A stretch of DNA of 64,000 bases from Paraglaciecola sp. L1A13 (GTDB taxonomy: Bacteria > Pseudomonadota > Gammaproteobacteria > Enterobacterales > Alteromonadaceae): positions 3,348,001 through 3,412,000 of the forward strand of contig NZ_CP047024.1 of assembly GCF_009796745.1 (NCBI RefSeq), in the 5' to 3' direction. Shown piece after piece: positions 1 through 64,000 of this stretch. Below the pieces are notes generated by a model. The model ran no database searches and was not told the origin of the DNA. It saw nothing but the letters and a program-made list of their open reading frames with translations. The number at the start of each line of letters is the position of its first letter. Position 1 is the first letter of the stretch. The translations under genes and the position numbers were made by a program.

Positions 1-312
1 TCTTGGTGGGTACTAATGCCGTCCTGTGTGGGCGCATTACTTAGTCTAGGGATTTTATTTTTTGCGACAGACGGGCAAATAAGCTTTGATGCAATATCGC
101 CAAGCGCATTATCTTTTATATTTGCCATACCGCCTACCTCTTCTTGGTTTGGGCTGGCAAGCAGTATTAAACTTGAAACGTTTTGGACTATGTACCTGAT
201 CTTTATTGGTCTATCACAGTGGGTTGAGCTATCACGGCAACGTGCGATAATCATTGCGTTTACGCCTTGCTTGGTTATTTGGCTAAGTTGGGCATTGTTA
301 CTGTTGTTTTAA
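1..312 (+). CDS. C-terminal part of a membrane protein, possibly Yip1 family
   Basis: The frame is open from the first base of the window, so this is the 3' end of a gene that starts upstream; about 103 residues are visible. They contain a hydrophobic stretch near the start (ALLSLGILFF) and two more near the end (TMYLIFIGLSQWVEL and AIIIAFTPCLVIWLSWALLLL), so an inner-membrane protein is likely. The spacing of the last helices and the short basic loop (SRQRA) resemble the end of Yip1-domain proteins, but this is a weak call from a fragment. Confidence 0.5.
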   Translation, partial: SWWVLMPSCVGALLSLGILFFATDGQISFDAISPSALSFIFAIPPTSSWFGLASSIKLETFWTMYLIFIGLSQWVELSRQRAIIIAFTPCLVIWLSWALLLLF

Positions 313-358
313 CACGATTAATGGTCGCTAAAAATAACAAGACTCTATAACCGTAAAT

Positions 359-1219
359 TTACTTGCTCGGGCGCTTGGGGCGAAAGTATTCCCGATTAAG
401 ATAAAACTGCGGCTCTTGATTTAGCTCACTCCAACCAGGCAGGCCCAACAATGGTAATGGAAATAAAGGCTTTGGCTGTTTAAACAATTCAGTGTTTGTG
501 ATTGCCGCGCTCAAGCGCTCATCAACCTCAGCGTTTTGCTGTGCGATACTTAACAATGAAAAGCCCTTTTCTACTTCGATGGCTAACCACTTCCCTGTTA
601 ACCCTATAAAGGGGTCAAGCAACATTTCATAGTTAGCATGACCAAACATACGCGCGTGAATGGATATCCCCCATGCGCTTCGTGCATTATGCAGCGCTTC
701 ATACCATTTATGCTCTGTCAGTAAGCCAGTAACGGATTTACCTTTATCACCCTCAATCAATAACAACACACCACACTCATCGAAGTGCGTAATGTGATTG
801 CGCTGGGGCGTGCGTGGGCTGAGGCCAAACCGTTCAATATCATGCACGTGCAGCTTATTTAGCAGTTTTTTCGTTTTTGGGTATTGCAACCACACTAAAC
901 CATTGAACAAATCATGCCAGCTGTTAGCCCTGGTGGGTATTTGTGCATGCTTATTGATAATTTGTTCATAATAATTATCACTGGGGGCAAGCATATCTTG
1001 GCACACGAATCCAGGGGTACTTATTTGCGCTATCGACTGTTGTGTCTTCAATAGGTTTAAGCCCTGTGCATTGGGCCAGGTTGGCATATTTGATATTGAA
1101 AATTGAGTATCTAGATGCGCTATGGGTTCGCACGACAGTTGCAGTGTAAAGGGTTTATTCCAAGGTAAAGACATAAAAAGACAAACAAAATTCGTTGCTA
1201 GTAGGATGATGGGTGGCAT
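359..1219 (-). CDS. DUF3025 domain protein
   Basis: The 286-residue product carries the signature of the DUF3025 family (WHDLFNGLVWLQYPKTKKLLN, close to residues 119-139), followed by HFDECGVLLL, which is typical of these proteins of unknown function. I chose the ATG at 1219 because a GGAG lies 8 nt upstream of it. An in-frame start at 1288 would add 23 residues, would nearly reach the divergent peptidase gene and has no clear ribosome binding site. The N-terminus from 1219 is hydrophobic (PPIILLATNFVCLFM) and could be a signal or anchor; a later start is possible. No function is known for the family. Confidence 0.75.
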   Translation of the reverse strand: MPPIILLATNFVCLFMSLPWNKPFTLQLSCEPIAHLDTQFSISNMPTWPNAQGLNLLKTQQSIAQISTPGFVCQDMLAPSDNYYEQIINKHAQIPTRANSWHDLFNGLVWLQYPKTKKLLNKLHVHDIERFGLSPRTPQRNHITHFDECGVLLLIEGDKGKSVTGLLTEHKWYEALHNARSAWGISIHARMFGHANYEMLLDPFIGLTGKWLAIEVEKGFSLLSIAQQNAEVDERLSAAITNTELFKQPKPLFPLPLLGLPGWSELNQEPQFYLNREYFRPKRPSK

Positions 1220-1305
1220 TATAACAACTCCATTCCTGCGAGGCCTACTTTTATCGAGTGAGTGGAAATTAATTTTGAGTAAAACCAAACTAGGTGAATA
1301 TAAAA

Positions 1306-2949
1306 ATGAAAAGAATTCAACTGGCGGCTATTCCACTACTAAGCGCAACGTTGTTTGCCTGTGGCGTGAATAACGACAAAGATAATACATACAATGCACA
1401 AAGTGACTTTACGCGTGCGTATCAAAGCATTACTGATGCGACGCTAAAAGCACATACAAAAACACTTTCATCCGATGAATTTGAAGGGCGTTCGCCAACA
1501 TCAAAAGGCGAAAAAATCACCCTGGATTATTTAATTAGCAATTTTAAACAGATGGGTTATGAACCCGGTAATGGCGACAGCTATTTGCAAGCAGTCAATT
1601 TACTTGAGATGACCGCTTCACCTGCTATGACCATGACCATAGGTAATAACACCTTCGAATACAAAAAAGGCATGATCGCATCCACTAAGCGTGAAAAAAC
1701 GCAGGTAAACGTAAACGATTCCGATGTGATATTCGTTGGTTTTGGCGTCAATGCTCCAGAGTACGACTGGAATGACTACGCTGGGCTCGACGTTAAAGGC
1801 AAAACAGTCGTAATTTTGGTTAATGATCCCGGCTTTGAAAATCCTGACAGTGGTAAATTTCAAGGCAAGACCATGACGTATTATGGCCGCTGGACATACA
1901 AATACGAGGAAGCCAGTCGCCAAGGTGCAGCTGCAGCAATCATTGTTCACGAAACTGCGCCCGCATCATACGGTTGGTCTGTGGTTGCCAATAGTTGGAG
2001 TGGCCCACAATATAGCTTGGTCAGTGAAAATGGTAATGCGGATCGCGTTGCCGTTGAAGGATGGTTATCAAATGATGCAGCTAAAAAAGTATTCGCTGAC
2101 GCAGGGTTAGACTTCGCCCAAGAAAAAGCTAAAGCGCTTGTGAGTCCATATCACAGCAACTTAAAACAAAAGGCATCTATAACCGTAAATAGCACCATGA
2201 AGAAATCTGTTAGCCATAACGTTATCGCCACTTTACCAGGTTCACAGACGCCTGAAGAACATATAATTTACAGTGCTCACTGGGATCACTTAGGTAAAGA
2301 TGAAAATAAAAAAGGTGACCAGATATATAATGGCGCCCACGATAACGCCACAGGTACCGCCACAGCACTTGCGATTGCCAAAGCATATAAAGAACTAACC
2401 ATTGCACCAAAACGCTCGGTGACGTTTTTAATTGTTACCGCAGAAGAACAAGGCTTACTAGGCTCTTTGTATTATGCCGAACATCCTATTATTGCCCTTG
2501 ATAAAACAGTTGCGAATATTAATATGGATGCCATGAACGTACTTGGACGCACAAAAGATGTATCAGTTGTGGGAATGGGTAAGTCAGAACTAGAGACTTA
2601 TTTAGCCAAAGCCGCTAAACGACAAGACCGCGTGCTAACGCAAGAGTCTCGTCCTGAAGCGGGTTCATATTACCGCTCTGATCATTTTAGTTTCGCGAAA
2701 CAAGGGGTACCGGCTCTTTATGCAAAAGGTGGAAACACTCCAATCGATGAGAAAACGGCAGATTATAAAAAGCGCACCAAACTATTAATTACAGGGTGTT
2801 ATCATCAAGTTTGTGATCAATTCCGTGAAAACTGGGATTTTTCAGGTGTGCGGGAAGACAGCCAACTATTGTTTGAAGTGGGTTACGATCTTGCCCAATC
2901 ATCTGACTGGCCTAAGTGGAACGCTGCGAGTGAGTTTCAGCGTCACTGA
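1306..2949 (+). CDS. M28 family zinc metallopeptidase, lipoprotein
   Basis: The product (547 aa from the ATG at 1306) has a lipobox LFAC with Cys19, so it should be an envelope lipoprotein. A PA-type insert (about 145-275) sits before the M28 catalytic domain. The zinc ligands expected for M28 are visible: His325 in HWDHLG, Asp346 in GAHDNATG, Glu380-381 in TAEEQG, Asp408 in NMDAMN and His460 in SDHFSF. The family consists of aminopeptidases and carboxypeptidases; the exact substrate cannot be read from sequence. AGGTGA lies 8 nt before the ATG at 1306, which favours this over the GTG at 1294. It is divergent from the DUF3025 gene and followed by a hairpin at 2976. Confidence 0.9.
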   Translation: MKRIQLAAIPLLSATLFACGVNNDKDNTYNAQSDFTRAYQSITDATLKAHTKTLSSDEFEGRSPTSKGEKITLDYLISNFKQMGYEPGNGDSYLQAVNLLEMTASPAMTMTIGNNTFEYKKGMIASTKREKTQVNVNDSDVIFVGFGVNAPEYDWNDYAGLDVKGKTVVILVNDPGFENPDSGKFQGKTMTYYGRWTYKYEEASRQGAAAAIIVHETAPASYGWSVVANSWSGPQYSLVSENGNADRVAVEGWLSNDAAKKVFADAGLDFAQEKAKALVSPYHSNLKQKASITVNSTMKKSVSHNVIATLPGSQTPEEHIIYSAHWDHLGKDENKKGDQIYNGAHDNATGTATALAIAKAYKELTIAPKRSVTFLIVTAEEQGLLGSLYYAEHPIIALDKTVANINMDAMNVLGRTKDVSVVGMGKSELETYLAKAAKRQDRVLTQESRPEAGSYYRSDHFSFAKQGVPALYAKGGNTPIDEKTADYKKRTKLLITGCYHQVCDQFRENWDFSGVREDSQLLFEVGYDLAQSSDWPKWNAASEFQRH

Positions 2950-2975
2950 GTTTTTTAATTAAAATTTACCATTAC

Positions 2976-3011
2976 GGCCAGCTGATAATTTTATTAATCA
3001 GCTGGCCATTT
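2976..3011 (+). terminator. Hairpin after the M28 peptidase gene
   Basis: A perfect 11-bp inverted repeat (GGCCAGCTGAT / ATCAGCTGGCC) with a 10-nt AT loop lies 26 bp after the stop codon. The T-rich tail is poor (ATTTCTC), so it is a probable, not certain, intrinsic terminator. Confidence 0.55.
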
Positions 3012-3265
3012 CTCGTCCTTCCCGCACAAATAGGTTGAATTAATGCCAAAAAACGGCACTTAATCTAACTAATAGCCAACAAGTGTAAAAAAATTACAGT
3101 TTCCGCTTGCTTTTTTTTCTCATGCTGGCAAATTCAAGGGCGCAAGAAAGTAATAATAAATATAATAACCACCACTTTCCCCAGCACGCATGTTTGGTTT
3201 CATTAAAACCAAGCCATTCAGCTATATGAGTTAGTAACAAATAACCAAAAGAGAGAAGCCTTTTT
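3012..3265 (+). promoter_or_regulatory. Upstream region of asnB with two inverted repeats
   Basis: This gene-free leader holds TGTAA-N5-TTACA (3084-3098) and TTGGTTT-N5-AAACCAA (3194-3212). Both could be operator sites for asnB, but neither matches a regulator I can name. A minus-strand open frame here (3094-3342) overlaps the asnB start and has no family signature. Confidence 0.3.
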
Positions 3266-4936
3266 ATGTGTGGTATTTTCGGCATTCTGGACATCAAAAC
3301 TGATGTATCAGAACTTAGAACGCAAGCATTAGAACTTTCCAAACTACTGCGTCATCGCGGTCCTGACTGGTCGGGCGTATGGAATAACGATAATGCCATT
3401 TTGTGTCACGAGCGCTTAGCAATCGTTGACGTTGACAAAGGCGCGCAACCACTTATCAGCCGAAATAATAATAGCGTTCTTGCCGTCAATGGTGAGATCT
3501 ACAACCACAAGGCTCTTGAGCAGAACTTAGCTCAAGCGTACGATTTTAGAACTAAATCTGATTGTGAAGTTATTCTTCCTCTGTATGAACAGCAAGGCGT
3601 TGAGTTTATTGACCAACTGCAAGGTATGTTCGCTTTTGTACTTTACGATCAAGCGCAAGACGCTTACTTAATTGCTCGTGACCACATGGGAATTATTCCT
3701 TTGTATACCGGTTATGACGAACACGGTAATTTTTACGTCGCATCTGAAATGAAAGCTTTGGTTCCTGTATGTAAAACGGTACAAGAATTTCCTCCAGGGC
3801 ATTATTTATGGAGCAAAACAGGTGAGCTGAAAAAATACTATCAGCGAGACTGGATGGACTATGAAAACGTTAAAAATAATCCGACTGATTTAAATGATCT
3901 TAAAGTTGCATTCGAAAAATCAGTAAAATCGCATTTAATGTCTGACGTGCCTTACGGTGTATTATTATCCGGTGGTTTAGACTCGTCATTAGTCTCCGCT
4001 ATTGCAGCCAAATATGTGGCTAAACGCGTAGAAGATAACGATGAGTCTGATGCATGGTGGCCTCGACTGCATTCTTTCGCAGTAGGTCTTGAAGGCGCAC
4101 CTGATTTAATCGCGGCAAAAAAAGTAGCTGAGATGATTGGTACCGTACACCACGAAGTACATTTTACCGTGCAAGAAGGATTAGATGCTATTCGTGACGT
4201 AATTTATCATCTTGAAACCTACGATGTAACAACAATTCGTGCGGCAACGCCTATGTACCTAATGAGCCGTAAAATAAAGGCCATGGGTATTAAAATGGTA
4301 TTGTCTGGTGAAGGTGCTGATGAAATATTTGGTGGTTATCTATATTTCCATAAAGCACCTAATGCGAAAGAATTTCACGAAGAAACGTTACGTAAACTTG
4401 AACGCTTACACATGTTTGATTGTGCCCGTGCTAATAAATCTACATCAGCTTGGGGTGTAGAAGCGCGCGTCCCTTTCCTAGATAAAGAATTCTTAGATGT
4501 AGCGATGCGCCTAAACCCACAAGACAAAATGTGTCTTGATGGCAAAATGGAAAAATGGATCCTACGTAAAGCCTTTGATAACGGCGAGTACTTACCTGCT
4601 GAAGTGTTATGGCGTCAAAAAGAACAATTCAGTGATGGCGTAGGCTACTCGTGGATTGATTCTATTAAAGAGCAAGTAGAGCAAGATGTGACAGATCAAC
4701 AATTGGCAAGCGCAGCATTCCGCTTCCCAATCAACACCCCTGACACAAAAGAAGGCTACTACTTCCGTACTGTTTTTGAGTCTTTCTTCCCGCAAGAAAG
4801 TGCTGCTCATTGTGTACCTGGCGGTAAATCTATCGCTTGTAGCACGGTTGAAGCATTAGAATGGGACGCTAGCTTTAAAGGCAATGCTGACCCATCAGGT
4901 CGCGCGATGCGTGATGTGCACAACCAAGCTAGCTAA
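3266..4936 (+). CDS. asnB: Asparagine synthetase B (glutamine-hydrolysing)
   Basis: This enzyme makes asparagine from aspartate, ATP and glutamine in the cytoplasm. The protein starts MCGIFGI, which after Met removal exposes Cys as the N-terminal nucleophile of the class II glutaminase domain (about 1-200). The C-terminal synthetase domain carries the PPi-loop SGGLDSS at 235-241. Its 556 residues match the usual AsnB length. It stands alone between hairpins (2976 and 4963). Confidence 0.97.
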   Translation: MCGIFGILDIKTDVSELRTQALELSKLLRHRGPDWSGVWNNDNAILCHERLAIVDVDKGAQPLISRNNNSVLAVNGEIYNHKALEQNLAQAYDFRTKSDCEVILPLYEQQGVEFIDQLQGMFAFVLYDQAQDAYLIARDHMGIIPLYTGYDEHGNFYVASEMKALVPVCKTVQEFPPGHYLWSKTGELKKYYQRDWMDYENVKNNPTDLNDLKVAFEKSVKSHLMSDVPYGVLLSGGLDSSLVSAIAAKYVAKRVEDNDESDAWWPRLHSFAVGLEGAPDLIAAKKVAEMIGTVHHEVHFTVQEGLDAIRDVIYHLETYDVTTIRAATPMYLMSRKIKAMGIKMVLSGEGADEIFGGYLYFHKAPNAKEFHEETLRKLERLHMFDCARANKSTSAWGVEARVPFLDKEFLDVAMRLNPQDKMCLDGKMEKWILRKAFDNGEYLPAEVLWRQKEQFSDGVGYSWIDSIKEQVEQDVTDQQLASAAFRFPINTPDTKEGYYFRTVFESFFPQESAAHCVPGGKSIACSTVEALEWDASFKGNADPSGRAMRDVHNQAS

Positions 4937-4962
4937 TTTTTAATAGAAATTAAGTCATTATG

Positions 4963-4988
4963 AAAAAAACCGCGCAAGCGGTTTTTTT
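4963..4988 (+). terminator. Intrinsic terminator of asnB
   Basis: AAAAACCGC and GCGGTTTTT form a perfect stem around a short GCAA loop and end in a T run, 27 bp after the asnB stop. Confidence 0.85.
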
Positions 4989-5026
4989 ATGTCTATAAAA
5001 TGCGCTTTATTGCGTAATAAATCGTG

Positions 5027-5049
5027 CCAAAAAGGGAGTTTTCGCTCCC
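5027..5049 (-). terminator. Intrinsic terminator of the SDR gene
   Basis: Read on the minus strand, GGGAG-N6-CTCCC is followed by TTTTT. It lies 44 bp after the stop of the minus-strand SDR gene, so the asnB and SDR genes each have their own terminator at this convergent junction. Confidence 0.7.
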
Positions 5050-5092
5050 GCTGCAGTTATATTAGGTTGCATCACCGAAGTACATGAGCGCG

Positions 5093-5980
5093 TTAAAACG
5101 TGACAATCTCTTCATTGATAAGATGACCAACGACGGGGCTGTCTTGCGCGTCGACAAATGCGTTATCAATTGCTTGAGAACGACCGCTGGTCACTTTACG
5201 ATAATTTGGATGAGTATAAATATAAGTCTGTTTAGACTTAAGAGCCTCCAATACACGCTGGGCTAAAACGCCAGCTGGAATGCCTGACTCCACCGCTATC
5301 GTCGCAGCATTAGCACCAGCTTGCAGTTTCTTTTTATCTTGTCGGTTCTCTTGCGCCACAGCGTATTTCGTCTGGCGATTACGATGAGATTCGTGAATAC
5401 GGGTTTTAACAAACGCCGGACATAACGCTGACACATGTATATTGTGTGATTTAAGCTCCACCGCCCAACTTTCAGTCATAGATACAACTGCAGCTTTCGA
5501 TGCGCAATAAGCGCCTGCGTATGGCATACCTAACATTCCTGCCATCGATGCAACATTAACAATCCAACCGCCCTCACCATGCTCTTTTATAGCCGGAACG
5601 CAGGCTTGTGCGCCATATAGCACACCCATAACGTTAACATCCATCACCCAACGCCACGTTTCATGCTCGGTATCTTCAATTTTACCTGGGATCCCGCCCA
5701 CACCGGCGTTATTAATCACCATATGGATTTTACCGTAGGTATCTTTTGCTCGGGCGACAACGTCTTGCCATTGTTTGTAATCAGTTACGTCTAATTCGCA
5801 GGCTAATACGTTCACGCCTTTATCTAACAACGATTGTCTTGAAACGGCCAACGCTTGAATATCGATGTCGCCCATCACGATATTCATACCTTGCTTACCG
5901 AGAGCTTCTGCCAGTGCTAAACCAATACCACCTGCCGCACCTGAGATTATCGCCGTTTTACCCATAAATTCGTTTGACAT
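5093..5980 (-). CDS. Short-chain dehydrogenase/reductase (SDR)
   Basis: This is a classical SDR oxidoreductase of 295 aa. The Rossmann motif G14-x3-G18-x-G20 (SGAAGGIG), the structural NNAG (90-93), the catalytic Ser145 and the Tyr158-x3-Lys162 pair (YCASK) are all present. ELDVTD near residues 62-67 and the acidic Asp38 after strand 2 hint at NAD rather than NADP preference, but this is an inference. The substrate is unknown. It is transcribed away from the acuI-like gene, with a 355-bp divergent promoter region between them. Confidence 0.9.
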   Translation of the reverse strand: MSNEFMGKTAIISGAAGGIGLALAEALGKQGMNIVMGDIDIQALAVSRQSLLDKGVNVLACELDVTDYKQWQDVVARAKDTYGKIHMVINNAGVGGIPGKIEDTEHETWRWVMDVNVMGVLYGAQACVPAIKEHGEGGWIVNVASMAGMLGMPYAGAYCASKAAVVSMTESWAVELKSHNIHVSALCPAFVKTRIHESHRNRQTKYAVAQENRQDKKKLQAGANAATIAVESGIPAGVLAQRVLEALKSKQTYIYTHPNYRKVTSGRSQAIDNAFVDAQDSPVVGHLINEEIVTF

Positions 5981-6335
5981 TGTTACCCCTTATTCTGCAA
6001 GACTTAACCAACCATATTTGTGTTTGTTAAGTGTGAAAACCAGCCTGCGTGATTTCCTTTAAACTCAGAGTAGATGTGGTTGTGTGTTTTACATACTTTA
6101 TTTGCTTAATTCATCTGACTTAATGTGGTGAATAGAAATAATGGCCTTTTCACTTCGTCAGGTTTTGTCCGTTAACCTCTTGAATATTCGATACAGCCCC
6201 CAACCTTAATGGGTAGCGCATGCTCTCCCAATGGCGAACTCGCCTTTACATTATAAGTTGAACTTTGCGATGTGTTTGTAACAAGATCGCGGTTTATTCA
6301 TTACATCAATTTCCTATAACAGGAGTATTTTATTC
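5981..6335. other. Divergent intergenic region, SDR / acuI-like
   Basis: No gene or recognisable operator is visible in these 355 bp. It must hold the promoters of both flanking genes. AACAGGAG at about 6319 is a good ribosome binding site for the plus-strand gene. Confidence 0.4.
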
Positions 6336-7343
6336 ATGTCTCAAGCCAACACTTTTAAAGCCCTACTCGTCGAAGAGCAAGATGATAAGACCTTTACCAA
6401 GAGTATTGTTCAGCGCAGTGTCAGTGATTTACCAGATAATGACCTACTGATCCAAGTCCACTATTCGTCGCTAAACTACAAAGATGCGATGTCAGCCAGC
6501 GGTAATAAGCGCATTAGTCAGCACTTTCCGCACACGCCAGGAATCGATGCCGCTGGCATTGTGATAAGCGATAAGTCAGGCACATTCTCAGCTGGCCAAC
6601 ATGTATTGGTATTTGGTTACGACTTAGGCATGAATACACCTGGTGGCTTAGGACAAATGATTTCGATACCAGCCACATGGGCGGTAGCTTGCCCTGAAAC
6701 CCTGACGTTAAAAGAAGCCATGACTTATGGCACAGGGGGATTAACCGCAGCATTGTGTATTCAAAAGCTTGAGAAAATGGGCGCTAAACCCAGCGACGGT
6801 CCAGTAGCGGTAACTGGTGCAACAGGCGGTGTAGGCAGTATCAGTATCGCACTACTCAAGCAATTAGGTTATGAGGTTGTGGCATTTTCTGGCAAACCTG
6901 AACAATCAGATAAGTTAAAAGAACTAGGTGCTAGCGAAGTATTACACAGAGATGTGATTTTAGAAGTGAAAGACTTACCCATAGGTAAAACAAAATGGGC
7001 GCACGGTATTGATACTTTAGGAGGCGATTATTTAACCGGTTTGCTGAAACAGCTAAAAGCCGGAGGAGGTGTTGCTTCAGTAGGCCTTGCTTCGTCACCT
7101 GAAATAGCAATGAATGTGATACCTTTTATCACCCGCGGCGTGTCGTTGCTTGGCGTTGATTCAGTCTATATTCCACTTGAAGATAAAAAGCATATTTGGC
7201 AGCGCGTAGCAACAGACATGAAACTACCTAATTTGGATAGCTACCAACAAGAGATTTCACTCCCAGAAACCCCCGCTTACCTAGATCGCTTCTTTAAAGG
7301 TCAAGTTGTTGGTCGCTACGTAGTCAATGTGCAAGATGCATAA
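6336..7343 (+). CDS. acuI: YhdH/AcuI-type NADPH-dependent acrylyl-CoA reductase (MDR family)
   Basis: This is a zinc-less medium-chain dehydrogenase of 335 aa. The GroES-like half contains YSSLNYKDAM (43-52) and PHTPGIDAAG (65-74). The nucleotide-binding half contains GATGGVG (161-167). These are hallmarks of the YhdH/YhfP/AcuI group, which reduces acrylyl-CoA to propionyl-CoA and so detoxifies acrylate, for example from DMSP breakdown in marine bacteria. The exact substrate is inferred from the family; no DMSP lyase gene is next to it. Confidence 0.85.
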   Translation: MSQANTFKALLVEEQDDKTFTKSIVQRSVSDLPDNDLLIQVHYSSLNYKDAMSASGNKRISQHFPHTPGIDAAGIVISDKSGTFSAGQHVLVFGYDLGMNTPGGLGQMISIPATWAVACPETLTLKEAMTYGTGGLTAALCIQKLEKMGAKPSDGPVAVTGATGGVGSISIALLKQLGYEVVAFSGKPEQSDKLKELGASEVLHRDVILEVKDLPIGKTKWAHGIDTLGGDYLTGLLKQLKAGGGVASVGLASSPEIAMNVIPFITRGVSLLGVDSVYIPLEDKKHIWQRVATDMKLPNLDSYQQEISLPETPAYLDRFFKGQVVGRYVVNVQDA

Positions 7344-7388
7344 AAATGTAACATCTATCGGAATATATCGTTAGGAAAATAGTAAAAA

Positions 7389-7424
7389 TGGCTCTCTCAC
7401 TTGAACGTGGGAAGGCCCTTTTTT
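7389..7424 (+). terminator. Probable bidirectional terminator between acuI and the binding-protein gene
   Basis: An imperfect hairpin (GGCTCTCTCAC / GTGGGAAGGCC, with G-T pairs) is followed by CTTTTTT on the plus strand and by ATTTTTA on the minus strand. Confidence 0.6.
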
Positions 7425-7476
7425 AGGTACATTTATATATAGTTAACTGATTTTGTAGTTTCTATTTAGGCTATTA

Positions 7477-8358
7477 TTACTGATTCAGTTTTAACACGTC
7501 AGGGTCATACCATAATTCTTTACGTTTAAGCGGTGTAGCAGTCGGTAAAAAACTATTTTCCAGCTCGAATATGTGACGATTAGGCATATTTGCTCGGTCT
7601 AACTTGCCCTGAAATGTTTGCACAAAAAGTTGCTCGAACGATCCATCTGCGATGGCTATTTCTAACCCTTTCTCAATTAAACTCGCCAATGGGCGACTTT
7701 TCTTATTCACAAAGAAATACATAGCCTCAGGGTAACGAATGGCTATCTCCTGCTCGACCATTAAATCAGCATTGTAAGCTGGGTTATCAATCTCATCCCA
7801 TACTTCAACTACCGAGCGGGGGAAAAAATCTCCCTGCGCACGGCGTAATAAATTAAAGAGATTACCATATGCATTATCTACCGTAACATTGAATCCATTA
7901 GCTTGAAGGATTTTGGTATCGGGCCAATCACGCCCTTGAATGGGAATAAGTTTTATTAAATGCTCGAGCTTTTGTACGTATTTAAATCGCGCAGGCATAT
8001 CATCTCTGATCAACAGTAAACGCCAACCAATCAAGCCTTTATATATAGGAATACGTATGGGCAGCAACTGTTGCTCCCGCTGTTTATCCGTCACGCTCCA
8101 CACCACATTTACATCGCGACTGTCCATCAAACGTTTGAGTGCTTTATTTTGCAACATAATGCGCTCAGATGGTTTAAGTGAGTACCGTACACCCGTTTTT
8201 TCAAGCGCTAGCGCCAATAATTTCACCGGATAAATTGACCGCTGATCCGATTCAGACATTGCCCTAGGATAGGTAAGTCGCCATGTGGCTGCCTGTCCGG
8301 TAAACGTGACCAACAAGGCAAGCCCAAATATTAATTTAACCAATGCTATCTCGCTCAT
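7477..8358 (-). CDS. Periplasmic solute-binding-like protein (SBP family 3 type)
   Basis: The 293-aa product starts with a signal peptide (MSEIALVKLIFGLALLVTFTGQA) and continues as a one-domain protein with the general layout of family 3 periplasmic binding proteins. The ending contains the typical LIEKGLEIAIADGSFEQLF helix. Such stand-alone proteins are common in Alteromonadales next to no transporter; the ligand is unknown. I chose the ATG at 8358, at the start of the signal peptide; an in-frame start at 8400 would add 14 charged residues. It overlaps the end of the NTF2-like gene, so the genes are probably co-transcribed with queE. Confidence 0.75.
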   Translation of the reverse strand: MSEIALVKLIFGLALLVTFTGQAATWRLTYPRAMSESDQRSIYPVKLLALALEKTGVRYSLKPSERIMLQNKALKRLMDSRDVNVVWSVTDKQREQQLLPIRIPIYKGLIGWRLLLIRDDMPARFKYVQKLEHLIKLIPIQGRDWPDTKILQANGFNVTVDNAYGNLFNLLRRAQGDFFPRSVVEVWDEIDNPAYNADLMVEQEIAIRYPEAMYFFVNKKSRPLASLIEKGLEIAIADGSFEQLFVQTFQGKLDRANMPNRHIFELENSFLPTATPLKRKELWYDPDVLKLNQ

Positions 8359-8770
8359 TATTACTAGAGAAAAATTGAAATATCGATTCTTGATCGTCAT
8401 CCACTACGGCCACAATGATTTTTAAGCTACCATCAGCAACCTCTTGCAAAGTATAAGAAGTCGCGCAGACTGAAACGACTTGATCATCAGCATCTAATAA
8501 TTGCCAACGCATTTTAAGAAAATGCAGTGTGTCAGACAAGCGTATTGCCTGCGTTAAATTAGGCAAATGCCTGACTATATTAGCTGCGCGCAAACGCTTA
8601 AGCATGACTTGACATGATTTTGCTAAGTCATCTCCCTGCATAAAGACATATTTATCGTGATCATTTATCACAACCGTCGGCAATAGACAGAAGTTGATTA
8701 AACGCTCAACATCATGCCGATCAAGCGCATGGGCATAATCCATTAAAAATTTCATCGCGTCTCGTTGCAT
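8336..8770 (-). CDS. NTF2/SnoaL-like protein of unknown function
   Basis: The product (144 aa from the ATG at 8770) starts with a helix of the type MKFLMDYAHALDRHDVERLINF, followed by strands with a conserved-looking VVINDHDKYVF and LHFLKMRWQLLDADDQVVSVCATSYTL. This is the layout of small NTF2-like (SnoaL-type) folds, but I cannot name a family. An upstream in-frame start at 8827 would overlap the end of queE by 46 bp; the start at 8770 lies 11 bp past the queE stop. It sits in one operon between queE and the binding-protein gene. Confidence 0.65.
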   Translation of the reverse strand: MQRDAMKFLMDYAHALDRHDVERLINFCLLPTVVINDHDKYVFMQGDDLAKSCQVMLKRLRAANIVRHLPNLTQAIRLSDTLHFLKMRWQLLDADDQVVSVCATSYTLQEVADGSLKIIVAVVDDDQESIFQFFSSNNERDSIG

Positions 8771-8781
8771 AAAAAACCCAA

Positions 8782-9462
8782 TTATTCGATTCCAATAAAT
8801 TTGTGTGTTTGTAAAGATAAACGCCAATTTCTGGCTATACAGGTTTTAATGCACAATTCAGTTGCTCGTTTTTGCATACTGATAGGTTGAAGATAGATCA
8901 ACGGTTTAGGAGTATCAGCTCCCTCCAGTAACAAAAGCACCTCGTCCAATTCCTCAATATGCTTCTGCATGGCCACTGGATGCTTGATTTCATTTGCCCT
9001 TAGCAATGCACTTTTTAACACATCGCGCTTACCCGGCATATTAACTTTCGGTGAGACGGTTATCCAAGTATCTTTATGGGTCAAAATTTCATAGGTACCG
9101 CTGGTTTCGACCTGAACACTGTAACCATTCTCTAATAAGACCGTTGAAAGTGCCGTCAAGTCATACATACAGGGCTCTCCTCCAGTCAAAATAATATTGT
9201 TAGCGGTATACCCATGGGATTTAAATAACGCTAATAATTGTTCAGGCGTATGCGCAAACCACTGCTCGGTATCTTCGTTTTGCGCCATGACTTCGGTTAC
9301 TTCAACTTTGAGATCTTCATTGACTGTCCATGTGTGTTTAGTATCACACCAAGGGCAGCCAACAGGGCAACCTTGCAAGCGAATAAAGATAGACGGTACA
9401 CCTGTATGGGCGCCCTCCCCCTGAAGAGATTCAAAAACCTCGTTAATCTTGTATGTATTCAA
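8782..9462 (-). CDS. queE: 7-carboxy-7-deazaguanine synthase
   Basis: This radical SAM enzyme converts 6-carboxytetrahydropterin into 7-carboxy-7-deazaguanine, a step of queuosine tRNA modification. The 4Fe-4S motif C32-x3-C36-x2-C39 (CPVGCPWC) and GGEP (94-97) are present. The N-terminal INEVFESLQGEG binds substrate. Its 226 residues match the enterobacterial type. It is divergent from queC, the next enzyme of the same pathway, across a 99-bp gap. Confidence 0.95.
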   Translation of the reverse strand: MNTYKINEVFESLQGEGAHTGVPSIFIRLQGCPVGCPWCDTKHTWTVNEDLKVEVTEVMAQNEDTEQWFAHTPEQLLALFKSHGYTANNIILTGGEPCMYDLTALSTVLLENGYSVQVETSGTYEILTHKDTWITVSPKVNMPGKRDVLKSALLRANEIKHPVAMQKHIEELDEVLLLLEGADTPKPLIYLQPISMQKRATELCIKTCIARNWRLSLQTHKFIGIE

Positions 9463-9561
9463 CAGCTTTCCTGTGGTTTAACTAAGGGTTATCTGGGATT
9501 TTCAGACCGAATGGCTTAACATTAGCATCTAGAAACTGTCGATTATAGAGAAGCTGAACAA

Positions 9562-10218
9562 ATGGTACAAAAGGTGGTAGTAATTTTTTCTGGTGGCATG
9601 GACTCCTTCACCGTTCTAAACATGGCAGTTAATGATGGATACGAAGTATATGCCTTGTCCTTTGATTACGGTCAACGCCACAGCAAAGAACTGGATTACG
9701 CAAGTCGTGCCTGTCAGAACTTGGGAGTATCTCATAAGATTATCGATATATCGGCGATAAATGAGTTAATAGGTGGGTCATCATTAACGTCAGATATCGA
9801 CATTCCTGAAGGGCATTACGCAGAAGAAAGTATGAAGCAAACTGTGGTTCCCAACCGCAATATGATTTTGCTGTCGATGGCAGTGGGTTATGCCGTGTCT
9901 TTAGACGCCACTAAGGTGTTTTACGGTGCACACTCGGGCGACCATGCTATTTACCCTGACTGTCGCCCAGAATTCGTTGAACGTATGAATGATGTATGCG
10001 CGATCGCCAATTACGAAAAGGTTGAAATAATCTCACCGTTTTTATACCAAAGTAAAATCGATATTTTAACCGCTGGACTGAATATGGGACTCGATTACAA
10101 TTTAACTTGGACCTGCTACAACGGCCGTGAAAAAGCATGTGGAAAGTGCGGAGCTTGCCAAGAGAGATTAGAGGCATTTGAGCAAAATAACACGCAAGAT
10201 CCGCTCAGCTACGAATAA
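9562..10218 (+). CDS. queC: 7-cyano-7-deazaguanine synthase
   Basis: QueC uses ATP and ammonia to turn the QueE product into preQ0. The PP-loop SGGMDS is at 10-15, and the zinc-binding cysteines C185, C193, C196 and C199 are near the C-terminus. Length (218 aa) is normal. It is paired divergently with queE. Confidence 0.97.
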
Positions 10219-10237
10219 CGTTTCAGTTATTTTATTA

Positions 10238-10270
10238 CGCCCTCACTTGGCTTAACTAAGAGTGTGGGCG
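10238..10270 (+). other. Inverted repeat after queC
   Basis: CGCCCTCAC and GTGTGGGCG can form a near-perfect stem 20 bp after the queC stop. There is no T run directly after it, so a terminator role is uncertain. Confidence 0.35.
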
Positions 10271-10355
10271 ACACACCCTATTTTCCTATTCACGCTTTTG
10301 CTTAAACTAGTATCCAGCTAATCCAATAAAATCGATTGCAATAATTAATCAAAGA

Positions 10356-11276
10356 CTACTTTTCAGTTTGTTGAATAAAGTAGGCGATTTCCTTAATAAG
10401 ATGACGTAACACAGGATTTAACCGAGTATTCTTACCGTTCATCACAAATAGCTCATGGCTAAACTCAAATTGGCGATTCTTGATGCTGACTAAGCCCAAA
10501 TCTTTACCTTGGTGTTCAAGCATATAATCAGGTAATAACCCCAAATATTCACCGGTCATAATCGCCGACAAACACCCGTCATAAGAATCTGAAAAAGTTT
10601 GGATCGACAACCTACGCTCACCGTCTATATAGTTACTAGAAGACAAACCGGATATACCGATAGCCGGATAATCATCGATACGTATATTATCCGGAATGCC
10701 ATCCGTATATTTGGCCAAAGCATGGGTTGGTGAACAATACAGACGGCCTCGGCATTTGACATTGATTGGGTGAAATGTCACCGATTCTGGTTTCACCATA
10801 TCATAGGTGGACAACACCAAATGGCACTCACCTGATAAAGCGACGTGTTCCACTTCGTTATATAAACGGGTTTGAATATTAACGTGAATATCATTGAATT
10901 TATTCATCGTACTTTTAACCGCCTTGCTCACTGCAAGGTGATAATTAAGTGGCAAACCAGCCATCATTACAAGGGTAATATTCCCTGAATAGTCGTCGTG
11001 TAAGCTTTTTAAGTTGAATACAAAGTTGTCAAATGAGTTAAAGATACGCTTGGTTTCTTGAAACACTACCTCGCCTTCCTTACTCATTTGGAATCCTCCT
11101 CGTCCTCGGTGACATAACACCAAGTCTAATCGGTCTTCTAACTTTTTAATGGCGGCACTGATATTAGGACGTTGCATACGCAACACAGATTCAGCAGCAG
11201 TGAAACCGTTGCAAGATGCAACGGCGTAAAACACGCGAAGAAGTTTGATATCTGATTCTTGCAGACGATTAATCAT
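10356..11276 (-). CDS. LysR family transcriptional regulator
   Basis: The N-terminal winged helix-turn-helix (about 5-65: LLRVFYAVASCNGFTAAESVLRMQRPNISAAIKKLE) and a C-terminal effector domain define a LysR regulator of about 306 aa. I prefer the ATG at 11276 to the in-frame GTG at 11285. The target and effector are unknown. Neither neighbour (queC, uvrB) is an obvious partner, so it may regulate in trans. Confidence 0.88.
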   Translation of the reverse strand: MINRLQESDIKLLRVFYAVASCNGFTAAESVLRMQRPNISAAIKKLEDRLDLVLCHRGRGGFQMSKEGEVVFQETKRIFNSFDNFVFNLKSLHDDYSGNITLVMMAGLPLNYHLAVSKAVKSTMNKFNDIHVNIQTRLYNEVEHVALSGECHLVLSTYDMVKPESVTFHPINVKCRGRLYCSPTHALAKYTDGIPDNIRIDDYPAIGISGLSSSNYIDGERRLSIQTFSDSYDGCLSAIMTGEYLGLLPDYMLEHQGKDLGLVSIKNRQFEFSHELFVMNGKNTRLNPVLRHLIKEIAYFIQQTEK

Positions 11277-11479
11277 GGTTAGCACCGCTTTTAGGTATAG
11301 TTATTGATACTTAAGCGTATAATAGGCAAGGCCAAATGTGATTACAATGTAAATATCGCTAAAATGGCTGCTAACCATCACGAAAAATCATTGAAGATTG
11401 ATTAACGTCGCCAAAATAACATTTATTTCCCCGCATAAATTGGTGCTGTTTCACATTATTATGACGGTAAAAGCATGTA

Positions 11480-13489
11480 TCAGGATATATCTACCAACTT
11501 TTGGCGCAGCATTTCGACTTCATCTCGCATCGATGCAGCTTGTTCAAACTCTAAGTCTTTAGCTAGTTGGAACATTTTCTTTTCAAGCTCGGCGATATTT
11601 TTCATCAACTCCGGCACAGTTAAGCCGTTGTACTTCTTACCTGATTCCGCGACCTTGCGCAGCAGAACCTTACCTTGTCCACCACCCTCGCCTACATCCA
11701 TAATGTCGGTGATCGGCTTATTCAGTTGAGTAGGCACAATATTATGCTTTTTATTATGCTCTCGCTGTTTTTCACGTCGTCTATCGGTTTCATCAATGGC
11801 CCGTTGCATTGATCCAGTAATACGATCGGCATATAGGATCGCGCGACCATTTATGTGTCGAGCTGCACGCCCCATGGTTTGAATTAAAGAACGGTCAGAG
11901 CGCAAGAATCCTTCTTTATCAGCATCAAGAATCGCTACAAGAGAGACCTCTGGCATGTCCAAGCCCTCTCTAAGTAAGTTAATACCAACCAAGACATCGA
12001 ATTTACCTAAGCGCAGATCCCGAATAATTTCAATACGTTCAACGGTATCGATATCCGAATGTAGATAGCGCGCTTTGACATTATGTTCATCTAAATATTC
12101 GCTTAAATCTTCGGACATACGCTTGGTTAACGTCGTAACCAATACGCGCTCATTGAGTGCGACACATTTCTCAATTTCCGACAATAAGTCATCAACCTGC
12201 GTTCCAACCGGACGGATCTCGATTTCTGGATCAATCAAGCCGGTTGGGCGAACAACTTGTTCAACGATATCGTCCGGTGTTTTTGCCAACTCATACTTGC
12301 CCGGTGTAGCTGATACATAAATAGTTTGCGGGGCAATCTGTTCAAACTCTTCAAACTTCAATGGTCGATTGTCAAGAGCGGAAGGAAGTCTAAAACCATA
12401 CTCAACCAATGTCTCTTTACGCGAACGGTCCCCTTTATACATAGCGCCAATTTGTGAAACCGTTACATGAGACTCATCGATAAACAGTAAGCCATCTGAG
12501 GGAAAGTAATCAATTAGCGTCGGAGGCGGATCACCAGGTGTTCTACCCGATAAATAACGGGAATAGTTTTCGATACCCGAGCAATATCCTAATTCTTGCA
12601 TCATTTCCATATCAAATTGACAACGCTGACTGAGTCGCTGCTCTTCAACCAATTTATTAACAGACAACAATTGCGCTTTTCGTTCTTTCAGTTCGACTTT
12701 TATATGTTCAATAGCATCGACAATCTTTTCCCGTGGCGTCACGTAGTGGGTTTTTGGAAAGATAGTCGCTCGAGTCACCGTTTTTTCCACGGCCCCAGTT
12801 AATGGATCGAATATACTGATACGCTCAACTTCTTCATCGAATAACTCTACACGTATTGCTTCACGTTCAGAATCTGCCGGAAAAATATCAATCACATCGC
12901 CCCGTACCCTAAAGGTACCTCTCTCAAAGGCAATATCATTACGGCTATATTGGATTTCGGCTAAACGACGCAGGATATCACGCTGGTTCATGATGTCGCC
13001 TTGGCGAAAATGCAGTAACATTTTCATATACGAATCCGGATCACCTAAACCGTATATCGCTGATACGCTAGAAACAATTATGACATCCCGACGCTCCATT
13101 AACGATTTAGTCGCCGACAAACGCATTTGTTCTATATGCGCATTAATCGAGGCATCTTTTTCGATAAAGGTATCACTAGATGGCACATAGGCCTCAGGTT
13201 GGTAGTAGTCATAATATGACACGAAATATTCTACCGCATTATTAGGAAAGAACTCCTTCATCTCTCCGTATAACTGAGCTGCCAACGTCTTATTATGGGC
13301 TAATATTAAAGTGGGTCTTTGCACTTCACTAATAATATTGGCCATAGTAAAGGTTTTCCCTGACCCGGTTACCCCAAGTAAGGTTTGAGCGGCAAGACCA
13401 CTCTCAAGTCCCTCGACTAGCGCCTTAATGGCTTTAGGTTGATCCCCTGCCGGTGAATAGGAAGACGTAAGTTGAAACGGACGAGCCAT
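11480..13489 (-). CDS. uvrB: Excinuclease ABC subunit B
   Basis: UvrB is the damage-verifying helicase-like subunit of nucleotide excision repair. Walker A GVTGSGKT (39-46), the beta-hairpin region [12 protein letters not shown] (about 92-103), the DESH box, helicase motif VI (QTMGRAARH) and the C-terminal UVR domain ([19 protein letters not shown]) are all there. It lies 32 bp after the MATE gene on the same strand and may be co-transcribed with it. No LexA box lies directly upstream, but one lies about 630 bp before the MATE gene (15516-15535). Confidence 0.98.
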
Positions 13490-13521
13490 TGATTACCCTT
13501 TTATTGAAAATAGAAACGAAA

Positions 13522-14883
13522 TTACCCAGAGATGCGTTTAGCAATTGTCCGGCTAAACCAGATATATGCTACCGCAGCGGTGAGCACATTAGCCACAATA
13601 CCCGCAAAAAACATACCTTTGAGGTCAAATAGGTAGCTACCTAGATAGGATATGGGCACAAAAAATACAAACAACCGTAAAACACTCATCAGTAGCGCAG
13701 ACATTGGCAAATGCATCGCATTAAATGATGAGTTAGTCAAAATCACGATCCCTTGTACGCCATAGCCTAGAGGAACGATCATCAAATAGGCTTGAATAAG
13801 ATTGATAACCTCTGGCTCTGTGGAGAATAAACGCGCCAGCACACCAGACAACATATAAATCACAACAAATACCAGCAATTGCCAAACCACCACAAAACGT
13901 ACGCATATTTGATATGCTTTTGACACTCGCAATAAGTTATTAGCCCCATAATTTTGACTAATAAAAGGCGGCAACGACATAGACAAGGCTAAAATAACGA
14001 TGCTGGCTATCGACTCTAAACGGCCACCCACCCCCCATGCCGCGACTGCACCAGGGCCATACCCGGCAACAACTGCCGTTAAAATTCCACCCGCTATAGG
14101 CGTCAGCATATTTGCACCTGCGGCGGGTAAGCCAATCTTTAGTATACCGCCAATGGTACGCCGTAGTTCTTTCAACTTTAATAGACGAGGCAAGATAAGT
14201 TGACGTTTGTAGGCTAGTAAATACAAGATGTATATTAGCCCTAATGCCCACGCAATAAGTGTGGCTAGAGCCGCCCCTTGCATCCCCATTGCTGGAATAG
14301 GCCCCCAGCCGAATATAAGGATAGGATCTAGGATTACATTTATGAGACCCCCACTTGCCATAATGTAGCTAGGGGTTTTTGTATCGCCTGACGCACGTAA
14401 AATACTGTTACCTACCATCGGCATCGCCAAAAATACACCAGCGGCGTACCAGACCACCATATACTCACGAATATGCACTAATAGCCCATCAGTTGCCCCG
14501 AGTAAGATGAAAATAGGATCGATAGTTAACAAGCCAACCAAGGCTAGTATAACAGCCAATACAAATGCCAACATTAATGCACCTGTACCAGATTCTTTAG
14601 CTTGATCATGGCTATTGCTGCCAAGAAAACGTGCGATTACCGCTGACGTACCTATCCCTAAACCAATATGCAGACTAATTAAAGTAAAAGTAACAGGAAA
14701 GGTAAAACTAATAGCTGCTAACTCTTGTGTGCCCAACAAGCCGATAAAAAAGGTATCTACTAATCCAAAGGACATCATCATGACCATGCCTATCAACATA
14801 GGAATCGTCATGCTTTTTATTGTTTTACCGATGGGGCTGTTTAACAGGTCGCGGCGCTCTGTTGATGCAGATTTTTGACTCAC
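13522..14883 (-). CDS. MATE family efflux transporter
   Basis: This 453-aa protein has about 12 membrane helices and MATE-type sequence in both halves (for example SFTFPVTFTLISLHIGLGIGTSAVIARFLG near 60-85 and PAAGANMLTPI near 255). MATE pumps export drugs or metabolites using Na+ or H+ gradients; the substrate is unknown. The start codon is GTG at 14883 with GGGA 8 nt upstream. It precedes uvrB with a 32-bp gap. Confidence 0.9.
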   Translation of the reverse strand: MSQKSASTERRDLLNSPIGKTIKSMTIPMLIGMVMMMSFGLVDTFFIGLLGTQELAAISFTFPVTFTLISLHIGLGIGTSAVIARFLGSNSHDQAKESGTGALMLAFVLAVILALVGLLTIDPIFILLGATDGLLVHIREYMVVWYAAGVFLAMPMVGNSILRASGDTKTPSYIMASGGLINVILDPILIFGWGPIPAMGMQGAALATLIAWALGLIYILYLLAYKRQLILPRLLKLKELRRTIGGILKIGLPAAGANMLTPIAGGILTAVVAGYGPGAVAAWGVGGRLESIASIVILALSMSLPPFISQNYGANNLLRVSKAYQICVRFVVVWQLLVFVVIYMLSGVLARLFSTEPEVINLIQAYLMIVPLGYGVQGIVILTNSSFNAMHLPMSALLMSVLRLFVFFVPISYLGSYLFDLKGMFFAGIVANVLTAAVAYIWFSRTIAKRISG

Positions 14884-15214
14884 ATTGGGGTTCCCTAAAT
14901 AACTAGCCGACCATAGTAAGCCAACAAATTACATAAGACTAACGGAAAGCTGTTTCAAAATACGTGCTTGGCTTAGATTGATTTTCATAAAAAATATTCG
15001 CTTTGGCGATTCAAGTAAACAGTAATAGGACATGGGTAGATCAATATGTATGCAATTAGTGACGAAAAATAAGCACCCCCTCCATACTCATTATTCTTTT
15101 GCGGAGAGATTGATCACTTTCCTGTTACTTTTCGGACAAAAACGGTAGACATAAATTTAGTAATTTCAAGCACTATTTTTATAAAATTAAATTTGCTAAT
15201 GAAAACAACACACA
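14884..15214. other. AT-rich intergenic stretch upstream of the MATE gene
   Basis: About 330 bp with no coding sequence. I see no clear promoter hexamers or operator for the MATE-uvrB pair. Confidence 0.4.
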
Positions 15215-15249
15215 AGATAAAAACAAGCTGGGTGAAAATCACCCAAGCT
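15215..15249 (-). terminator. Minus-strand intrinsic terminator in the tRNA-Asn upstream region
   Basis: Read on the minus strand, AGCTTGGGTGA-TTT-TCACCCAGCT is followed by TGTTTTTATC. It ends a possible minus-strand transcript that would start at the LexA box (15516-15535), about 300 nt earlier. Confidence 0.6.
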
Positions 15250-15252
15250 AAC

Positions 15253-15366
15253 CTACAAAAGCGCCATATATAGTATAACATCATGATTTATATAGATAAA
15301 AATAGAAAAACAAAAGTTTTTCTTAAATCGTATTGACATCGAATCTACTAGGCTTGCGAGAAGCAT
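15253..15366 (-). CDS. Possible 37-aa hydrophobic peptide in an SOS-type transcript
   Basis: This 37-codon frame starts MLLASLVDSM, has a basic RFKKN at 13-17 and a hydrophobic stretch CFSIFIYI (19-26), and ends IILYMALL-like (VILYMALL). It lies between a LexA-type box and an intrinsic terminator, an arrangement seen for SOS-induced small membrane toxins such as TisB. No good ribosome binding site precedes it and AT-rich DNA gives such frames by chance, so this is a candidate only. Confidence 0.2.
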   Translation of the reverse strand: MLLASLVDSMSIRFKKNFCFSIFIYINHDVILYMALL

Positions 15367-15383
15367 TGCGAATTCATGCACAT

Positions 15384-15410
15384 AGTTATCCACAGATATA
15401 GTGGATAACT
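15384..15410. promoter_or_regulatory. Inverted pair of DnaA boxes
   Basis: AGTTATCCAC and GTGGATAACT form a perfect 10-bp inverted repeat with a 7-bp centre. The left arm includes TTATCCACA, a perfect DnaA box; the right arm gives TTATCCACT on the other strand (8 of 9). Further 8-of-9 matches lie at 15522-15530 (TTATACATA) and 15617-15625 (TTATCCATA). In RNA the same sequence would be a strong hairpin. Confidence 0.55.
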
Positions 15411-15515
15411 ATCCCCGCCTCAACAAATCCGTGAACTTGAATGAATAATGCCAGATCACTTGGTAAGTCATCACTAACCTCTTGCAGTCATACGCTAGGT
15501 TACACTTTTATTAAT

Positions 15516-15535
15516 TACTGATTATACATACAGTA
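15516..15535. promoter_or_regulatory. LexA (SOS) box
   Basis: TACTGATTATACATACAGTA matches the gammaproteobacterial SOS box (CTG-N10-CAG core, 13 of 16 positions of CTGTATATATATACAG) with palindromic flanks. On the minus strand a TATAAT lies inside the box, which fits a LexA-blocked promoter reading towards the MATE gene. Confidence 0.65.
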
Positions 15536-15823
15536 ATCAACAACATTTAAATAACCATTAGTTATATAGGAACCAATTATTGCTCTTTTTCCTATTAGTA
15601 AATTTTCTTACATTGATTATCCATATTGGCAGGTGACAGTAATAAGCTGATGATCGCCACCCATTTCGTTTAATCTATTAGCCGAACCACTACCTTCTTA
15701 CGGCTAATGCTAATTACGTTTAACAAAACGAACAACTCTTGAGCGATTTTGCCGAGTGATTGTACGAATAAAAATCAATTGTGAAATAATCCCGAAAAAA
15801 GCTAAAAATAGTTGTAATCGGTG

Positions 15824-15852
15824 TTGACACCAGACGGTATGCTCATTAATAT
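15824..15852 (+). promoter_or_regulatory. Sigma-70 promoter of the tRNA-Asn genes
   Basis: TTGACA (15824-15829), a 17-bp spacer and TAATAT (15847-15852) are followed by a GC-rich discriminator (TCGCCCCC). That discriminator is typical of stringently controlled stable-RNA promoters. The first tRNA starts 84 bp downstream. Confidence 0.85.
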
Positions 15853-15935
15853 TCGCCCCCGTTGAAAGGGCCTCACAGGCACTGACTTAATAAGGCAATG
15901 TTTTGCTAAAGTTCTTTCAACTAGCGTTAAACGAT

Positions 15936-16012
15936 TCCCCCTTAGCTCAGTTGGTTAGAGCGACGGACTGTTAATCCGCAGGTCCCCCGTTCGAATCGGG
16001 GAGGGGGAGCCA
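15936..16012 (+). tRNA. tRNA-Asn (anticodon GTT), copy 1
   Basis: A complete 77-nt cloverleaf can be drawn: acceptor TCCCCCT / AGGGGGA, D-arm with AGCTCAG...TTGGTTAGAG, anticodon loop CTGTTAA, T-arm CCCCG-TTCGAAT-CGGGG, discriminator G and encoded CCA. The anticodon GTT reads Asn codons. Confidence 0.97.
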
Positions 16013-16105
16013 ACGTTTACAAGGCATATGCATTGTTAACAAGGCTCGGTAGTTTTCGATTCGAAGCGTTATTTATGTCTTAAGGCATAAAGTTTGATAT
16101 TTGAT

Positions 16106-16182
16106 TCCCCCTTAGCTCAGTTGGTTAGAGCGACGGACTGTTAATCCGCAGGTCCCCCGTTCGAATCGGGGAGGGGGAGCCA
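16106..16182 (+). tRNA. tRNA-Asn (anticodon GTT), copy 2
   Basis: This is identical to copy 1 over all 77 nt and starts exactly 170 bp after it. The sequences between and around the copies differ, so only the tRNA itself is conserved. No second promoter is evident, so both are probably processed from one transcript. Confidence 0.97.
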
Positions 16183-16516
16183 ATCAGGCTCAATTCTCAT
16201 ATTTCTCTTCGTTATAAAATCCTCAAAACTTTTGCATATCAAGTTGTTAATCAGTTCGATTACTTAGATAATACCGCGCAGTTTATCGAAGATGTATCTG
16301 TCACACTTCGTTCATACTCAATTTTGGCGAAATGATTGCCGTTATTTTATCCATATTCATCAACGGGAGTAATTTGTTTACGGGGTGGTTAGGGTGTATT
16401 TTGCCTTATATATGTAAGGCTTAAGGCATTTTCGGTAATCATCAGCTCTCGCATTCACTTTGCATAACAACGAACAGGTTTTAAGATTTTGATTTTTGTA
16501 CTAGGTTGCAAACAAT
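16183..16516 (+). promoter_or_regulatory. Upstream region of rsxA with a palindrome
   Basis: No gene lies in these 334 bp. GCCTTATATATGTAAGGC (16403-16420) is an inverted repeat with 6-bp arms about 97 bp before rsxA, and a third TTAAGGCA copy follows at 16421. It could be an operator of the rsx operon; I cannot assign a regulator. Confidence 0.4.
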
Positions 16517-17098
16517 ATGACTGAGTTTTTACTGCTATTAGTCGGCACGGTGCTTGTCAATAACTTTGTATTGGTTCAGTTCCTCGGCCTTTGTCCATTT
16601 ATGGGTGTATCAGGGAAGCTTGAAACAGCTATCGGTATGTCGATGGCCACGACCTTTGTTCTCACATTAGCTTCTCTTTCCAGTTATCTCGTTGAACACT
16701 ACATATTATTGCCATTGGGAATTGAATACCTTCGCACATTAAGTTTTATTCTGGTAATAGCTGTAGTGGTTCAGTTTACCGAAATGGTCGTTCATAAAAC
16801 GAGTCCAACACTGTATCGATTACTGGGTATTTTCTTACCTCTAATCACGACAAACTGTGCCGTACTCGGTGTCGCCTTATTAAACATAAATCATGACCAT
16901 AACTTTATTGAGTCAGTTATCTATGGATTCGGTGCAGCAGTTGGTTTTTCACTCGTGTTAATTTTGTTTGCCGCTATGCGCGAGCGTTTAGCCGTTGCCG
17001 ATGTGCCTGCCCCATTCAAAGGTGCATCAATTAGTATGATTACTGCTGGCTTGATGTCCTTGGCGTTTTTAGGCTTTACTGGCTTGGTGAAGTTTTAA
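16517..17098 (+). CDS. rsxA: Electron transport complex subunit RsxA/RnfA
   Basis: RsxA is a six-helix inner-membrane subunit of the Rnf complex, which couples electron flow between NADH and ferredoxin to ion transport; in E. coli the same complex resets SoxR. The 193-aa sequence has the family features [18 protein letters not shown] near 13-30 and [13 protein letters not shown] near 108. Its stop overlaps the rsxB start by one base. Confidence 0.97.
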
Positions 17099-17664
17099 TG
17101 ACGTTGTTTTGGACTATTCTTACTGCACTTATAGCTATTGGCCTGCTTGCCCTAGTCTTTGGCTCAATATTGGGGTTCGCGTCGGTTCGTTTCAAAGTAG
17201 AAAGCGATCCTCTGGTCGACCAGATCGATGAGTTGCTCCCGCAAACACAATGCGGTCAATGTGGCTATCCGGGTTGCAAGCCATACGCACAAGCGATAGC
17301 CGATGGCGACGATATCAATAAGTGTCCACCGGGTGGTGACGCAACTATAAAACGCCTTGCGGATTTAATGGGAGTTGAAGCAACCTCTTTAGATGCCGCT
17401 CACGGTACTGAAGACATAAAGAAAGTTGCCTTTATACGCGAAGATGAATGTATTGGCTGTACTAAGTGCATTCAAGCCTGCCCAGTAGATGCGATTTTAG
17501 GCGCAGCTAAACAAATGCACACGGTATTGAGCGATGAGTGTACCGGTTGTGATTTGTGTGTCGACCCCTGCCCTGTTGACTGTATTGATATGATCCCTAC
17601 ACAAACCACGGCTTCTTCGTGGCGCTGGAACATTGACAGTATCCCCGTTAAGCAGGTGAGCTAA
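17098..17664 (+). CDS. rsxB: Electron transport complex subunit RsxB/RnfB
   Basis: RsxB is the membrane-anchored iron-sulfur subunit. An N-terminal helix (about 5-28) is followed by a 4Fe-4S domain with C52, C55, C60 and C76, and then two ferredoxin clusters: C118/C121/C124/C128 and C148/C151/C154/C158. Its 188 residues are normal. Start and stop overlap the neighbours by one base each (TAATG). Confidence 0.97.
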
Positions 17665-20357
17665 TGAATCGAGTGTTAATTCCTTCTTTCGATGAAATTG
17701 TAAAGCACGTTGAGCGTAATAAACTGTGGGACTTCCCCGGTGGCATATTCCCAGCCCAACAAAAAGAACTATCGAATCATCAACCAATAGAAAGCATGAC
17801 GCTTCCCGAGCGTTTGTATATTCCGCTGAAGCAGCATATTGGTGTTGAAGGCCAATTGCTCGTCGGCCCAGGAGAATACGTTTTAAAAGGTCAACCACTT
17901 ACTCGCAGCGCAAACCCGTTTGCGGTTCCGGTTCATGCGTCAACATCAGGCACGGTGATAAGTGTTGGGCCTCATGTATCTGCACATCCTTCTGCGTTGC
18001 CTGAGCAAACGTTAGTTATCGAACCCGATACTCTCGATAAATGGATAGCTCTTACCCCATTAAAAGACTATCAATCATTGCCGAAGGTTGCAGTGCTTGA
18101 AGCGATTTGCAATGCTGGCGTGTCTGGTATGGGCGGCGCAGGGTTTCCTACGCATATAAAAGCATCACCGAAAAAAGACGTCGAATTTATTATTATAAAC
18201 GGTGTTGAGTGCGAGCCTTATATCACAGCCGATGATCGTTTGATGCGAGAGCATGCATGGCAAATTCGCCAAGGCATAGACGTGTTATGTCATCTGCTGT
18301 CTCCTAAACAAGTATATATTGCCATAGAAGACAACAAGCCAGAGGCGATAGAAGCCATGCGAGTGGCTTGTCAACAGAGTGAGCAGTATAAGGTAGTGCC
18401 CATTGCCACTAAATATCCCGCTGGCGGTGAAAAACAGCTTATTCAAGTATTAACTAATCGAGAAGTGCCCAAGCAAGGTTTGCCAATTGATGTGGGCGTG
18501 ATAATGCACAACGTCGGAACGTGTTACGCCATTGCAGACGCAGTATTTTCAGGCAAACCTTTGATACAGCGCGTGGTTACTGTCACTGGCAAAGCGGTAA
18601 GTACACCAAAAAATGTATGGGCATTGATAGGCGCGCCCGTTGCACATTTATTGGCGTCAGCCGGTTATTTAGTAGATAAGCAATCACAAAAGCAGATAAT
18701 CATGGGCGGTCCTATGATGGGCTTTACCTTAGCAAGTGATCAAGTACCCGTAGTTAAAATAACCAATTGTCTGTTATTACCTACCAAAGATGAAATAGCA
18801 GAGCCAGAAGCGGAGCAACCATGCATTCGATGCAGTGCTTGCGCTGATGCGTGTCCAGTATCTTTATTGCCCCAGCAACTTTTTTGGCATAGTAAGGCAA
18901 AAGAGTTAGATAAAGCCCAAGATTATAATTTATTTGATTGTATTGAATGCGGTGCCTGTGCGTACGTATGTCCAAGCGATATACCACTTGTGCACTATTA
19001 CCGTGTGACCAAAGCTGAAATCAGGCTTGAACAAGAAGAAAAACAAAAATCAGATAAAGCCAGAGAACGTTTTGAAAGTCGCGCCGCTCGCTTAGTAAGA
19101 GAACAAGAAGCAAGAGACGAAAAACACCGTAAAGCGGCAGAAGCGCGTCAATCAGCGATGCAAAACAAAGGCAATGACGCTGGAGATAAAATCGCTGCTG
19201 CATTAGCCAGAGCGAAAGCCAAAAAAGCTCAGCAAGCCGAGTATAATGCCAACGAGCCAACATCTATAGCGCCGTCAGTTCAAACAAATCAAGACACGCC
19301 AATCCAATCTTCAGGTACATCCAAAGATGATCGAGTAGCTGCGGCCATTGCGCGCGCAAAAGCAAAGAAAGCCCAGAAAATAAATAATATTGAGGCCAAC
19401 ACAGATTCAGTTGCCATTACTGATACCCCGATTTCAGCTTCGGCAAACGAAGCGCTAGTCGAAACACAAGCTGAACCCTCTGAAACAGCCGGTAACTCAA
19501 AAGATTCCCGTGTTGCTGCAGCCATAGCGAGAGCCAAAGAGAAAAAAGCACAAAGATTAGCGCAGGCAGAATTGGTTCCCCTTGAGCCGAAACTCGATCA
19601 GGACCAAATTACGCCCTCTGATCCTCCCAAAGAATCATCTGCCCCGGGTAAATCTAAAGATGAACGCGTTGCTGCTGCTATCGCTCGAGCAAAGGCAAAA
19701 AAGGCCGAAAAATTAGTCACGGAAAATCCTGTGGAACCACAGATTACAATGGACGAAAAACCCGTTGCGGAACAACAAATCTTGGTAGCGTCCCAACTCA
19801 ACCCTGAAATGAATTCGACTTCTCAAAGCCAAGCTAATGACAGTTTGCAAAGTGAGGCCTCAGCGAAAAATCAGCGCATTGCTGCTATTGTGGCTAAAGC
19901 AAAAGCCAAAAAAGCACAACAAGTAGAGCAAAATAAAGTCCAAGCTGAGGTGTCTTCATACGATTTCCCTGACACATTGACGTTAACAGAAAGCAAAATT
20001 GAAGAGCCTGCAAAAAGCGTATCTAAAACCCCAGTACCCGATGATGAAACGTTAACCGAACAACTTGATCCTGCGGATCAGAAAAAAGCCCGTATCGCTG
20101 CTGCTGTAGCAAAGGCAAAAGCTAAAAAATTAACCAAAGAGGCAGCCAGCGACGTATTACCTAACAAGGGTGAAGTGCAAAATACCAATGAAGTACCCGC
20201 GCCATTACCTAATCAGTCTGTAACGTCAACTATCAATCAAGAGACGCAACTATCGGAAGCTGAAGAAGCTTTAGACGAGAAGAAGCGTCGTATCGCCGTT
20301 GCGGTTGCCAAAGCAAAAGCCAAGAAAGCGGCTCAATTGAAATCATCAGAAGATTAA
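17664..20357 (+). CDS. rsxC: Electron transport complex subunit RsxC/RnfC with long repeat tail
   Basis: RsxC is the peripheral NADH/FMN-binding subunit. A glycine-rich nucleotide site (GVSGMGGAGFPTHIK, 152-166) and two 4Fe-4S motifs (C387/C390/C393/C397 and C426/C429/C432/C436) are intact. From about residue 500 to the end (897) the protein is a hydrophilic, Ala/Lys-rich tail with seven copies of a motif like RVAAAIARAKAKKA, separated by acidic, proline- and glutamine-rich linkers of 30-50 residues. Such tails are known in gammaproteobacterial RsxC and vary in copy number; E. coli RsxC is about 740 aa. The tail is probably helical; its function is not established. Confidence 0.96.
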   Translation: MNRVLIPSFDEIVKHVERNKLWDFPGGIFPAQQKELSNHQPIESMTLPERLYIPLKQHIGVEGQLLVGPGEYVLKGQPLTRSANPFAVPVHASTSGTVISVGPHVSAHPSALPEQTLVIEPDTLDKWIALTPLKDYQSLPKVAVLEAICNAGVSGMGGAGFPTHIKASPKKDVEFIIINGVECEPYITADDRLMREHAWQIRQGIDVLCHLLSPKQVYIAIEDNKPEAIEAMRVACQQSEQYKVVPIATKYPAGGEKQLIQVLTNREVPKQGLPIDVGVIMHNVGTCYAIADAVFSGKPLIQRVVTVTGKAVSTPKNVWALIGAPVAHLLASAGYLVDKQSQKQIIMGGPMMGFTLASDQVPVVKITNCLLLPTKDEIAEPEAEQPCIRCSACADACPVSLLPQQLFWHSKAKELDKAQDYNLFDCIECGACAYVCPSDIPLVHYYRVTKAEIRLEQEEKQKSDKARERFESRAARLVREQEARDEKHRKAAEARQSAMQNKGNDAGDKIAAALARAKAKKAQQAEYNANEPTSIAPSVQTNQDTPIQSSGTSKDDRVAAAIARAKAKKAQKINNIEANTDSVAITDTPISASANEALVETQAEPSETAGNSKDSRVAAAIARAKEKKAQRLAQAELVPLEPKLDQDQITPSDPPKESSAPGKSKDERVAAAIARAKAKKAEKLVTENPVEPQITMDEKPVAEQQILVASQLNPEMNSTSQSQANDSLQSEASAKNQRIAAIVAKAKAKKAQQVEQNKVQAEVSSYDFPDTLTLTESKIEEPAKSVSKTPVPDDETLTEQLDPADQKKARIAAAVAKAKAKKLTKEAASDVLPNKGEVQNTNEVPAPLPNQSVTSTINQETQLSEAEEALDEKKRRIAVAVAKAKAKKAAQLKSSED

Positions 20358-20366
20358 AACCTGTAT

Positions 20367-21440
20367 ATGAATTATAAACTCGCGAGCTCTCCCCATCAGC
20401 ATGTTAAACGTAACACTGGTCAAGTCATGCGTATGGTTATCTATGCCTTGATCCCAGGAATATTATTACAAACCTGGTTTTTCGGCTTTGGTGTGCTCGT
20501 GCAAATAGCCTTGGCTGTTGTCACCGCTTTGATCACAGAAGCCAGTATTTTAGAATTGCGTAAACGAGACTTCGAACGTGCTATTAAGGATTACAGCGCT
20601 ATATTAACAGCCATTTTATTGGCAATTAGTATCCCCCCCTTTGCCCCATGGTGGGTAGTTGTAATCGGTACCTTCTTCGCCATTGCCATGGTCAAACAAC
20701 TATACGGTGGTTTGGGCTTTAACGTATTTAATCCTGCTATGGCCGCTTACGTTATGTTACTGGTGTCTTTTCCAGTACAAATGACTCAATGGTTACCGGT
20801 GCAGAGTTTAACCATGCATCAATCTAGTATCGTCGATGCTATTTACGCCGTAGTGACAGGTTTTACTGCTGATGGATTTAGCCTCGCCCAATTACAAAAT
20901 GCCGTTGACGGTCATACTATGGCCACGCCATTAGATGCCATCAAAACAGGTCTTGCCCAAGGATTAACCTATGAAGAGGGTTTGCAGTCGAGTATTTTCG
21001 ACGGCAGTTTAGGTATAGGCTGGTCTTGGGTTAGCATGGGTTACTTGGTTGGCGGCTTGTATCTTATACGCGCGCGAATTATTAACTGGCACATTCCAGG
21101 AGGCATGCTGGCTGCGATGGTTATCTGTGCAGGTGTGATGTTTTTAGTCGATGGTGATCGCTATGCGTCTCCCCTATTTCATCTATTCAACGGTAGTCTA
21201 ATACTTGGCGCATTTTTCATTGCAACCGACCCAGTATCTGCATCAACAACCAATAAAGGCCGTATTATTTTCGGTGCTGCTATTGGTTTTTGGGTATACG
21301 TTATTCGCACGTGGGGCGGCTACCCTGACGCCATAGCGTTCGCTGTTTTAATTATGAACATGGCGGTACCCCTAATCGATTATTACACCCGACCGCGTAC
21401 TTACGGACATCAAAAAGATGCTAAAGGAGAGCGCAGATGA
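20367..21440 (+). CDS. rsxD: Electron transport complex subunit RsxD/RnfD
   Basis: RsxD is a multi-helix membrane subunit carrying covalently bound FMN. The flavin-attachment Thr is expected in [10 protein letters not shown] as Thr187, the same number as in E. coli RsxD. Other family features are [21 protein letters not shown] near 114-134 and [15 protein letters not shown]. It starts 9 bp after rsxC and overlaps rsxG by 4 bp. Confidence 0.97.
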
Positions 21441-22084
21441 AATTCGTTATCGCTAAAAATGGTCTGATATTAAGTTTATTCGCGGTAATCACCAGTGGCC
21501 TTATCGCGCTTACCTATTTCGGTACACAAGAAAAAATTGAACACCAGCATCAACTAACCTTACTTAAGATCCTAGATGAACTTGTTCCTAGAAATAGTTA
21601 TACCAATGAAATGCAGCGAGATTGTGTGTTGGTAACGTCAGTTGATTATTTGGGCTCGAAAACTGCGCATCATATTTACCGCGCCACTAAAGACGATCTG
21701 CCGGTAGCAGCTGTTATCGAAACCACTGCGCCCAATGGATACAGTGGGCGCATTGAGTTAGTTGTGGGTATAAAAGACCAGTCGACCGTGACAGGTGTAC
21801 GCGTGCTAAATCATAAAGAAACACCCGGCCTAGGTGATAAAATTGATCTGCGGATAAGTGATTGGGTTCTGGGTTTTACCGATCAGACACTGACCACTGA
21901 AAATGCAAAAAATTGGTCGGTAAAAAAAGACGGTGGTCAATTTGATCAATTTACTGGGGCGACAATCACACCAAGAGCAGTTGTTGGTGCTGTAAAGCGA
22001 GCCGTCGAGTATTATCAATTGAATTATGACGCAATTTTTTCTGCGAGTAACGAATGTCGCAGTCAATCAGCGATACAAGGGTGA
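21437..22084 (+). CDS. rsxG: Electron transport complex subunit RsxG/RnfG
   Basis: RsxG is the periplasm-facing subunit with covalent FMN. One N-terminal helix (10-27) anchors it. The FMN motif is TGATIT (173-178), with Thr176 as the attachment residue; the usual first residue is Ser, here Thr. [12 protein letters not shown] (126-137) is conserved in the family. 215 aa. Confidence 0.96.
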
Positions 22085-22090
22085 TCCCGT

Positions 22091-22789
22091 ATGAATGAAT
22101 TTAAACAACTAAGCTGGCAAGGTCTATGGAAAAATAATCCTGCTTTGGTGCAATTGCTCGGGTTATGTCCACTATTAGCCGTTACCGCCACCATCACTAA
22201 TGGGCTCGGCTTAGGGTTAGCAACGACATTGGTATTAATTGGCTCCAATGCGACGGTATCAATTATTCGCAATGTTGTACCCAATGAAATCCGTATTCCT
22301 ATTTTTGTTATGATAATTGCGGCGTTCGTAACGGTCGTACAATTACTAATGAATGCCTATACCTTCGAGTTGTATCAGGCACTAGGGATATTTATTCCAT
22401 TGATCGTAACGAATTGCGCGATAATCGGTCGAGCGGAGGCCTATGCATCGAAAAACCCGGTAGTATATGCTGCCTTCGACGGATTAATGATGGGCTTAGG
22501 CTTTACAGCAGTACTGGTTTTACTCGGCGCAATGCGCGAACTTCTCGGCTACGGCACTTTGTTTGCTGGTGCTAACTTATTATTAGGCGACTGGGCCAGT
22601 AGTCTGAAAATCACCGTATTCACAACCGACTCTCCCTTCTTGCTAGCTATTTTACCACCAGGGGCATTTTTAGGAATGGGCTTAATTATTGCGGTAAAAA
22701 ACGTGCTGGATAAACGTTTTGCAAACATGTTTGCGGCCAAACAAGAGGCAAAAGTCGTACAACGCGCTCGCGTCACAGCTGAAACATAG
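22091..22789 (+). CDS. rsxE: Electron transport complex subunit RsxE/RnfE
   Basis: RsxE is a six-helix membrane subunit homologous to RsxA. It contains [17 protein letters not shown] (16-32) and [19 protein letters not shown] (114-132). It starts 6 bp after rsxG. 232 aa. Confidence 0.97.
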
Positions 22790-22817
22790 CGTTCATATCT
22801 AATAGGAAGACACTTCG

Positions 22818-23453
22818 ATGAATCAACAAAAACGCATTGAGATGTTAACGCGTTGGCGTGATGCTAACCCACACCCGACCACAGAGTTAAACTTTACCAG
22901 TCCATTTGAATTATTGATTGCCGTGTTGTTATCTGCCCAAGCCACCGATGTAAGTGTGAATAAGGCCATGGCAAAAATGTTTCCCGTTGCTAATACACCT
23001 GAAAGTGTTTACGCCCTAGGCGTCGATGGTGTGAAAGAATTTATCAAAACCATTGGTTTGTTCAATACCAAAGCCGTCAATGTTATAAAAACATGTAAAA
23101 TACTGATAGATCAACATAATTCAGAAATACCAGAGAACCGCGCGGCCCTAGAAGCCTTGCCGGGCGTGGGGCGAAAAACAGCTAACGTTGTGCTTAACAC
23201 TGCATTTGGCTGGCCGACGATTGCCGTCGACACCCACATTGATCGGGTGAGTAACCGGACCAAATTTGCGGTAGGTAAAAATGTTGATTTGGTCGAGAAA
23301 AAACTGCTTAAGGTGGTCCCTGCCGAGTTTAAAGTAGACGTACACCACTGGCTTATTTTACATGGACGCTATACCTGTATTGCCCGCAAACCTCGTTGTG
23401 GCTCATGCATAGTAGAAGACTTATGCGAATTCAAAGATAAAGTAGACGAATAA
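22818..23453 (+). CDS. nth: Endonuclease III
   Basis: Nth is the DNA glycosylase/AP lyase that removes oxidised pyrimidines. The helix-hairpin-helix LPGVGRKTA holds the catalytic Lys120; Asp138 (VDTHIDRV) is the second catalytic residue. The 4Fe-4S ligands are C187, C194, C197 and C203. It follows rsxE by 28 bp, the usual gammaproteobacterial rsx-nth arrangement. Confidence 0.98.
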   Translation: MNQQKRIEMLTRWRDANPHPTTELNFTSPFELLIAVLLSAQATDVSVNKAMAKMFPVANTPESVYALGVDGVKEFIKTIGLFNTKAVNVIKTCKILIDQHNSEIPENRAALEALPGVGRKTANVVLNTAFGWPTIAVDTHIDRVSNRTKFAVGKNVDLVEKKLLKVVPAEFKVDVHHWLILHGRYTCIARKPRCGSCIVEDLCEFKDKVDE

Positions 23454-23486
23454 ACAGTTAATCAGACATAGCTTAGGAGCAAAAAA

Positions 23487-23681
23487 ATGGACGGGACTAA
23501 ACGTGCAAACGTGAAAATTGGAGCAGAAGTTTCTGTTGTATTAAAGGAGCATCAACGCACCAACACCTTAACTCAAGGGGTGGTTGAAAAACTTCTGACC
23601 AATTCGCCAAATCATCCCCATGGCATCAAAGTACGGCTCGAAGATGGTCAAGTAGGCCGCGTAAAAGTAATTCATCCTTAA
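23487..23681 (+). CDS. YwbE-like protein (DUF2196)
   Basis: This 64-aa protein (RANVKIGAEVSVVLKEHQ, then TQGVVEKLLTNSPNHPHGIKV and GRVKVI) matches the small YwbE family, which has no proven function. The sequence suggests a small beta-barrel. TAGGAG precedes the ATG by 7 nt. It is 33 bp after nth and could be in the same operon. Confidence 0.85.
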   Translation: MDGTKRANVKIGAEVSVVLKEHQRTNTLTQGVVEKLLTNSPNHPHGIKVRLEDGQVGRVKVIHP

Positions 23682-23770
23682 ACCTCATTTCAATAAATTA
23701 TATCAAACGTGAATGCTGTCGGCACAAATGCCAAGGACCAGACTGATCTTTACAAGGACTAGCTAAAAAT

Positions 23771-24523
23771 ATGTTGGAGTTGTTCTCGTATTCACTCAAT
23801 TACACCACTCTCAGTCTACTTTTTTTAACGGCATTTTTGATTGGTATGGCTAAAACTGGGGTCAGTGGCGTATCCATGTTTACGGTTCCAGTGATGGCGA
23901 TTATTTTTGGTGGGAAAGAATCTTCAGGGCTGATGTTGCCTTTGCTGATCATGGCGGATTTATTCGCCGTAAAGTATTACCATCGCCATGCAAATTGGTC
24001 ATATTTATTAAAACTATTTCCATCGGCAGCAGTCGGAGTGGTTATCGCAACTGTGGTCGGAAATTATATCGACGATCAACTGTTTAGATTGATCATGGGG
24101 ATCATCATTTTTATCAGTTTGGGGATCATGTTGTGGATGGAAACGGCCAATAAAGAAAATGTTCCAGATTACTTGTGGTTCGCCATATTGATGGGGTTAC
24201 TCGGTGGTTTTACCACCATGATAGGTAACCTTGCAGGAGCGGTAATGGCACTTTACTTACTCAGTATGCGACTTCCAAAAAATGAATATATCGGCACAGG
24301 CGCGTGGTTTTTTCTAGCGATTAATCTATTTAAAGTGCCATTTCATATTTTTAGTTGGCATACCATCTCACTCAATTCGTTTATGTTAAACCTGATAAGT
24401 CTGCCTTTTATTGCTCTCGGTGCTTACGCTGGTGTGAAAATCGTCAAACGAATTCCTGACAAGCAATACCGCTGGTTGGTATTAGCGGTAACAGGAGTCG
24501 CTGCAGTATTGATGGTGGTTTGA
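23771..24523 (+). CDS. TauE/SafE family membrane transporter
   Basis: The 250-aa protein has about eight helices and the TauE/SafE features LIGMAKTGVSG (24-34) and GGFTTMIGNLAGAVMALYLLS (145-165), a family that exports sulfite, sulfoacetate or other organic anions. The substrate here is unknown. Confidence 0.85.
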   Translation: MLELFSYSLNYTTLSLLFLTAFLIGMAKTGVSGVSMFTVPVMAIIFGGKESSGLMLPLLIMADLFAVKYYHRHANWSYLLKLFPSAAVGVVIATVVGNYIDDQLFRLIMGIIIFISLGIMLWMETANKENVPDYLWFAILMGLLGGFTTMIGNLAGAVMALYLLSMRLPKNEYIGTGAWFFLAINLFKVPFHIFSWHTISLNSFMLNLISLPFIALGAYAGVKIVKRIPDKQYRWLVLAVTGVAAVLMVV

Positions 24524-24541
24524 TGCACTTGTATTAGACGT

Positions 24542-24572
24542 TTGACTATGTGCATGCTCAATATGCTAAAAT
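24542..24572 (+). promoter_or_regulatory. Possible promoter of gdx
   Basis: TTGACT (24542) and TGCTAAAAT, which resembles an extended -10 (TAAAAT at 24567-24572), are separated by 19 bp, longer than ideal. They sit about 40 bp before the riboswitch. Confidence 0.4.
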
Positions 24573-24613
24573 GCTGAGGTCATTTCGACAATCAATTTTC
24601 AACTAATTCAATG

Positions 24614-24660
24614 AAATGAGGACGACCTCATCCCTCGCCTTTTATCTGGGACGACCCAAC
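24614..24660 (+). promoter_or_regulatory. Guanidine-II riboswitch (mini-ykkC)
   Basis: Two short hairpins each close on an ACGA tetraloop: ATGAGG-ACGA-CCTCAT (24616-24631) and TGGG-ACGA-CCCA (24647-24658). This is the defining pattern of the mini-ykkC / guanidine-II class, which binds free guanidine. The ACCT in the first hairpin (24625-24628) can pair with the AGGT ribosome binding site at 24672-24675, suggesting translational control. It lies 20 bp before a guanidinium exporter gene. Confidence 0.92.
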
Positions 24661-24680
24661 TTAAAATTGGTAGGTGTAAA

Positions 24681-24995
24681 ATGAACTGGGTTATTCTTTT
24701 AATCGCGGGCTTATTTGAAGTTGTGTGGGCGATTGGTCTTAAATACAGCGATGGTTTCAGTAGGTTTTGGCCGTCTTTATTTACCTTAATTGCCATGGCT
24801 ATTAGTTTTGGTCTGTTGAGTGTCGCCATGAAAACACTTCCCGCTGGTACTGCTTATGCTGTCTGGGTTGTAGTTGGGCTCATCGGCACGGCTATCCTAG
24901 GTATGATTTTGTTCAATGAGCCAGTAACGGTACTACGGATATTAAGCCTATTGACCATTACGTTAGGTGTGATTGGCTTAAAATTAAGTAGTTAG
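24681..24995 (+). CDS. gdx: Guanidinium exporter Gdx (SugE), SMR family
   Basis: This 104-aa four-helix small multidrug resistance protein starts [20 protein letters not shown]. Glu13 is the conserved proton/substrate residue, and the WAIGLKYS and [16 protein letters not shown] segments are typical of the Gdx/SugE subtype rather than EmrE. Gdx exports guanidinium in exchange for protons as a dual-topology dimer. The guanidine-II riboswitch directly upstream supports that function. Confidence 0.95.
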
Positions 24996-25168
24996 TTGCG
25001 TCCATTCAATAACTGCTGTTACCTCGTTGTTCGGTAGCAGCACATCCCTACCTATTTATTACATCGCTAATGCTCAATGCTTTGTTACTCTTTGTCATAT
25101 AGTTGTGATGTTTAACCCGCTATAATCAGTGGCTTGGCTACTTTTTTTGTTAATTAATAAGGATCTTT

Positions 25169-25552
25169 ATGCGCCTATTACACACCATGTTACGGGTTGG
25201 AGATTTAAATCGTTCTCTTGCTTTTTATACTGAAGTCCTCGGCATGAAGTTGTTGCGTCGAAGTGAAAACGAAGAGTATCGCTATACCTTAGCTTTTGTT
25301 GGCTACGGCGAAGAAGATAGCCAAACTGTGTTAGAACTCACGCACAACTGGGACCAAGCCAGTTACGAAATGGGCACCGCATATGGGCATATAGCTATCG
25401 GCGTGGACGATATTTATAAAGTCTGTGAGCAGTTAAAAAAACAAGGCGCCGATGTATACCGTGACGCAGGCCCAGTGAAAGGTGGCAGTACTATTATAGC
25501 CTTTGTCCGCGATCCAGATGGTTACGCTATAGAGCTTATTCAAAACCATTAA
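25169..25552 (+). CDS. gloA: Lactoylglutathione lyase (glyoxalase I)
   Basis: GloA converts the methylglyoxal-glutathione hemithioacetal to S-lactoylglutathione. The metal ligands His5, Glu56, His74 and Glu122 are at exactly the positions of E. coli GlxI, so a Ni2+-type enzyme is likely. Length 127 aa is normal. A TATAAT lies about 45 bp upstream. Confidence 0.96.
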
Positions 25553-25589
25553 CTCCCTCACTAATGGAAACTATGACATTGGAGTCAGC

Positions 25590-26570
25590 ATGAAAAAATC
25601 TATTTTGTCGTTATCCCTTGGCACGTTGCTGCTGAGCCAAGTCAGCTGGGCAATACCTCTCGTTATCGCTCATCGTGGCGCATCAGGGTACTTACCTGAA
25701 CACACAATGGAATCAACTACCTTAGCGTTTGCTATGGGTGCTGACTTCATCGAACAAGATGTAGTGATAAGCAAGGACGGCGTCCCTGTGGTATTGCACG
25801 ATATTCATTTAGATACCGTCACCAATGTCGCCGACAAATTTCCACTGCGAAAACGAGAAGATGGACGTTACTACGCACTTGATTTCACGCTAGCTGAGTT
25901 AAAGTCTTTGACCGTACATGAGCGTAGTGATCTTGATGGTAAACAAATTTTTCAGCAACGCTATCAAGGTACTGCTCAGTTCACCATTGCGACTTTTGAA
26001 GAACAAATTGAATTAATCACGCAACTCAATCGTCAATTTGATAAAAATATCGGTTTTTATTCTGAAATAAAATCCCCTGCTTGGCATCTTGAGCAAGGTG
26101 TAGATATTAGTAAAATTGTTTTGGCTACTTTACGCAAGCATGATTTAGATGACGCCAACAAAGCGATCTATGTACAGTGTTTTGATTACGCCGAATTAAA
26201 GCGTGTACGCAATGATTTGGGCGCAAAAGTAAAACTGATTCAATTGCTCGGTGAAAATGATTGGGGTGAGTCTGCAACGGATTACGACGTATTACGTACC
26301 CCCGCAAAACTTAAGGAGTTAGCTACCGTCGTGCAAGGAATTGGTCCCTGGATACCACAATTGGTAGATATGCAAACGATGCAACCCACTGGCCTGGTCA
26401 AAAATGCCCATGCAGTAGGGCTTGATATTCACCCTTACACCTTTCGACAAGATGCATTACCAGAAGGTGTAACGAAGCAACAAGTATTAGATCTGCTATT
26501 CAAAGACCTAAAAGTGGATGGGTTGTTTACAGATTTTACCGATACCGTAGTGGACTATTTGCATGATTAA
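25590..26570 (+). CDS. glpQ: Periplasmic glycerophosphodiester phosphodiesterase
   Basis: The protein hydrolyses glycerophosphodiesters to glycerol-3-phosphate and an alcohol. A signal peptide (1-21, ending VSWA) and AHRGASGYLPEHT (27-39, with catalytic His28 and Arg29), EQDVVISKDG and LHDIHLD define the GlpQ type. At 326 aa it is somewhat shorter than E. coli GlpQ. It starts 38 bp after gloA and ends before a strong hairpin. Confidence 0.93.
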   Translation: MKKSILSLSLGTLLLSQVSWAIPLVIAHRGASGYLPEHTMESTTLAFAMGADFIEQDVVISKDGVPVVLHDIHLDTVTNVADKFPLRKREDGRYYALDFTLAELKSLTVHERSDLDGKQIFQQRYQGTAQFTIATFEEQIELITQLNRQFDKNIGFYSEIKSPAWHLEQGVDISKIVLATLRKHDLDDANKAIYVQCFDYAELKRVRNDLGAKVKLIQLLGENDWGESATDYDVLRTPAKLKELATVVQGIGPWIPQLVDMQTMQPTGLVKNAHAVGLDIHPYTFRQDALPEGVTKQQVLDLLFKDLKVDGLFTDFTDTVVDYLHD

Positions 26571-26600
26571 ACAGATTTGAGCAAAATTACGCGGCATTAA

Positions 26601-26636
26601 AAAGCCGATTAGCATTGAATGTTAATCGGCTTTGTT
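26601..26636 (+). terminator. Terminator after glpQ
   Basis: AAAGCCGATTA and TAATCGGCTTT form an 11-bp stem, 31 bp after the glpQ stop and 36 bp from the convergent motY stop. It may serve both strands. Confidence 0.8.
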
Positions 26637-26671
26637 GATATAGAGTTTATAGCATTGGAAATGTAACTACG

Positions 26672-27535
26672 TTACGGCTTGGCCATCCGAATGACCACAC
26701 GACGGTTCTTTGCTCGAGACATTTCATTACTATTTGGGGCGACATGCCTACGCTCACCATGTCCGGTAACATCGATGCGTTGAGGCTCAACTCCCATCTC
26801 ACTGAAGTAATTTTTAATTTCCACAGCTCGGCTGACGGATAACGTGTGGTTCATATCTCGACCACCATAACTATCGCTATAACCATCAAGTAATACTAAA
26901 TCCATTTCGTTGTCTTCTTTCAAATACTGACCGATCATATCCAATCGACGTTGAGAATATTTGGTTAGTTCCGTGCTGTTTTTTTTGTAATCCAAGATCG
27001 TATAGGCAATATCATCAAAACTATAAGGCAATAGATCGGCAACGCATTGGGCGAAGCTTTCATAGGGTATGGCGAAATTACTGGCATTTAGCCCAACAGC
27101 TATCTTGTCGTTCTGGTTATACCAATCCTGATAATAGATAGTCGGCCAGAAGCCTTTCTCGAGTTCAGACAACATGGTCCAAGCGGCCTGCTCAGGTAGA
27201 TCTCCGTTATATTGTTTACGAATGGTCATATCAGCAATTGCGTGCTGCATTTGGCCAGGCATCCATTTAGGTGGCACTGAGTATACGGCGGCCATACCAA
27301 AACTTTTCGGCAGTCGCAGCATATCCAGCTCAAACTCCATATTCAATTGCTTAGATGCCATGCTGGTAAATAATGCCTGCCCGTAACCAGGTATTTGATG
27401 AGCCAGCGTACATTGCAACCGATTATGTTGGCTTAATTGCCAATCAGAGGTCTCTATCTTAGCTGCATATTGACGTAAACCTGCGGATAGAGACCCCGCA
27501 AACGTCAGTGACACTACAAATAAAATTATTTTCAT
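26672..27535 (-). CDS. motY: Sodium-driven flagellar motor protein MotY
   Basis: MotY forms the periplasmic T-ring around the base of the sodium-driven polar flagellar motor and helps incorporate stators. The 287-aa protein has a signal peptide (1-18), the MotY N-terminal domain (CTLAHQIPGYGQALFTSMASKQLNMEFEL, 42-70; WTMLSELEKGFWPTIYYQDW) and a C-terminal OmpA-like peptidoglycan-binding domain (LVLLDGYSDSYGG, LSVSRAVEIKNYF, GHGERR, NRRVVI). A sigma-28 promoter lies upstream. Confidence 0.95.
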   Translation of the reverse strand: MKIILFVVSLTFAGSLSAGLRQYAAKIETSDWQLSQHNRLQCTLAHQIPGYGQALFTSMASKQLNMEFELDMLRLPKSFGMAAVYSVPPKWMPGQMQHAIADMTIRKQYNGDLPEQAAWTMLSELEKGFWPTIYYQDWYNQNDKIAVGLNASNFAIPYESFAQCVADLLPYSFDDIAYTILDYKKNSTELTKYSQRRLDMIGQYLKEDNEMDLVLLDGYSDSYGGRDMNHTLSVSRAVEIKNYFSEMGVEPQRIDVTGHGERRHVAPNSNEMSRAKNRRVVIRMAKP

Positions 27536-27594
27536 AAGTCTTTTTTCGTAATAGTAAGTTCAGGACAGGGAATATCCCCATGCGTCTAGATTGT

Positions 27595-27621
27595 TTATCG
27601 ACTCACCAAGTAAAATCTTAA
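27595..27621 (-). promoter_or_regulatory. Sigma-28 (FliA) promoter of motY
   Basis: On the minus strand TTAAGATT-N11-GTCGATAA matches the FliA consensus TAAAGTTT-N11-GCCGATAA at 13 of 16 positions with exact spacing, 60 bp before the motY start. It places motY in the late flagellar regulon. Confidence 0.75.
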
Positions 27622-27746
27622 CCCTAAATACACCTATTGCCCAGCCTGCTTAAGAATAAACTTCCGCAGATAATTGCCTTTCAAGGGTGGCAGGGACTAA
27701 GGATAATTGACATAATCACGCCATATTTTTCTCCTACTAGGCCGCT

Positions 27747-28382
27747 ATGTCAGATCCCCAATTTCTTCTTAAAGACAGATTCAGAGGCTACTTCCCAGTT
27801 ATTGTTGATGTCGAAACGGCTGGCTTTAATGCCAAAACGGATGCGTTACTTGAAGTGGCAGCGATCACTACAAAAATGGATAACAAAGGTTTTTTAACAC
27901 CCGATAAGACCTTTCACTACCATGTTGTACCATTTGAAGGCGCAAATTTGGAAAAAGCCGCACTAGACTTTAATGGTATAGATCCTTGGTGCGCGCTGCG
28001 CGGGGCATTAGATGAGACTGAAGTCATTAAAGATTTATGTAAGCAGATCAGAAAGGAGCAAAAAGAAGCAGATTGTCAGCGCTCAGTCATGGTCGCCCAT
28101 AATGCAGCATTCGACCTAGGGTTTATTAACGCTGCGATTGAACGCAGTAAAATTAAACGCACGCCGTTTCACCCATTTGTATCTTTTGATACCACAACCC
28201 TGTCGGGTCTGGCCCTTGGTCAAACGGTTTTAGTAAAAGCCTGCCAAGCAGCGAATATTAGCTTTGACCAAAACGAAGCCCATTCTGCTTTATACGACAC
28301 CCAAAAAACAGCTGAACTATACTGTTACATTGTGAATAAATGGCAAAGCGCCTGCGGATGGCCAACGCCTGAAAAAGATTAG
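27747..28382 (+). CDS. rnt: Ribonuclease T
   Basis: RNase T is a DEDDh 3'-5' exonuclease that trims the 3' ends of tRNA and other stable RNAs. Asp21 and Glu23 (VDVETAGF), Asp123 (HNAAFDLGF), His179 and Asp184 ([11 protein letters not shown]) are the catalytic set. 211 aa is the normal length. Confidence 0.97.
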
Positions 28383-28410
28383 CGCATCGGAAATGACGGT
28401 ATTAGAGACA

Positions 28411-28440
28411 AAAAAAACCGCTGAAATCAGCGGTTTATTT
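28411..28440. terminator. Bidirectional terminator between rnt and the peroxiredoxin gene
   Basis: AAACCGCTG / CAGCGGTTT flanked by an A run on one side and TTATTT on the other can terminate both convergent genes. Confidence 0.8.
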
Positions 28441-28463
28441 ATTCGTTGTTCACTTTACTAATA

Positions 28464-29069
28464 TTAAAGTGAATCAGCGTTCTGTGAAAGATAACTAGCA
28501 ACACCTTCAGGGCTGTCTACCATACCTTTTTGGCCAACTTGCCAACCTGCAGGACAAACTTCACCATGCTCTTCATGGAAGTTAAGTGCATCAACCATAC
28601 GCAACATATCATCAATGTTACGACCTAAAGGAAGATCGTTAACGACTTGGTGACGAACAACACCTTCTGCATCAATCAAGAACGAACCACGAAAAGCAAC
28701 ACCAGCATCTGGATGCTCAACATCATATGCTTGACAAATTTCGTGCTTAACATCGGCAACCATTGCGTATTTTACTTTGCCGATACCGCCATCATTGATA
28801 GCAGTGTTACGCCATGCGTTATGGGTAAATTGAGAATCAATAGATACAGCAATTACTTCAACACCACGTTTTTTGAACTCTTCATAACGTTTGTCAAATG
28901 CGATCAATTCAGAAGGGCAAACGAAAGTGAAATCAAGAGGATAAAAAAACAATACTGCTTTTTTGCCTTTGATCGCTTCACTCAAGGTAAAGTTTTCGAC
29001 TATATCGCCATTTCCTAATACAGCTGCGGCGGTAAAATCTGGGGCTGGGCGACTAACTAAAACACTCAT
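28464..29069 (-). CDS. Typical 2-Cys peroxiredoxin (AhpC/Prx1 type)
   Basis: This thiol peroxidase reduces H2O2 and organic peroxides. The peroxidatic Cys51 is in DFTFVCPSE and the resolving Cys172 in EVCPAGW, so it is the dimeric 2-Cys type; GGIGKVKYAMVAD and the C-terminal tail match the eukaryote-like Prx1 branch more than enteric AhpC. I chose the ATG at 29069 (201 aa) with GGAG 6-7 nt upstream; an in-frame start at 29111 would add 14 residues without a good ribosome binding site. No ahpF is nearby. Confidence 0.94.
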   Translation of the reverse strand: MSVLVSRPAPDFTAAAVLGNGDIVENFTLSEAIKGKKAVLFFYPLDFTFVCPSELIAFDKRYEEFKKRGVEVIAVSIDSQFTHNAWRNTAINDGGIGKVKYAMVADVKHEICQAYDVEHPDAGVAFRGSFLIDAEGVVRHQVVNDLPLGRNIDDMLRMVDALNFHEEHGEVCPAGWQVGQKGMVDSPEGVASYLSQNADSL

Positions 29070-29293
29070 TTTGATCTCCATTCTTTTTGGGTTTAAAAAT
29101 AACTGGCACATAGTGTAACGACAATTAATCGGTTATCACACTCTTTTAGCATCAAGATATAGTAAGCATTGAATAGTAAAAACCAAGGGGTCGATAGATA
29201 ATTTAAACAGCTATTATTTCTCACCCTACTAGTAGCAATAGATAGGCTATTAATTATGCAAAATTTGCAATAAAGGCTTGAAATTAGTGCAAA

Positions 29294-29308
29294 CAACAAT
29301 TATTATCA
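29294..29308. promoter_or_regulatory. Possible Fur box of bfd
   Basis: CAACAAT-T-ATTATCA matches 11 of 14 positions of the 7-1-7 Fur model TGATAAT-N-ATTATCA; the right half is perfect. It lies about 30 bp before bfd, a gene commonly under iron control. Confidence 0.5.
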
Positions 29309-29336
29309 TTTACATCAAGATTCAGTAAGGTTAATT

Positions 29337-29531
29337 ATGTACGTTTGTTTGTGTCATGGTATCACCGATAAAGCAATTAAACAGGCCGTTCGCGAAGACG
29401 GTGTGGGCAATATGCGTCAGCTGCGTGAAGCGCTGGGCGTTGGTGATCAGTGCGGCAAATGTGTACGAATGGCGCAAAGCATCGTTGACAATACTATTAT
29501 TGATGAATCCCTGTTTAAAGAAGTGTGTTAA
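29337..29531 (+). CDS. bfd: Bacterioferritin-associated ferredoxin
   Basis: Bfd is a [2Fe-2S] protein that reduces bacterioferritin iron for release. The cluster ligands Cys4, Cys6, Cys39 and Cys42 (CLC and CGKC) are in place and the length of 64 aa is typical. No bacterioferritin gene is in the window. Confidence 0.92.
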   Translation: MYVCLCHGITDKAIKQAVREDGVGNMRQLREALGVGDQCGKCVRMAQSIVDNTIIDESLFKEVC

Positions 29532-29623
29532 CCCAACCTACACAAACATATCGATTTATTAGGGACACAGAGACCAAACTTTAGCTTTCCGGTCATCATT
29601 CTCGAATAAAGAGAAGCGAAAAC

Positions 29624-29653
29624 AAAAAAAGAGTCTTAATCGACTCTTTTTTT
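29624..29653. terminator. Bidirectional terminator between bfd and grxD
   Basis: A7-GAGTC-TTAATC-GACTC-T7 forms a perfect stem with A and T runs on either side. Confidence 0.85.
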
Positions 29654-29708
29654 ATATCTGTAAATAACACATCAACTACGGAAAACACGACTCCGCATAG
29701 GCTGTAGA

Positions 29709-30035
29709 CTACTTTGCGCGTTTTGCTGCACTTTCTTTAACAAGTGTCTGCAACTCACCTTGCTGGACCATTTCCATAATGATGTCACAACCACCCACTA
29801 ATTCACCGTCGATCCACAATTGTGGGAAGGTCGGCCAATCAGCATACTTTGGTAATTCAGCTCTAATGTCAGGGTTTTGAAGAATATCTACATAAGCGAA
29901 TTCTTCTCCACATGTCATCAAAGCTTGTGAAGCTTGTGCCGAAAAACCACAGTTCGGTAATTTAGGTGACCCTTTCATATATAAAAGAATTGGGTTTTCG
30001 CTGATTTGCTGCTGAATTTTTTCAACCGTTTCCAT
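29709..30035 (-). CDS. grxD: Monothiol glutaredoxin Grx4
   Basis: GrxD carries and delivers [2Fe-2S] clusters with glutathione. The active site is CGFS (29-32), followed by WPTFPQLWIDGELVGGCDI. I take the ATG at 30035 (108 aa; METVEKIQQQ) because family members start here; an in-frame start at 30101 would add 22 residues. GAGAG lies 5 nt before the start. Confidence 0.95.
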   Translation of the reverse strand: METVEKIQQQISENPILLYMKGSPKLPNCGFSAQASQALMTCGEEFAYVDILQNPDIRAELPKYADWPTFPQLWIDGELVGGCDIIMEMVQQGELQTLVKESAAKRAK

Positions 30036-30099
30036 GAACACTCTCACTAAATATTTGAATAACACTAACAATGCGGCCAAGTTTACCGTTTTCAACGGC

Positions 30100-30108
30100 A
30101 TTATACCA
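30100..30108 (-). promoter_or_regulatory. Extended -10 of grxD
   Basis: On the minus strand TGGTATAAT is a perfect extended -10 element (TGn-TATAAT), inside a GGCATT...AATGCC inverted repeat, 65 bp before the grxD start. Confidence 0.5.
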
Positions 30109-30252
30109 ATGCCGACTTGTGATCTTTATTGCTTTCAAATTATTATCTACTTATACCCTTGTAATGTAACCTAAGCGCCCAAAGATCGGTGACTGGGTTT
30201 CAGAATAACCTTGGGCAAGTCTTTTTATATTCGTGTATAGAAAGCTAGCATT

Positions 30253-30280
30253 TTTACAAGGTCAGACACACGATTATTGT
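30253..30280 (+). promoter_or_regulatory. Possible promoter of sodB
   Basis: TTTACA (30253-30258), 16 bp, TATTGT (30275-30280). It is a moderate sigma-70 match, 23 bp before the start codon and just before the ribosome binding site GGAG. Confidence 0.4.
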
Positions 30281-30302
30281 TAACTTTAAATGGAGAAATA
30301 TC

Positions 30303-30884
30303 ATGGCTTTCGAATTACCAGCTCTTCCGTATGAAAAAAATGCATTAGAACCACATATCTCAGCTGAAACGCTGGAGTATCACTATGGTAAGCATCACGC
30401 TACTTACGTCGCTAAGCTAAATGGCCTAGTTGAAGGTACTGATATGGCGAACAAAGATCTTGAAGCGATCGTTAAATCGTCTGAAGGTGGAGTTTTCAAT
30501 AACGCCGCGCAAATCTGGAATCATACATTTTACTGGAACAGCCTAAGCCCAAATGGTGGCGGTGAACCAACGGGTGCACTAGCTGATGCAATTAATGCAA
30601 AATGGGGTTCTTTTGCTGACTTCAAAGCAGCGTTAAACGATAAAGCTGTTAACAACTTTGGTTCAAGCTGGACGTGGCTAGTAAAAACGGCTGACGGCAG
30701 CCTAGACATAGTAAATACCAGTAATGCAGCGACGCCGCTAACTGATGCGAGCCTAACTCCTCTACTAACTGTAGATTTGTGGGAACACGCGTATTACATT
30801 GATTACCGAAATGCTCGTCCTAAATACCTTGAAGGTTTTTGGGCATTAGCAAACTGGGATTTCGCTGCAAGCAACTTTGCATAA
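30303..30884 (+). CDS. sodB: Iron superoxide dismutase
   Basis: SodB dismutates superoxide in the cytoplasm. Metal ligands are His27, His74, Asp158 and His162, and the second-sphere Gln70 (NNAAQIWNH) is the mark of the Fe rather than the Mn form. 193 aa. Confidence 0.97.
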
Positions 30885-30942
30885 GCAATTCCAATTCTGA
30901 TTGGCCTGATCATTAAAGACAAGGCGAACAGAATACCAAAGG

Positions 30943-30967
30943 AGCCTCGATAATATCGGGGCTTTTT
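30943..30967 (+). terminator. Terminator of sodB
   Basis: AGCCTCGAT and ATCGGGGCT pair with one T-G wobble and are followed by six T, 58 bp after sodB. Confidence 0.85.
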
Positions 30968-31277
30968 TATGGTCGAAATATAATTTTTCAGCAATGAGAC
31001 CTCACATTTGTTGAGTAAGTATTATTCGCCTTGCTAATAAATATGTATTTTATATCGGGTGTTAAAATTACCGCACTGCATTTTTCATTACAAATATTCG
31101 TCCTTTCACCCCACTGCTATCTTCTTTCCTTAGAATGACACTTATTTCATTAGTGCTTAAATCTCATTATTTTCCTTCTGCTAGTAAATATTGTTCTAAA
31201 TCTGAAACATACAAATGCAAATAAGGGTCTAATCTTAAGGGTGCAAGCTGGAATTTTTCTATATGAGAGGTTTAGTT
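30968..31277 (+). other. Upstream region of yeaG
   Basis: About 310 AT-rich bases without a gene. I see no clear -35/-10 pair or operator; the promoter of the yeaG-yeaH-ycgB group should lie here. Confidence 0.35.
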
Positions 31278-33200
31278 ATGGGAATTTTAGAGCAATATCA
31301 GTCAAGGTATGAGGCCCGCAAGGAAGAGGAACTTAGCATTGACGAGTTTTTAGAAATCTGTAAATCAGACAACGCTGCTTATGCTAATGCTGCTGAACGC
31401 TTACTTAAGGCAATAGGTGAGCCAGAAATGTTAGATACGTCAAAAGATACGGCGTTGAGCAGAATATTTTCCAACCGTATTATCCCCCGCTACCCAGCTT
31501 TTGACGGTTTCTATGGCATGGAGGAATCAATCGAACAAATTGTTTCTTACCTGCGTCATGCGTCCCAAGGACTTGAAGAGAAAAAACAAGTACTTTATTT
31601 GCTTGGTCCTGTGGGAGGCGGAAAGTCATCATTAGCTGAAAAACTTAAAGAATTAATGCAGCAACAGCCCATATACGTGCTAAAAAATTCTCCTGTAAAC
31701 GACCATCCTTTAAGTTTATTTGATGTAAATGAAGACGGCCGCTTACTTCTTGATGAATATGGTATTGCCCCTCGTTATCTTAAAACTGTTATGTCCCCAT
31801 GGGCACGCAAACGCCTACATGAATACAATGGTGATATTCGTCAATTCAAAGTCATCAAGTTACATCCGTCGATTTTGGATCAAATTGCAATCGCTAAAAC
31901 AGAGCCTGGAGACGAAAATAACCAAGATATCTCAGCTTTAGTAGGAAAAGTCGATATTAGACGCCTTGAACATTACGCACAAAATGATCCCGATGCTTAT
32001 AGTTACTCTGGTTCGCTTTGTCGAGCAAATCAGGGATTAATGGAATTTGTAGAAATGTTCAAAGCCCCAATTAAGGTGCTACACCCTTTGTTAACAGCAA
32101 CTCAGGAAGGCAACTACAACTCGACTGAAGGTTTATCCGCGTTACCTTTTGAGGGGGTTATATTGGCCCATTCTAACGAATCAGAGTGGCAAACCTTCCG
32201 CAACAATAAGAATAACGAAGCGTTTTTAGACCGGGTATTTATTGTTAATGTTCCTTATTGTTTGCGGGTATCAGAAGAAATTCAAATTTACCAAAAATTG
32301 ATCGATAACAGTGAATTGGTTGGTGCTACTTGTGCACCTGACACGTTGGAATCGTTGGCTCAGTTTAGCGTATTGTCTCGACTCAAAGAGCCAGAAAACT
32401 CGAGCATTTATTCAAAAATGCGGGTCTATGATGGGGAAAGTCTGAAAGACACCGACCCAAAAGCGAAATCGTATCAGGAATACCGAGATTACGCAGGAGT
32501 TGATGAGGGCATGCAAGGTCTGTCTACTCGTTTTGCATTTAAGATTTTGTCTAGGGTATTTAACTTTGATCAACAAGAATTAGCGGCCAACCCAGTGCAT
32601 TTATTTTACGTGCTTGAACGTCAGATTGAACGGGAGCAATTCCCCACCGAGCTGGCAGAGAAATATAAAGAGCATTTGAAAGGCTACCTGATCCCTAAAT
32701 ACGTAGAATTCATTGGTAAGGAAATTCAAACCTCGTATCTAGAATCATATTCAGAGTACGGCCAAAACTTATTTGATCGCTACGTCGTATATGCTGATTT
32801 TTGGATCCAAGATCAAGAGTATCGCGACCCAGAAACAGGGCAATTATTCGACAGAGAAGCATTGAATACTGAACTTGAGAAAATAGAGAAGACTGCTGGT
32901 ATCAGTAATCCCAAAGATTTTCGCAATGAAATTGTTAATTTCGTCTTGCGTGCCAGAGCTAACAATGAAGGCAAAAATCCGAGTTGGACCAGTTATGAAA
33001 AACTCCGTACCGTTATTGAGAAAAAAATGTTCTCGAACACCGAGGATTTACTACCGGTGATCTCGTTCAACAAAAAAGGCTCAACAGAAGACGAGAAAAA
33101 ACACGATGACTTTGTACAGCGGATGGCAGAGAAAGGTTATACCCAGAAACAGGTAAGACTACTATGTGAATGGTACTTGCGGGTTAGGAAATCCTCTTAA
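31278..33200 (+). CDS. yeaG: PrkA family serine protein kinase YeaG
   Basis: This is the 640-aa PrkA-type AAA+/kinase protein. It has an AAA-like N-terminal part with Walker A GPVGGGKSS (110-118) and the PrkA C-terminal domain. In enterobacteria YeaG acts with YeaH in stationary-phase and nitrogen-starvation adaptation. I chose the ATG at 31278 (GAGAGG upstream, and the start matches the family: MGILEQYQSRYEA); the ATG at 31263 would place the ribosome binding site inside the gene. Confidence 0.95.
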   Translation: MGILEQYQSRYEARKEEELSIDEFLEICKSDNAAYANAAERLLKAIGEPEMLDTSKDTALSRIFSNRIIPRYPAFDGFYGMEESIEQIVSYLRHASQGLEEKKQVLYLLGPVGGGKSSLAEKLKELMQQQPIYVLKNSPVNDHPLSLFDVNEDGRLLLDEYGIAPRYLKTVMSPWARKRLHEYNGDIRQFKVIKLHPSILDQIAIAKTEPGDENNQDISALVGKVDIRRLEHYAQNDPDAYSYSGSLCRANQGLMEFVEMFKAPIKVLHPLLTATQEGNYNSTEGLSALPFEGVILAHSNESEWQTFRNNKNNEAFLDRVFIVNVPYCLRVSEEIQIYQKLIDNSELVGATCAPDTLESLAQFSVLSRLKEPENSSIYSKMRVYDGESLKDTDPKAKSYQEYRDYAGVDEGMQGLSTRFAFKILSRVFNFDQQELAANPVHLFYVLERQIEREQFPTELAEKYKEHLKGYLIPKYVEFIGKEIQTSYLESYSEYGQNLFDRYVVYADFWIQDQEYRDPETGQLFDREALNTELEKIEKTAGISNPKDFRNEIVNFVLRARANNEGKNPSWTSYEKLRTVIEKKMFSNTEDLLPVISFNKKGSTEDEKKHDDFVQRMAEKGYTQKQVRLLCEWYLRVRKSS

Positions 33201-33245
33201 TCCATATTACAACACATCCAATGGCATCCATTGAGGTAAAGCAGT

Positions 33246-34529
33246 ATGGCCCATTTTATTGATCGACGACTCAACGGCAAAGGGAAGAGCACAGTTAACC
33301 GACAACGATTCCTGCGCCGCTACAAGGAGCAGATCAAAAAGGCCGTGGCTGACTCTATCAATAAGCGCAGTGTGACTGACATTAATAGTGGTGAGAAAAT
33401 TGGTATTTCGAGTCGCGATATTTCAGAGCCCATATTTCATACAGGTAAAGGGGGTACTCGCGGTATAGTGCACCCTGGTAATGATCAATTTAATGCGGGC
33501 GACCAGATTAAGCGCCCTCAAGGCGAAAATGGACAAGGAAATGGCAGCGATGCTAGTAATTCAGGGGAAGGCCAAGATGACTTTATTTTCCAAATATCCA
33601 AAGATGAATATTTAGATTTGCTGTTTGAAGATCTTGTTTTACCCAACTTGCAGAAAAATCAACAAGCGCATTTTGTTCAATACGAAAGTCATCGAGCGGG
33701 TTTCGTATCAGACGGTGTACCAAGTAATTTAGATGTGGTGCGCTCACTAAAAGGATCGGTTGCCAGACGCATAGCGTTAACCGCAGGTAAAAAAAGAGAA
33801 TTGCGTGTGCTTGAGCTTCAATTAACTGAGCTAAGCGCTGAGAAAGTACCTGACCAACTTCGAATTATGCAGCTCGAAAAAGATATTGAGGCATTAAAAA
33901 AGTCCATTGCACGGGTGCCCTTTATCGATACCTTTGATTTACGATTTCGTAACTACCAAAAACGTCCCATCCCGTCGAGTAAAGCGGTTATGTTTTGCTT
34001 GATGGACGTTTCCGGCTCAATGGATCAAGCCACCAAAGACATGGCTAAACGCTTTTATATATTACTGTACCTTTTTTTAACCCGAACTTATAAGAACGTA
34101 GAGGTGGTGTACATTCACCACCATACTCAAGCCAAAGAGGTAGATGAACAAGAATTCTTTTATTCCACAGAAACAGGCGGCACGATTGTATCCAGTGCAT
34201 TAAAACTTATGCAAGATATTATCGCCGAGCGTTTCGACAGCCATGAGTGGAATATATATGCAGCCCAAGCATCTGATGGTGACAATTGGACAGAAGACTG
34301 TCAAATTTGTACACGTCTATTAGAACAAAGCTTGTTACCCATGCTGAGGTATTTCGCCTATATCGAAATAACCGATCGTCAACATCAGAAACTATGGCAC
34401 GAATACCAAAAACTCTGCGAAACACACCTTAATTTTGCGATTAAACACATCACAAATGTCGCTGATATCTATCCAGTATTCCGAGAGTTATTCGACCAAA
34501 GTGTCGAGAAACCAAAAGGAGTGTCATAA
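33246..34529 (+). CDS. yeaH: YeaH/YhbH family protein (DUF444)
   Basis: The 427-aa protein combines a basic N-terminus, a glycine-rich middle ([13 protein letters not shown], 67-79), a coiled-coil-like Glu/Lys-rich stretch (185-225) and a von Willebrand A-like C-terminal half with the MIDAS motif DVSGS (254-258). It is the regular partner of the YeaG/PrkA kinase. Gap to yeaG is 45 bp. Confidence 0.94.
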
Positions 34530-34530
34530 G

Positions 34531-36075
34531 GTGAGAAGAAAGCCCAAAGAAAATACATTAAATGATGGACCAGATTGGACATTCGAATTATTGACCCAAT
34601 ACGAACAAGAAATAGACCGAGTCGCGAAACATTATGGTCTGGACATTTATCCTAATCAAATTGAAATCATTACCGCTGAACATATGATGGATGCCTATGC
34701 GAGTATTGGCATGCCCGTTAATTATGCCCACTGGTCTTATGGAAAAAAATTCATTCAGTCAGAACAAAATTATCGTCGCGGACAAATGGGCCTAGCATAT
34801 GAAATCGTTATTAATTCAAATCCCTGCATCGCTTACTTAATGGAGGAGAATACTATTACCATGCAGGCGCTAGTGATCGCCCATGCGTGCTACGGGCACA
34901 ATTCTTTCTTCAAAGGTAATTACCTGTTTAAGGCGTGGACGGATGCCAGCTCTATTATTAATTATCTATTGTTCGCTAAAAACTACGTCACTCAGTGCGA
35001 ACAAAAATACGGTGTAAGCGAGGTCGAAAATGTATTGGACTCCTGCCATGCGCTGATGAGTTTTGGCGTTGACCGCTATAAACGTCCGCAAAAAATTTCT
35101 TTGCAAATTGAACGAGAACGTCAGCAAAATCGAGAACAACATATCCAGTCTCAGGTTAATGATTTATGGCGAACACTACCTAAATCAGAGGCAAAAGATA
35201 CCCAGCAAGCACAACGTTTTCCCTCTGAACCGCAAGAGAATTTGCTATATTTCATTGAGAAAAATGCGCCCCTGCTTGAACCTTGGCAACGTGAGTTAGT
35301 CCGTATTGTACGCAAGATTTCACAATACTTTTACCCGCAAAAACAAACACAGGTGATGAACGAGGGTTGGGCATGCTTTTGGCATTATCATATTCTTAAT
35401 CATCTTTATGATGAAGGGAAAGTCAGCGACAAATTTATGCTGGAGTTCTTACATAGTCACACCAATGTTGTAGTTCAACCAGCCTATAATCACCCCAATT
35501 ATTCAGGTATAAACCCTTATGCATTAGGTTTTAATATGTTTATGGATATCAAACGCATATGCCAATCGCCAACTGATGAAGATAAGTCTTGGTTCCCAGA
35601 TATTGCTGGTAAAGATTGGGTCGAAACCGTACATTTCGCCATGCAAAACTTCAAAGATGAGAGCTTTATCAGCCAGTTTTTATCACCAAAGTTGATGCGT
35701 GATTTTAAGTTTTTTGCCATCGAAGATGATGAACAAAAAACGTTTATAGATGTATCTGCCATTCATGACGAAGTGGGCTACCATACCATCAGAGAAAAGC
35801 TGTCAGCTCAGTATAACTTGAGTAACTTAGAGCCAAATATTCAGGTGTACGAGATTGATGCCAGTGGCGATCGCTCTATCACTCTTTCCTATCTACCTCA
35901 ACACGGTATTCCTTTGGCTGACAGCTATCATAAAGTCCTTCAGCATTTACATCATTTGTGGGGATTTTCTGTTAAATTAGAACAAGTGGATGAACAGGGC
36001 TCACGACGTTTGCTTGCAACCTATCCTGAACAACCATCGGGTTCAGTCGCAACCCCACAAGGCATTGTTATCTAA
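34531..36075 (+). CDS. ycgB: SpoVR family protein YcgB
   Basis: The 514-aa product contains the SpoVR signatures [29 protein letters not shown] and [20 protein letters not shown]. Function is unknown; yeaG-yeaH-spoVR is a widely conserved trio linked to stationary phase. The start is GTG at 34531, one base after the yeaH stop, with AAGGAG 9 nt upstream. An in-frame ATG at 34435 lies inside yeaH and has no such site. Confidence 0.95.
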
Positions 36076-36133
36076 TGTGCTTTCAGGCGTAAAATACTTT
36101 ACGCAATATCAATTTATTTCAGATGTGATCAGT

Positions 36134-36469
36134 ATGACAGTTCAGAAAAATAACCCTTTGCATGGGCTAACTTTGCAACAAATCGTCGAAACATTAGTTG
36201 AAAAACTGGGTTGGGCGCAAATGCACGAGCAAGTTAAAATCAATTGTTTCGGCAGTGATCCAAGTGTTAAATCAAGTCTAAAGTTTTTACGTAAAACCCC
36301 GTGGGCACGCAGCAAAGTTGAAGAGCTTTACCTATATACGATGCGCCGTTCGGTACCTAAATCTCAGTCGACAAGTCAGACTAGATCGCCAGAACCACAA
36401 AACACACCAACTGCCTCACCCTCGACAGATTTTGTTTGGCCTGAGCCCAAAAAACCGAGCGACAAATAA
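36134..36469 (+). CDS. VF530 family DNA-binding protein (DUF2132)
   Basis: The first 70 residues ([53 protein letters not shown]) are the VF530 fold, a small helical domain reported to bind DNA. The remaining 40 residues are a low-complexity Ser/Thr/Pro-rich tail. I chose the ATG at 36134 (111 aa) because the frame upstream of it lies within the end of ycgB and shows no family sequence. Confidence 0.88.
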
Positions 36470-36473
36470 TTCC

Positions 36474-36974
36474 ATGAGGATGAAGTACTTAGCAGCATAT
36501 CCTGAACACTTACAGGAAAAAATTGAACGACTATTAGTGGAAAACAAACTCAAAGAGTATATTTATGCGAACTATCCAAGTGTGCATGAAGTAAGTAACG
36601 ATAATGCCTTGCGGGAGTACGTAATGGCGTTAAAAAATCGATTCATGCGCAAGTCGTCACCTCTGAGCAAAGTTGCATTTGATCCCAAAATTCATGTGGT
36701 AAATCATGCCTTAGGTATGCACACCTATGTTTCTAGAGTGCAAGGCGGGAGACTGAAAAGTAAGAACGAGCTTCGTGTCAGTACACTGTTTAAGCGTGTA
36801 CCAGAACCTTTTCTAAATATGATCGTGGTACATGAGTTAGCGCATTTAAAAGAGAAAGACCACAATAAGGCCTTCTATCAACTGTGTTTGCACATGCTGC
36901 CTAATTATCATCAGTTAGAGTTTGATTTGCGGGTTTACCTCACGCAAATCGAAGAACGAGGCGACATTTTTTAA
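36474..36974 (+). CDS. ygjP: YgjP-like metal-dependent hydrolase (DUF45)
   Basis: The 166-aa protein carries the zinc-metallopeptidase-like HELAHLKEKDHNKAFYQL (around 122-139), with HExxH-type His/Glu and a third His, plus HALGMHTYVSRVQGG. It aligns along its whole length with E. coli YgjP (167 aa), which supports the ATG at 36474. Biological role unknown. It begins 4 bp after the VF530 gene stop. Confidence 0.92.
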   Translation: MRMKYLAAYPEHLQEKIERLLVENKLKEYIYANYPSVHEVSNDNALREYVMALKNRFMRKSSPLSKVAFDPKIHVVNHALGMHTYVSRVQGGRLKSKNELRVSTLFKRVPEPFLNMIVVHELAHLKEKDHNKAFYQLCLHMLPNYHQLEFDLRVYLTQIEERGDIF

Positions 36975-36999
36975 CCTTTTACTTTGGATACCCTACCCT

Positions 37000-37368
37000 A
37001 TGGACTATCAATTTATTAGAAACGACCGGGCCGAACCCATGGCGATATTTGATATGGGTGCGGAAACACTTGGCTTATGGTTTAGTGAAGAATTAGGTCG
37101 TGATCATCATAAAATCGCACACCTTTTAAATGTGATCAAACAACTAGAAAACAAAGATATTGAGCATTATGAATTATGCGGACGAGAATTCAATATGGAG
37201 TTAAACCGCGATGAGGTCGAGGTTTATGCAACTATTACTCGCGAAGAGGGAGAGATAGATATTCCTCAAGACACCGAATTGTACGACCAAGAGTCTATTA
37301 GCGGCTGTGGTCTGGAAGATTTCAAAAGTGTGTTGTTATCTTGGTCCAATTTTATCGGAAGCGCTTAA
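37000..37368 (+). CDS. yacL: YacL family protein (UPF0231)
   Basis: This acidic 122-aa protein (MDYQFIRN, AIFDMGAETLGLWFSEELG, NMELNRDEVEVY) matches the YacL family of unknown function found across gammaproteobacteria. It starts 25 bp after ygjP. Confidence 0.9.
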   Translation: MDYQFIRNDRAEPMAIFDMGAETLGLWFSEELGRDHHKIAHLLNVIKQLENKDIEHYELCGREFNMELNRDEVEVYATITREEGEIDIPQDTELYDQESISGCGLEDFKSVLLSWSNFIGSA

Positions 37369-37476
37369 CCTAGACTTTAAACACAGTTAAGCCCCTACAC
37401 TTCTTTTTTGCTTAGTCATTGCTTTGCCCCACACATTTTACTGTTTTGTGCTTTGATTACCTACCTATTATGTCCA

Positions 37477-37505
37477 CTGTCATGATTTGTTCATTTTTCT
37501 GTCGT
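37477..37505 (+). promoter_or_regulatory. Possible Pho box
   Basis: Three 7-bp direct repeats in exact 11-bp register, CTGTCAT (37477), TGTTCAT (37488) and CTGTCGT (37499), with AT-rich 4-bp spacers match the PhoB-box architecture. TAAAAA at 37506 could be the -10 for the first pair. It lies 63 bp before the choice-of-anchor I gene. Confidence 0.55.
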
Positions 37506-37567
37506 TAAAAAGTCACACAGCAACTTTATGTTGCTCAGCTGCTTTTAAAAATTAAAAAGGAACATTT

Positions 37568-39427
37568 GTGAAACCACTTAAACACACCTTACAACTTAGC
37601 TTAATTAGCATGGCGGTCGTTTGTAGCTTATCTGGCTGTGCTCTAGACGGAGACGATGGCGAGGCTGGCGCTACGGGTAATGCGGGCATTGATGGCACCA
37701 ATGGCCAAAGCTTTCCTCGAGCATTAAATATTGAAGTAGTGGGTCGTTTTGCTGCAGGTGGTATAGAAATTTTCGGTAAAAGTGCCGCCGAGATTGTGCA
37801 ATTTCATAAAACGTCAGACAGTGCATTTGCCATTAATTCGGCGCTGAATCAAATAGAAGTAATTGATCTAACAGGCCTTACAAAAGCGCCTGTTGCTAAT
37901 CCATTCTCTGATGCTAGCCTACAGTCCAGTACTTTTAACTTTGCTGATACCGTGACGGTAAAAAGTGTTGACGGATCAGAACAAATTATGACTTTAGGCG
38001 CAGCGAATTCCATTGCTATCCATAATGATCTGCTGGCAATAGCGGTTGAAGCCAGTGTAAAAACAAGCCACGGAGCAGTATTATTCTATCGCCTAGATGC
38101 AACCGGCCAAGGCAGTTTCATTAAAGCTGTCGGTGTAGGCGCATTGCCCGACATGGTCGCTTTTAGCCCAGATGGTTCTAATGTGCTGGTGGCCAATGAA
38201 GGTGAGCCAGATACCGAGTATGTCGTCGACCCCGAAGGCAGCGTATCTATGATTACGCTTACAGTTGGCGTACCGAATGATATCGCGCAAATCATCAATT
38301 TTACCTCTGATATGACATTTTCTAGCGACGCGCTTAATGAAGAGGATTTCGATAGTGACGAGAAGCGCATGGCATTGCTTAAAGCTGCGGGTGTTAAATT
38401 CGCTGGCCCTGCGGGTATGACGGTGGCACAAGCGTTAGAACCTGAATATATTACTTACGTTGCTGATGGCAAAACTGCTTATGTGTCGCTGCAAGAAAGT
38501 AACGCAATTGGTATTTTAAACTTGGAAGACTTGACCATTGAGGTCAAAGCGCTTGGCTTCAAAGACTGGAGCAAATACCAGTTAGATTTCACCAACAAAG
38601 ACGAAATTCCGAAATTTAGCAGTGTCGATGGCCTCTATGGCATGTATCAACCAGATACCATCGCTTCATATCAGTGGAATGACGCCACTTTTATATTATC
38701 CGCTAATGAGGGCGACTCTCGTGATTACGACGCTTATTCAGAAGAAATCCGGGTCGCCGATATTATTGATGAAGACGAATTAAACATGACCCTATCTCCT
38801 ACTCTTCAAGCTGCTTATAACTTAAGTGGTGGCAAGGATGGCTTAGGGCGCTTGAAAGTCACGACTGCATTAGGCGATGCAGATAATAATGGTGAATTTG
38901 AAGCCCTGTATGCCTACGGAGCGCGTTCGTTTTCAATCTGGGACCAGAACATTAACCTGGTTTATGACTCAGGCGATGATTTTGGCAAAATTTCAGCTGC
39001 TGTTTTAGGCAATAATTTCAACAGTGCCCACACCGAAAACAAAGGTGATAATCGCTCTGATGATAAAGGTGGCGAACCAGAAGCCATCGCGGTGGGTGAA
39101 ATCGAAGGCAGAATGTATGCCTTTATCGGTCAAGAGCGCTCTGGTGACTTATTTACCTACGATGTAACGGACCCGTTTAATGTGGCGTTTGTGGATCACT
39201 ATAACAATCGTGATTTCTCCACCAGCTTTGAGTTAGACGATGACTTAGACAACCCTTGTGATGAGGCCGAAGGGATGGATTGTAGCGAAGTCGCTCAGTC
39301 TGGTGATTTAGGTCCCGAGAGCATCAAGTTCGTTGCTGCGGACGATAGCCCCAACGGCAATGCACTGTTGATAGTCGGTAATGAGGTCAGTGGTACGGTG
39401 ACCATTTACCAAGTTACAGAAGAATAA
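37568..39427 (+). CDS. Choice-of-anchor I family lipoprotein
   Basis: The 619-aa protein has a signal with lipobox LSGC (Cys24), then a short collagen-like G-x-y run (28-47), then a beta-propeller-like body with FAINSALNQIEVIDL, FSPDGSNVLVANEGEPD and a YGARSFSIWD motif. These are typical of choice-of-anchor I proteins, often labelled alkaline-phosphatase-like. Enzyme activity is not proven. The start is a GTG at 37568 with AAGGA 8 nt upstream. A Pho-box-like sequence upstream suggests phosphate control. Confidence 0.88.
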   Translation: MKPLKHTLQLSLISMAVVCSLSGCALDGDDGEAGATGNAGIDGTNGQSFPRALNIEVVGRFAAGGIEIFGKSAAEIVQFHKTSDSAFAINSALNQIEVIDLTGLTKAPVANPFSDASLQSSTFNFADTVTVKSVDGSEQIMTLGAANSIAIHNDLLAIAVEASVKTSHGAVLFYRLDATGQGSFIKAVGVGALPDMVAFSPDGSNVLVANEGEPDTEYVVDPEGSVSMITLTVGVPNDIAQIINFTSDMTFSSDALNEEDFDSDEKRMALLKAAGVKFAGPAGMTVAQALEPEYITYVADGKTAYVSLQESNAIGILNLEDLTIEVKALGFKDWSKYQLDFTNKDEIPKFSSVDGLYGMYQPDTIASYQWNDATFILSANEGDSRDYDAYSEEIRVADIIDEDELNMTLSPTLQAAYNLSGGKDGLGRLKVTTALGDADNNGEFEALYAYGARSFSIWDQNINLVYDSGDDFGKISAAVLGNNFNSAHTENKGDNRSDDKGGEPEAIAVGEIEGRMYAFIGQERSGDLFTYDVTDPFNVAFVDHYNNRDFSTSFELDDDLDNPCDEAEGMDCSEVAQSGDLGPESIKFVAADDSPNGNALLIVGNEVSGTVTIYQVTEE

Positions 39428-39454
39428 TTCCAGAACTCAGCTAATGAATTATAC

Positions 39455-39492
39455 AAAACGCCTCTGAATTATTTTCTGTTGAGGCGTTTTTA
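39455..39492. terminator. Terminator between the anchor I gene and the BLUF gene
   Basis: AAAACGCCTC and GAGGCGTTTT form a 10-bp stem with a T tail on the plus strand. Confidence 0.85.
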
Positions 39493-39508
39493 TTTCTAAG
39501 GAGTATGC

Positions 39509-39913
39509 TCAACAAACTTGCTTCAGTAACATATGTATCCCCTGCTGATGCTCTCGTGCGAAAATATCTCGCTGTGCAAAATTGGTTAAGATAGTTGCGG
39601 CATCCCCTTTCTGCTGGGCTTCTAATAAAAGCGAAAAACCCATCGACCAATCACCAAATTCACGGACGCTCGTATCTTTAGTCGTAACGATACGAACATT
39701 AGTGTGACGCCAGTCTCGCTGAATTTTTTCAAATACGGCACACACATGCTCTTTCTCACCTTCGATAATTTGATAGAAATGTCCAGTCACTGCCACCAAC
39801 TTACCGCTAATTCCACTCGCTTCATTGCATTGGCGAGCGTTAGAAAGAATATTTTGCATATCTTGCTCATCCAATGTTTTTGCAAAATCACTAACATAAA
39901 TCAACTGGTACAT
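39509..39913 (-). CDS. BLUF-domain blue-light photosensor
   Basis: The 134-aa protein is a stand-alone BLUF domain that binds FAD and senses blue light. The photoactive Tyr6 (LIYVSD), Asn30 (near GISGKLV) and Gln48 (FYQIIEGE) are in place, with the WSMGF loop near 88-92 and two C-terminal helices. There is no output domain, so it must act through a partner, as in PixD-type proteins; none is obvious next to it. Confidence 0.92.
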   Translation of the reverse strand: MYQLIYVSDFAKTLDEQDMQNILSNARQCNEASGISGKLVAVTGHFYQIIEGEKEHVCAVFEKIQRDWRHTNVRIVTTKDTSVREFGDWSMGFSLLLEAQQKGDAATILTNFAQRDIFAREHQQGIHMLLKQVC

Positions 39914-40045
39914 ATCTTGTTTTTATCCTCGACTACATCACGGATGTGAATCAATTAAACTAAAGCAAACCTGCAAATTAGTATGCTATACGATAGTCTA
40001 ATGGAACGTTGCAAGAACAGCCAAATCACAATCACGTTGATAATA

Positions 40046-41329
40046 TTACTCGTCAGCTTCAGCCGCTGCGATACTTTTCTTAATCAAAGGAGAAATCGTT
40101 AGACCCTGAACGACAATCGAAAAAATGACCACAATATAAGTCACGATAACCATCAAATTGTGCAGGTTGTGTCCGTTAGCGAGTACCGTATCAGTAGGAA
40201 TAGAGGCCGCCATAGCAAGCGCTAAGCCCCCTCGCAAGCCACCCCACGTAAGAATACGGACCGAGTTCAAATCGTAGCGTCTAAATCGACGAAAAACCAA
40301 ATATGGCGCACCAACACTGATAAAGCGAGCAATGAGTACCGCAGGTATCATGCACAAACCGATGGCTATTTCTTCGAAAGTTAATGTCATACTAACAATT
40401 AGCATACCAATCAACAGAAACAGTAACGCATTGAGAAAACTGTCGGTTGCATGCCAAAAATTTTTCACGTAACGAATGCTGGATATACGCGACATAGACG
40501 CCGACTTTGAGCGAGTAACATTACCAATGAAAATACCACACATCACCATGGCCAGTGGACCAGAGATATGCATAAGGTTGGCTAATGCGTATCCCGCTGA
40601 GGGGATAGTTAAGGTGACGAGTAAACGAATATTGGCATCCGTACTATAAATAATGAGAAAATGCGCCACCACAGCCAACACCAAGCCAAATAAGATCCCC
40701 CCAATAGCCTCCACTAAAAATAATTCAGCAACGCTACCAAATGTTGGATCAACATTACTAAATGCCACGGCAAATAATGTTGAAAAGATGACTAAGCCCA
40801 CACCATCATTAAATAAAGACTCGCCTTCAACTTGAATAGAAATATTCTTAGGTGCATTCATCTGCTTGATGATAGCGAGAACCGCGATGGGATCCGTTGG
40901 ACTAATCAGAGCGCCAAATAATAGGCAATAAACGATAGGGACTTCCCAGCCGAACTCGGCTAGAATCCACTGGCTCAGGTAACCCACAATAATCGTCGAA
41001 ACCACCGTGGAAAACAGGACTAGAATGGTAATTTCCCAGCGTTGACGGCGTAATGCACGGAGGTCTATTTCCATTGCGCCAGCAAAGAGTAAGAAACCCA
41101 ACATGCCATTCAGTAAAAGCTGATTAAAATCTAAACCACCAACGACCTTAATCAGTGTTAATGCAGATTCATCCCCCAGTAATTTTACAGCTAAGATCAA
41201 CAACAAGGAAATCACTACTGAGCCTGTAGTGATGGCAATAGTAGTCTGCAATTTAAGTACGAATTGATTAGTAAATGCGATAAGGACAGCTAATGCCCCT
41301 AAGAAACAAATAAGATACCAAGCATCCAT
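40046..41329 (-). CDS. CPA1-type cation:proton antiporter
   Basis: This 427-aa membrane protein has about 12 helices. The CPA1 core shows GALISPTDPIAVLAIIK (138-154), GESLFNDGVGLVIF (168-181, with the ND pair) and TWGGLRGGLALAMA near 363, as in NhaP-type Na+(K+)/H+ antiporters. Ion specificity is not evident. Confidence 0.92.
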   Translation of the reverse strand: MDAWYLICFLGALAVLIAFTNQFVLKLQTTIAITTGSVVISLLLILAVKLLGDESALTLIKVVGGLDFNQLLLNGMLGFLLFAGAMEIDLRALRRQRWEITILVLFSTVVSTIIVGYLSQWILAEFGWEVPIVYCLLFGALISPTDPIAVLAIIKQMNAPKNISIQVEGESLFNDGVGLVIFSTLFAVAFSNVDPTFGSVAELFLVEAIGGILFGLVLAVVAHFLIIYSTDANIRLLVTLTIPSAGYALANLMHISGPLAMVMCGIFIGNVTRSKSASMSRISSIRYVKNFWHATDSFLNALLFLLIGMLIVSMTLTFEEIAIGLCMIPAVLIARFISVGAPYLVFRRFRRYDLNSVRILTWGGLRGGLALAMAASIPTDTVLANGHNLHNLMVIVTYIVVIFSIVVQGLTISPLIKKSIAAAEADE

Positions 41330-41854
41330 GGACGTTCCTATTAGTGAATTTTGCTAGTGTGAGAGTGGTGTTGAGTGTCAAAACTCGATGGCGGCTATCT
41401 TAACCTAAAGTCTATAAATGATCGTAAATTCGCCTGTTAATTCCTCTGCATAAAGTGTTATCGAATGTAACTCTCATCATCATTTGTTAATGGTGCCACA
41501 AGAAAAAGTCTGACGGGTTAATTGGTAGCAGTTTTATGATTATCATTTTAATATAGACGATAAAAGCAAGAAGATAATCTAGGCCCTAACTGACCTAACG
41601 CCGTATCTCAGAGCAACTGGTATGCGGCCTATTTATTTTGACCGATGCAATTTTAACGGTGAGTCGACAAACTACCTGTTGCTTTGAGCTTTAAGAAATC
41701 ATTGTTCTTGGGAAAGAAGACAGCCCCTGACTTTAAAAATGTTAAAAAAGCCTGATTTACTCCTTAAATAACATTGAAGTTTAAATAGCCTAATATTAAA
41801 AGCGAAGTAATGACCTTGTTTAGATACGTATGTGATATGACTTCTTCCTCTTCA
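41330..41854. other. Gene-free region between antiporter and lipoprotein genes
   Basis: 525 bp with no coding signal. A weak Fur-like sequence (ATGATTATCATT near 41535) occurs but no gene starts downstream of it on the plus strand. I see nothing else. Confidence 0.35.
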
Positions 41855-42391
41855 CTATTTAGCTAAGAGAGCCAGATGAGATCCTTCCATTTCTTGCAAC
41901 GCTTCTTTTTCTTTAACGGCGACTAGAAAGGGTTTGGGTGGATTCACCACATCAATATCTACCTCCAATCTAAAATAATAGATGTTTCCTGGGGATACTT
42001 GAAAAGAGTGGAGTTCTTCCAATTTGATAGTAGAATTTATTTTTTGCGCTTTAACAGCTTGGATAGTATCCATAAACGCTGAAAAAGTGGATATAGGTAA
42101 GTAATGAGGAGATATTCTTAGATCAGACTTTAACGTAACAGTTTTGGGTTCTGAATCGTAAACTAGATATGTATTAGTTGATAAAATTGCTAATGCATTC
42201 ATGTCCTCAGTAATTAACCAAGAATAACCACTACCATAAAAAGTATCATCCTTATAAATAATTATACGCGCTTTGTCAGCCTCGGTAACAGCTTCATTGG
42301 CGTTAAATGCCTGTCCTCTCGGTTTAGAGGCGCAACCGAAAAGAAATGTGGAAAACAATAAACTAATACATATCATTTGATTAAACGTCAT
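41855..42391 (-). CDS. Lipoprotein, DUF2846-like
   Basis: The 178-aa product has a lipobox LFGC (Cys20) and a body with ADKARIIIYKDDTFYGSGYSWLI and SPGNIYYFRLEVD, resembling DUF2846-type envelope lipoproteins. No function is known. It is flanked on both sides by about 500 bp without genes. Confidence 0.65.
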   Translation of the reverse strand: MTFNQMICISLLFSTFLFGCASKPRGQAFNANEAVTEADKARIIIYKDDTFYGSGYSWLITEDMNALAILSTNTYLVYDSEPKTVTLKSDLRISPHYLPISTFSAFMDTIQAVKAQKINSTIKLEELHSFQVSPGNIYYFRLEVDIDVVNPPKPFLVAVKEKEALQEMEGSHLALLAK

Positions 42392-42840
42392 TTTAAATCC
42401 CTCTACATTTAAGTAAGTGGTTACTACAGAATTCAGTGCCTTTTGTTTTCCAATACAGCTTTAGAAATAAAAAACTGCCCTTATAGGGTAAGTTAACCTA
42501 CCAGTCAATTCAATGAGTTCGCACTAATTTTGAGTGATGCCATCGATGATAAGAGCGTGTTGATTTTGTGTAGACGTTAAAAAGTTAGCTCTGTGTTGAT
42601 TCAAATACAATGCTCATCTTCACAAGCAAACCATTAAAATTGCTATCAAATGAGTTTAAAGATGCTATTGCATAAACGTTGCTTAGGGGAATTAGATTAG
42701 CATTCCTATATAGAGCCGAAGCACTTCACATCATATTTCACTTTCATCTAACGCCATTTTCGACAACAAAGACTTGGGCAACTATTTAATAATGGGAGAA
42801 AATACTGGGTTTATACCAACTTAACTTGCTATTTCTGTTC
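42392..42840. other. Gene-free region upstream of metT
   Basis: About 450 bp without a recognisable gene; the metT promoter (possible TTGCTA-N16-TAGTAT at 42827-42854) lies at its right end. Confidence 0.35.
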
Positions 42841-42872
42841 AGACGTTTAGTATTTTGGACGTCTAAACGTCC
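42841..42872 (+). promoter_or_regulatory. MetJ operator (tandem met boxes)
   Basis: Four consecutive 8-bp units resemble the MetJ met box AGACGTCT: AGACGTTT (42841, 7 of 8), a weak unit at 42849, GGACGTCT (42857, 7 of 8) and AAACGTCC (42865, 6 of 8). They end 11 bp before the start codon of a NhaC-family transporter and overlap its probable promoter. Confidence 0.75.
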
Positions 42873-42883
42873 ATGGTAAATTT

Positions 42884-44224
42884 ATGCAAGCACCGATACC
42901 TTCGTCGAGCTCATCTTCGACATCAGCAAAACTGGCACTTCTGCCATTATTGACCTTTTTGATTCTGTTTTTAGGTGTCGGCTTTTATTATCAAGCACAA
43001 GGAATTGAATACGCGTTTTATCAGTTGCCCTCCCCTTCGGCCTTGCTACCAGCTGTTATTTTAGCGGTTTTACTGTCTCGAGAGTCGCTGACCGCAACCA
43101 TTGCCCGTTATATAGAAGGCGCTGGGCATAGCAATATCATTACTATGTGTTTTATTTACCTACTTGCTGGCGCCTTTTCTGCCGTAGCAAAAGCCACAGG
43201 CGGTGTGGATGCAACGGTTAACCTAGGTCTGAGCATTATTCCCGCACAGTTTATATTGCCGGGGTTATTCTTAATAGCAGGTTTTATTGCTACGGCAATG
43301 GGTACATCAATGGGCACACTTGCTGCGCTTGGTCCTGTAGGGTTAGGTGTGGCTCAGGCTACTGGTATTGAGCCGGCATTAGTGGCTGGAGTATTAGTCA
43401 GCGGTGCTATATTTGGTGATAATCTGTCTATTATCTCTGATACCACGATTGCCGCAACCCGAACTCAGGGATGTGAAATGCGCGATAAATTTAAAGCCAA
43501 CTTACACTTAGCTTTACCAGCCGCGTTTATCGTCATAGTGTTACTCGTTGTGTTAGGAGAATCCGGTGAAGTCACAGCGCCTCAGGGTACGAATTGGCTA
43601 CTGGCTCTTCCTTACCTGCTGATTTTAGTATTGGCTGTGGCTGGTTTAAATGTATTTGCAGTGTTGGTCATAGGCATATTATCCAGTGCCATCATAGGTA
43701 TCAGTGTGTCTGACTATCAAGTCATTACTGTGGGACAGGACATCTATACCGGCTTTGGTCAAATGCAGGAAATTATGATTTTATCTCTAATGCTCGGAGG
43801 CTTATCCGAGCTAATGCGCCAACAAGGCGGGATCGACTTTTTGCTATCGACTATCAGTAAGGTCATTCGGGCGCTAGCATTGCCCCTCAAAATAGGTAAT
43901 TCATTAGGTATCGCCGTACTTATCAGTGCGTTAAACATTTGTATCGCCAATAACACTGTATCTATCATAGTGGCCGGAAGCACCGCCAAAGCCCTTGCGG
44001 AACAAGGCGGAATAGAGCCTAAGCGTAGCGCAAGTTTATTAGATATTTTTGCCTGTGTAATACAAGGCTTGATACCTTATGGCGGTCAGTTATTGATTAT
44101 AGGCGCGACGTTTTCATTGTCGCCAGTAGAAGTTATCCCCTACTCTTTCTACTGTTTTATCTTAGCCGCTGTGACCATACTCAATCTGATTTGGAATGCA
44201 AAGCAAACCCCCGTTAAACACTGA
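42884..44224 (+). CDS. metT: NhaC-family transporter, probable methionine transporter MetT
   Basis: The 446-aa protein has about 11 helices and NhaC-family sequence (GDNLSIISDTTIAATRTQG around 184-202; NNTVSIIVAGSTAKALAEQGG near 364-384). NhaC proteins were named as Na+/H+ antiporters, but a branch in Vibrio and Shewanella relatives is the MetJ-regulated methionine transporter MetT. The met boxes directly upstream strongly favour that role here. A short Ser-rich cytoplasmic N-terminus (PIPSSSSSSTS) precedes helix 1. Confidence 0.8.
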   Translation: MQAPIPSSSSSSTSAKLALLPLLTFLILFLGVGFYYQAQGIEYAFYQLPSPSALLPAVILAVLLSRESLTATIARYIEGAGHSNIITMCFIYLLAGAFSAVAKATGGVDATVNLGLSIIPAQFILPGLFLIAGFIATAMGTSMGTLAALGPVGLGVAQATGIEPALVAGVLVSGAIFGDNLSIISDTTIAATRTQGCEMRDKFKANLHLALPAAFIVIVLLVVLGESGEVTAPQGTNWLLALPYLLILVLAVAGLNVFAVLVIGILSSAIIGISVSDYQVITVGQDIYTGFGQMQEIMILSLMLGGLSELMRQQGGIDFLLSTISKVIRALALPLKIGNSLGIAVLISALNICIANNTVSIIVAGSTAKALAEQGGIEPKRSASLLDIFACVIQGLIPYGGQLLIIGATFSLSPVEVIPYSFYCFILAAVTILNLIWNAKQTPVKH

Positions 44225-44373
44225 ACGTTATCGGGTAGTTATATGACTATCAGGCCGATAAGCTGACAAACGAATACATCGCATCTATCGCTGAGTAATC
44301 GACCTTATTTGCAGTGCGCTTTCCTAGGCCATCATACAGTTTATCAGGATGTGATTAGAGGTATAAGATAAGG

Positions 44374-45345
44374 TTATGGCAGTTCGTAGCCTTTTGCACT
44401 TTCATACAATGCGTACCAATGCTCACGATTTAACGTGATGCCCATAGCCTGACATGCCCCCGCGATGCGGCTACAATCCGTGGTACCAATTACAGGTTGA
44501 ATATTGTCAGGATGGCGCCTTAACCAGGCGAGTACGATAGCTTCAGCACTTACATCGTACTCATTAGCAAGCTTAGCGACCAACACACTTGTACGTTTTA
44601 CTGCATCAGTTTTATCCATTACGTCCCGTCCAGAAAAAAGACCTTGGGCTAGACTGCCCCAGCTTTGCAGCTGCATACGTTCACGGCGGCAATAGGCTAA
44701 GGTTCCAGCATTGAAGTTAATATCACGCCCGTCACAATTACCAGCGTAGACCCCTTCATCAACCCAGTCTTGCTTAAGTAAACTCGCTTCAATTTGGTTA
44801 GCCACCAGCGGCATATCGAGGGCTTGTTGCAATAAGGCAATTTGATGATGATGCATGTTAGATACACCGAAGTAATGCACCATGCCTGCACTGCGTAATT
44901 CTTCAAATACCTCGGCAATTTCCTCTGGTTGCATAAGCGGATCCGGGCGATGCAGCATCAGAACGTCAAGATAATCCGTCTTTAAACGGCGCAAGCTTCC
45001 TTCTACAGAGCGGCGGATCCAATCGGCTGATAAGTCGTATCGTTTTGGCCCATGAGAATCGGCGAACCGAATGCCACATTTTGTTTGAATATAGATGCGC
45101 TTACGCAATTCTGGGCACTGTGCAAGCACTTCACCGAATACTTGTTCGGCTTTACCTAAGGTATAGATATCAGCGTGATCGAAAAAATTAATACCTGCTT
45201 CCAAAGCAGTGTTCACACATTCATTGGCTTGGTCAATTTGTGCACCGGAAATGGGTTTATCATCCCAACCGCCCCCTAACCCCATGCATCCATAAGCGAG
45301 TGCGCTCACACTGGGTAAGTAGTTAGCTAAAGGTAACTGCGACAT
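44374..45345 (-). CDS. Aldo/keto reductase
   Basis: This 323-aa NADPH-dependent oxidoreductase has the AKR tetrad Asp56, Tyr61 (DHADIYTLG), Lys89 (QTKCG) and His132 (MLHRPDPL), in the style of E. coli YdhF. The substrate is unknown. It is divergent from a LysR gene that may control it. Confidence 0.92.
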   Translation of the reverse strand: MSQLPLANYLPSVSALAYGCMGLGGGWDDKPISGAQIDQANECVNTALEAGINFFDHADIYTLGKAEQVFGEVLAQCPELRKRIYIQTKCGIRFADSHGPKRYDLSADWIRRSVEGSLRRLKTDYLDVLMLHRPDPLMQPEEIAEVFEELRSAGMVHYFGVSNMHHHQIALLQQALDMPLVANQIEASLLKQDWVDEGVYAGNCDGRDINFNAGTLAYCRRERMQLQSWGSLAQGLFSGRDVMDKTDAVKRTSVLVAKLANEYDVSAEAIVLAWLRRHPDNIQPVIGTTDCSRIAGACQAMGITLNREHWYALYESAKGYELP

Positions 45346-45382
45346 GTGTCGTCCTTAAAAAAATACTCCGTTCATTTGCACC

Positions 45383-45470
45383 TAGTGTAGCGGGTTAAAT
45401 GCAAAGCAATAGTGCGAGTTACTGAAAACATTGTTTGATATAACGAACAATACGGCGCTACACTATTGCG
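45383..45470. promoter_or_regulatory. Nested inverted repeats between aldo/keto reductase and LysR genes
   Basis: TAGTGTAGCG (45383-45392) and GCAATAGTG (45406-45414) are both complementary to parts of CGCTACACTATTGCG (45456-45470). Between them lies ATTGTT-N10-AACAAT (45430-45451), the T-N(11)-A style of LysR sites. Together they suggest operators for the divergent pair. Confidence 0.45.
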
Positions 45471-45496
45471 CTAATTCGTCACTCAAGGTTGCAACC

Positions 45497-46399
45497 ATGA
45501 GTCGTGAGCATAAAAAGTTTGAACGTCTAATTTTATTTAGCGAAGTCGCCAAACAATTAAGTTTTACCCGGGCGGCGCAAGTGTTGGCCATCTCTAGAGG
45601 TTATTTGTCTGAACAGATCCGCAAACTCGAGCAAGATTTGGGCAAGCACTTGTTTATTCGCTCCACCCGCAGCGTATCTTTGACCGAAGAAGGCACCCAG
45701 CTACTCGTTGGCATGAATCAAATAAAAAGCGCGTTGTTAGAGCTCGAACGAGAGGTCCGTCATGATAATGATATACTCGAAGGCATTTTACGGTTAACCG
45801 CACCGAGTCAATTTGCACAACGGTACGTGCTAGATTTGTGCAGTGATTTCCAAAAAGTGTATCCGAGTATCACGTTTAGCGTAGATTGCAGCTATACCCC
45901 CTATGACTTAGCAAAAAATGATTTTGATTTAGCCTTTAGAGCAACCCAGTCACCCCCACAAAATATGGTCGCCAAAAAGTTGTTTGACTACCGACACGTG
46001 TGCTGTGCAAGCCCAGAGTATCTTACTGAAAAAGGCACTCCAAAGCAGTTTTCGGAGCTTTCTAAATATAGCTGTTTAAGCCGCACGTTAACGGCCGTAT
46101 GGACAATGTCAGAACAGAAGGTCGAAGTGAATGGCCCGATAGCAGTTAACGATAACCTGATGTTGAAAAATCATGCGCTACATGGAAAAGGGATAATTTT
46201 GGTACCTGAGTATTTAGTCGATAAAGAAATAGCAGCAGGTCAGCTAACCTCCCTCTTTGCCGGCGAAATACAGCCTGATTTCACCATTTATTTAATTCAC
46301 CCTCAGTTAATTCACCAATCAGCTCGATTAAAGGCCTTTATCGGATTTACTCAACAGTATTTTAAAAATAACGCATTAGAAGATACCGAGTCTCGATAA
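45497..46399 (+). CDS. LysR family transcriptional regulator
   Basis: The winged helix-turn-helix (FSEVAKQLSFTRAAQVLAISRGYLSEQIRKLEQDLG, about 14-49) and a type 2 periplasmic-binding-like effector domain identify a LysR protein. I use the ATG at 45497 (300 aa); the open frame extends up to an ATG at 45431, but that would run through the operator-like repeats. It likely regulates the divergent aldo/keto reductase. Confidence 0.9.
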   Translation: MSREHKKFERLILFSEVAKQLSFTRAAQVLAISRGYLSEQIRKLEQDLGKHLFIRSTRSVSLTEEGTQLLVGMNQIKSALLELEREVRHDNDILEGILRLTAPSQFAQRYVLDLCSDFQKVYPSITFSVDCSYTPYDLAKNDFDLAFRATQSPPQNMVAKKLFDYRHVCCASPEYLTEKGTPKQFSELSKYSCLSRTLTAVWTMSEQKVEVNGPIAVNDNLMLKNHALHGKGIILVPEYLVDKEIAAGQLTSLFAGEIQPDFTIYLIHPQLIHQSARLKAFIGFTQQYFKNNALEDTESR

Positions 46400-46416
46400 T
46401 TTTTTTCGCCCTTAAC

Positions 46417-46454
46417 AAAGCCCCCCACTACTGTAAACAGCAATGGGGTGCTTT
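46417..46454. terminator. Probable terminator between LysR and fadH genes
   Basis: AAAGCCCCCCA and TGGGGTGCTTT form an 11-bp stem with one mismatch at the convergent junction. The T tails are short. Confidence 0.5.
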
Positions 46455-46476
46455 CATTATGTACTCTATTTTTGTA

Positions 46477-48570
<2,094 letters not shown>

Positions 48571-49431
48571 TTATTTACGCTGCATACCACTTATTTTTTT
48601 AAGTAATTCTTCATAGACGGGTTTACGACGCTCTTTGGCTGCCGTCATCGCTTCTTGAATATCAGGCATTTGAAACATGCCGGTTTGCCAAGTAGCCATA
48701 TAGTTCAGCGCGTCAGCGACCGTGTGGTCTCGAGTATAGTTAATCATTTCTTTACAACCTGCGACGGCAAGAGGCGAATGGCCAGCGATTTGAGCGGCTA
48801 TTTGCATTACGCCTTCGAGCAAACTTGCCTGATCAGCGAACACTTGATTAACCAATCCACATTCTTTTGCTTCTACCGCCCCCATATTACGACCGGTATA
48901 AGCCAACTCGCGGACCAAGCCTTGTGGTATAAGATGAGGTAAACGTTGTAATGTACCAACATCTGCCGTCATACCGATTTCAGTTTCTTTAATCGTAAAA
49001 AACGTATCCTCAGTACAGTAACGACTGTCTGCTGCACACACCATGTCTACAGCACCACCAATCACGCCACCTTGCATAGCGACAAGCACTGGCATACGTA
49101 CTGATTCTAAAGCATTAAAACTGTCTTGAAGCTCGAGGACCATGCGACGCATGCGCTCACCCCGACGAGCAGGTTCCCCCGTAAAGTCCTTACCCATTTG
49201 AGTAAAAACTGACAAATCCATGCCTGCACTGAAGTGCTTTCCTTGTGAGGAAATAACAATGACACGAGCAGCAGACTGCTCATCAATTTTACGAACTGTA
49301 GCAGGCAGCTCATGCCAAAAAATTGGGATCATGCTGTTCAATGCTTCAGGACGAGACAATTGAATATGAGCGATATGTTGGTCAATACTGACACTCAAGG
49401 TTTCCAATTTTGAAAAATCTAAATCAGACAT
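48571..49431 (-). CDS. Crotonase / enoyl-CoA hydratase-isomerase family protein
   Basis: This 286-aa crotonase has the CoA-binding HFSAGMDLS (around 67-75) and the oxyanion-hole MQGGVIGGAVDMVCAADSRY region (120-139), with acidic residues in DTFFTIKETEIGMTADVGT. Those acidic residues resemble dienoyl-CoA isomerases, which would suit its position before fadH. I chose the ATG at 49431 because GGAG lies 6 nt upstream; the ATG at 49443 would put that site inside the gene. Confidence 0.9.
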   Translation of the reverse strand: MSDLDFSKLETLSVSIDQHIAHIQLSRPEALNSMIPIFWHELPATVRKIDEQSAARVIVISSQGKHFSAGMDLSVFTQMGKDFTGEPARRGERMRRMVLELQDSFNALESVRMPVLVAMQGGVIGGAVDMVCAADSRYCTEDTFFTIKETEIGMTADVGTLQRLPHLIPQGLVRELAYTGRNMGAVEAKECGLVNQVFADQASLLEGVMQIAAQIAGHSPLAVAGCKEMINYTRDHTVADALNYMATWQTGMFQMPDIQEAMTAAKERRKPVYEELLKKISGMQRK

Positions 49432-49527
49432 TTTATTCTCCATTTATTACGGATTTCAGGACGCTAATTAACGTGTCTCCTACTAATACAAACCGACTAC
49501 ACGCCCATCAGCACTCAAACTAGACAA

Positions 49528-49560
49528 CGTCAAGATAAAGTCTTATTTTGACGCTGTCAA
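49528..49560. promoter_or_regulatory. Probable TetR operator in the crotonase/tetR divergent promoter
   Basis: TTGAC-GCT-GTCAA (49548-49560) is a perfect inverted repeat, and CGTCAA (49528-49533) pairs with its TTGACG. It sits 23 bp before the tetR start and 117 bp before the crotonase start, where an autoregulating repressor would be expected to bind. Confidence 0.5.
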
Positions 49561-49582
49561 GATATGTGCTAAATTCCAGCAC

Positions 49583-50218
49583 ATGCAAAAAAAATCATCT
49601 AAAAAAATCATTAAAAAATCAGCCACTACGAAGAGCAGCTATCATCATGGTGATCTGCGTTCAAGCTTATTAGAAGCAGCCAAGGCCATGCTTAGCGACG
49701 GCGGAATCGAGGGCTTATCACTGCGTAAGCTAGCGGATCGTGTTGGGGTATCTCGCACGGCCCCCTATCATCATTTCAAAGATAAAAATGAATTGCTTTG
49801 CGCCATTGCCGAAGAAGGTTTTGAACATTGGCATAACAACGCAGAGCGCATTTTTTCTCAAGCGGGCCTGACAACAAAACAAAAATACCATCAGTTTTTT
49901 CAAGGCTACATTGGTTATGCAGCAGAGAACCCTGAGATGTACGACCTAATGTTTGGTCGCACTATATGGAAACAAAACAGTGCCACCAACGATTTACGTG
50001 ATATCGCCTATCCGAGTTTTCAACGTCAAGTGGAGATGACCAAGAAATGGCAGGAACAAGGCTTAATGCCCGCCGAAGAGGACACCCTTCGTCTTGCTCA
50101 GGTCACTTGGGGCACCATGCACGGCATTGCCCGTTTATTAATTGACGGAATATATGCAGACCGCAATCATATTGATGAAATGTGCGCTTGCGCCGTAAAC
50201 CTTTTTACCAGAGAGTAA
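49583..50218 (+). CDS. TetR family transcriptional regulator
   Basis: A Lys/Ser-rich start (KKSSKKIIKKSATTKSS) precedes a TetR helix-turn-helix (RSSLLEAAKAMLSDGGIEGLSLRKLADRVGVSRTAPYHHFKDKNELL, about 26-71) and a TetR C-terminal domain of the WHG type. It is 211 aa. Its position between the crotonase-fadH operon and the acyl-CoA ligase suggests it represses these fatty-acid genes in response to an acyl-CoA; this is inference. Confidence 0.9.
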   Translation: MQKKSSKKIIKKSATTKSSYHHGDLRSSLLEAAKAMLSDGGIEGLSLRKLADRVGVSRTAPYHHFKDKNELLCAIAEEGFEHWHNNAERIFSQAGLTTKQKYHQFFQGYIGYAAENPEMYDLMFGRTIWKQNSATNDLRDIAYPSFQRQVEMTKKWQEQGLMPAEEDTLRLAQVTWGTMHGIARLLIDGIYADRNHIDEMCACAVNLFTRE

Positions 50219-50242
50219 ACTCCGTCGGGCTACTGACCTCCA

Positions 50243-51763
50243 TCAAACATAAGCCGCTTTCAAACGCTGCTTAAATATTTTTCCGCTGTCTTCTCTAGGC
50301 AATGCCGGGTGTATGTCTAGCTTTTTAGGCCACTTAAAGCGGGCTAGTTTTCCCTCTAAAAAGATTGCCACGTCTTCGATAGACACGGTTTCACCTTCAG
50401 CGCATTGAACGGCAGCAACAATCTTTTCGCCAAACTCGGGATGGGGTACACCGAAAATGGCACAATCAACTATTTGTGGCATTTCGATAAGCACAGCTTC
50501 GATTTCTGCAGGGAAAATATTTGCTCCCCCCGAAATGATCATGTCTTTCTTGCGATCATTAATAAATAGGTATCCGTCATCATCTAAATACCCCACATCA
50601 CCTAAGGTAGTGTGGTTTTGATAATGCAGACCCTCAATCGTCCCTTCGGTATTGGTATATTCGAATGGGCCAAACATAGGAAGATGCACATATATAGAGC
50701 CTGATTCGCCAGTAGGCAGAGGCTGCATATCATCGTCGAGTATAATAATAGTACCGCCTGATATCGCTTTACCCACAGAACCAGGCTTCTGTGCTGCCTC
50801 CGTAGAGGATATTAAGGTCATAAAACCTAATTCACTCGCTCCATAGGATTCATAGAAGATAGGCCCAAACCATTCGATCATTCCTTGTTTAACGTCTACG
50901 GGCCAAGATGAGCCCGTTGACAAAGCGTACCGTAAACTTGATATGTCGTATTTATCACGCACACTCTGAGGTAACTTCAATAAGCGGATCATCATAGTCG
51001 GTACTATATAAGTATGGGTAATTTGATGCTTTTGCACATCAGCTAAGAAACGCTCAGGATCAAATTTTGGTTCAATAAACACTTCTATATTTTCTGCCGC
51101 TAAGCAACTTAACGTCAAAGCATGGGGTGCGCTGTGATAAAGCGGCGCCGAAATATAGAAGCGATCGCCATTGTCGAGCTGCATTAACGCTTTTGCCAGC
51201 CCCGCAAACACAGTGTACGGATCGGGCCTCTGTTCATTATATTCTCGTTTAATTCCCTTTGGTTTTCCGGTACTACCGGATGTATATAAGAACATGCCTC
51301 TAAATCGCTGAGGTGGCGTATCGATAGCATCTTTATCTGCTAGTAGTTGCTGCAGGTCCTCCCAACTTGATGACATTGGAGTGTCTGCGTTATCCTGCAC
51401 AGAATATCGTTCTTTAATGATGTCAGGTGTGTTGATAACGATGGTTGCTAGGCTTTCGGGCAATGGTTCAACAAATCGTGCGAGTAAATCACTGTGTCCT
51501 ATCAGCATCTTCGCCCCACTGTCGACAATGATAGGCATCAACTCCGCCTGTGTGTTGTGCCAGTTTAGAGTAACGTAATATGCCCCTACGTAACGGCATG
51601 CTTCAACAACCTCGTACAATGTGGTGTCATTTCTAAGGAGTATGGCAACCACATCCCCGGTAGCTACGCCTTTGCTTCGAAATATATGAGCTAATTTCTT
51701 CGCTCTATCCATCATATCGTCACGCTTAGTTTGTGCGCCGCTCAAATAGAAATGTCCTGACAT
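50243..51763 (-). CDS. Acyl-CoA synthetase (AMP-forming ligase)
   Basis: This 506-aa ANL-superfamily ligase activates a carboxylic acid to its CoA ester through an acyl-AMP. The AMP-binding motif YTSGSTGKPKG (156-166), YGASELGFM, GDVGYLDDDGYLFINDRKKDMIISGGANIFP and the C-terminal catalytic Lys (DSGKIFKQ) are present. The acid is probably a fatty or related acid given fadH and the crotonase nearby. It converges on tetR with a 24-bp gap. Confidence 0.92.
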   Translation of the reverse strand: MSGHFYLSGAQTKRDDMMDRAKKLAHIFRSKGVATGDVVAILLRNDTTLYEVVEACRYVGAYYVTLNWHNTQAELMPIIVDSGAKMLIGHSDLLARFVEPLPESLATIVINTPDIIKERYSVQDNADTPMSSSWEDLQQLLADKDAIDTPPQRFRGMFLYTSGSTGKPKGIKREYNEQRPDPYTVFAGLAKALMQLDNGDRFYISAPLYHSAPHALTLSCLAAENIEVFIEPKFDPERFLADVQKHQITHTYIVPTMMIRLLKLPQSVRDKYDISSLRYALSTGSSWPVDVKQGMIEWFGPIFYESYGASELGFMTLISSTEAAQKPGSVGKAISGGTIIILDDDMQPLPTGESGSIYVHLPMFGPFEYTNTEGTIEGLHYQNHTTLGDVGYLDDDGYLFINDRKKDMIISGGANIFPAEIEAVLIEMPQIVDCAIFGVPHPEFGEKIVAAVQCAEGETVSIEDVAIFLEGKLARFKWPKKLDIHPALPREDSGKIFKQRLKAAYV

Positions 51764-51797
51764 GTACCTACTCCTTAGCTTCGTTTTTTAGTGAAGT

Positions 51798-51813
51798 ATG
51801 TTCGATTGAACAT
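51798..51813. promoter_or_regulatory. Palindrome upstream of the acyl-CoA ligase
   Basis: ATGTTC-GATT-GAACAT is a perfect inverted repeat with 6-bp arms, 35 bp before the ligase start codon. It is a plausible repressor site, though it differs from the repeat next to tetR. Confidence 0.45.
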
Positions 51814-52415
51814 GCTCGATAAAACACCACTTTGCGTTTGAGAATAACTCAAGCAAGAGTCAGTCATGCATCAGAATTATATATGCACTGTTATTTCTAT
51901 TATGAATAATGCCTTAGACGTTACCTGAGTAGCGACTATAGGAAGACAGGAATGACTAAAGTGTTTTGAATAAGACATGGATCTGATTTAGAAAATATAT
52001 CACTGTGGATACCAGTAACCTGCCATACCCTACCCGCCCTGGAAGATTTCTATACGAATAGCAAACCATGTTAGTGCAGTAAGTGCGAGCCTGCCTTTTC
52101 GATGTATTTAACTCAGAACTTGCGAATTTTATGCTTCAATAAGTGCTTCACCATTCCTAGGACATATAGGTAGTTTACAAAGTAAAAACTGACGCATATT
52201 ACCGATTAAAGCTAAAGAGAGAGCTACACATAAAGAGGAGGTGCCATATACTCTTGGGTTTTAGCTGTAAAATGGAGGGAACGATTTTGAATAGGCTAGA
52301 TTAATTGCATACAGCTCTGTTGATTTATAGCTAGATCGTTGAAACCCCAAAGCAGAGGGCATTTTAGTTGTTGCCCCTGAAAGCAAAATCACGCGCCGCA
52401 TCAAGATGATGCTGT
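51814..52415. other. Gene-free region between ligase and transglycosylase genes
   Basis: About 600 bp. I find no open frame with family features, no RNA gene and no clear terminator. A strong ribosome-binding-like AGAGGAGG near 52235 leads only into short frames. Confidence 0.4.
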
Positions 52416-53057
52416 CTACGTAAACAGGCGCATAAACCAGCCTTTTTCTAATTCATCTCTGCAACCTTTAAGCTGTGTCGCGTAACGTAAAGAACGGGCT
52501 TTTACCGTTTTAGCGACTCTTTGCAGCCAACGTTTCTTGTGGTGGCTCTTACGTTTATAACCGCCCCAGCCTTCGTGGTAATTTAGATATTGCGCTTCTG
52601 CATCCCATTTCGATACACGGTTAATTTTATGAGTCTTACTAATAAACCACCCCATAAAATCCATAGCGTCGTCAAAGTCTTCTCGATCAGCCCAACTATT
52701 TCCCGTTTCTCGCTTGTAATCCGCCCAAGTTGGCGTTTTTGCTTGCGAATAACCGTAAGCACTGCTTACGCGCCCCCAGGGTATCAAACCAAAAAACACA
52801 TAATCTTTTGGCGGTAGCGCATCAGCTCTAAATGAGCTTTCTTGATACATCATTGCCATAGGCACATGCATAGGTACGCCCCACTTGTCGCTCATTTCAT
52901 CGGCCGTATCAAACCAATGGCGCTTCTCGAGAAAGATTTCACAAATATTACTGATATTTTTAGGGGGCGTTGTCGTGCACCCACCAAGCCACGTTACCAA
53001 TAAAAGTATCAGTGAAATACGACCAACGAATGGATATGTAGATAAATTGCGAGACAT
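52416..53057 (-). CDS. Lytic-transglycosylase-like lipoprotein (SLT domain)
   Basis: The 213-aa protein has a signal with lipobox LGGC (Cys27) and an SLT-type lysozyme fold. The probable catalytic Glu73 is in MYQESSF, followed by YGYSQAKTPTWADYK and YLNYHEGWGGY. It probably cleaves peptidoglycan at the outer membrane inner face. It is transcribed away from the repeat array. Confidence 0.88.
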   Translation of the reverse strand: MSRNLSTYPFVGRISLILLLVTWLGGCTTTPPKNISNICEIFLEKRHWFDTADEMSDKWGVPMHVPMAMMYQESSFRADALPPKDYVFFGLIPWGRVSSAYGYSQAKTPTWADYKRETGNSWADREDFDDAMDFMGWFISKTHKINRVSKWDAEAQYLNYHEGWGGYKRKSHHKKRWLQRVAKTVKARSLRYATQLKGCRDELEKGWFMRLFT

Positions 53058-53174
53058 ACGTCACTCTCGTCTATGGTTCGAATAAATGGTTTCGCGATGT
53101 CTTACCTCGCGATCTGGATGAGCAATACTAACCTGTTCGACTGGAATATGGTAAGTTTGTGTATAAATTCACCC

Positions 53175-53200
53175 AAAAAAATTTGCCGAATTTAATCGGC
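53175..53200 (-). terminator. Minus-strand terminator between the array and the transglycosylase gene
   Basis: On the minus strand GCCGA-N6-TCGGC is followed by AAATTTTTTT. It would stop minus-strand transcripts leaving the array before the transglycosylase gene. Confidence 0.55.
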
Positions 53201-53260
53201 GAGTAACGTCATTCACGGCTAATTTTACAAATCTGTTTATTAAACGGAACTAATAATTAA

Positions 53261-53366
53261 GTGCTGAGTCATATTTAATGTGTGTTTTAATTTTTGTGTG
53301 TTTCCGAATAAACGTTTAGTTTAGCCCAGCTCTTTAGCTGGGCTTTTTTTTGCCCGTAATTGGCTA
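53261..53366 (+). repeat. Array unit 1 (degenerate 5' part)
   Basis: The palindrome is reduced to its right arm (GAGTCATAT) and the linker is diverged, but the terminator (53333-53361) is perfect. A class B spacer follows. Confidence 0.85.
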
Positions 53367-53477
53367 AGAACAACGAGGTATTTTCATCACCAATCAGTGT
53401 GGTCTGCATGTCATGCGGATCACTCAACTACTTATTTCATAGCCATAATTAACTAATTCACTTTTTTTAATTTATGT

Positions 53478-53584
53478 GTGAACTTAATGGCATATGACCC
53501 GGTCATATCTAGCGTGTGTTTTAATTTATGTGTGTTCCAAAAAGACTTTTAGCCCAGCTCTTTAGCTGGGCTTTTTTTTGCCCG
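53478..53584 (+). repeat. Array unit 2
   Basis: Palindrome ATATGACCCGGTCATAT at 53492-53508. The linker lacks one T compared with most units. Terminator 53551-53579. A class A spacer follows. Confidence 0.95.
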
Positions 53585-53706
53585 TGATTTACTGATAATT
53601 TTGATGTGGTTACGTTACCAAGCACTAGGGTATTCCTAATATGAAGCTCAATCGAACGGCTGATTTATGCTCATGACTTACTCATTCACTTTTTTTTCAT
53701 TAATAT

Positions 53707-53815
53707 GTGAACTTAATCAGCTATGACCCGGTCATATCTAGCGTGTGTTTTAGTTTATGTGTGTTTCCTGAATATACTGTTAGCCCAGCTCTTTAGCTGG
53801 GCTTTTTTTTGCCCG
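53707..53815 (+). repeat. Array unit 3
   Basis: Palindrome TATGACCCGGTCATA at 53722-53736. The last part of the linker differs from other units (CTGAATATACTGTT) and is one base longer. Terminator 53782-53810. Class A spacer follows. Confidence 0.95.
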
Positions 53816-53936
53816 TGATTTACTGATAATTTTGATGTGGTTACGTTACCAAGAACTAGGGTATTCCTAATATGAAGCTCAATCGAACGGCTGATTGATG
53901 CTCATGACTTACTCATTCACTTTTTTTAATTTATGT

Positions 53937-54044
53937 GTGAACTTAATGGTATATGACCCGGTCATATCTAGCGTGTGTTTTAATTTATGTGTGTTTCCAA
54001 AAAGACTTTTGGCCCAGCTCTTTAGCTGGGCTTTTTTTTGCCCG
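53937..54044 (+). repeat. Array unit 4
   Basis: Palindrome ATATGACCCGGTCATAT. The first base of the terminator stem is G instead of A (54011), shortening the stem to 8 bp. Class A spacer follows. Confidence 0.95.
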
Positions 54045-54166
54045 TGATTTACTGATAATTTTGATGTGGTTACGTTACCAAGAACTAGGGTATTCCTAAT
54101 ATGAAGCTCAATCGAACGGCTGATAGATACTTATGACTTACTCATTCACTTTTTTTTCATTAATAT

Positions 54167-54274
54167 GTGAACTTAATCAGCTATGACGCGGTCATATTTA
54201 GCGTGTGTTTTAGTTTATGTGTGTTTCCAAAAAAACTTTTAGCCCAGCTCTTTAGCTGGGCTTTTTTTTGCCCG
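54167..54274 (+). repeat. Array unit 5
   Basis: Palindrome TATGACGCGGTCATA with a changed centre. Terminator 54241-54269. Class A spacer follows. Confidence 0.95.
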
Positions 54275-54395
54275 TGATTTACTGATAATTTTGATGTGGT
54301 TACGTTACCAAGAACTAGGGTATTCCTAATATGAAGCTCAATCGAACGGCTGATTGATACTTATGACTTACTCATTCACTTTTTTTCATTAATAT

Positions 54396-54503
54396 GTGAA
54401 CTTAATCAGCTATGACCCGGTCATATCTAGCGTGTGTTTTAGTTTATGTGTGTTTCCAAAAAAACTTTTAGCCCAGCTCTTTAGCTGGGCTTTTTTTTGC
54501 CCG
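54396..54503 (+). repeat. Array unit 6
   Basis: Palindrome TATGACCCGGTCATA. Terminator 54470-54498. From here the spacer switches from class A to class B. Confidence 0.95.
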
Positions 54504-54624
54504 TAAATTGCTACGAACGACAAGGTCTTTTCATCACGAACCAGTGTGGTATCTATGTCATATAGATCACTCAACTACTTATTTCATAGCCATAATTAAC
54601 TAATTCACTTTTTTTAATTTATGT

Positions 54625-54732
54625 GTGAACTTAATGGTATATGACCCGGTCATATCTAGCGTGTGTTTTAATTTATGTGTGTTTCCAAAAAGACTTTTAG
54701 CCCAGCTCTTTAGCTGGGCTTTTTTTTGCCCG
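54625..54732 (+). repeat. Array unit 7
   Basis: Palindrome ATATGACCCGGTCATAT. Units 7 and 8 and the spacers before them are nearly identical over 229 bp, a sign of recent duplication. Terminator 54699-54727. Confidence 0.95.
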
Positions 54733-54853
54733 TAAATTGCTACGAACGACAAGGTCTTTTCATCACGAACCAGTGTGGTATCTATGTCATATAGATCACT
54801 CAACTACTTATTTCATAGCCATAATTAACTAATTCACTTTTTTTAATTTATGT

Positions 54854-54961
54854 GTGAACTTAATGGTATATGACCCGGTCATATCTAGCGTGTGTTTTAA
54901 TTTATGTGTGTTTCCAAAAAGACTTTTAGCCCAGCTCTTTAGCCGGGCTTTTTTTTGCCCG
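54854..54961 (+). repeat. Array unit 8
   Basis: Almost identical to unit 7. The terminator (54928-54956) has one T-to-C change in its right arm (AGCCGGGCT), giving an A-C mismatch: the only arm mismatch within the array. Confidence 0.95.
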
Positions 54962-55081
54962 TGATTGGCTACGAACAACAAGGTATTTTCATCACCAATC
55001 AGTTTGGTATCCATTCCATATAGATCACTCGACTACGTTTTCGTAGCGATAATGAAATAATTTATTTTTTTGCACTTATAA

Positions 55082-55189
55082 GTGAACTTAATGGCATATG
55101 ACTCGGTCATATCTAGCGTGTGTTTTAGTTTATGTGTGTTTCCAAAAAGACTTTTAGCCCAGCTTTTTAGCTGGGCTTTTTTTTGCCCG
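55082..55189 (+). repeat. Array unit 9
   Basis: Palindrome ATATGACTCGGTCATAT. The sequence before the core is the palindrome CACTTATAAGTG. Terminator loop TTTT instead of CTTT (55156-55184). Confidence 0.95.
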
Positions 55190-55310
55190 TAATTAGCTGC
55201 GTACGACAAGGGATTTTCGTCTCCAATCAGTTTGGTATCCATGCCATATAGATCACTCGACTACGCTTTCGTAGCGATAATGAAATAATTTATTTTTTTT
55301 GCACTTATAA

Positions 55311-55418
55311 GTGAACTTAATGGCATATGACCCGGTCATATCTAGCGTGTGTTTTAGTTTATGTGTGTTTCCAAAAAGACTTTTAGCCCAGCTTTTTAGC
55401 TGGGCTTTTTTTTGCCCG
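55311..55418 (+). repeat. Array unit 10
   Basis: Close to unit 9, with palindrome ATATGACCCGGTCATAT and terminator loop TTTT (55385-55413). The spacer before it holds a CTACG-CTTT-CGTAG hairpin, where the previous spacer has CTACG-TTTT-CGTAG. Confidence 0.95.
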
Positions 55419-55540
55419 TAATTAGCTGCGTACGACAAGGGATTTTCGTCTCCAACCAGTGTGGTCTCCATCTCATATGGATCACTCGATCCACTCATTT
55501 TATAGCAATGATTAACTAATTCATTTTTTTGCATTTGTAA

Positions 55541-55648
55541 GTGAACTTAATCAGGTATGACACGGTCATACCTAGCGTGTGTTTTAGTTTATGTGTGTTT
55601 CCAAAAAAACTTTTAGCCCAGCTCTTTAGCTGGGCTTTTTTTTGCCCG
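55541..55648 (+). repeat. Array unit 11
   Basis: The palindrome is AGGTATGAC-ACG-GTCATACCT: both arms changed together relative to the ATATGAC/GTCATAT form. Terminator 55615-55643. Confidence 0.95.
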
Positions 55649-55770
55649 TGATTGGCTACGAACAACAAGGTATTTTCATCACCAATCAGTTTGATATCCA
55701 TCTCATATGGATCACTCGATCCACTCATTTTATAGCAATGATTAACTAATTCATTTTTTTGCATTTGTAA

Positions 55771-55877
55771 CTGAACTTAATCAGGTATGACACGGTCATA
55801 TTTAGCGTGTGTTTTAGTTTATGTGTGTTTCCAAAAAAACTTTTAGCCCAGCTCTTTAGCTGGGCTTTTTTTGCCCG
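55771..55877 (+). repeat. Array unit 12
   Basis: Palindrome GTATGAC-ACG-GTCATAT. The T run after the terminator stem has seven instead of eight T (55845-55872). A diverged class A spacer follows. Confidence 0.95.
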
Positions 55878-55998
55878 AGATTTACTGATGATTTTTGATT
55901 TAGTTACGTCACCAAGGACTAGGGTATTCCTAATATGAAGATCAATCGAACGGCTGATTTAAGCTCATGACTTACTCATTCACTTTTTTCATTAATAT

Positions 55999-56106
55999 GT
56001 GAACTTAATCAGGTATGACGCGGTCATATTTAGCGTGTGTTTTAGTTTATGTGTGTTTCCAAAAAGACTTTTAGCCCAGCTCTCTAGCTGGGCTTTTTTT
56101 TGCCCA
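55999..56106 (+). repeat. Array unit 13
   Basis: Palindrome GTATGAC-GCG-GTCATAT. Terminator loop CTCT (56073-56101). A class C spacer follows. Confidence 0.95.
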
Positions 56107-56227
56107 TAAATTGCTGCGAGCTACAGCATTTTTTCCTCACCAAGCATGTTGTGTTCCTATACTGTAGAGCCATCGAACGCATCATTATTTACCCATGGCT
56201 CACGCATTCTTTTTTTTGCATTAATAT

Positions 56228-56332
56228 GTGAACTTAATCAGGTATAAAACGGTCATAATTAGCGTGTGTTTTAGTTTATGTGTGTTTCCAAAAGACTTTT
56301 AGCCCAGCTCTTTAGCTGGGCTTTTTTTTGCG
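56228..56332 (+). repeat. Array unit 14 (last, partly decayed)
   Basis: The palindrome is weakened (GTATAAAACGGTCATAA), and the linker lacks one A. The terminator (56301-56329) is still perfect. The usual GCCCG after it is replaced by unrelated sequence. Confidence 0.9.
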
Positions 56333-56830
56333 TTAATAACAGACCTCATAAACATTTTTACCGCAGTCATAAAAACTCGGATATAGACAAAAACGTATTG
56401 TCGATCAGATGGTTAAAAAGTACACCTAAAGAAATTTCCGTATATTTTTATCCCATTATCAAAAACTTTAGCCGCATCTCTATCTTTCCTGTAAGCGAAA
56501 TATCTAATATTATCGATCTGCTAAAGCCAGATATACTATGACCAGTATTAACGCTAATGACGTCGGAACATTATGAACATGTTGCGTGCCCATGGACGGG
56601 ACATTTGAGTATTAACTGGACCGACGTTGTTTAGAACAAAGTGGTTACATCAGCCGAACAATTAATTCGATATTGTGTGCCGCTCGATGTCGGTTTAAGT
56701 TCAGGAAATGTGCCTAAATTGGTCTTGGGTATAGAGCGAAATGCTAGGCAGTCTGTTTTGAAGGAAAAGTGAGAAATCAGTTACGTACGTACACCAGTGG
56801 TATCTAAAACGGGTACCCGGCGGTCAAACG
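56333..56830 (+). pseudogene. Decayed coding-like region downstream of the array
   Basis: About 500 bp without an intact gene. One frame is open to 56541 (it includes WLKSTPKEISVYFYPII); another, from about 56570 to 56772, reads EHYEHVACPWTGHLSINW before a stop and then continues NKVVTSAEQLIRYCVPLDVG. This looks like remnants of one or two broken genes, but I do not recognise a family. Confidence 0.3.
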
Positions 56831-56863
56831 AAAAAATGCCGCTCACCTTAAGTGAACGGCATT
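56831..56863 (-). terminator. Terminator of gshA
   Basis: On the minus strand AATGCCGTTCAC and GTGAGCGGCATT form a stem with internal mismatches, followed by TTTT, 28 bp after the gshA stop. Confidence 0.8.
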
Positions 56864-56890
56864 AGGTAACATCATGATAAACAAGTTTAT

Positions 56891-58510
56891 TTAGAATTTA
56901 TCAAATTGATAGGTAAAGTAGTCGGTTAAGAATTTATCAAAACTGACGATATCAGACTGTTCAATCTGATGCTGGGCATCTAAAGAACTAAGCGCATGCT
57001 TACGAAGCATATCAGCATCAAAAAACTGATATTTTTCCTCACTCAAGCTTTGCTTATAACGTGCTGCCAATTCAATACCTAAGGCTCCGTTGTCTTGATT
57101 TTTGCTCAATAATGTCTCAAGGATCTTAGCTGAAGGCGTCAACTCAGGATTAAGTATCTTCTGCCATTCATGCTCAACTGCCAAACTATATTCGGCAACG
57201 TCTACGTTAGAATCAAGTATTTTGGCAACTTGCCGCATACCAGTGAATAATTCTGTAGCCCATTCAGCCATCGGTATCGATTGGCCACCTTTAGACAAGG
57301 TTAGAGCCGGATCACGGCCGTGATCGACCACAGCTCGAAGATTGGACTCAGTTTCTCGATAAGAATCCGACGTCATATCTGCGCTTGGCATCACTAAACA
57401 ATATAATAAAAACGCATCGAGAAAGAAAAACTGATTCCGCTCAATACCTAATTCGCTAAAGGGGTTTACATCTAATGCTCTGACCTCGATATATTCAACA
57501 CCACGAGCATTCAACGCATCCGTAGGCTTTTCCAAAGGTTTAGTGGGTTGTTTTGGACGTATCGGTGAGTAAAGCTCATTCTCAATTTGCAGCACATTAC
57601 TGTTGAGTTGCTGATAATGTCCGTCTTTTTTAGTGGCATATTTTTCAAAAATTTCAGATGGAGTACTAATAGCTTTACGCAATGAAGCAATATAAGTATC
57701 TACTTGGTTGTAACACGTCATCAAACCGGATTGAGCACTGTTTGTATACCCCAAGTCGCTCATACGCAAAGAAGTAGCATACGGTAAGTATAAAGACCCT
57801 TTTCCGATAGTTTTAAAAGGTAGAGTGGTGGTTTTACCCTTAATAAACGAACTACATAAAGCCGGTGACGCACCATATAAATATGGGATTAACCAACAGA
57901 AACGGCGATAGTTCCTGATAAGTGCAAAATAAGCAGCTGACTTAGTATCCTTGTTATTTTCAGTTCCTTCGACCTTATTGAGCCATAACTGCCAGAAGTC
58001 ATCTGGCAAAGAATAGTTGAAATGCACACCAGCAATTGCTTGCATCATACTACCGTAACGGTTCTTTAGTCCCTCTCGATACAAGCTTTTCATTTTGCCA
58101 ACATTGGATTTTCCAAACTGGGCAATCGGGATTTCGCTTTGATCATCAATGTAGCAAGGCATACTCATAGGCCATAAACATTCGTCACCTATGTTTGCTA
58201 AAGCAAATTTATGTACGTCACGTAATTGACCTATGGTTTTATCCACATCCCGCTCTGGGGGAGTAATAAACTCCAAAAGCGACTCTGAAAAATCGGTAGT
58301 GATATACTCATGTGTCAACGCAGCGCCTAACTTTTCGTTGTGGGGCGTTTGGGCTAACTTACCATTAGGTTGAATACGCAGCGCTTCGCGTTCTATTCCG
58401 TGGTTTATTCCTACCAGCGTCGAGGCAAGATCGTCACCTGCTAAAATAGCTAAACGCTCGCTAAAATCTTTATCTAATGTCTGCAAAATAAATTCCAATA
58501 TAGTCAGCAA
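56891..58510 (-). CDS. gshA: Glutamate-cysteine ligase
   Basis: GshA joins glutamate and cysteine, the first step of glutathione synthesis. The 539-aa protein has the proteobacterial GshA features GINHGIEREALRI (34-46), TDFSESLLEFITPP (72-85) and YIEVRALDVNPFSELGI. The start region (MLTILEFILQ) is not conserved, so the exact start could be a little further in. Confidence 0.95.
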   Translation of the reverse strand: MLTILEFILQTLDKDFSERLAILAGDDLASTLVGINHGIEREALRIQPNGKLAQTPHNEKLGAALTHEYITTDFSESLLEFITPPERDVDKTIGQLRDVHKFALANIGDECLWPMSMPCYIDDQSEIPIAQFGKSNVGKMKSLYREGLKNRYGSMMQAIAGVHFNYSLPDDFWQLWLNKVEGTENNKDTKSAAYFALIRNYRRFCWLIPYLYGASPALCSSFIKGKTTTLPFKTIGKGSLYLPYATSLRMSDLGYTNSAQSGLMTCYNQVDTYIASLRKAISTPSEIFEKYATKKDGHYQQLNSNVLQIENELYSPIRPKQPTKPLEKPTDALNARGVEYIEVRALDVNPFSELGIERNQFFFLDAFLLYCLVMPSADMTSDSYRETESNLRAVVDHGRDPALTLSKGGQSIPMAEWATELFTGMRQVAKILDSNVDVAEYSLAVEHEWQKILNPELTPSAKILETLLSKNQDNGALGIELAARYKQSLSEEKYQFFDADMLRKHALSSLDAQHQIEQSDIVSFDKFLTDYFTYQFDKF

Positions 58511-58558
58511 CCCTCAGTAGATGGGGAGCCTTAATGTTTTTTCAAGGAATATAGACCC

Positions 58559-58584
58559 GCGCTGAACGTTTTTTCACTCAGCGC
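58559..58584. other. Inverted repeat between the M16 protease and gshA genes
   Basis: GCGCTGA-N12-TCAGCGC follows the M16 stop on the minus strand. It has no T run, so it is at best a weak terminator or an attenuating hairpin before gshA. Confidence 0.35.
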
Positions 58585-58590
58585 TCAACC

Positions 58591-61467
58591 TTAATATTCA
58601 ACGGTTAAGTCAACGATTTCCCGACCGATACCTGCTAATTGAGTGCGAATAACACTCGCATCTCCCACTACCACAATTTGCATCGAGTTGGGATCCAGCA
58701 CTTTAGCCGCCAGTGCATTTAGCTCACTTTTACTGATGTTGTTTATAATGTTAGTTTGCGTCGCTCTGTACGACTTATCTAGATTATACGTTAATAAATG
58801 CCGTAAAAACCCCGCTTTACTAGCAGGAGTTTCATACTCCAGCGCATCACCTTGGGTAAATGCATTGCGCATTAATTCTAGCTCAACCTGTGTCATGCCT
58901 TTGTCGTGATAAACGCTTATCTCGTTAAGCATCTCTTGTATGCCATCGGCGGTATTTTCTTGTTTTAAATCAGCGCTAGCATCAAACCAACCTAAAGTTT
59001 TCCCTCCAATAAAACCTGTAGATGCCCCATATGTATAGCCTTTATCTTCACGTAAATTGAGGTTAATTCGACTGCTAAAAACACCACCTAACGCAAAATT
59101 CATTAATTTACTTCTAAATTGTTCACCGGTCGCATCGTAGGGTAAATAACGTTTAAAAACGGTTACCACTGACTGCTTAGCACCCGGTTTATCAACCAAG
59201 TAAAGCACTGGCTTGCCTGTATCTGGAAATTTCGCATAGTCTTTTATCTCATAGGGCTTAGGAGACCAGCCGCTTAAAAAAGCCAACGATTCCTGTAGTG
59301 CTTTTGGTTCAATATCACCGACCACTACCACGTTCGCTTTTGCTGGGGAGTAATAATTATGATAATAGGTTTTGATATCATCCAAAGTAATGTTATCTAA
59401 GGTTTGTAGCGTGCCTGAGTCTGGTAAGCTAACTCGGTTGTCTTTTCCAAATAGCAATTCACTCACAGCCCTGCTCGCTAACACCGATGGATTTTTAACT
59501 TGCTGTTGAAGTGACTGAGCCGTACGTTGTTTTAGACGCAGAAAATCGCTCTCTAAAAAGGCGGGATGAAATAGTTTCTTGTTTAACAAGGCCAACGTTG
59601 CATCAAGGCTACGGGTTAAACTGCTTACGCGTACAGTCGTATAACGGCCGTTAGCGTCAAAATGAATACTGCTACCTAACAAAGCAAGCTGATTAGCCAT
59701 CTCTTCGTTTGTATAGCCTTGGGTCGTTTCATTCATCATTTGTGCGGTTAGCGAAGCCAAGCCCGCTTTATCAATAGGATCGAGTAAGGGACCGCCTTCC
59801 ATATTGAAGCTAATTGACACCGTAGGCGTTTCTTTACTGTCCAAGGTTACTAGGGTTAAACCATTATCGAAGGTCTTTTTTGCAAAGTCCGGCACGTCCA
59901 CCACAGGTGAAGGACCCGCTGATGGTTGCACACTACGCTCAAAGTCATCCACAATTGCTGCTTGTTCAATATGTTCTTTTACTGTACTAAGATCATCCAA
60001 TTTACGAGCTGGTGGAGTAAAGTTTGCCGCTTTTGCTGCAAGCTCTGTATGACCTTTTGGTACTATGCTTAAAACAACACTGGGTTTGCTTTTGATATAG
60101 CGCTTATATACCCGCATCACATCCTCTGCAGTAACGGCATTGTATCGGTCAAGGTCATATTGCACCATGTCAGGCTCGTCATCGAACGTCTGATTGGAGG
60201 CTAAAGTTGATACCTTACCTGACACACTTTGTAAGCCAAAAATAGTTGATGACTCGATCCCTATTTTAGTACGATTTAGGTCATCTTCACTGACGCCTCG
60301 CGCTTCAAATTCTGCGAGAGTTTGCTCAAATCGCTTATATATCTCCGACAGATTAGTGCTGTTTTGTGGATTAGCCAAGGCAATAAGTTGGAATTCGCAG
60401 GCCAACTCTTGGCATGGATGTGACACCAATGCTTGCACGGCATAACCATCTTTAACCAAGTTTTTATAAAATAATGATGTTTTACCTGAGCCTAATATAT
60501 TAGACAATACATCCAATGGCGCTTCATCTTCATGACGCACATATACAGTCGGGTACGTTACTTGTAACAACGGTAAATGTACTTCATCTTCTAACGTAAC
60601 GTAGCGGGTCTCATCTAGGCTGACCAATTCTTTTTTAGCGTTATCTACCACTGGACCAGACGGAATAGGACCAAAGTATTTATTTGCCCATCTAAGTACT
60701 TGCTCAGGTTGAATATCACCGCCAATCGTTAATACCGCATTATTGGGTCCGTACCAGCGTTTAAAGAACGCTTTCAAATCGTCTACGTTAACGCGATTTA
60801 AATCTTCAATATATCCGATGGTTGACCAAGAATAAGGATGGCCTACTGGATACAAGGCCTCTGAGTTACGCTCACTGCGCAATCCATATGGTTGGTTGTC
60901 GTAGCTCTGCCCACGTTCGTTTTTCACTGTTTCACGTTGAATCTCAAACTTTTCTTGGGTAACCGAGTCAAGTATGAATCCCATACGATCTGCTTCCAAC
61001 CACAGCATTTTCTCTAGCTGATTGGCCGGTACAGTTTCAAAGTAATTTGTGCGATCTGAATTGGTGGTACCATTCATATTACCGCCAGCTTCGGTCACAA
61101 TCTTAATATGTTCGTCGTCAGCAACGTTTTTCGAGCCTTGAAACATCATATGCTCAAAAAAATGAGCGAATCCTGACTTACCTACCTCTTCACGCGCAGA
61201 GCCCACATGGTAGGTCACATCAACGCGTACTAACGGATCTGAATGGTCCTCATGCAGAACCACCGTTAAGCCATTTTCTAAGCGATACTTTTTATATGGA
61301 ATGCTGACGCTATTTGGGCTCGCCGAATGCTCAGCAATCAAGGTTACCCCTGAAGGTAAGTTCGAGCTCAACGGTTGTGTCACCGTATTGGTAGGTTGAC
61401 ATGCGACGAGAACGCCAGTAATTGCCGATAATATAAGGATTTTTTTTACCACAGGAAACTTGCCCAT
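58591..61467 (-). CDS. M16 family metallopeptidase, lipoprotein
   Basis: This 958-aa zinc protease of the insulinase/pitrilysin clan has a lipobox VLVAC (Cys23), so it is probably anchored in the envelope. The inverted zinc motif HFFEH gives His102, Glu105 and His106 in the first M16 domain; a second, inactive M16 half follows from about residue 500 (FDNGLTLVTLDSKETPTVSISFNMEGG). Substrates are probably peptides. It lies 80 bp upstream of gshA on the same strand. Confidence 0.93.
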   Translation of the reverse strand: MGKFPVVKKILILSAITGVLVACQPTNTVTQPLSSNLPSGVTLIAEHSASPNSVSIPYKKYRLENGLTVVLHEDHSDPLVRVDVTYHVGSAREEVGKSGFAHFFEHMMFQGSKNVADDEHIKIVTEAGGNMNGTTNSDRTNYFETVPANQLEKMLWLEADRMGFILDSVTQEKFEIQRETVKNERGQSYDNQPYGLRSERNSEALYPVGHPYSWSTIGYIEDLNRVNVDDLKAFFKRWYGPNNAVLTIGGDIQPEQVLRWANKYFGPIPSGPVVDNAKKELVSLDETRYVTLEDEVHLPLLQVTYPTVYVRHEDEAPLDVLSNILGSGKTSLFYKNLVKDGYAVQALVSHPCQELACEFQLIALANPQNSTNLSEIYKRFEQTLAEFEARGVSEDDLNRTKIGIESSTIFGLQSVSGKVSTLASNQTFDDEPDMVQYDLDRYNAVTAEDVMRVYKRYIKSKPSVVLSIVPKGHTELAAKAANFTPPARKLDDLSTVKEHIEQAAIVDDFERSVQPSAGPSPVVDVPDFAKKTFDNGLTLVTLDSKETPTVSISFNMEGGPLLDPIDKAGLASLTAQMMNETTQGYTNEEMANQLALLGSSIHFDANGRYTTVRVSSLTRSLDATLALLNKKLFHPAFLESDFLRLKQRTAQSLQQQVKNPSVLASRAVSELLFGKDNRVSLPDSGTLQTLDNITLDDIKTYYHNYYSPAKANVVVVGDIEPKALQESLAFLSGWSPKPYEIKDYAKFPDTGKPVLYLVDKPGAKQSVVTVFKRYLPYDATGEQFRSKLMNFALGGVFSSRINLNLREDKGYTYGASTGFIGGKTLGWFDASADLKQENTADGIQEMLNEISVYHDKGMTQVELELMRNAFTQGDALEYETPASKAGFLRHLLTYNLDKSYRATQTNIINNISKSELNALAAKVLDPNSMQIVVVGDASVIRTQLAGIGREIVDLTVEY

Positions 61468-61573
61468 TGATTTACACTAGACTATTAGTCTACCCTTTCA
61501 GTCACAATAAAGTCACTCAGCTTATACTGTTTGAATTCACGTTAAATCACATTCTATTCGAAGGATCTAGTGA

Positions 61574-62137
61574 ATGAATCAAGACCCCGTAATTTTCGAC
61601 AAGGACTTTGCATTGCGCCAATTCAGTGGCAATGAGAGCTTATTAGTTAAAATGCTTGGTAAATTTGCGGAGCAATATACTGACGTAGAACAATCTCTGG
61701 TCAGTGATATTCGCTTACAAAATTTAGATGCGGTACGCCAACAAGTTCACACGATTAAAGGCGTTAGTGGCAATTTAGGAATGAATGCACTTCACCAAGC
61801 CAGTCGTGACTTTGAAGCGTATATCAAAAGCGAGTCCCCGGAAAATATTGATTCAACAACTTATCTTGCAGTGCTTATGCAAACACTTGCCACTGTAAAT
61901 CAATATACGCAATCTACAATATCCAATAATAATGTGGTGTCGTCCAGTGCAACGGAAAAGAGTAATCCAAAAGGCAAACAAGAATTGCTCACGGCGTTAA
62001 AAAGAAACGAATTTATTACGCCCAACAAATTAGAGCAATATATACGTGACTGCGCATTAGATAGCGCCACTGAGGCATCTCTGCTCAGCGCTATTGATGA
62101 TTTGGACTATCCAGCAGCGATTGCACTGCTTGAGTAA
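61574..62137 (+). CDS. Hpt domain protein
   Basis: The 187-aa protein contains a histidine phosphotransfer domain (about 10-105) with the phosphorylatable His59 in VHTIKG and a typical four-helix layout (LGMNALHQASRDFEAYI). The C-terminal 70 residues are a separate helical region. It would relay phosphate in a two-component phosphorelay; no kinase or receiver gene is adjacent. Confidence 0.9.
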   Translation: MNQDPVIFDKDFALRQFSGNESLLVKMLGKFAEQYTDVEQSLVSDIRLQNLDAVRQQVHTIKGVSGNLGMNALHQASRDFEAYIKSESPENIDSTTYLAVLMQTLATVNQYTQSTISNNNVVSSSATEKSNPKGKQELLTALKRNEFITPNKLEQYIRDCALDSATEASLLSAIDDLDYPAAIALLE

Positions 62138-62840
62138 TCCGAACTTCCCCATAATCGAAATCGTTTTTGAGCACGCCGATTTTCTTGTTATTAACAAGCC
62201 TGCTGGCGTGAGCGTACAGAATGAGCAAGATGCCTCCGGTATTTTGCCCATTATCTGTGGGCAATTATCTATTGATAAACTTTGGTTGGTGCATCGTTTA
62301 GACAAAGTGACCTCAGGCTTACTTATTTTGGCTAAACATGCTCAAGCCGCGAGCACGTTAGGCAAGCTATTCGAAACGCGCAAAATAGAAAAGTACTACC
62401 TTGCCCTTGGCCCCGCCAAACCCAAAAAGAAACAGGGCACCATCAGCGGTGCAATGAAAAAAATACGTGATGGTAAATGGGCCTTAAGCAAAGATGGTAC
62501 AGCCGTCGCCACAACACAGTTTTTTAGCAAGAGTGTCTCCCCGGGTATCAGGCTGTATTTGCTTAAACCCTTAACCGGTAAAACGCATCAGTTGCGGGTA
62601 ATGCTAAAGAGCTTAGGCAGTCCCATTTTAGGCGATAGTTTGTATAAAGGTTCAGAGCATGACAGAACGTATTTACATGCCTACAGTTTGCGGTTTTGCT
62701 ACCAAACTCAAGAAATTGGTATCTGTTGCTCTCCCACTAGCGGTGAACTGTTTAATACGGAAGCCTGTCAAAAGGCGCTCGAAGAGTACACTCAACCTTG
62801 GTCGCAAAATTGGCCAACTAAAACTGCGCATAAGGGTTAG
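62130..62840 (+). CDS. RluA-type pseudouridine synthase
   Basis: The product converts uridine to pseudouridine in rRNA or tRNA. HRLDKVTSGLLIL carries the catalytic Asp (residue 58 from the TTG at 62130), and VINKPAGVSVQ and LLKPLTGKTHQLRVML are family motifs. It resembles the TIGR01621 subgroup found in marine gammaproteobacteria. The start is uncertain: TTG at 62130 overlaps the Hpt gene by 8 bp and fits the family start, while an ATG at 62097 would add 11 residues from Hpt-coding DNA. Confidence 0.88.
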   Translation: MSNPNFPIIEIVFEHADFLVINKPAGVSVQNEQDASGILPIICGQLSIDKLWLVHRLDKVTSGLLILAKHAQAASTLGKLFETRKIEKYYLALGPAKPKKKQGTISGAMKKIRDGKWALSKDGTAVATTQFFSKSVSPGIRLYLLKPLTGKTHQLRVMLKSLGSPILGDSLYKGSEHDRTYLHAYSLRFCYQTQEIGICCSPTSGELFNTEACQKALEEYTQPWSQNWPTKTAHKG

Positions 62841-62846
62841 CGATCA

Positions 62847-63758
62847 GTGAAATTGGCTATTGTTGGCAACGGCGCCATAGGTAATTTGCTCGCGCTTAAA
62901 TGCCATATTCAACAACAAGAATTTAGCCTTGTCACGCGCACGCAACAAGCATTTACATTAGTTGCCACTGATATCCTTCAACGCGCTCACAATATTCAAA
63001 TCCAACCGTCAACGTTCAGTCAATTAAACAACGCTGATATTATTGTATTGCCTGTCAAGGCTTATCAGATTGCGGATACCGTTGCAGAGTTAAAACCACA
63101 TCTATGTGCTGAACAAACGTTGGTGTTATTACATAATGGAATGGGCGTAATAGAAGCGGTAAAAACATTACTACCCAATAACCCAATTATTGCAGCCACC
63201 ACCAGCCATGCGGCTTACAAACCCAGTACCACTACCATGTTCGAAACAGGTTTAGGCATGTGTCACTTAGGATATATCGCCCGAGGACAAAACTCGGCGG
63301 CCCCCCTGATTAGCAATGACACCAACCGAGATGCATTACTAACGTCACTACTAACACCCTGTTGCTGGCATGCCGATATTGAACAAGCGCTGTGGGATAA
63401 ACTGGCCATAAATGCGGTTATCAACCCATTGACAGCATTGCATCAAATTAAAAATGGCCAATTAGCGCAATCTCAATATAACGCTATCATTGGGGAGATC
63501 TGTTTAGAGACTGCAAACGTTATGACTGCCTGCGGTTTTAGCGCTGAAGCGGGCATACTCATAGATAGGGTAAAACAAGTCATTGAGGCCACCAGCGTAA
63601 ACTATTCGTCTATGTATCAAGACATAGCACACAAGCGCCAATCTGAAATCGTCTTCATCAATGGCTATATCTGCCAGCAAGCTCAAATTCATGGCATAAA
63701 CGTACCAGTGAATCAGAATTTACTTAAGCGCATCACGGCGTTAGAAGCACATTATTAA
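62847..63758 (+). CDS. panE: 2-dehydropantoate 2-reductase
   Basis: PanE (ApbA) reduces ketopantoate to pantoate with NADPH in pantothenate and CoA synthesis. The N-terminal GNGAIGN (6-12), the NGMGV loop, LWDKLAINAVINPLTAL (with the catalytic Lys) and a helical C-terminal domain are present. It is 303 aa and starts 6 bp after the pseudouridine synthase gene, so the two are probably co-transcribed. Confidence 0.93.
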   Translation: MKLAIVGNGAIGNLLALKCHIQQQEFSLVTRTQQAFTLVATDILQRAHNIQIQPSTFSQLNNADIIVLPVKAYQIADTVAELKPHLCAEQTLVLLHNGMGVIEAVKTLLPNNPIIAATTSHAAYKPSTTTMFETGLGMCHLGYIARGQNSAAPLISNDTNRDALLTSLLTPCCWHADIEQALWDKLAINAVINPLTALHQIKNGQLAQSQYNAIIGEICLETANVMTACGFSAEAGILIDRVKQVIEATSVNYSSMYQDIAHKRQSEIVFINGYICQQAQIHGINVPVNQNLLKRITALEAHY

Positions 63759-63813
63759 CGACACTTTAGATGCATAAATCTAAGCCCATGGAAGCATGAA
63801 ACTGCAGACATAA

Positions 63814-63843
63814 AAAAAGCGCCTATGCTAAGCGCTTTTTAAG
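63814..63843. terminator. Bidirectional terminator between panE and lysS
   Basis: AAAAAGCGC and GCGCTTTTT form a perfect 9-bp stem with A and T runs on both sides. Confidence 0.85.
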
Positions 63844-63872
63844 GTTAAAAATGGTGTACATTCAAAGGCTGA

Positions 63873-64000
<128 letters not shown>

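Follow-up and report, generated by a model that had tools for sequence, protein, structure and literature searches.

The sRNA MicA has been reported to lower OmpA synthesis (PMC2956633). According to a review from 2015, it is conserved in Enterobacteriaceae, and one partial BLAST match was recorded in Lactobacillus (PMC4618604). A Bordetella homologue was proposed in 2025, the level of which was reported not to be raised by the loss of RseA (PMC12235514). Sibling sRNAs have also been described: csRNA, Qrr and OmrA/B appear with 2 to 6 copies in a table from 2014 (PMC4211561), and FopS of Bacteroides thetaiotaomicron was presented as a group of 14 paralogous sRNAs that bind near the start codons of SusC-like transporters and repress translation (PMC11697453). 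No report of the sRNA family described here was found in a full-text literature search, with most subscription journals lying outside its coverage.

The locus lies in a window of 64,000 nucleotides from Paraglaciecola sp. L1A13. It consists of 14 units arranged head to tail on the plus strand, with a period of 228–231 bp and terminator anchors running from 53324 to 56302, and TRF reported a single array there (53268–56331, period 229, 13.4 copies, 87% matches). These results bear out the 14 copies at about 229 bp given in the preliminary description and confirm the 14-unit tandem array as real, whereas its start has to be moved from 53260 to 53247, where the promoter of unit 1 begins. The mean pairwise identity of the units is 94% in the RNA part and 86% in the promoter part, compared with 73% for the 13 inter-unit spacers. 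The spacers fall into two main families. The array is flanked on the left by a gene for a lytic transglycosylase (SLT_4; 52416..53057, minus strand; Pfam PF19489, E 3.7e-77), which is divergent from it, and on the right by gshA for glutamate–cysteine ligase (56891..58510, minus strand; PF04262, E 1.2e-166), which is convergent with it. Both flanks are conserved in other genera.

All units carry a promoter of the σE (RpoE) type, GAACT-N17/18-TCATA. In the published consensus, as far as described, the −35 element is GGAACTTTT-like and the −10 element GTCAAA-like (PMC1804206), and consensus boxes of this kind were found in 14 of 14 units. Unit 1 (53247..53351), which is closest to the transglycosylase gene, has GAACT-N17-TCATA at 53247–53273 and a predicted RNA of 72 nt at 53280–53351. 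Unit 2 (53480..53579) has GAACT-N18-TCATA, a predicted RNA at 53514–53579 and a one-base deletion. The promoter and the predicted RNA (in brackets) follow likewise in unit 3, 53709..53810 (53743–53810); unit 4, 53939..54039 (53973–54039); unit 5, 54169..54269 (54203–54269); unit 6, 54398..54498 (54432–54498); unit 7, 54627..54727 (54661–54727); unit 8, 54856..54956 (54890–54956); unit 9, 55084..55184 (55118–55184); unit 10, 55313..55413 (55347–55413); unit 11, 55543..55643 (55577–55643); unit 12, 55773..55872 (55807–55872); unit 13, 56001..56101 (56035–56101); and unit 14, 56230..56329 (56264–56329), in which the promoter boxes are kept.

Of the 22 genus genomes, 21 have GAACTT-N16-TC in front of the rpoE gene itself (20 with TCAA, 1 with TCCA), the remaining upstream region being interrupted by a contig end. 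The promoter of E. coli micA is GAACT-N17-TCTGA with +1 six bases downstream of TCTGA. The covariance model R1 was built without the promoter; nevertheless, GAACT-N15-19-TC stands upstream of all 21 fetched R1 loci outside arrays (L123–L143; 19 from other genera and 2 congener singletons), compared with 12 of 2142 control windows from the same loci. A scan for σ70 promoters between 52400 and 57000 gave two sites, both outside the array, versus 13.6 in shuffled sequences. The preliminary description had seen no convincing −35/−10 pair as the weakness of the sRNA reading. This holds for σ70 but not for σE, and the weakness is removed because a σE-type promoter precedes every unit. The units are putatively transcribed by RpoE.

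Every unit is closed by a nine-pair terminator stem and a T-run. As had been noted before, the stem deviates only in unit 4, where the first pair is G-T instead of A-T, and in unit 8, which has one mismatch. Eight T follow GGGC in 13 units and seven in unit 12; as the first of them belongs to the ninth pair, seven T are free (six in unit 12). Among 65 units found by pattern, the run, stem T included, is 8 in 54, 7 in 5, 9 in 5 and 6 in 1. Terminator-like sites on both strands between 52400 and 57000 number 25, versus 3.7 (sd 1.8) in shuffles. The stem also covaries: 97.2% of 287 cells are paired and 22 cells changed on both sides compared with 6.9 in shuffles, although such changes touch 4 of the 9 pairs versus 3.1 in shuffles, which is no excess. 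The units have the intrinsic terminator and long U tail expected of Hfq-dependent trans-acting sRNAs, and a U-tailed terminator is the usual Hfq site. The array RNAs are candidate users of Hfq.

The predicted RNA is 66–72 nt long (about 67 nt), with a 5′ end GUGUG, and begins GUGUGUUUUAGUUUAUGUGUGUUUCC; this putative 5′ end relies on the promoter-to-+1 spacing borrowed from E. coli micA. A transcript of about 100 nt, as first proposed, is therefore not supported, and neither is its 5′ hairpin. The palindrome (arms of at least 6 bp) that had been ascribed to every core occurs in 12 of the 14 units, being longest (9 bp) over the promoter of unit 11, missing from unit 1 and degraded in unit 14. 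It is also missing from 49 of 51 congener units. As it lies in promoter DNA and is not kept in congeners, it was rejected as an RNA hairpin. What stands of the original proposal of a tandem sRNA family is the G/U-rich linker and the U-tailed terminator, and the family is further supported by the stem covariation, by conservation in congeners and other genera and by the complementarity of the linker to start-codon regions. The linker is probably the target-binding part.

Similar arrays are present in congeners, that of G007 having 10 units, and other genera of the family often have a single copy flanked by the transglycosylase gene and, in convergent orientation, by gshA. Across the congeners the linker belongs to the most strongly conserved stretches, and it has a variant form in the single relatives of other genera. 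The 65-unit set was obtained with a pattern that itself requires promoter and terminator; a search of the window and 20 congener stretches with the linker only is free of that bias. It gave 70 sites, four of them by chance in the array's own spacers, and a further 8 that were set aside for gaps or edges. Both promoter and terminator accompany 64 of the 66 true ungapped sites, while promoter and terminator were met at 137 and 72, respectively, of 6275 random positions. The terminator is present at 65 of the 70 sites, and 4 of the 5 misses are the chance sites; one site, in G009, lies within a triplicated linker and one has a broken T-run. Decay of the terminator with the rest conserved, which the preliminary description had named as evidence against sRNA genes, was not borne out by this search.

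The covariance model R1 also finds loci in other genera. At E ≤0.01, matches occur in 169 of 295 genomes, many of the weak ones perhaps being chance terminator matches. Both an R1 match and gshA were listed for 45 genomes of other genera: in 30 of them a match is convergent with gshA and 13–165 nt from its end, whereas in 15 the listed matches lie only away from gshA. The same arrangement was found in 6 of 9 genus genomes without an array at this place. In these counts, G005 was scored as not adjacent, although match and gshA are on different contigs there. The count omits the array genomes (G000, G002, G006, G007, G008, G009, G015) and seven R1 matches in six genomes (G229, G078, G099 twice, G160, G065, G242) for which no gshA row was listed. 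A promoter scan on the gshA side of 30 fetched loci showed σE-like candidates also in family f20 (G375, G342, G390, G359 and, further off, G054) and further ones, differing in seed, in G089 and G023. In the fetched f11, f12, f15, f16 and f25 loci, the 300 bases next to gshA held no candidate, but the scan is insensitive: the true MicA of L173, with a −35 of GAAACTT, escaped it. We infer that the 14 copies derive from the single gene that elsewhere in the family is kept next to gshA, with the SLT transglycosylase gene on its other side.

TonB-dependent receptors, the class to which the SusC-like outer-membrane transporters belong, number 67 in the own genome; one without a start was dropped (n=66), and start codons were picked by a simple rule. 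RNAduplex energies of the linker with start regions were lower for the 66 receptors (median −16.2 kcal/mol) than for a set of 523 other genes (median −12.0; p 1.8e-11), and none of 100 shuffled linkers reached this difference between the medians. Shuffled linkers favour receptors too (mean difference −1.76 versus −4.40 for the real linker), and at a cut-off of −11 kcal/mol the real linker finds 58 of the 66 and the shuffles nearly as many (mean 51.1, maximum 59); part of the signal is therefore composition. Of all 6-mers, ACACAC and CACACA are the most enriched at the starts of receptor genes (each in 11/66 receptors versus 1/523 other genes), and both are perfectly complementary to the linker. 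ACAC between −20 and +3 is found in 31/66 receptors (30/63 after clustering) versus 32/523 other genes (p 1.8e-16). It is not a general export signal, as it occurs in 7/114 genes with a crude signal peptide versus 25/409 others. The receptor L216, located near 651515 of G000:C1, can form a duplex of 14+10 bp with the linker over the Shine–Dalgarno sequence and AUG, and the best receptor duplex has −30.0 kcal/mol.

Complementarity of the seed to many receptor starts is strong in the own genome and is present, by both motif and energy, in one of two other genera. ACAC is enriched at receptor starts in both, G101 (p 1.1e-3) and G300 (p 3.8e-3), their background sets not being cleared of receptor genes, but the pairing energy is significant in G101 only. 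The G300 energies are no better for receptors (p 0.59; value reached by 13 of 60 shuffles), so this genus has the motif without the energy. The congener G007, a small sample of 400 kb, shows neither: of its 11 receptor rows, which stand for 8 distinct genes, one has ACAC, versus 15/267 others, and the energies are alike (p 0.56).

We consider it likely that the array is a tandemly amplified σE-dependent trans-acting sRNA, a functional counterpart of MicA that represses TonB-dependent receptors. This assignment was made by sequence analysis, from the array, the promoters, the terminator covariation, the synteny and the complementarity to receptor starts in the own genome. Each copy would be a transcription unit of its own, with a σE promoter, an RNA opening with GUGUGUUUUAGUUUAUGUGUGUUUCC as a largely unstructured seed, and a U-tailed intrinsic terminator. 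Envelope stress would free σE and all copies would fire together; the seed would then bind many receptor mRNAs, and probably also a porin-like mRNA, by pairing with a GGAACACACAUG-type motif at their ribosome-binding site and start codon. Such pairing would block translation and lessen the outer-membrane protein load, and with fourteen copies dozens of targets could be served quickly and at a high dose. Both the repression and the dosage effect are predictions. A wider proposal, to which we give slightly less than even chances, is that the gshA locus, the place of MicA in enterobacteria, harbours in Alteromonadaceae a non-MicA σE sRNA reading a shared start-codon code of TonB-dependent receptors (GGAACACACAUG), which Paraglaciecola has amplified to up to 14 independent genes for a dosage-driven, class-wide shut-off of receptors under envelope stress. 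If true, it would parallel, by convergence, the FopS family of Bacteroides with its 14 members, with an sRNA and its target class co-evolving in receptor-rich marine bacteria.

It is possible, though rather unlikely, that the units are σE-driven sRNA genes with their main targets elsewhere, in a few mRNAs such as cstA or in a porin, while the CA-rich receptor motif serves a GcvB-like or other regulator. The true partner of this motif could be another G/U-rich sRNA such as GcvB. The top duplex of the 523 sampled non-receptor genes, that of CstA (named by Pfam; −33.4 kcal/mol), indeed beats the best receptor, and both the energies in G300 and the sample from G007 gave negative results; the exact complementarity of the top two 6-mers and the L216 duplex nevertheless argue for the receptors. 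The linker had been likened to the R1 region of GcvB, and the G/U-rich resemblance remains, but GcvB, like RybB and VrrA, is not among the 138 Rfam matches at E ≤5 in 53200–56400. Within the array, no Rfam family attained its gathering score. Families named below their cut-offs (Betaproteobacteria toxic sRNA, anti-hemB, suhB/mmgR, RprA, PrrF and others) were taken as terminator-and-U matches.

The array might also be a decoy without specific mRNA targets, its promoters titrating σE RNA polymerase or its RNAs sponging Hfq. Fourteen σE-type promoters within 3.1 kb and a U-tailed end on every copy would suit this, but we regard it as very improbable: the linker is well kept across congeners and persists in variant form in other genera, which titration cannot explain because the relatives there are single, and one gene class is enriched in its complement. 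Still harder to uphold is a repeat acting at the DNA level (a satellite, an array of protein-binding sites or the remnant of a mobile element) with incidental terminator and palindrome. The head-to-tail order with a unit-size period, the two spacer families and the palindrome in 12 of 14 units would fit, whereas its near-absence from congeners, the promoter and terminator accompanying the linker at 64 of 66 sites, the terminator covariation and the syntenic single relatives in other genera speak against it. A mobile element or phage was rejected, with no match in plasmids, nor in viral contigs by one exact pattern. A micropeptide from the ATG in UUUAUGUGUGUUUCC, present in the RNA part of 61 of 65 units (the commonest frame, of 12 residues, in 19), can practically be dismissed, as reading frames are not kept among units (lengths of 4, 5, 7, 8, 12 or 13 codons; no stop within the RNA in 15 units and no ATG in 4; the one-base deletion in unit 2) and no Shine–Dalgarno sequence was seen by eye ahead of the ATG.

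The preferred reading, a σE-dependent sRNA acting on receptors, would add a testable sRNA arm to the σE response of marine bacteria with dozens of TonB-dependent receptors. Fourteen tandem, separately promoted and terminated genes exceed the 2–6 siblings in the 2014 review table (PMC4211561) and let one ask why bacteria multiply sRNA genes, for dose, speed or noise. The gshA locus is a test case of whether MicA is older than Enterobacteriaceae or σE sRNAs arose there more than once. By sequence, the array does not belong to MicA: the best Rfam score was 21.3 bits (E 4.2, unit 1) with a cut-off of 41 bits, and no match at E ≤0.5 was found in 20 loci outside the array (18 from other genera, 2 from congeners), while E. 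coli (83.9 bits) and L173 (83.0 bits) served as positive controls.

Both MicA and the array units are about 70 nt long, with similar σE boxes and spacing and an intrinsic terminator, as far as MicA is described (PMC4618604, PMC1804206). Both also adjoin gshA convergently (in the window, in E. coli and in 30 of 45 other-genus genomes), E. coli MicA being on the same side as the Alteromonadaceae gene. However, MicA is a single gene with luxS as its other neighbour instead of the SLT transglycosylase gene, its seed is by eye unrelated, and its target is ompA whereas TonB-dependent receptors are predicted here. The seeds of RybB and VrrA differ from that of the array as well, and both are, to our knowledge, single genes not linked to gshA. 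They resemble the proposal in that RybB has a σE promoter and outer-membrane mRNA targets (PMC1804206) and VrrA is reported as σE-dependent with an outer-membrane mRNA target (PMC2628432). ChvR of Caulobacter is a base-pairing sRNA repressing a TonB-dependent receptor, as proposed here, but was described with one target (ChvT) and ChvI-ChvG control (PMC6237742). LhrC of Listeria is likewise multiplied, with five near-identical envelope-stress-induced copies, lhrC1-4 in one locus, although it is reported to be driven by LisRK (PMC4132741). FopS, as described, shares the 14 members and the targeting of start-codon regions, which is a likeness of design; it belongs to Bacteroidota, its genes are 9 intergenic, 4 antisense and 1 3′ UTR-derived instead of tandem, and it has canonical σABfr promoters and is bound by RbpB, in contrast to the σE-type array (PMC11697453).

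The genome of Paraglaciecola sp. L1A13 (4.97 Mb, single contig) carries 14 head-to-tail units at 53247-56329 with a period of 228-231 bp, and a genome-wide DNA search recovered only these 14, with no further copies outside the array. Each unit consists of GAACT, 17 or 18 bases, TCATA, 6 bases and a predicted RNA part which reads GTGTGTTTTA(A/G)TTTATGTGTGTT(T)CC, with minor variants among units. The G/U-rich linker, the putative target-binding part, is followed on its 3′ side by a short variable stretch, a hairpin (9-pair stem, 4-base loop) and a T-run. The 14-copy array with one terminator per unit, as reported in the preliminary description, was borne out, since stem and T-run are present in every unit; its statement that there is no convincing −35/−10 pair was not, as a σE-type GAACT/TCATA pair stands ahead of all 14 units. 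With the spacing of E. coli micA, the RNAs are predicted to start at GUGUG and to be 66-72 nt long. In the fold of a typical unit RNA the terminator is the sole centroid helix and the 5′ part is open; RNA folding allowed an extra helix in unit 1 and in one unit of the congener G007. It is very likely that the array consists of tandem sRNA genes with σE-type promoters.

Judged by its sequence, the GAACT/TCATA pair is a σE-type promoter; the published σE consensus is GGAACTTTT and GTCAAA (PMC1804206). The rpoE gene is itself preceded by GAACTT-N16-TC in 21 of 22 genus genomes (TCAA in 20, TCCA in one), the upstream region of the 22nd being interrupted by a contig end. The control, E. coli micA, shows GAACT-N17-TCTGA, with the annotated start of the RNA 6 bases past TCTGA. 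The motif alone is common, as GAACT-N17-19-TCATA matched 35 times genome-wide, including the 14 array units, and the reversed control pattern likewise 35 times; the weight therefore rests on its fixed position in every unit.

The palindrome formerly taken for a 5′ hairpin of the RNA proved to be an inverted repeat spanning the −10 box. In units 2-13 (53480-56101) its arms measure 6-9 bp (e.g. TATGAC-NCG-GTCATA), unit 11 carrying a compensated change; the repeat is absent or broken in units 1 and 14, where the promoter boxes are intact. Arms of at least 6 bp were found in 12/14 own units versus 2/51 congener units, and the palindrome may be a species-specific operator for a putative regulator. 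Of the 13 inter-unit spacers (53352-56229; ~128 bp each), all but one belong to either of two families distributed along the array. The identity of spacers 6 and 7 suggests that a duplication took place recently. Directly 5′ of the −35 box in four units (53459, 53918, 54606, 54835) lies TTTTTTTAATTTATGTGTG, which closely matches the linker's 3′ half. Elsewhere in the window, two tandem tRNA-Asn(GTT) genes (15936-16012 and 16106-16182, plus strand) and a guanidine-II riboswitch (24614-24658, plus strand; Rfam RF01068, 40.7 bits) were found, the latter directly followed by a 104-aa ORF (24681-24995) whose product looks like a small multidrug-resistance-type transporter, a label given from appearance.

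When named genomes were searched with a linker pattern, six stretches matched, all on Paraglaciecola contigs, and the DNA search gave strong matches (E<1e-9) in nine congeners (G002, G003, G004, G006, G007, G008, G009, G013 and G015). In a covariance-model search of the kind proposed earlier, R1, a model of the RNA part, found at least two matches in each of the 16 genus genomes of the family sample, and relatives in other genera. Arrays or array pieces, some broken at contig ends, occupy the gshA locus in G015, G007, G006, G002, G009 and G008, and in G003 the copies are dispersed. The arrays of G013 (L041, G013:C2 near 165600) and G004 (L045, G004:C1 near 4639000) have neither gshA nor the SLT transglycosylase gene within the fetched 11-13 kb, so that arrays also arose or moved elsewhere. 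In 65 complete units, chosen by a pattern that itself requires promoter and terminator, 63 have GAACT as the −35 box; as the −10 box 52 have TCATA and the remainder TCTTA, TCTGA, TCCTA, TCAGA or TCGTA. When sites were searched by the linker alone, 64/66 true sites had both elements; among 6275 random positions, 137 had a promoter-like and 72 a terminator-like site. Decay of the terminator in relatives with the rest conserved, which would have spoken against sRNA genes, was thus not the pattern seen. The terminator is paired in 97.2% of cells across 32 chosen distinct RNAs, with two-sided changes at 4/9 pairs (shuffles 3.1) and in 22 cells (shuffles 6.9) and a covariation score of 0.292 versus 0.150.

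The relatives in other genera carry variant seeds, e.g. GTGTGTTCTAGTTATTGTGTGTTTTCCCTGG. R1 was built from the RNA part alone, without the promoter, and GAACT-N15-19-TC was found immediately upstream in 21/21 fetched non-array loci versus 12/2142 control windows; 16 of the 21 sit between gshA and SLT. Among 45 other-genus genomes with a match and a gshA both among the matches listed, the match is convergent with gshA, 13-165 nt from its end, in 30 and not in 15. Such a convergent gshA-adjacent match is also present in six of nine genus genomes without an array at gshA. It is highly probable that the array descends from a gshA-linked sRNA of the family. Four loci of genus g6 (L125, L132, L133, L136; 2-3 Mb genomes) have a related RNA with a σE-like promoter (GTGTATGTGTTTTATAGTGTGTTCC...) and no gshA or SLT. 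A simple promoter scan beside gshA gave σE-like candidates also in family f20, G089 and G023; because L173 has a known MicA that the scan overlooked, negatives from it carry little weight. The candidates of f20 (L151, L152, L164, L170) and G089 (L169), convergent with gshA, have different seeds, and some share TCCCTG or CCCCTGG, by eye, with MicA and the Alteromonadaceae RNAs. They may represent an old σE-dependent sRNA at gshA.

The complement of the linker 3′ part (up to two mismatches) matched 49 times in the genome (reversed control, 42), 15 of these matches being within the array. Four of the 34 non-array matches (651515, 1889061, 3909624 and 4116449, sense strand) lie 141-161 bases 5′ of a TonB-dependent-receptor plug domain, the lists being compared by eye. 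All 67 plug genes were taken as receptors; a fixed rule assigned a start codon to 66 of them, and GGAACACACATG or a near variant occurs at many of their start regions. The median duplex energy with the linker was −16.2 kcal/mol for the 66 receptors versus −12.0 for 523 other genes out of 43 sampled stretches (p 1.8e-11); antisense windows scored −8.25. None of 100 shuffled linkers (mean difference −1.76) reached the −4.40 of the real one, although they were nearly as good when receptors were counted at a cut-off fixed at −11 (mean 51.1, maximum 59, versus 58/66 with the real linker). When all words were counted, the top 6-mers at receptor starts were ACACAC and CACACA (each 11/66 versus 1/523), exact linker complements. 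ACAC occurs at −20..+3 in 31/66 receptors versus 32/523 other genes (30/63 receptors after clustering of similar windows), with a peak directly 5′ of the start codon; it was not enriched in non-receptor genes with a crude signal peptide (7/114 versus 25/409 others). The best receptor, L216, has a predicted 14+10 bp duplex spanning Shine-Dalgarno and AUG (−30.0). Of the 523 sampled non-receptors, a CstA-family gene (L279, G000:C1 near 1209210, plus strand) has the strongest predicted duplex (−33.4 kcal/mol), in which its 5′ region pairs with both linker halves. A probable porin gene, so labelled from appearance and giving nothing in Pfam, NCBIfam or PDB sequence searches, carries AGGACACACACATG (predicted duplex −21.8).

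In G101, which has a relative beside gshA, energy (p 0.0015) and ACAC motif (p 1.1e-3) were concordant (30/37 receptors sampled). In G300 (30/69 sampled) ACAC was enriched (7/30 receptors versus 5/111, p 3.8e-3), with duplex energies no better than background (p 0.59). ACAC was found in one of 11 rows (eight distinct receptors) in 400 kb of G007, where energies did not differ, and in 0/6 receptors, too small a set to carry weight, in G354, where no such RNA was seen at the gshA locus. Receptor targeting thus appears strong in the own genome, with partial carry-over to others as far as sequence can indicate, and it is moderately probable that TonB-dependent receptors are the main targets. Jointly, these statements are likely to be right if read as the best overall explanation of the locus, without each part having to hold.

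A study of Alteromonas transcription starts reported 127 chromosomal sRNAs and raised rpoE; the available parts of that source do not mention a gshA-linked RNA (PMC5864184). Sibling sRNAs have been reviewed as occurring in 2-6 copies (PMC4211561). MicA is σE-controlled and conserved in Enterobacteriaceae (PMC4618604; PMC2956633), and in the E. coli order luxS(−), micA(+), gshA(−) the arrangement on the gshA side is the same as at the array locus. With the Rfam MicA model the array RNA scored 21.3 against a cut-off of 41 bits and 0/20 non-array loci passed; the positive controls passed. The array RNA is thus a positional and regulatory counterpart of MicA and only a possible homologue. The proposed design, in which σE acts through sRNAs on outer-membrane mRNAs, resembles that of MicA and RybB. 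It also recalls the FopS sRNAs of Bacteroides, a family of 14 members which block mRNAs of SusC-type transporters close to their start codons (PMC11697453). From both systems the array RNA differs in seed, arrangement and host.
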